Positions 1 through 20,629 of a stretch of 20,629 nt of DNA are shown piece by piece. The notes below the pieces were generated by a model. It was not told where the DNA came from and made no database searches. It worked only from the letters and a program-made list of their open reading frames with translations. The DNA comes from a virus. Numbering within the stretch: position 1 is the stretch's first letter; every line of letters starts with the position of its first letter. The DNA lies in the IMG/VR virus record IMGVR_UViG_3300031227_000540, positions 1-20,629 of that record; one strand, given 5' to 3'. The position numbers were made by a program, and so were the translations under genes.

Positions 1-69
1 AGTTTGGTTCCGTTGCTTACAATTCCTGCGGGACACCTCCCCCACGATCCCAAATATCCCGAGCGATGA
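1..69 (+). CDS. Possible 3' end of an upstream gene (partial)
   Basis: The first reading frame is open from the window edge to a TGA at 67-69, giving 22 visible residues ending in HDPKYPER. The stop overlaps an ATG at 66 (ATGA), the same junction style used between many genes here, which is the main reason to think it is a real gene end. Too little is visible to name it. The frame of the next gene is also open to the window edge, so this stretch could instead be an upstream extension of the small terminase gene. Confidence 0.3.
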   Translation, partial: SLVPLLTIPAGHLPHDPKYPER

Positions 70-100
70 AAGAAAACCCCAAGCGATGAAAGAAAATCCC
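63..100 (+). repeat. Tandem duplication of a start/stop junction
   Basis: Positions 63-80 and 83-100 are near-identical 18-mers (GCGATGAAAGAAAACCCC and GCGATGAAAGAAAATCCC, one mismatch) 20 bp apart. Each contains an ATGA. The first ATGA closes the upstream frame and opens a 7-codon mini-ORF (MKENPKR). The second ATGA closes that mini-ORF and opens the small terminase frame. No Shine-Dalgarno sequence is evident, so coupled re-initiation is a reasonable inference. Confidence 0.6.
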
Positions 101-589
101 ACAAAAAGGAAGAGCCCGATTCCTCCGCCTCCTCGTCCGAGGAAGAAAATCGGGGATGAGCTGCCGCATGTTGCGACCTCGATGAAAGCTGGGGCGTTGG
201 CGTGGGGCTTGCCGATCAGCGAGATTAGGCGGGCGCGGACGGGGGGGTGCAAGGCGTTCGTGGGGCAGAAAGTTTATCTCGACGGGCTGACGGCTTGGCT
301 TACGGCGAATCCCCCGGAGCCCGCGAGTGGGGGAGGGGAGTCCCTTGATGACGCGGACAAGGAGGAGTTGGAGAGGAGGAAGCTGATCCGGGTGGTCAAT
401 CGGTTGGACATCGGGATTCAATCCGACCGGCACAAGCTGGCGGTGACGAAGGACGAGTTCGTGTCGAAGGAGCTGGTCAAGGAGGAATGGGCGCGCCTTT
501 GGGCGATCATTGAGGCGGAGGCGAAAGACCTGATGGACAAGTCGATATTCCCCGTTTTTGTGGCGAGGGTGAAGGCGAAAATCAAATGA
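86..589 (+). CDS. Terminase small subunit (putative, Nu1-like)
   Basis: This 167-residue protein lies directly before the large terminase and overlaps it by 4 bp (ATGA), the classic position of the DNA-recognition terminase subunit. After a Pro/Lys/Arg-rich N-terminus (1-24), residues about 31-73 read like a helix-turn-helix (GALAWGLPISEIRRARTGG, then VYLDGLTAWL), similar in layout to Nu1-type small terminases that bind the packaging initiation site. The C-terminal half is charged and helical, as expected for oligomerisation and contact with the large subunit. Assignment rests on position, size and a weak HTH pattern, not on a strong motif. The start is uncertain because the frame is open upstream to the window edge; ATG 86 was chosen as the only ATG and because it abuts a duplicated ATGA junction. 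Confidence 0.6.
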   Translation: MKENPTKRKSPIPPPPRPRKKIGDELPHVATSMKAGALAWGLPISEIRRARTGGCKAFVGQKVYLDGLTAWLTANPPEPASGGGESLDDADKEELERRKLIRVVNRLDIGIQSDRHKLAVTKDEFVSKELVKEEWARLWAIIEAEAKDLMDKSIFPVFVARVKAKIK

Positions 590-2433
590 CCGATACCGAA
601 TACCTCCGCGAGACGTTCGACGGGATTGTGCAGACACCGTTCCAGGGCGATATTATGGAGTGGTCGGATGGGAAATTGAAAATCCCGTATTCAGTTCGGT
701 ATCCGATTTACATTGCAAGCGAATCGCCTTGGCTGATTGAGACGCTTAGAGCGTTATCAGATCCAAAGATTCGGCGCGTCGATGTGAGGATGCCAGCGGG
801 AGCAGCGAAGTCGCTTATCGGGGAGATCCAGATTGCCCATTGCCTAGCGGAAGATCCGGGATTGTATTACTACGTATGGCAAACGGATGATGACGCAAAA
901 GACGCGATGGAGGATCGCATTTACCCGATGATCGAGGCGAACGAATTCCTCGCGAAACGGATGCCTGTTGATCGGAACAAGAAGCGTGGGATGAAGATCG
1001 CGGCCCCGCACATGAGCCTTTACGCGGTGGGGGCAAATCTTTCGGCGGCCCAGTCGAAGCGGGTGAAGTGGTTGACGATGGAGGAGCCGCACCTTTACGG
1101 ACCTGGGATGATGACGGCTTTCGAGAAGCGAGTTGAAGGGGTGAAAGATTACAAGATCCTGACCCTATCGACTGGCAGCGTTCTAGGCGATGAGTCGGAC
1201 GATTCTTTTAATGCAGGTTCATGCGACGTATGGCAAGTGCCGTGCCCTTATTGTAATCAGTTTCAAACGATGAGCGATCACAAGGATAGGCTTAGATCAA
1301 AAATTGATAAGGATACCTGCGACGAGAACGGGGATTACAACTGGTCTAAAATCCTGCCCACCGTCCGATATAATTGCGAGCATTGCGGAATGGACTGGCC
1401 GACCGATGAGGCTTCAAGAAAAGATCAATCGCAACTAGGCAGATACATCTCTACGAATCCGAACGCGCCAGAAGATCACAGATCGTTCCACATGGAGGCG
1501 GTATCAGTGCATTATTTCCCATTGCCAAAGCTATTGATGGAGAAGATCCGCGCAAGTTACGCGGCAAAGCGTGGAGCAATGGAGCCCCTGAAGGACTACA
1601 TTCAGAAACGGAGGGCGATGGCTTGGGATGAATCTCCTATCGACTCCGACCAAGACGCGGCCTTTGATCGGTCGAAAGGCAACTATCACAAGCGGGAGGA
1701 TTTTGAGGGAGAGAAAACGCGGTTTATCTGTATCGACAACCAAGCGGGGAAGGCGTCTCGGGGAGAGGGAGCGCATCGTTGGTATGTGTGTCGCGCGTTC
1801 GGCGCGGACGAGTGCCGCCTGATCGATGAGGGCAAGATCACGTCGTGGGAGGAGATGGAGGAGAAGCGGATTGAGTTGGGGGTTGAGACGGGTCGGACGC
1901 TGGTGGACATCGCGTTTGACACGGCGGCGGTGCAGGCTGTGTGCGTTCGCTACGGGTGGATGGGCCTTTGGGGCGACATGACGAACAAGCGTTCGTTCCC
2001 GCATCATGAGCCGGTGACGGTGAACGGGAAGCCCGATAGGCTCACGCGGAACTATCCGTTCTCTCCGTCGAACATCGGGCATGTGGGGATCGGGAAAGAA
2101 GGGATTCGGCGGCAGGCTCGTTACTTTTTTTGGTGTCAGAATCCTATCAAGGACATGTATCATCGGCTCCGGCTGGGGATGAGTACTTACCGATGGACGG
2201 TTCCGCAGGACGTCTCGGAGGATTACCGAAAGCAGACGCAAGCGGAATACAAGACGATCACCATCGAGAAGAAGACGGGGCGGAAGGTGCGGGCGTATAA
2301 ATCCAAGGGGGACAACCACCTTGGGGACTGCGACCAGATGTGTCTGGTGTCAGCGATCATGGACCCGAATCTGAGGGCGTTGCTGTGGGGTGCGGAGGAC
2401 GAGAAAGAGGATGAGGAGGAAAAAAAGGGTTGA
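586..2433 (+). CDS. terL: Terminase large subunit, GpA family
   Basis: A 615-residue packaging ATPase/nuclease that cuts concatemeric DNA and drives it through the portal. Residues about 65-80 (VDVRMPAGAAKSLIGE) form a deviant Walker A (PAGAAKS), as in lambda gpA-type terminases, where the P-loop is non-canonical. Residues 160-168 (VKWLTMEEP) fit a Walker B with an acidic pair. Two CxxC pairs, CPYC at 220-223 and CEHC at 264-267, give the zinc-ribbon-like insert typical of the GpA family. RNase H-like nuclease acidic residues are plausible at D384 (ICIDNQ), D445 (IAFDTAA) and in the GDNHLGDCDQ segment (576-583). The length is close to lambda gpA (641). A GpA enzyme suggests cos-type cohesive-end packaging. 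Translation is coupled to the preceding gene by ATGA. Confidence 0.93.
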   Translation: MTDTEYLRETFDGIVQTPFQGDIMEWSDGKLKIPYSVRYPIYIASESPWLIETLRALSDPKIRRVDVRMPAGAAKSLIGEIQIAHCLAEDPGLYYYVWQTDDDAKDAMEDRIYPMIEANEFLAKRMPVDRNKKRGMKIAAPHMSLYAVGANLSAAQSKRVKWLTMEEPHLYGPGMMTAFEKRVEGVKDYKILTLSTGSVLGDESDDSFNAGSCDVWQVPCPYCNQFQTMSDHKDRLRSKIDKDTCDENGDYNWSKILPTVRYNCEHCGMDWPTDEASRKDQSQLGRYISTNPNAPEDHRSFHMEAVSVHYFPLPKLLMEKIRASYAAKRGAMEPLKDYIQKRRAMAWDESPIDSDQDAAFDRSKGNYHKREDFEGEKTRFICIDNQAGKASRGEGAHRWYVCRAFGADECRLIDEGKITSWEEMEEKRIELGVETGRTLVDIAFDTAAVQAVCVRYGWMGLWGDMTNKRSFPHHEPVTVNGKPDRLTRNYPFSPSNIGHVGIGKEGIRRQARYFFWCQNPIKDMYHRLRLGMSTYRWTVPQDVSEDYRKQTQAEYKTITIEKKTGRKVRAYKSKGDNHLGDCDQMCLVSAIMDPNLRALLWGAEDEKEDEEEKKG

Positions 2434-2466
2434 CTGGCGTAGGCGGTTAGGGTATCAACGGGACAG

Positions 2467-2622
2467 ATGATTTGTCCGCACTGCAATAAGTCCCTGCCCG
2501 ATTCGACGATTGCCAAGCATTTGGCAGCGAAGGGGGGGAGGAAGAGCAGGCGGAAGATCACGCCGGAGCAGCAAGCAATGATGCAGGCGGCGAAGGCAAA
2601 GAAGAAAAACAACACTAAATAA
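2467..2622 (+). CDS. Small CxxC (zinc-ribbon-like) protein
   Basis: A 51-residue ORF starting MICPHCNKSLPDSTIAKHL and ending in a Lys-rich tail (AAKAKKKNNTK). The N-terminal CPHC pair could hold half of a metal site, so a dimer or partner would be needed for a full zinc centre. The GGRKSRRKITPEQQ middle is strongly basic and suggests nucleic-acid contact. Very short proteins with this ICPHC...AKHLA..GG.KSRR plan are common among phage hypotheticals, in my recollection; function is unknown. It sits 33 bp after the terminase and 5 bp before the next gene, consistent with the same transcript. Confidence 0.65.
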   Translation: MICPHCNKSLPDSTIAKHLAAKGGRKSRRKITPEQQAMMQAAKAKKKNNTK

Positions 2623-2627
2623 AAAAT

Positions 2628-3188
2628 ATGAAAATTGCAACATGTAACCTGACATCACACGCGCCACTCCTGCAAAGCCGGATGCACGCGACGGACAAGC
2701 TCGACCGGGAGACCGCTCAGGATTATGAGGAGCGCGTTTGGAAAAACAAGGCGCACATCGACAATGACGGGAATGTTTTCATCCCCGGCGTGGCGTTCAA
2801 AAAGGCGATGCAAGACGCGGCGAAGTTCCTCAACATCCAGATTCCCGGAAAGGGGAAATCGACCTACACCAAGCATTTCAAGTCTGGGGTGATGGTGTTT
2901 TCCAACGTGGAGACCGGGAACAAGGAGAGCGACATCCTCAAGCGTCCGATCAACTGCAACTCGGATGGGGTTGCGGGTTCTGGCAAGCGGGTTCTGCGGT
3001 TTTTCCCGGAACTCACCTCATGGGAGGGGACGCTGATCGTGCATGTCCTGGACGACACGGTGACAAAAGACATCTTGGAGCAGGTTCTCGTGGCCGCTGG
3101 ACAGTTCATGGGGGTTGGGGCGTTCCGTCCGCAGAACGGGAATGGCTCCGGGATCTTCGCGGTTGAGGACATCGAGTGGGATAGCTGA
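2628..3188 (+). CDS. Hypothetical protein with RAMP-like (ferredoxin-fold) pattern
   Basis: A 186-residue protein with no named phage function. Visible features: an opening hydrophobic strand followed by APLLQSRMHA; a FIPGVAFKKAMQDAAKFL segment at about 51-68; a GKGKSTYTKHFKSGVMVF basic loop and strand; and a C-terminal VAAGQFMGVGAFRP...GSGIFAVEDIEW block (about 155-184). A central IPxxxxxxALxxAA helix plus a terminal G-x-G-x-F-R-P...G-x-F strand recalls a widespread family of roughly 180-residue phage proteins, and the layout resembles RAMP/Cas7-type ferredoxin folds. That fold link is my inference. The A-rich leader (AACACTAAATAAAAAAT) lacks a Shine-Dalgarno sequence. The stop codon is the first base triplet of repeat array 1. 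Confidence 0.8.
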   Translation: MKIATCNLTSHAPLLQSRMHATDKLDRETAQDYEERVWKNKAHIDNDGNVFIPGVAFKKAMQDAAKFLNIQIPGKGKSTYTKHFKSGVMVFSNVETGNKESDILKRPINCNSDGVAGSGKRVLRFFPELTSWEGTLIVHVLDDTVTKDILEQVLVAAGQFMGVGAFRPQNGNGSGIFAVEDIEWDS

Positions 3189-3400
3189 TTTTCCACCACA
3201 ACACTGCACAGCACGGCACCCCACAACACAACACGACACGACAACCGCTTTTCCGGCACCACACCGCACTGCACTGCACGTCACCCCACAACACAACACG
3301 ACACGACAACCGCTTTTCCGCCACGCCACGCCACTTCACCCCACAACACGCCACGCCACGCCACGCCACAACCCGACCCGACACGACAACCCTTCTACCA
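3186..3400 (+). repeat. Repeat array 1: 20-bp core with NCACN-pentamer spacers
   Basis: Intergenic array filling the gap between the 2628-3188 stop codon and the leader of the next gene. Exact 20-bp cores ACACGACAACCGCTTTTCCG start at 3236 and 3301, 65 bp apart. A degenerate unit edge (TGATT TTCCA, overlapping the stop codon) is at 3186 and a degenerate last core at 3381-3400. Unit edges fall at 3186, 3246, 3311 and 3391, giving steps of 60, 65 and 80 bp. Between cores every pentamer reads NCACN (for example GCACT GCACT GCACG TCACC CCACA). The plus strand is C/A-rich and G/T-poor with no stop codons, so spurious ORFs cross it. Function unknown. Confidence 0.95.
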
Positions 3401-3408
3401 AAAAAAAT

Positions 3409-3897
3409 ATGAACACAGATACCAAGCCAATCGCAACAATCGGCCTCGACGCCCAACTCATCCGCAAGCGGATCGAGTCAATGGAGGTAGGCGAAATCGT
3501 CTCCTATTCCGATCTTGAGGAAATCACCAAGCGTCCCCTGAACGAACTCCGGGGAAGTTTCTACACCGCCGCCCGGCAGGTCTTCCGGGAGTTCGGCTGG
3601 ACGTTCGGACCAGTCAAGGGAGTCGGATACAAGCGCCTCGACGCCGCCGAAAAGCTCGATACCGTCGAAGGCAAGCGAAAGCACATCCACAAGACGGCGC
3701 GTCGGGCGGGAGCCGTGTTGGCTTCGATCAAGGTCTCGGAACTGCCGCAAGAGCAGCAGGTGAGGCACAATCTTGAGGTGTCATTCGCGGGAGCGATTGC
3801 GCTGGCCACCGGGAAGAAAGCCACGCGGTTGATTGCCGAAAAGGCGGCATCGGCTCCACTCCCCGGCATCGAAGTTCTCTCGCTTTTCGCCAAGTAG
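3409..3897 (+). CDS. Putative winged-helix-like DNA-binding protein
   Basis: A 162-residue protein starting MNTDTKPIATIGLDAQ. The frame stays open upstream through the repeats, but ATG 3409 follows an A-rich leader (CTACCAAAAAAAAT) like other starts here and excludes the repeat-encoded residues. Residues about 25-80 (VGEIVSYSDLEEITKRPLNE, then a helix, then FGWTFGPVKGVGYKRL) look like a winged helix: helix, turn, recognition helix, beta wing. The second part has HKTARRAGAVLASIKV and RHNLEVSFAGAIALATG, a combination I recall from unannotated phage proteins of similar size. A regulator or DNA-binding accessory protein is likely but unproven. The gene is bracketed by the two arrays and its last codons (CTTTTCGCCAAG TAG) echo the array edge CTTTTCCGCCAC that follows. 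Confidence 0.75.
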   Translation: MNTDTKPIATIGLDAQLIRKRIESMEVGEIVSYSDLEEITKRPLNELRGSFYTAARQVFREFGWTFGPVKGVGYKRLDAAEKLDTVEGKRKHIHKTARRAGAVLASIKVSELPQEQQVRHNLEVSFAGAIALATGKKATRLIAEKAASAPLPGIEVLSLFAK

Positions 3898-4500
3898 CTT
3901 TTCCGCCACTGCACTGCACCCCACTTCACTTCACTTCACAACCCGACACGACCCGACACGACAACCGCTTTTCCGTCACAACACATCACAGCACACCACA
4001 CAACACCACACCACAACCCGACCCGACACGACAACCGCTTTTCCGGCACCGCACGGCACAGCACATCACCCCACATCACAACCCGACACGACAACCGCTT
4101 TTCCGACACATCACGGCACTCCACCACACTGCACTACACCTCACGCCACGACCCGACCCGACACGACAACCGCTTTTCCGTCACAACACATCACAGCACT
4201 TCACATCACCTCACTACCCGACCCGACACGACAACCGCTTTTCCGCCACGCCACAGCACTTCACATCACCTCACTACCCGACCCGACACGACAACCGCTT
4301 TTCCGACACCCCACTGCACTTCACACCACTTCACCCCACAACACAACCCGACACGACAACCGCTTTTCCGGCACCTCACCGCACTGCACCGCACGTCACC
4401 CCACAACACAACCCGACACGACAACCGCTTTTCCGCCACGTCACTGCACTGCACCCCACTTCACTTCACTTCACAACCCGACCCGACACGACACGCCCCC
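3896..4500 (+). repeat. Repeat array 2: nine units, pentamer-phased
   Basis: This 605-bp gene-free stretch lies between the convergent 3' ends of the 3409-3897 gene and the minus-strand gene. Exact cores ACACGACAACCGCTTTTCCG start at 3956, 4026, 4086, 4161, 4226, 4286, 4351 and 4416, and a degenerate end is near 4486-4500. Unit steps from 3896 are 70, 70, 60, 75, 65, 60, 65, 65 and 70 bp, all multiples of 5. Spacer pentamers are NCACN with a single exception that I can see (CAACA at 4001-4005), followed by ACCCG/ACACG pentamers before each core. Positions 4192-4245 and 4252-4305 are identical (54 bp). The unit at 4370-4440 matches array 1 positions 3255-3325 at 68 of 71 bases. Confidence 0.95.
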
Positions 4501-4508
4501 CCGAGCCG

Positions 4509-5513
4509 TTAATAAATCACCCTTGCGTCAACCACCGAATCCGCCGAGTTCGTGTTCTCGGTGACGATGAAGCGCAGGAACTCGGTCGGCAGGGTGAACA
4601 GCGCGAACGTGGTTGTCCCCGCCCCTAGCGTCAACTCCCCCTCCTCCGTGTCGAGCCAGTTGACTTGATCCGTCGCGGTCTGGAACTTGACCTTGATCGC
4701 CAGCTCGTTGTAGATGCGGTAGGCGGCGATCCTCCCGCCGACTGCGACCGTTACCGACGTTGCCAGAAGCTTTCCTGGGAGCGTGTCGGTTAGGTGATCC
4801 TCGCTGGCAAACGTGATCGAGTTTTCCGTCGTGGCCACGGTGGGGGAAAGCGAAAAGAGCAACGTCCCGTCCACCCCGCCCATCGCAATCCGCTTTGCGA
4901 AGTTGGCAGCCGACTCGGTCATGACGGCCGCGAGTTGGCGCAGGCACGGGACGCGGTCGGTTAGGGTGACGACGGTGGTGTCCACGGTGGCGGAATAGAT
5001 CGGATGCGCGAGAGTTATGGCGAAATAGTCTGTCCCTGGAGTCCCGTCGGCATTGATGGCCCGCTTGAGTGCCAGCATGGTGTCGGTGGCCGAGGCCCCG
5101 ATTTGGACATCGTAGGCGGCGGCCATCGTGGTTTTGAATCGGTAGGTCCGCTTAAAGTTTGCGTCATCGATGCCCACTACCAGCGTGTCTCCGTCTGAGG
5201 GATTGGAAATCGCCGCAACGTCACCAATGGCGGCGGTCCCCTCCGAATAGCATCGGATGTTCCCGCTGGGCGTTCCGCTGGCCGCGCCACGGGTGATGGC
5301 GGTAAATTCGCTGGTGGAAATCTTCTCGGCCAGCCCGTATCCTGTCAAATTGGCGGAAATCGTCTCAACCCCAGGAGCGTCGCTGATGGTCCCGTAAACC
5401 TTGAGCGAGGTCACTTCGGTGGCCAAATCCTGCCGAACAACGATTAGGGTGGCGGCTGCGGGCTGGGTGGTGATGGGGTTGGCCCCTGACGTTCGGAAGG
5501 CGGAGGAGGACAT
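4509..5513 (-). CDS. Putative virion structural protein on the opposite strand
   Basis: A 334-residue protein (ATG at 5513; a GTG five codons upstream at 5528 is an alternative). It is the only convincing minus-strand gene in the window. It is rich in Ala, Thr, Val and beta strands, without signal peptide or membrane segment. The DGDTLVVGIDDANFKRTYRF segment followed by an IGASATDTMLALKRAINADG helix resembles a domain common in phage tail/baseplate proteins (gDtvtig..tYtFkt...IGa....tl.nLiaAIN). The C-terminal part (VKFQTATDQVNW, then FALFTLPTEFLRFIVTENTN) is also strand-rich. A tail fibre or decoration-type protein is plausible. It converges on array 2 and diverges from the head operon, so it must have its own promoter near 5514-5601. 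Confidence 0.8.
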   Translation of the reverse strand: MSSSAFRTSGANPITTQPAAATLIVVRQDLATEVTSLKVYGTISDAPGVETISANLTGYGLAEKISTSEFTAITRGAASGTPSGNIRCYSEGTAAIGDVAAISNPSDGDTLVVGIDDANFKRTYRFKTTMAAAYDVQIGASATDTMLALKRAINADGTPGTDYFAITLAHPIYSATVDTTVVTLTDRVPCLRQLAAVMTESAANFAKRIAMGGVDGTLLFSLSPTVATTENSITFASEDHLTDTLPGKLLATSVTVAVGGRIAAYRIYNELAIKVKFQTATDQVNWLDTEEGELTLGAGTTTFALFTLPTEFLRFIVTENTNSADSVVDARVIY

Positions 5514-5601
5514 TTCGAGACAATCCACTACCCCAAATAATTCGCAAATGCAACAATTTTGCGGTTGCTAATCCTTAGTAAGTTGATAAGGGTAGTCAAC
5601 A
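5514..5601. promoter_or_regulatory. Divergent intergenic region, candidate promoter/operator
   Basis: This 88-bp gap separates the minus-strand gene from the head operon and is AT-richer than its surroundings. An interrupted palindrome GTTGA-N9-TCAAC lies at 5582-5600, immediately before the ATG at 5602. On the minus strand TTGACT (5600-5595) followed after 17 bp by AAGGAT is a poor sigma-70-like pair, three of six at -10. AAGGG at 5588-5592, 9 bp before ATG 5602, is a usable Shine-Dalgarno. Promoter assignment is weak; the need for divergent transcription is the better argument. Confidence 0.3.
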
Positions 5602-5865
5602 ATGGCAGTCAAGCAGACCTTGGTTGGGCTGGATGCAGCTGATTTAGAGGCGATTAGAGACGCCTGCAAGGGTTGCATCATCGCCCAGACAGTCCGAGGG
5701 GTGTCATACACCATCGCGGGGAGAAGCTTCTCTTTCCCCTCCTTGGAGTCTGCGGCCAACATGCTCCAAGAGGCAAATTACGCCCTTGGACTGCTTTCTG
5801 GGACCTTCGCCCAGGTGGTCAGGGCCAACTTCAATCCCGGCATGGGTAGGGGGAGGCGCGGATGA
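5602..5865 (+). CDS. Head-tail joining protein, GpW-like
   Basis: An 87-residue protein placed immediately before the portal gene and overlapping it by 4 bp (ATGA at 5862). Lambda gpW (68 residues), lying between terminase and portal genes, plugs the head and lets the tail attach. The sequence has an N-terminal helix (LDAADLEAIRDACKGCIIAQ), a two-strand segment (VSYTIAGRSFSFPS) and a second helix (LESAANMLQEANYALGLL), which matches the alpha-beta-beta-alpha plan of the gpW fold. A Gly/Arg tail (GMGRGRRG) follows. Preceded by AAGGG at a 9-bp spacing. Assignment is by position and secondary-structure pattern. Confidence 0.7.
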   Translation: MAVKQTLVGLDAADLEAIRDACKGCIIAQTVRGVSYTIAGRSFSFPSLESAANMLQEANYALGLLSGTFAQVVRANFNPGMGRGRRG

Positions 5866-8800
5866 AAGAGTTCCGCCCAAACCTCCTAGACCGCGCCGTC
5901 TCGGCCATCGCCCCCGCAGCAGGGATGCGTCGGATGGCGGCGCGGCAAGCTCTCCACCTGCTCAGTTACGACGGGGCGCGGCAATCCACAAAGCGATCCT
6001 CCGCCCCCCAAAACATCTCCCCGAACAGCTTCGATGTCCAGCGGGACCGATTGCAGCTCATGCGGGAGGCCGAAGACCTAGAGCGGAACTTTGCCCCAGC
6101 AAAGCACCTCAACCGGAAATATGCGCTCTATACCTCCCCGATCAGCTACCATGCGGCAACGGGTGACAGCGGGCTAGACAAGGAAGTTGAGGCGTATCTG
6201 AACGATGAGGTTTTTCCGAATTGCGATGTCACCGGCCGCTTCGATTTCTTCAAAATGATGGAGTTCGGGGTGATGGGGTGCAATCGGGGAGGAGATTACG
6301 GATGGGCGTTTCTCCGCCCCGAGTTGGAAGAGGGGATGAGCGAGGAGGAGGCGTTGCAGCTCGACCTAAAGATTCAGGCGGTTGAGCCGGATCGTATCGG
6401 CGGGATCTATCAGAACGTAGTTTCCAACGACTATGTTTCTGGATGTATCATCGGGGCCTATGGAGGGATTGACGCCTTCCGCGTGTTCCATCGGAGCATG
6501 ACGACGAGCGTTTACGACAATCCCGTGGACATCCCGGCTGACCAGTTCGTGCATTTGGTTGACCCGATGCGGATCGACATGTATCGGGGTGTTTCTGTCC
6601 TCTCGACCGCCGTCCAGAATCTGCGGGACATCTACGAGATGGTGGACTCTGTTAAGGGCAAGGCGAAGTTGGCAAGTGCTCTAACAGTATTTACAAACTC
6701 CAACGGGGCCACGGTGGGAAGCGGGGCATTCGACCCCTACGGGACGACGGTTGACCAGTCTGGTGGATCGTCAGCATTGCAGCAGGACATCGCATTTGGG
6801 CAAATCAACCACCTTGCGGCGGGTGCGGACATCAAGTTTCCAACCAGCAATTCCCCTTCTTCCGAGGAGCAGGCGCTGATTACCCTGCTCCTGAAGTTTG
6901 TGGCGATGAGCTACGGGCTCCCCTACTCTTTCGCGCTGGACGCATCAACCCTTGGCGGCGTCAGCAGTCGCCTAGAGTCCGAGATGGCCAAGGCTGAATT
7001 TGAGCGCGGCCAGCGCGTCCTTTCGCCGCACGCCCATCGGATTAAGAACACGTTCCTGATTGACGCCATCGCCAAGGGGGTTTTCCCCATCGAGGTGTTG
7101 GGACAGATCACGAAGGGGCGTTGGGGATACAGACCGCATCCTCAACCCGACATCGGCAAGGAAGCGTCAGCGGCCGTCAATCTCTACCAGAGCGGCCTTC
7201 TCGACCCGATGAAGCATTGGGTGGACAACGCGCAAGACCCCGAGGCGGTGGCGGATGCGATGGCGCGTTGGGCGATCATCAAGCGCGACACGGCCAAGCG
7301 GCATGGCCTTGACGAGCAGGCTGTATTCGGGGCAGGTCCAGCGAAGCCTCTATCCCAGACGGAGAGCGCCACCGAGAGCACGACCATTGACGCTGCCAAA
7401 AAGGAGCTTTCCCGCCACGAATTCGCCAAGGAATCAACCGAATCGATGCGGCAGCGCGTGGCCGACAAAGAGAAGGCGGGCAAAGACGTTGCATCCGAGA
7501 AGGAGGCATTGATTGCGGACTTGCGATCAAAGGAATCCAGCGGGGCCGATGCAAAGGAAATCCAAGCGGGGAGGGTGGCAATTGACCGCATTAAAAGCGA
7601 TTTAGAAGACGCCTATGGGGAGCTTCGCAGGGCCAGGGCGATTCTGACGAAGCGGGAGACAGATGAAGGAGCAACCGACAAAGCAAAGACGCCGAATAAG
7701 GCGAATGCGAAGAATCGGGACGAGATCCACGCCTTTGTCGAGGCGCTGAAAGGGCAAGGATACCCAGAGCAGGAAGCCTACGCCATCGCCTACGACATCG
7801 TGGACAGCGGCAAATTTTCATGGAGCAAGCTACCTGCCAACATTCAGGCGAAATACAATCTGGAGCGGAAGGAATTCAAATCCAACCCGATCTTCAACGA
7901 AGAAGATCATTCTCGGGATGATGACGGCAAGTTCGGTCCAGGCGGAGGAGGCGGAGGAGGATCTAGCAGCAAGGACGATACTAAATCCAGAGCAGACTAC
8001 AGAAGCTCCAGAGCATCCGTAGGAAATATGAAGCAAGCTAAAGTTACAGGTGAAGGAGAGAACGCAACTCTAACGATGAGCGATGGGAGACCTCTGCCTG
8101 CTCATATAAAACCTTCGATGATACCCCCAGCGTATCGTCATGATATGCAAATCGCGACAGACAAGGATTCTGATGTTTGGGCAATCAGCCGAGACGAAAA
8201 AGGAAGCTCCAAGAGGGTATATAACCCTGCTTACTCGGAAAGGCAGAAAGAGACCAAATGGGCAAGAGTGAATAATGGAGTTGCTGAGTCACAAGCAATC
8301 CGCTCTAAGATACATAACGACATCAATCAGGGAGAGAACAAGGAAGAGGCGGCTGCGACATGGCTCATGTCAATGCAGGCGACTCGGCCCGGAAGTGAGA
8401 GTGACACCAAGGGGAGCAAGGCACTATGGGAAGTGCCGATCACAGCGGAGAACGTAACCATCATCCCCTCGAAAAACTCCAAGGATCTACCGAAAGTAGT
8501 TCTTCAGGTTGGAGACGATCAGATTCCGATCAGGGACGAAGCAGCAAGGAGGGAAATTCTATCCCGTGTCGAGTCTGGCAAAGAATTTAGGGACGCGGGA
8601 TATTGGATTAAATCCTACGGAGCAACAACGCTAGAGGGCAGGCACGTTATTCCAGACGGCGACGGGGTGAGGTTGCAGTTCATGGGCAAGGAGGGGGTTT
8701 GGCATGATCACAAGATTTCTGACCAGAACCTTGCGAAGAATCTGCTGGATCGGAAGCAGCAATCAGGAGACGGGGGTAAGCTGTTTAATACGGATTACGC

Positions 8801-9068
8801 CAAGGTTTCAAAATACACCAACTCGCTAGGGAGCGGAATCTACAGTGCTAAAGACCTCCGCACGATTCGCGCAAACGAGCTGGCATCGGACATCATCGGG
8901 TCATCGGCGCGAGAGTTTGACTCGGACGCTGACAGGAAAAGCTTCATCAAGGACGTGGCAATCAAGGTTTCGGGAGTCCTCGGAAATAAACCTCAACAAG
9001 CACTTGAATCGTATATCAATCCCGCCGTCTTCGACGCGCTGAAAGTATCTAACAAAAAAGCAGCATGA
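5862..9068 (+). CDS. Portal protein (GpB-like) fused to a C-terminal type IB DNA topoisomerase
   Basis: At 1068 residues this is about twice a lambda portal (533). Residues 1 to about 490 are portal: the DLERNF...HLNRKYALY segment, FHRSM...IPADQFVHLVDP, RGVSVLSTAV and SYGLPYSFALDASTLGGVSS are typical of the GpB family, whose ring forms the DNA entry channel. Residues about 500-610 are a charged coiled-coil-like helix. SRDDDGKFGPGG plus a run of seven glycines (about 684-700) is a linker. Residues about 723-1068 read as topoisomerase IB: IPPAY (754-758) with ISRDEKGSSKRVYNP, R842 in ATRPGS, YGATTLEGRHV (919-929), K943 in FMGKEG, R1000 in AKDLRTI, N1042 in LGNKP and nucleophile Y1051 in ESYINPAV. 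This matches the R-K-R-(H/N)-Y set. About 65 residues (850-918) look inserted between the first Arg and YGATTL. The topoisomerase part is lower in GC (two counted 60-bp lines give 43-45%, versus 62-65% in the portal part), which suggests separate acquisition. Confidence 0.9.
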   Translation: MKEFRPNLLDRAVSAIAPAAGMRRMAARQALHLLSYDGARQSTKRSSAPQNISPNSFDVQRDRLQLMREAEDLERNFAPAKHLNRKYALYTSPISYHAATGDSGLDKEVEAYLNDEVFPNCDVTGRFDFFKMMEFGVMGCNRGGDYGWAFLRPELEEGMSEEEALQLDLKIQAVEPDRIGGIYQNVVSNDYVSGCIIGAYGGIDAFRVFHRSMTTSVYDNPVDIPADQFVHLVDPMRIDMYRGVSVLSTAVQNLRDIYEMVDSVKGKAKLASALTVFTNSNGATVGSGAFDPYGTTVDQSGGSSALQQDIAFGQINHLAAGADIKFPTSNSPSSEEQALITLLLKFVAMSYGLPYSFALDASTLGGVSSRLESEMAKAEFERGQRVLSPHAHRIKNTFLIDAIAKGVFPIEVLGQITKGRWGYRPHPQPDIGKEASAAVNLYQSGLLDPMKHWVDNAQDPEAVADAMARWAIIKRDTAKRHGLDEQAVFGAGPAKPLSQTESATESTTIDAAKKELSRHEFAKESTESMRQRVADKEKAGKDVASEKEALIADLRSKESSGADAKEIQAGRVAIDRIKSDLEDAYGELRRARAILTKRETDEGATDKAKTPNKANAKNRDEIHAFVEALKGQGYPEQEAYAIAYDIVDSGKFSWSKLPANIQAKYNLERKEFKSNPIFNEEDHSRDDDGKFGPGGGGGGGSSSKDDTKSRADYRSSRASVGNMKQAKVTGEGENATLTMSDGRPLPAHIKPSMIPPAYRHDMQIATDKDSDVWAISRDEKGSSKRVYNPAYSERQKETKWARVNNGVAESQAIRSKIHNDINQGENKEEAAATWLMSMQATRPGSESDTKGSKALWEVPITAENVTIIPSKNSKDLPKVVLQVGDDQIPIRDEAARREILSRVESGKEFRDAGYWIKSYGATTLEGRHVIPDGDGVRLQFMGKEGVWHDHKISDQNLAKNLLDRKQQSGDGGKLFNTDYAKVSKYTNSLGSGIYSAKDLRTIRANELASDIIGSSAREFDSDADRKSFIKDVAIKVSGVLGNKPQQALESYINPAVFDALKVSNKKAA

Positions 9069-9244
9069 AATTAGTAAACCTACCAGTTGAAATCTCATGG
9101 GGAGATAAAGAACCAGAAGCAAAAGCGGAGCCACACACGGAGGATGACGAGTTACACGATTCGGAGGATGCCACTCAGGAAGAAAAAGACCACGTCAAAT
9201 CAGTTCTAGGATTCGACCTAAACGAACTTTTCAAAGATGAATAA
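9065..9244 (+). CDS. Small acidic protein downstream of portal-topoisomerase
   Basis: A 59-residue ORF starting MKLVNLPVEISWGDKEPEA and ending VLGFDLNELFKDE. It overlaps the portal stop (ATGA at 9065) and is itself overlapped by 8 bp by the protease gene, so it is tightly coupled to both. The middle is very acidic (HTEDDELHDSEDATQEEKD), flanked by two short hydrophobic patches. It shares the AT-richer composition of the topoisomerase half and probably travelled with it. Function unknown; an acidic DNA-mimic or partner for the topoisomerase domain is speculation. Confidence 0.65.
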   Translation: MKLVNLPVEISWGDKEPEAKAEPHTEDDELHDSEDATQEEKDHVKSVLGFDLNELFKDE

Positions 9245-10253
9245 CATGACAAGCACCCACCACTTCGCATCAATGGAACGCTCGATTGTCATGGTCGCCG
9301 AGGGGGTGATTCGCGCAGCGTCGCTCATCACAAAAGGCGAGGCCACGGGACATTTCGACGACAAAGGAAGGCAAGTCGTCATTGACGACGTGACCCTTGA
9401 GCAGCTTTTCAACGTCTGCAAAAAGCTCGGAAAAATCAAGGTGAAGGCCGACCACGGAAGCGGGGTCATGGCAACGGTCGGATGGGCTGACAGCTTCTGC
9501 CTCACATCCGACAAGGTTCTTGCTGACCTACACCTCTACGACTCCGAACCCTCCCGCCCCCGACTGCTTGAGATCGCAGACAAGAACCCGAATCACATCG
9601 GGATCAGCATGGAGTTCAACGGCAAGGACAAGCCGAGCGGCAAAATCTGCTTGGCGCGATGCTCCGAAGTGTTTTGCGCGGCCATCGTGAGCGACCCCGC
9701 AGCCAACAAATCTTTGTTTCAAATCCCAGAAAAGGAGGAGGAGCAAGAACCTGAAACCAAACCAAACCAAACCAACATGGAAAACGAAGAAACCACCGAA
9801 GAGCCCACCTTGCAAGACTGCATGGCGAGGCTTGAAGAAATCGGCACGCGGTTGACGGCTCTTGAGACGCCTGCCGATGCTGACAACGAAGAAGACAAGG
9901 GACTTGAAGAAGATCCTGAAGTCGTCGCTACCGACCCCGAATCCCAGCCCGCCGAGCCTGAGAAGGTTGAGGTGGACGAGGAGAAGAAGATCGAGCTTGC
10001 CGCCAGGCGCGGGGCAGAGATGGCCATTAAGGCTTTCTCCGCAAAGCTCGGCATCACCAAGCTCGGGAAGCCTGGGGCAGCCAGCCAATCCAAGCCGACC
10101 ACGAAGCACTTCGCTGAGTTCGTCGCGGATGAAGCACTTGCCAATCACGACGGCGACCAAGTCAAAGCCACGGCTCACATTCTCTCCAACAAAGCCAAGT
10201 TTGGCGATGCGTGGAAGGCATACGAGTCCCAGCGCACTGTTAAAACCGCCTAA
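9237..10253 (+). CDS. Prohead protease fused to scaffold domain
   Basis: A 338-residue protein. Residues 1 to about 162 look like a capsid maturation protease of the S78-like type: KVKADHGSG with candidate His73, LADLHLYDSEPSRPRLLEIA, GISMEF with candidate Ser124, and CAAIVSDPAANKSLF at the domain end with a possible acidic third residue (D153). From about 165 onward it is a Glu/Pro-rich, then helical scaffold (LQDCMARLEEIGTRLTALE, later KKIELAARRGAEMAIKAF), which moulds the procapsid and is cleaved away. The position between portal and decoration/capsid genes matches lambda gpC/Nu3. ATG 9246 (MTSTHHF) is an alternative start. The catalytic assignment is by motif spacing. Confidence 0.85.
   Translation: MNNMTSTHHFASMERSIVMVAEGVIRAASLITKGEATGHFDDKGRQVVIDDVTLEQLFNVCKKLGKIKVKADHGSGVMATVGWADSFCLTSDKVLADLHLYDSEPSRPRLLEIADKNPNHIGISMEFNGKDKPSGKICLARCSEVFCAAIVSDPAANKSLFQIPEKEEEQEPETKPNQTNMENEETTEEPTLQDCMARLEEIGTRLTALETPADADNEEDKGLEEDPEVVATDPESQPAEPEKVEVDEEKKIELAARRGAEMAIKAFSAKLGITKLGKPGAASQSKPTTKHFAEFVADEALANHDGDQVKATAHILSNKAKFGDAWKAYESQRTVKTA
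9777..10253 (+). CDS. Internal in-frame scaffold product (Nu3-like), predicted
   Basis: ATG 9777 is in frame with the protease gene (residue 181) and would give a 158-residue scaffold alone, starting MENEETTEEPTLQDC. The bases just before it, AAACCAAACCAAACCAAC, are the same kind of A/C-rich, Shine-Dalgarno-free leader found before the decoration (10281) and tail-tube candidate (14006) genes. Lambda makes Nu3 in the same way from within gene C. An AAGGAGG at 9732-9738 lies 38 bp upstream, too far for this ATG. Separate expression is inference. Confidence 0.55.
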   Translation: MENEETTEEPTLQDCMARLEEIGTRLTALETPADADNEEDKGLEEDPEVVATDPESQPAEPEKVEVDEEKKIELAARRGAEMAIKAFSAKLGITKLGKPGAASQSKPTTKHFAEFVADEALANHDGDQVKATAHILSNKAKFGDAWKAYESQRTVKTA

Positions 10254-10280
10254 CTCAAACCAACAAAAACAAATCAAATC
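10254..10280 (+). promoter_or_regulatory. A/C-rich translation leader of the decoration gene
   Basis: The 27 bp before ATG 10281 contain almost only A and C (CAAACCAACAAAAACAAATC) with no purine-rich Shine-Dalgarno. Similar leaders precede 2628, 3409, 9777, 10663, 14006, 14379 and 18444. An unstructured A-rich leader can support initiation without Shine-Dalgarno pairing, in part through ribosomal protein S1 where present. Confidence 0.5.
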
Positions 10281-10631
10281 ATGAGCAGCCAAAACGATAA
10301 TGGCTTCAAGTCATTCCTAGCATCTGGGGCAATCTCGGCGTATCTCGTCGTGACGATCCAGTCCGACGGAACGATTAAAGCCGCAGCCAATAACACAAAG
10401 GGCAACGGTGTCCTTCAGGAAGACGCCGCAGATGCAAATTATGCGAGCGTGAAACTCTGGTCCGCACCAGGAACGCACATGGCCCAGATTAGCGGGTCAG
10501 CAGTCACCGCAGGGACCGCATACGGGGTCATCACTGGTGGATTCGTGGGCGTTGTCACAAACACCTACGTTACCGCGATGGAAAGCCAAGGCGACAACGA
10601 CGGCGCGGTGAAAGAATTCGTGGTCAACTAA
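10281..10631 (+). CDS. Capsid decoration protein (putative)
   Basis: A 116-residue protein between the scaffold and major capsid genes, the position of lambda gpD. The sequence alternates short beta strands and Gly/Ala turns: ISAYLVVTIQSDGTIKAA, GNGVLQEDAADANYASVKLW, AQISGSAVTAGTAYGV and GDNDGAVKEFVV. This strand pattern (GxV..dG.i..A....GVlqedA..g..v.V.....G....i.aG) is that of small beta-barrel capsid-stabilising proteins such as the DUF2190-type family. It is expected to bind the mature capsid surface and to be made in large amounts, consistent with its A/C-rich leader. Assignment rests on order and pattern. Confidence 0.75.
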   Translation: MSSQNDNGFKSFLASGAISAYLVVTIQSDGTIKAAANNTKGNGVLQEDAADANYASVKLWSAPGTHMAQISGSAVTAGTAYGVITGGFVGVVTNTYVTAMESQGDNDGAVKEFVVN

Positions 10632-10662
10632 GCAACCCGACAAACGATAACACACTAAAAAA

Positions 10663-11628
10663 ATGGCCTATACCAATGCACAAGCCACGCCGCGAAGCGA
10701 TATTTACGCTCTCGCGATGCAGGCAAACGCCGACTTCAATCAACTCTGCATCGCTGACAAGATTTTTCCTGTCAAGGGAGAGGACGTGAAGCGCGGCATC
10801 TACATGCGGGCGAAGCTCGCTAACGCGGAACTGCTTAACGGAGACGCTAAGCCACGCGCAGCAGGAGACGGTTACAACCGAATCAACCGCAAATACGATA
10901 CCGACACATACGATGCCGAGGAATACGGCCTGGAGGGAGTCATCGATGATTCCTACGAGGCCGAGACGGAGCGGTTCATGAACCTTGAGGCCACGGAGGC
11001 CGCTCTTCTTGAGCGTTCCCTCCGCATCTCCTACGAGGTCCGAGTCGCCGCAAAGTTGATGAGTTCATCCACGTTCACCGCCACATCTGCGGCCGTAAAC
11101 TACACGGAAGCCAACTTGGCTACCATCAACGTCCCCGCCGACGTGGCCGCCGCTAAACTGCGGATGCTGAAAAACGGCCTGATTCCGAACGCAATCGTGA
11201 TGAGCGCGAACGTTTACGAGCGGATCTCTCGTTCGACGTTGCTTCAAAACCAAGTGTTTGGAGTCGTCCCGAAGAGCGCGGGGCAATACCTCATTCCATC
11301 GGATGCGGACATTGCGAACGCGCTCACGGTTTCCAACATCTATGTTGGACGCGCCCCGAAGAACTCGGCCGCGAAAAACCTATCCTACTCGGGAGCGTTC
11401 ATCTGGGGCGACACATACATTGCCGTTTGCCAGATCAACGGCGGCGAATACACGGCGGGCGGAGTCGGGCGGACTATCCAGTGGACCAAAGACACCACAG
11501 GACTGTTCACCCCCGAGACCTATCGCAGCGATGAGCGTCGGTCCAACATCCTCCGCGTGCGTCAGCATGTGGCGGAAAAGGTGATCGATGAAACCGCGTG
11601 CGAACTCATCACCACCAGCTACTCCTAA
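10663..11628 (+). CDS. Major capsid protein
   Basis: A 321-residue protein following scaffold and decoration genes. Visible hallmarks of the HK97-fold E-type capsid family: an N-terminal ALAMQANADFNQLCIADKIF segment, VKRGIYMRAKLANAEL, a YDAEEYGLEGVIDDSYEAE spine-like region, a helix with LRISYEVRVAAKLM, IPNAIVMSANVYERISRS, and an APKNSAAKNLSYSGAFIWGD loop with VCQINGGEYTAGG near the C-terminus. The length is close to lambda gpE (341). The 31-bp leader is A-rich (AACACACTAAAAAA) with no Shine-Dalgarno. A strong hairpin follows 15 bp after the stop and probably sets the high relative level of this transcript segment. Confidence 0.92.
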   Translation: MAYTNAQATPRSDIYALAMQANADFNQLCIADKIFPVKGEDVKRGIYMRAKLANAELLNGDAKPRAAGDGYNRINRKYDTDTYDAEEYGLEGVIDDSYEAETERFMNLEATEAALLERSLRISYEVRVAAKLMSSSTFTATSAAVNYTEANLATINVPADVAAAKLRMLKNGLIPNAIVMSANVYERISRSTLLQNQVFGVVPKSAGQYLIPSDADIANALTVSNIYVGRAPKNSAAKNLSYSGAFIWGDTYIAVCQINGGEYTAGGVGRTIQWTKDTTGLFTPETYRSDERRSNILRVRQHVAEKVIDETACELITTSYS

Positions 11629-11643
11629 CCGATAGCGCAACCA

Positions 11644-11673
11644 TTCCCGCCCCCATCTTTCAGGGGGCGGGAA
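11644..11673 (+). terminator. Perfect 11-bp hairpin after the capsid gene
   Basis: TTCCCGCCCCC (11644-11654), loop ATCTTTCA, then GGGGGCGGGAA (11663-11673): a GC-rich, fully paired stem. The bases after it (CCTTTCAT) lack a real T-run, so it may act as a partial terminator or a 3' mRNA stabiliser rather than a full stop, letting some transcription reach the tail genes. It ends 8 bp before the glycosyltransferase ATG and would also cover that gene's ribosome binding region. Confidence 0.7.
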
Positions 11674-11681
11674 CCTTTCAT

Positions 11682-13175
11682 ATGAAAATCATTCTATCAG
11701 CAATTGCAGGGAACGAGGAGGCGGTCATTGAACGATTCGTCAGATCGTTTGCGCCAGCCGTGGACGAGTTCGTTTTTGTCCGAGCCATTGGGATCCAAGA
11801 ACCAGACGAGACCGTCGAGATCATCCGCCGAACGTGTTCGGAGTTGGGCAAGGTGGCCGATTTCCTGACCTACGAAAACAAGACCGAGTTTTGCCATGTG
11901 GACAATTTCGGGACGGCGCGGCAGTTGTCGCTAACAGCGGCCGCAGACGGAGCGGAAGAGGGGGATTACATCATTTGGGCAGATGCCGACGATGTTCTCA
12001 TTGACGGCGGGGCCGAGGAGATTCGGGCGGCGGCAGAATCAGGGAGCCATGAAGTTTTTCTCATGCCCTACCATGTCCGAGGGGACAAACAAGTCGTATG
12101 GCGGGAGCGGATGGTCAAGGCCGATCTAGGGGCGCAATGGGAACATGCCATCCATGAACAGATGATTTTCCCGCGAGAAGTCTCCTACCGAATGATCCGG
12201 GGAGCGGTCATTGAGCACTCCCCACTCGACGCCAAGGCGGGGGGGCATGAGCGGAACCTTGCCATTCTTCAATCGGAATTGCGGGACACGCCAAGGAATA
12301 TGTTCTACCTCGCGCAAGAGCTTTTCCAGAACGGGAAGCTGCGGGAGTTCCGCCCGATTGCCGAGGCCGCGCTTGTCATTCCCAGCATGGACACGCTGGA
12401 GCGTTACGAGATCCTGATGCAGCTCGCCCAGACGCCAGGGACCAAGTCGAAGGATTTGGCGGCGTCAGCATTCGCCCTCATGCCAGATCGACGGGAGGCG
12501 CTGGCGCTGCTCACCAACTACGCCATCATTGACGGAGACCACGCCAAGGCGCTGAGCCTTGCCGACGTGATGATGTCCATCCCCAAGCCGAGGAAGACAT
12601 ACTGGAGCTTGAACAACGAGTGGTATGGCTGGAAGGGAGATGAGCTTTTCCGCCAATGCCTCCGCCTGAATGGGAGGGAGGACGCAGCCGATGACCATTG
12701 GCAAGAATCCAACCACCCCGATCACCCGACATTTTCCATCATCCACGCCACGCTTGATCGCCCAGATCAGGCGCTAGCAGTCCGCGAGATGTGGCTGTCC
12801 CGCGCATCCCGCCCCGAGAACGTCGATTACGTGTTCGGGATCCACAATCATGACAAGCGCAGCCTGAACGTCCTGAGTGGGATCAAGCACACCGAGACGG
12901 AACTGCTCGGATCGTCTCCGAATTGGGACGTGGCGGCGGGTGCGGCAGTTGGGGGAATCATCGTCCAGGCGTCCGATGACGGCTGGCCTCCGCAGGGATG
13001 GGATGACTCGATTCTCTCCCTAATCCCAGACGTGACGCGGCCCGTGTTTCTGGCAGGAGACGGGCATGAGAGGACGGAGCTTCCAAACCACGCGATCATG
13101 ACGAGGGCCTACATGGAGATCAATGCAGCCGTAACCCTACGAAACTCTACGCATCCAGTCGTTAAATCCGCATGA
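11682..13175 (+). CDS. Glycosyltransferase with two GT-A-like domains and a helical repeat middle
   Basis: A 497-residue protein. The first ATG after the hairpin, 11682, gives the typical beginning MKIILSAIAGNEEAVIERF; a longer frame upstream overlaps the capsid gene and encodes nonsense across the hairpin. Residues 1 to about 170 are a family-2-like GT-A fold with IIWADADDVL as the DxD nucleotide-sugar/metal site and an RERMVKAD...WEHAIHEQ segment. Residues about 180-345 are helical and TPR-like (NMFYLAQELFQNGKLREFRP, REALALLTNYAIIDGDHAKA). From about residue 350 a second GT-like domain begins (TFSIIHATLDRPDQAL) with VQASDDGWPPQGWDDSI as a second acidic site. The C-terminus stops soon after NHAIMTRAYMEI, shorter than I would expect. 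Within the head operon it could glycosylate capsid or tail proteins, or host surface sugars. Confidence 0.8.
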   Translation: MKIILSAIAGNEEAVIERFVRSFAPAVDEFVFVRAIGIQEPDETVEIIRRTCSELGKVADFLTYENKTEFCHVDNFGTARQLSLTAAADGAEEGDYIIWADADDVLIDGGAEEIRAAAESGSHEVFLMPYHVRGDKQVVWRERMVKADLGAQWEHAIHEQMIFPREVSYRMIRGAVIEHSPLDAKAGGHERNLAILQSELRDTPRNMFYLAQELFQNGKLREFRPIAEAALVIPSMDTLERYEILMQLAQTPGTKSKDLAASAFALMPDRREALALLTNYAIIDGDHAKALSLADVMMSIPKPRKTYWSLNNEWYGWKGDELFRQCLRLNGREDAADDHWQESNHPDHPTFSIIHATLDRPDQALAVREMWLSRASRPENVDYVFGIHNHDKRSLNVLSGIKHTETELLGSSPNWDVAAGAAVGGIIVQASDDGWPPQGWDDSILSLIPDVTRPVFLAGDGHERTELPNHAIMTRAYMEINAAVTLRNSTHPVVKSA

Positions 13176-13507
13176 GCATGAAATCCTACATGAAAGCGGA
13201 CCTGTCCGAGTTGTTCGACCGAGACATGCCTGCCGAATGCCGAATCGGAGCGCAGACCATCACCGTCTTGATCGATGACATGATGAATGACGAGATTGAG
13301 GGATTCGGAGGCCCCGAGTCAATCGAGACGCAGCGGGTCCATTTCAAGATTTCCGACAAGTCATCCATTGAGATCGGCTCGCCCCTTTCGATTCGTCAGA
13401 AGCCAGAATCGGGTGAGCCCGCCCCAAAGTGGAAAATCATGATAGTTCTTTCGTCCATCACTTCGGCAGATGGGAATGAGCTAATCGCAACCGTGAGGGC
13501 AACCTAA
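13172..13507 (+). CDS. Head-tail connector / head completion protein (putative)
   Basis: A 111-residue protein overlapping the glycosyltransferase stop by ATGA. Strand-rich sequence: ECRIGAQTITVLIDDMMND, IETQRVHFKISD, IGSPLSIRQ and KWKIMIVLSSITSADGNELIATVRA. Lambda gpFII, which joins head and tail, is a similarly small beta protein placed after the capsid gene, and the ID...V.F.I......I..G spacing fits that type of connector. The assignment is by position, size and strand pattern; ATG 13178 is an alternative start. Confidence 0.55.
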   Translation: MSMKSYMKADLSELFDRDMPAECRIGAQTITVLIDDMMNDEIEGFGGPESIETQRVHFKISDKSSIEIGSPLSIRQKPESGEPAPKWKIMIVLSSITSADGNELIATVRAT

Positions 13508-13509
13508 CC

Positions 13510-13968
13510 ATGATCCTCCAAGCCGCCGCCAAGTCGATTCAAACGCTCCTACAAAAGAGCGTGGATGCGGCCGTTGGCAAAAAGAACACGGTCCATGTCT
13601 ATCTGACCGACGCCGACCTGACCAAGTCCCCTATGCCGTATATCGTCATCGATTGCTCATCCTCGGAGGAGATCATCGATCCTGGGTGCGGCATCTTCAA
13701 GGTGGCTGGAAACTTGGAATTCCGCAGTTACACCAAGGCGACAAGCCCCGAGATCCGGGAAAAGATCCTGACGGCGATCAACAGTTTTGCGTATGACGAC
13801 ACCGCCGAAAGGCTATCCACGATGAAGAACTTTCATTGCCACGGATGGCATCCGACAACGGGGGAGATGACCCATGACAACGACTACAAGGCGACCGTAT
13901 ACACGATGTCCTATTGGGTTTACTGCATGGAACTGGACGAGGCAGGAGACAACACGATTCCGCTATGA
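13510..13968 (+). CDS. Tail terminator / completion protein (putative, gpU-like)
   Basis: A 152-residue protein placed between the head-tail connector and the tube candidate. It begins with a helix (LQAAAKSIQTLLQKSVDAAV), then strands with PYIVIDCSSSEEI, GNLEFRSYTKATSPEIREKILTAINSF, and a C-terminal YKATVYTMSYWVYC strand. Helix, strands, an R-type helix and a final strand are the layout of tail-terminator proteins that cap the tube and contact the head. FHCHGWHPTTGEMTHDND is unusually rich in His and could bind metal. No firm family match can be claimed. Confidence 0.55.
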   Translation: MILQAAAKSIQTLLQKSVDAAVGKKNTVHVYLTDADLTKSPMPYIVIDCSSSEEIIDPGCGIFKVAGNLEFRSYTKATSPEIREKILTAINSFAYDDTAERLSTMKNFHCHGWHPTTGEMTHDNDYKATVYTMSYWVYCMELDEAGDNTIPL

Positions 13969-14005
13969 AAACCGAACAAAACCAAACCACTAACTACAAA
14001 AAATC
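13969..14005 (+). promoter_or_regulatory. A/C-rich leader before the tail-tube candidate
   Basis: The 37 bp before ATG 14006 (including ACAAAACCAAACCACTAAC and a final run of A) contain almost no G and no Shine-Dalgarno, closely resembling the leaders at 9777 and 10281. It probably marks a highly translated virion gene. Confidence 0.45.
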
Positions 14006-14368
14006 ATGGCCGTAATCACCATTGGAGCAACTGGGGCAGTATGGGGCCTCACCGCAGAAATCGGACTGCTTGTGCAGACCACCACATCGAAGGACACCCG
14101 CGAGAAGAACCAAGTTCGTGACGAGCAAGGCGACTTTGCGCTGGTGAGCTTCTACAACCCGACGCAATCGCTTTCTATCTCTGGCGTCATCGCCGGGTCA
14201 ACTGGGATCGCCGCCGCCGCCCCTGGGGTCGCGCTGACAGTCGCCAACGTCAACTCTACTAACGGAGTGACCACTGGCGGCATCTACACTGACGACGTGG
14301 ACATCTCGAAAGGAAACACCGAGTTCAAGAAGATCACGGCAAACGCGACCCGCTACAAGTTCGCGTAA
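14006..14368 (+). CDS. Tail tube protein candidate
   Basis: A 120-residue, Ala/Thr/Gly-rich beta protein (MAVITIGATGAVWGLTAEI). The central KDTREKNQVRDEQGDFALVSF, then YNPTQSLSISGVIAG, describes two long strands joined by a charged loop, as in tube proteins that polymerise into the siphovirus tail. It sits between the terminator-like protein and the frameshifted chaperone gene, the normal tube position (lambda V), and has the A/C-rich leader seen before abundant virion proteins. At 120 residues it is short for a major tail protein, so a minor structural or baseplate role is possible. Confidence 0.55.
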   Translation: MAVITIGATGAVWGLTAEIGLLVQTTTSKDTREKNQVRDEQGDFALVSFYNPTQSLSISGVIAGSTGIAAAAPGVALTVANVNSTNGVTTGGIYTDDVDISKGNTEFKKITANATRYKFA

Positions 14369-14378
14369 AACAAACAAT

Positions 14379-14786
14379 ATGAAATCAATCTACGTTACCG
14401 AAATAAAGCTGGCGGCAATCCTGATTGCCTTTGGAGTTCCAAGGCGGGATTCAGATCCCACCACCTGCGAAATCAGGAAGGACTCCAGGGGCAATGATTG
14501 CAAGAAATACATGTTTTGGTTTGATGTCGGGAACGGCGTTCATTCCGAGATTGCCGAGAAGACGATTGCCGACTTTTCGGCGGCGAAGGATTGGGAGACT
14601 CTGAATCGGGACATCGAAGACCCGCTGTATTGGATGAAGGGGGTTCTTGAAAACAGGGACTCCATTGTCCACGAAATGCACAACAACGTCGAGGCCATGC
14701 GGGTGATCGAGGTGGGAGACAAGACCATCGTCATCGGACACCGAGCAAGCCAAGGACTCAAAGACAAAATGAAATCACTATTATGA
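14379..14786 (+). CDS. Hypothetical tail-region protein
   Basis: A 135-residue protein with no recognised family. The N-terminal half (LAAILIAFGVPRRDSDPTTC, then CKKYMFWFDVGNGVHSEIAE) looks like a helix plus two strands; the C-terminal half is helical and acidic around DIEDPLYWMKGVLENRDSIV. Soluble, with no membrane segment or signal. It overlaps the chaperone gene by ATGA and so is probably translated in step with it; a role in tail assembly is inferred only from this. Confidence 0.75.
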   Translation: MKSIYVTEIKLAAILIAFGVPRRDSDPTTCEIRKDSRGNDCKKYMFWFDVGNGVHSEIAEKTIADFSAAKDWETLNRDIEDPLYWMKGVLENRDSIVHEMHNNVEAMRVIEVGDKTIVIGHRASQGLKDKMKSLL

Positions 14787-15160
14787 AAACAGACGAACTA
14801 GACGACGGCATGTTCACGACATGGGAATTCAAGGGCGTGGAGATCAAGCCGCTTTCCTATGCGCGGAAGTGGCAGATTTCCAAGCTCGTCAATCTTGGGG
14901 ACGGGACTCCCTACGACATGGCAATGGCGATCTTCCTGTTCGTTTGCAAGCAAAGCGACATCTCGAAAGGGATTCGCAACCCCGCTTACATTGACGCGAA
15001 GTTTGAAGAATGGATGAACAAGATCGAGTTGGAGTTTGACGACTTCAACGAGGGCGCTGGGAAGATGATTGGTGAGGTAATGGCTCACTCCAACAAGAAC
15101 CGAGCGTCCCCCGTTGATTCAGACGACCCGAGCCTGATGGCCGATCCGTTGGGAAACTAA
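14783..15160 (+). CDS. Tail assembly chaperone, short form (G-like)
   Basis: A 125-residue protein made when ribosomes do not shift frame. It has TTWEFKGVEIKPLSYARKWQ followed by helices (YDMAMAIFLFVCKQSD, IDAKFEEWMNKIELEFDDF), the fold plan of tail chaperones that coat the tape measure before tube assembly. The stop TAA at 15158 follows directly on the slippery heptamer GGGAAAC (15151-15157). Its position before the tape measure gene and the downstream overlapping frame make the identification firm even though the sequence itself is not strongly conserved. Confidence 0.8.
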   Translation: MKTDELDDGMFTTWEFKGVEIKPLSYARKWQISKLVNLGDGTPYDMAMAIFLFVCKQSDISKGIRNPAYIDAKFEEWMNKIELEFDDFNEGAGKMIGEVMAHSNKNRASPVDSDDPSLMADPLGN

Positions 15161-15354
15161 TAGAGCCGCCCGATGCGGCGGCATACGTTGCGTTAATTTC
15201 AAGATACACAGGATGGACCGAGCAATTCATACTTTGGGAACTCCCCCTAGCGAGGGGGAACGCCTATTGCCACGCGTTCATGAGGATGCAAAACGTCAAC
15301 ACCGAGCCGCCGCAGGACAAAACCGAACTCTACAACCAGATTGATGAGATTTGA
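14783..15354 (+). CDS. Tail assembly chaperone, frameshifted long form (GT-like), -1 shift at 15157
   Basis: Codons GGA AAC (15152-15157) can slip back one base to GGG AAA, so that reading continues CTA ATA GAG from 15157 to the TGA at 15352-15354. The product is 190 residues: 125 from the zero frame and 65 from the -1 frame. The -1 segment has no upstream ATG of its own yet encodes a clearly protein-like sequence (EPPDAAAYVALISRYTGWTE, then QFILWELPLARGNAYCHAFM), typical of the C-terminal part of such fusions. In lambda the GT form recruits the tube protein through its T domain while G binds the tape measure. Write as a joined CDS, 14783-15157 plus 15157-15354. Confidence 0.85.
15151..15182 (+). 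promoter_or_regulatory. Programmed -1 frameshift signal
   Basis: The canonical heptamer X XXY YYZ is present in the correct frame as G GGA AAC (15151-15157). After a 7-nt spacer comes a GC-only 6-bp stem, GCCGCC (15165-15170) with GGCGGC (15177-15182) and a 6-nt loop. The zero-frame stop TAA (15158) lies inside the spacer. The lambda G/GT site is GGGAAAG, one base different. The fit of heptamer, frame, spacing and stem is hard to get by chance. Confidence 0.88.
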
Positions 15355-15790
15355 CCCGTCAGGACTTGAGAGAGCGTTTGACCGCATGGAAGACGCGGCG
15401 AAGAAGCACGGCAAGACGATGGCGACCGATCAAGGGAACATGTTTCTTAAGGCCATGAAATCGGAGTCTTGGAAGATTGCGCCGACTCGCGAAACGCTAA
15501 GTGCGGTAGCGGAAAGGTTGAAGGGTCGGCTCAAGCGCAAGAAAGGCGTTACCCCAGCGAAGGAACTCGCAAGGCGCATGAGAGCAAGGGGGACGTTTGC
15601 GCGGGGGTGGGAGATCACCAAAGTGGAGAGCGCAGGCTTTCGCATCAGGATTTGGATGGAGGACAAGGCCAAGGAATCGGGCAAAGTGGACGATGAAAAG
15701 GGCGTGTCTAACCGAGCGGAGAAGATCACTGGCAAGTCATTCAAGTCGAAGTTGGACAAGTTGGCCAGCAAAGTAACAGGACTCTTTTAA
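15344..15790 (+). CDS. Hypothetical basic tail protein
   Basis: A 148-residue Lys/Arg-rich protein starting MRFDPSGLERAFDRMEDAAK. ATG 15344 is preferred over the TTG just before it; the gene overlaps the end of the frameshift extension by 11 bp. Mostly helical (LSAVAERLKGRLKRKKGVTP, KELARRMRARGTFARGW) with a central ITKVESAGFRIRIWM hairpin. The position between chaperone and tape measure suggests a tail assembly or minor tail role; I recognise no family. Confidence 0.75.
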   Translation: MRFDPSGLERAFDRMEDAAKKHGKTMATDQGNMFLKAMKSESWKIAPTRETLSAVAERLKGRLKRKKGVTPAKELARRMRARGTFARGWEITKVESAGFRIRIWMEDKAKESGKVDDEKGVSNRAEKITGKSFKSKLDKLASKVTGLF

Positions 15791-15792
15791 CC

Positions 15793-17184
15793 ATGTCATC
15801 AGCAAAAGCCACAGGATACCTAGAGTTGAATCTAACTGGATTCGACCAAGCAATCGGCACCGCGAAAAAGGCGCTGGTCGGATTGGCGGCGGCATTCGTC
15901 ACATTCAAGACGGCGAAGTATTTCACGGACGGGATTGCTGACGCGATCAAGTTTGGGAAAGAGATGCAGGTGGCGTCTAACAAGATGGGCAAATTCGACC
16001 CGGGCACGATGTTGATCGTCCAGAAGGCATTGCAGAATGCTGGACTTGGGGCGGAGGAAGCGCGGGGAGCAATGTCTGATTTCGTGGACAGCGGGCGGGA
16101 CATTTCGACCATCTTTGGTGGGGTTGCCAACTATGCGGAGGCGTTGAAAAACGCGGCAGCAGACAGCGGAGAGCAAGCGGGGGTGTTGACTCGATCCGCG
16201 AAGGCGCTGCAAACAGTCTGGAACACGGTGGAATCCATCGGATCGAAGACGAGGACATTCTTCCTGACGATGACGGAGCAGTTTGTGAAGCCGTTGCAAG
16301 TCGTTCTGGAATACATCAACACCATAGACCTATCGGGCATTGGAACGTCCTTCGGATCAGGAATCGCCCAGGGGGCTAACATCTTGATTGGACTGCTGAA
16401 AAACGGAGACTTGTGGAAAGTGATGGGGACGGGGATTCAGTGGGCATTCTGGTCGGGGATTAGCGTTTTGCAGAGTGGATTGAAGCAGGCGATTGCGTTC
16501 TTATCAGGGGCATTCAATAGCATCATCAAGAGCTTCCAAACGAACCTTTTCAGTAATGACGTCATTGCTGTTATTAAGAGGGTGTTCCGAGGAGTCGGGG
16601 ACATGATCGCTTCGGCTCTACTTAAAGCGACTTCGATGGCTCTAGGCGCAATGGGATTTGGATTTCAAGGGAAGTCCGAGAGGGTAGGACGGCAGGCCGA
16701 CGTATACGGCAAAAATGCCAGTGACGCTTTCGAATCAGCGGGGAGGGTGATGGAAGGCATCGATTTTGGCAAGGTGGCAGGCGATATTGGCGACGCACTC
16801 AAGGCTGGCATGGAGGCAATGAAAAAGGCGGCAGAGGATGGCGAGTCTCCCAGCGAAAAGAAGGCGCGAGAGTCATGGGAGAAGATGGCCGACACAATCA
16901 AGGCCGCGATAGTCACCGGCGAAGATATGGGCAATAATTCTGGCAAAATCAATAAGCCTCCCGACATCCTGAATCAACTATCGGGAGGAGGAGGGGCGCA
17001 TGTCATCGCGGACTCGCTCGCCAAGGTGGGAGGAGGCGGCAACTACCTACAAGTGGGGATGAGCCTTGCAGAGCGTGCGGCGCTTAGGACGGCGCGGGCG
17101 AGCGAGCAGACGGCAAAAGCATGCGAGGCGCTTGAGCAGCAGGGCAAAAAAGATCCGAAAACAAAACCTGTCTTGGGGAGATAA
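15793..17184 (+). CDS. Tape measure protein
   Basis: A 463-residue protein following the chaperone cassette, where tape measure genes always lie. It is Ala/Gly-rich and helical with hydrophobic stretches (AIGTAKKALVGLAAAFVTF, IGTSFGSGIAQGANILIGLL, LWKVMGTGIQWAFWSGISVL) that fit the membrane-active regions of tape measures, and a charged helical C-terminus with Gly-rich hinges (QLSGGGGAHV, VGGGGNYLQ). At roughly 1.5 angstrom per residue it would set a tail of about 70 nm, short for a siphovirus. The family calculation is standard; the tail length is inference. Confidence 0.88.
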   Translation: MSSAKATGYLELNLTGFDQAIGTAKKALVGLAAAFVTFKTAKYFTDGIADAIKFGKEMQVASNKMGKFDPGTMLIVQKALQNAGLGAEEARGAMSDFVDSGRDISTIFGGVANYAEALKNAAADSGEQAGVLTRSAKALQTVWNTVESIGSKTRTFFLTMTEQFVKPLQVVLEYINTIDLSGIGTSFGSGIAQGANILIGLLKNGDLWKVMGTGIQWAFWSGISVLQSGLKQAIAFLSGAFNSIIKSFQTNLFSNDVIAVIKRVFRGVGDMIASALLKATSMALGAMGFGFQGKSERVGRQADVYGKNASDAFESAGRVMEGIDFGKVAGDIGDALKAGMEAMKKAAEDGESPSEKKARESWEKMADTIKAAIVTGEDMGNNSGKINKPPDILNQLSGGGGAHVIADSLAKVGGGGNYLQVGMSLAERAALRTARASEQTAKACEALEQQGKKDPKTKPVLGR

Positions 17185-17186
17185 TC

Positions 17187-17906
17187 ATGGCCACAATCAA
17201 AATCGGGAACGTCACAGGCGCAATCTATCAGGCGGAGCAGCCGATCCACCTGAACCCAGACGGGAGCGCCACGGCATCGATCACCTACAAGTGCGCGGAG
17301 GAAAGCAGCTTTGCGGTGATTCCCGCGTATCTGACGAATCACCCTTACCTTCCGAACCTCAAGGCGTTTGAGTCGGACCTTGATCGGGAGCCGGGGGGCA
17401 TCATCCGAATCACCACGATATACAAGGGAGTTTTGGCGTCGAATCCCGAGGCGCTTGCCCAGCATGATTTCGCGCGGACATCTTCGCAGGAGCCCATCGA
17501 ATCACACCCGCTCTTTTCGTTGCCGAGGGATAATCCTCCCGTGTCAGTGTCCGAGATCAATACCATTGAGCTTGCCTTGCAAAATAACGAAGACCCCGTG
17601 AGCTCGCTGGGAGACAAGGCAACGGTGCTCTATGAAAAGAAGCGCCGAGGGATTGAATCCTACATGCGGCCAGGTAGCATTTATCGGAAAACCTATGCCT
17701 CTGCGAGCATCCCTCCCGCGTCACTCCTAAATGATGTAGGCAAAAGGAAATCGCCGGGGAGTCCCGCCCCCGCCGCGCCAACGGGGCAGTCGTATCTTTT
17801 CGTGGGCCTAACTTGGAGCAAAGCGGCAGGGGTGGTCAGCATCTCCGAAGAATATCAACTCTCAGGATTGGGGGATTGGGATCAAGACCTTTACGAATCA
17901 GCCTAA
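17187..17906 (+). CDS. Distal tail / minor tail protein (putative)
   Basis: A 239-residue protein 2 bp after the tape measure stop, with a GGGGAG Shine-Dalgarno-like run upstream. It starts with strands (IKIGNVTGAIYQAEQPIHLN, ATASITYKCAEESSF) and has PGGIIRITTIYKGVL and a C-terminal SYLFVGLTWSKAAGVVSISE strand pair, with a Pro-rich SPGSPAPAAPTG linker between. The position after the tape measure is where the distal tail or tail-tip proteins lie. No motif fixes the exact role. Its TAA overlaps the next ATG. Confidence 0.6.
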   Translation: MATIKIGNVTGAIYQAEQPIHLNPDGSATASITYKCAEESSFAVIPAYLTNHPYLPNLKAFESDLDREPGGIIRITTIYKGVLASNPEALAQHDFARTSSQEPIESHPLFSLPRDNPPVSVSEINTIELALQNNEDPVSSLGDKATVLYEKKRRGIESYMRPGSIYRKTYASASIPPASLLNDVGKRKSPGSPAPAAPTGQSYLFVGLTWSKAAGVVSISEEYQLSGLGDWDQDLYESA

Positions 17907-18394
17907 TGTCTATCTTCGACACTCCAAAGTTTGACCCGCTGGGGCCAGCCACCCAGGTCGGGGCGACAAACCTGAATCAGATGTCCAAGGCGATTGAGTC
18001 TCGGACCATCCGAGCGGGCTTTGGGACGCTCTCGGAGCAATCATCCTCGGGAACAACTGTGTCGATCAAAAAGACGCGGCAGCCTCCTTCGGGGAGCGTT
18101 TACACCGACAACCTTGACCACTTCTTTATTCAGTTTTACGAGGGGAGCGGGGGCATCTGGGACCCCGGCTCGGCCTACGTCATCTGCTATCGTCGAGGGC
18201 TCTACAAGGCGTTGCTGACCGCAGTCATCAGCGGGGATAGGCTGTCGGTTGGGATTGACGACACAAATGACGATTGGCCTCCCGTGGGAGATTTGACCGC
18301 CTCAACCGTCCTGATCGGCGGAACTTCTACTTTGGACGCCGGAGCCGGGAAATTCTTGAAATGCGCGACCGCAACTTGGCATCTGTCCGTTTAG
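17906..18394 (+). CDS. Hypothetical virion protein of the tail tip
   Basis: A 162-residue protein starting MSIFDTPKFDPLGPATQVG; ATG 17906 overlaps the preceding TAA (TAATG), which fixes the start over a longer open frame. The N-terminus (GATNLNQMSKAIESRTIRAG) is helical and could anchor to the tail tip; the rest is strand-rich (DHFFIQFYEGSGG, AYVICYRRGLYKALLTAV, GDRLSVGIDDTND). No recognised family. The location within the distal tail cluster suggests a baseplate or fibre-attachment subunit. Confidence 0.7.
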   Translation: MSIFDTPKFDPLGPATQVGATNLNQMSKAIESRTIRAGFGTLSEQSSSGTTVSIKKTRQPPSGSVYTDNLDHFFIQFYEGSGGIWDPGSAYVICYRRGLYKALLTAVISGDRLSVGIDDTNDDWPPVGDLTASTVLIGGTSTLDAGAGKFLKCATATWHLSV

Positions 18395-18443
18395 CCTCCC
18401 CGAATCGAATTGACTATCACACCAACCTAACAATAATACAGCA

Positions 18444-18857
18444 ATGCTTTTCTACGACATCGGGCAATCCGCTTGGGTCCGTCAGACTGGAAGCTCGGAG
18501 CCTCCTTGGATGGTTCCGGTCCTGACAGTTGGGGCAACTCATGCAATCTCAGTTACGTTCGCGGACGGCGAGGATGTCCTGAATTACGGAGGGTCAACTT
18601 GGTTCTTGGGGATCAAGTCTAATCTGGACTTTGCGGGGGATTACGTGGCTTCCAATTCCGCCCCGACCGAGGACGGGGAAAGCGCCATCACGTTCGTTCT
18701 CGATTTGGACACGGCGGCGGCGAAAGCATATTTTACCGCGAACCCCACTGAGCCAACCTTGTCTTGCGAGATGCAAATTGTTTGGACAGACGACGTTAAG
18801 CGGGTGACTGCCCCGCTCAAGATCGTGCTGCAAAATACCTACCTGAAGGACCAATGA
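18444..18857 (+). CDS. Baseplate/fibre-associated beta protein
   Basis: A 137-residue protein after a 49-bp gap with an A/C-rich leader (AACCTAACAATAATACAGCA). Strand-rich and without signal sequence: AISVTFADGEDVLNY, TWFLGIKSNLDFAGDYVAS, ITFVLDLDTAAAKAYFTANP and CEMQIVWTDDVKRVTAPLKI, ending IVLQNTYLKDQ. The F.lgvK...d.....l......G...f.ldl.T......f resembles BppU-like N-terminal domains that connect fibres to the baseplate; this is inferred from pattern only. Overlaps the next gene by ATGA. Confidence 0.6.
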   Translation: MLFYDIGQSAWVRQTGSSEPPWMVPVLTVGATHAISVTFADGEDVLNYGGSTWFLGIKSNLDFAGDYVASNSAPTEDGESAITFVLDLDTAAAKAYFTANPTEPTLSCEMQIVWTDDVKRVTAPLKIVLQNTYLKDQ

Positions 18858-19189
18858 CCCCAGGCGAATACAAATACGGCGATCAGGTCAACTACTCGGA
18901 TTTGGATAGTGTGCGATTCCAGATCTACGTAAACGATCTCGCGCCCGCGTCTTCTTTGTCGAGCGTGGCCGCATCATTTTCTCGGAATGGGGGCGTCACC
19001 TTGGCGCTTCCCTGCACCGTCATAGATGCGGGAGATGCGATCTTCGACGTTGACGCGGTAGCCGCTGCTGACTTCACGCTAGACCACGGGGCGCACGACT
19101 TCACGGCGACATGCACCTTTGCGGATGGGTCGGTTGAAACCTACGTCCACATGAAAAACTCTGTCAACATCATCCAGAATCCACAATGA
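18854..19189 (+). CDS. Small Ig-like/BppU-like tail protein
   Basis: A 111-residue protein coupled on both sides by ATGA overlaps. It carries the second of two similar beta-sandwich-like patterns: SVRFQIYVNDLAPASSLSSV, AASFSRNGGVTLALPCTVID, GDAIFDVDAVAAADFTLDHG and HDFTATCTFADGSVETYVHM. Alternating strands with G/D turns and a DAGxAxF core fit a BppU- or Ig-type module used to hold receptor-binding proteins. Function is inferred from neighbours. Confidence 0.6.
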   Translation: MTPGEYKYGDQVNYSDLDSVRFQIYVNDLAPASSLSSVAASFSRNGGVTLALPCTVIDAGDAIFDVDAVAAADFTLDHGAHDFTATCTFADGSVETYVHMKNSVNIIQNPQ

Positions 19190-20121
19190 GCGTTAAAGTA
19201 AAAGTCGAGGTGACGCCAACGGTCAACAAGATCAAGGTGGAGACCAGCCCAATCGGCGCGACAGGCGCGGCAGGTCCGAACACGGTCAGCGCGTCAACGA
19301 CCACGGCGTTCACGAAGTTCCTGAAAGGCGACGGGGCGAACGTGGGAGAGGCAGACATTTTGCCAGCGTGGGAAGCGGAGTTGCTGACGGCGGGGACGGC
19401 TGATGTCGGGGGGCATTTGGTGCCGTCCACTGACAACGCGTTTGATCTGGGTTCGGTGACGAAGGGTTTCGCGGGAGGATTCGTTCATAATTTTAACATC
19501 GGGAGGTTGTCGGTGGGGATTTCCGAAGCGGGGGCGTATGGGGGGACGGTCACGATTTATTCGGACTTCCCGAATGGTTCGACCATCAGCAGCGCTGCGT
19601 CGGGAGCGCGGGGTGTAGTGCTGCCGGATGCATCCACCAAGCTCCCGATATTTGGCTTTCATTGCACGTTCGCGGGTCCGACGACGGAGCGCACCTACAC
19701 GCTGCCGGACGCGGACGCGACCTTGGTGGGGACGGTGGCGACTCAGACGCTGACAAACAAAACTCTGACGACCCCGACCATAAACGGGCTACTGCACAGC
19801 GGCGTGGTGCAGGGGACGCCGGGGGCGTTGACGAGCGGGGCGACGATCACTTGGGCCGTGGGGACGGCGGGAAATATGGCGGCGCTGACAATCGGGCACG
19901 ATGCGTCCTTGTCCGCGCCGACGGGGATCACAGCCGGGAAGGCGGCGACGCTGATTTTGCAGGTCACGCAGGACGCGGCGGCGGCAAAGACTCTGGCGCT
20001 CGGGGCAGGGATCACGCTGCTCGGCGGCGGGTCGATCAACGCGACCCTGTCCTCGGTGTCGCTGGTGACGCTGGTGACGATGGACGGAGGTACAACCTAT
20101 AACGCGACGATTACGAAATGA
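19186..20121 (+). CDS. Tail fibre protein
   Basis: A 311-residue Thr/Gly/Ala-rich protein. It opens with a strand (VKVKVEVTPTVNKIKVETS), a short collagen-like GATGAAGPN, and a FTKFLKGDGANVGEADILPA segment. NAFDLGSVTKGFAGGFVHNF resembles fibre shaft modules, and TQTLTNKTLTTPTINGL is a motif very common in phage tail fibres. The C-terminal part (MAALTIGHDASLSAPTGITA, AATLILQVTQDAAAAKTLAL) is a repetitive beta-helix-like shaft. Codons here are strongly GC-rich. Overlaps the next gene by ATGA; no chaperone-like autocleavage motif is visible. Confidence 0.85.
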   Translation: MSVKVKVEVTPTVNKIKVETSPIGATGAAGPNTVSASTTTAFTKFLKGDGANVGEADILPAWEAELLTAGTADVGGHLVPSTDNAFDLGSVTKGFAGGFVHNFNIGRLSVGISEAGAYGGTVTIYSDFPNGSTISSAASGARGVVLPDASTKLPIFGFHCTFAGPTTERTYTLPDADATLVGTVATQTLTNKTLTTPTINGLLHSGVVQGTPGALTSGATITWAVGTAGNMAALTIGHDASLSAPTGITAGKAATLILQVTQDAAAAKTLALGAGITLLGGGSINATLSSVSLVTLVTMDGGTTYNATITK

Positions 20122-20629
20122 GCCTGATTGTGCCAGTCGGGTTTATGGCGGGGCCGCTTTACGGGATGTGGTTTGACGGCACGAATAATACCGTGCTCAT
20201 GGACGGAACCCCATTTGACTCAAAAACGAAAGGACGAATTACGGCGACGTTCCAGACGGCCAGCTCGGCGTATCAAAACTTCGTCTCCCTTACGGACAAC
20301 TCAGACATCAACTCTGACGTATCTGTTGCGCTCGTATTGAGCAGGTTGTTTTTCAACATCCGGGAGGCAGGCACGCAAATCATCAGGGGGTCCACTGCCG
20401 CGACGTTCGCAGACGGGTTAGCTCATGATTTTGACATTGAGGTCACGGCGTCAGGGAACACTATCAAAGTCGATGGTGTGTTGCAGTCGGTCACTTATAC
20501 GGACGGAAACGCTTCAACCGTGGCTTGGGCTGCTAACGTAAACAACGTGGACGTTTTATCCGTCGGGGTACGGCAAGAATCAATCCCCGACGCTTTTGTT
20601 ACTGGCGTGGTCCGAGACTTAGTAATCTA
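20118..20629 (+). CDS. LamG-like receptor-binding protein, 3' end beyond window
   Basis: 170 residues visible, starting MSLIVPVGFMAGPLYGMWFD at the ATGA overlap and running open to the window edge. The pattern QTASSAYQNFVSLTDNSDIN, then SVALVLSRLFFNIREAGTQI, LAHDFDIEVTASGNTIKVDG and VDVLSVGVRQES is that of a laminin-G / concanavalin-like jelly-roll: f........l.v......i......f.dg..H.v.v......i.ydG......f......id.l.IG. Such domains bind sugars and are common on the last tail genes. Host recognition is therefore the likely role. The gene is truncated only by the window. Confidence 0.75.
   Translation, partial: MSLIVPVGFMAGPLYGMWFDGTNNTVLMDGTPFDSKTKGRITATFQTASSAYQNFVSLTDNSDINSDVSVALVLSRLFFNIREAGTQIIRGSTAATFADGLAHDFDIEVTASGNTIKVDGVLQSVTYTDGNASTVAWAANVNNVDVLSVGVRQESIPDAFVTGVVRDLVI

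Follow-up and report, generated by a model that had tools for sequence, protein, structure and literature searches.

How should we read a stretch of viral DNA in which a fixed CAC triplet recurs every five bases, in runs that are separated by exact copies of one 20-nt sequence and that lie around two small genes? The window analysed here, the whole 20,629 nucleotides of IMG/VR record IMGVR_UViG_3300031227_000540, contains two blocks of such runs (Table 1). An original prediction, made from the letters alone, knew of no named element of this form. The form does, however, match that of the vrRNA arrays of VIPR systems, RNA-guided relatives of CRISPR that were reported in 2026 as a preprint (PMC13142463). 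We consider it very probable that the region is a phage VIPR locus and that its NCACN blocks are a guide-RNA (vrRNA) array of a CAC/NN type.

Table 1. Genes, putative vrRNA blocks, guides and linkers of the array region (positions in the window)
Feature	Position	Strand	Description
vipr	2628..3188	+	RAMP-fold protein, 186 aa, phrog_4652 (E 5e-13)
First putative vrRNA block	3189..3408	+	Between vipr and vap; CACNN runs, two exact linkers
Guides of first block, three	about 3196-3235, 3256-3300, 3321-3370	+	With linkers
Linker ACACGACAACCGCTTTTCCG, one of ten identical 20-nt copies	3236..3255	+	Exact matches
Other nine linker starts	3301, 3956, 4026, 4086, 4161, 4226, 4286, 4351, 4416	+	Exact matches
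vap	3409..3897	+	Winged-helix protein, 162 aa, phrog_5926
Second putative vrRNA block	3898..4500	+	3' of vap; CACNN runs, eight exact linkers
Guides of second block, nine	about 3906-3940, 3976-4015, 4046-4080, 4106-4150, 4181-4215, 4246-4275, 4306-4345, 4371-4410, 4436-4475	+	With linkers

The regularity of the arrays is far beyond chance. All ten copies of the 20-nt core that had been predicted were found at their predicted starts, where 100 dinucleotide shuffles give an expectation of 0. CACNN units in runs of at least five number 94, compared with a mean of 0.03 and a maximum of 5 in sequences generated by a second-order Markov model of that region, and the longest run elsewhere in the window, on either strand, is 2. 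The spacers between exact cores measure 40-55 bp rather than the 25-45 bp first given. They had been described as NCACN pentamers with the single exception CAACA; NCACN indeed accounts for 96 of the 114 pentamers, but 17 read ACCCG besides the one CAACA. Since the ACCCG pentamers adjoin the 20-nt core, they are probably part of the constant linker. Core-to-core steps (65, 655 across the gene, 70, 60, 75, 65, 60, 65 and 65) are all multiples of 5 in the window, as predicted from a longer list of steps that included truncated core copies. In all, there are about 12 guides in two blocks, each 7-11 pentamers long (a few more if linker pentamers are counted) and set apart by the constant linker. 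The final pairs are mostly AA or GA in guides of several triplet types; given that this holds whatever the triplet, the last NN pairs may be constant rather than derived from a target. The linker presumably forms the 3' tail or a processing signal of each vrRNA. It has no known structure: Rfam gave no match in 2400-5600 at E values up to 1. Promoter and terminator scans of the + strand found none. An assembly artefact, which the original prediction had named as a possible undoing of the pattern, is excluded by the recurrence of the same array in the separate IMG/VR contigs L018, L024 and L026 and, in part, L019 and L022. Elsewhere in the window, a short sequence at 58-101 is duplicated in tandem (CCCAAGCGATGAAAGAAAAC, 2.2 copies), directly before the first ORF.

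What do the two small genes encode? A profile of the first clearly matched one solved chain, PDB 36pp_D ('SUSP1 Vipr protein', E 3.7e-7), and in the SUSP1 genome it found the gene at 28474-29061 (E 1.1e-9). Its predicted structure (pLDDT 94.6) has as best structural matches type VII Cas7 and Csm3 subunits, at Z about 13. Judged by profile and structural model, the product is a RAMP-fold homologue of Vipr. The vap family profile found in SUSP1 the gene that adjoins vipr (vap1, 28031-28471, E 1.6e-7). The model of Vap (pLDDT 93.6) is similar over residues 4-84 to DNA-binding domains of the winged-helix type, with Z up to 8.2, so that Vap looks like a DNA-binding protein as far as the prediction goes. 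PADLOC matched neither Vipr nor Vap, and Pfam gave nothing above its cut-offs for either. The genes around the arrays include those for a large terminase, a portal and a major head protein. The closest isolate by large terminase is Verrucomicrobia phage P8625, at only 22% identity, which suggests a Verrucomicrobiota host. The portal gene (5862-9068, + strand, 1068 aa) also matches, near the C terminus of its product (residues 917-1044), the topoisomerase IB catalytic core (PF01028, E 1e-10); if real, such a fusion is unusual. On the - strand, an ORF of 339 aa (4509-5528), with no family match, ends directly behind the second array.

The preprint defines VIPR by Vipr, a vap gene and vrRNAs in which a fixed triplet alternates with a hypervariable NN (PMC13142463). 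By its account, reading of DNA by the NN pairs skips one base, and the targets are largely competing phages; the vrRNAs, of 9-16 repeats followed by an invariable 3' tail, are expressed and co-purify with Vipr; and the fixed triplet of characterised systems is GGY, with 'a related consensus' also allowed (PMC13142463). Both proteins and the array anatomy of the window fit this definition; GGY itself is not what we find, but a related consensus is allowed, and CAC may fall within it. SUSP1 (KT454805), our positive control, shows runs of GGY/NN in front of vipr and behind vap, all on one and the same strand. The window resembles it in pairing a Vipr homologue with an adjoining vap homologue, and in carrying arrays on the sense strand, located 5' of, between or 3' of the genes, in which each fixed triplet is joined to a hypervariable pair of bases. 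It differs in having CAC where SUSP1 has GGY, a compact 20-nt linker rather than the structured tails of about 100-nt RNAs, about twelve guides rather than four vrRNAs, and a Vipr on a separate long branch; its 7-11 pentamers also contrast with the 9-16 repeats of the published vrRNAs (PMC13142463). We infer that CAC stands in for GGY because the Vipr lineage of the window reads a different triplet. The RAMP fold seen in type VII Cas7 and Csm3, together with an RNA of constant and variable parts, is reminiscent of class 1 CRISPR-Cas as well. Unlike those systems, the region has no CRISPR repeats and no contiguous unique spacers, the spacers being runs of fixed-CAC pentamers; the array region contains only two small genes, and the variable positions recur every five bases. 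In this respect the original prediction was right to set the arrays apart from CRISPR.

Are such arrays tied to vipr and vap in other viruses? We scanned a viral collection at the DNA level for eight in-phase CACNN units, using no protein, and obtained 114 stretches. Those with varied dinucleotides mostly encode Vipr (47 loci) and/or Vap (44 loci), for a total of 52 loci; the DNA pattern CACNN alone suffices to find such systems without a protein search. Around vipr and vap in these 52 loci, 2,050 CACNN units are in the sense orientation of the genes and 13 in antisense, and there are no runs of four or more units farther from the two genes. Gene order is variable, with vap preceding vipr in L032, L079 and L131, and many loci have arrays also 3' of the last gene. 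In L070, L093 and L097, vap lies elsewhere on the other strand and the arrays stay around vipr. Linker architecture varies widely within CAC-type loci, as indicated by L082 (1350-1800, reverse strand of the locus), where the constant linker (CACCGGTATTGAGCTTATGAGATTTATCGCC...) is much longer than that of the window. Among phage isolates the array had no DNA match. In bacterial genomes, CACNN runs gave at least 119 stretches, with a varied array in none among the matches listed, and carrier hosts were not found this way.

Comparison of close relatives indicates which parts of the locus change. L027 represents another strain of the window phage, with 542 of 561 bases identical in vipr, 479 of 489 in vap and 2539 of 2627 upstream. 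Its genes are about 97% identical to those of the window and the last 17 nt of the linker are the same, but the guides and their variable pairs differ. Array length, which the original prediction had proposed to compare among strains, differs too: the first array spans about 304 bp in L027 versus 220 in the window. Compact multi-guide arrays therefore change between near-identical strains. One could ask whether such arrays are merely a microsatellite of pentamers that has no function and grew through slippage and recombination. The window does contain near-copy guides (3256/4371, 3906/4436 and the 3' parts of 4181/4246), and guide 4436 is guide 3906 with one inserted pentamer, bearing out the claim that length changes within guides come in whole pentamers. 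Yet of the 16 dinucleotides possible between one CAC and the next, 15 are used, as expected if the outer bases vary while CAC stays; the linkers are exact; and across the 52 loci the arrays occur only around vipr and vap, always on one strand. We give a microsatellite next to no probability. Plain slippage of a 5-bp unit, one of the origins first proposed, likewise fails to account for the range of dinucleotides or for a near-identical strain with different words.

The other origin proposed was a reader with a half-helical-turn register. In its DNA-level form, a protein such as Vap would bind one CAC per half turn of double-stranded DNA, as at iterons or partition sites. The resemblance of Vap to DNA-binding proteins would suit such a role, as would core-to-core steps that are all multiples of five within the window. 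In relatives, however, the rule of five breaks down. The linkers of L054, L058 and L063 shift the pentamer phase by one base; that of L054 is one base shorter, and successive runs there begin at intervals of 69, 59 and 69 bases. Over the unique junctions of relatives, the phase offset modulo 5 is 0 in 40, 4 in 25 and 1-3 in 10, hence nonzero in 35 of 75. Shifts not divisible by five, which had been anticipated as evidence against the register, thus confine it: the pentamer phase holds within a guide and fails across linkers and along the DNA, a result that speaks against a half-turn reader of DNA. Also at odds with DNA-level sites are the strict sense-strand bias, the arrays that flank vipr even where vap lies elsewhere on the other strand, and a triplet that differs between phages and follows a tree built from Vipr alone. 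We regard binding sites of this kind as extremely unlikely.

If the variable pairs of a VIPR array encode targets, can these be found? Searches of 206 and 234 guides against the analysed loci, with skips of 0-4, gave only weak best matches whichever skip was used, with a slight excess at skip 1. Against the collection, window guide 4106 gave 0 hits, the long L027 guide 32 hits with at most 2 of 6 further pairs matching, and an L040 guide 7 hits with at most 2 of 7; the latter two results are chance-like. The phage is uncultured, and the right target may simply be absent from the collection. Codon-phase coherence, a target-free composition test of the one-base skip, was null for CAC guides (z -0.2) and gave z 3.4 for 38 GGC guides.

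Target searches without a convincing match are also what would be seen if the arrays were protein-binding sites in the vipr/vap mRNA, with the RAMP protein coating its own message at CAC and autoregulating, the NN pairs neutral and no targeting involved. The sense-strand arrays between and behind both genes are compatible with this. The sites of TRAP, the trp RNA-binding attenuation protein, similarly consist of fixed RNA triplets two bases apart; TRAP has another protein fold than Vipr, and its spacer bases carry no information. Counter to autoregulation, many loci have arrays 3' of the last gene, the guides are discrete units with identical linkers, entire guide sets are replaced between strains, and the preprint describes NN pairs that serve as guides in homologous systems (PMC13142463). 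Overall, we find mRNA autoregulation very unlikely.

Is the CAC triplet peculiar to this lineage? A search by Vipr protein, independent of arrays, identified 345 relatives, of which 80 were kept. By simple count, CACNN arrays occur in only 12 of 78 Vipr relatives; most others have period-5 arrays of a triplet plus NN with GGC, CGC or GAC, rarely GTC or CTC. Arrays are absent or degenerate in 15 of the enlarged set of relatives, and degenerate or rare triplets (RRY-like, GTY, CTC) lie beside the Vipr genes of L274, L318 and L323. Mapped on a tree of 88 Vipr proteins, the triplets cluster, with 28 changes versus 49.6 when shuffled (none of 200 shuffles was as low), and yet they have switched repeatedly, CAC alone requiring at least five forced changes. 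The window Vipr belongs to a large clade that a long supported branch separates from SUSP1, LESphi2 and Gordonia phage ODay. Within the protein, N/H/S/D versus P at position 111 tracks C versus G as the first base of the triplet in 97% of rows, and R165 is present in all 35 rows in which the second base is G. These associations, to which L277, L291 and L323 are exceptions, are contradicted never or almost never in independent pairs. The alignment is thus suggestive of position 111 and R165 as candidate triplet-reading residues of Vipr, an association that is unproven given only 3-4 supported independent pairs.

Looking across the analysis, the VIPR reading is based on two proteins homologous to those of a characterised VIPR locus, the RAMP fold, the repeat anatomy, the tie of the arrays to the vipr and vap genes and their sense strand, and two bases that are hypervariable between strains. 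Arguing against it are CAC in place of GGY, the short linker, the somewhat short guides, and the null results of the target search and of the codon-phase test on CAC guides. By analogy with the VIPR members described in the preprint, both NCACN blocks would be transcribed on the + strand and would yield short vrRNAs of about 7-11 pentamers, each CAC plus two variable bases, followed by the constant linker. The RAMP-fold Vipr would line up along this RNA, presumably with one subunit to each pentamer, and would hold CAC while leaving the two variable bases exposed. The exposed pairs would jointly match a DNA target, skipping one base from each pair to the next, so that the two variable bases of each repeat should encode which DNA is recognised. 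Such binding would lead to repression of genes belonging to a rival phage, satellite or prophage, a step in which the winged-helix Vap probably assists.

VIPR was characterised with GGY/NN guides. In the window locus and its relatives the fixed triplet differs between phages and has been switched repeatedly. Whether the triplet serves as a recognition signal specific to each lineage, changed in concert by Vipr proteins and arrays, seems to us evenly balanced. Given that CAC, CGC, GAC, GGC, GTC and CTC arrays occur within one Vipr family, with the forced changes noted for CAC, the RNA-guided systems of phages that differ in triplet may be orthogonal to one another. With this repeated switching it becomes testable which residues of Vipr recognise the triplet, and whether two systems that differ in it are orthogonal to each other.
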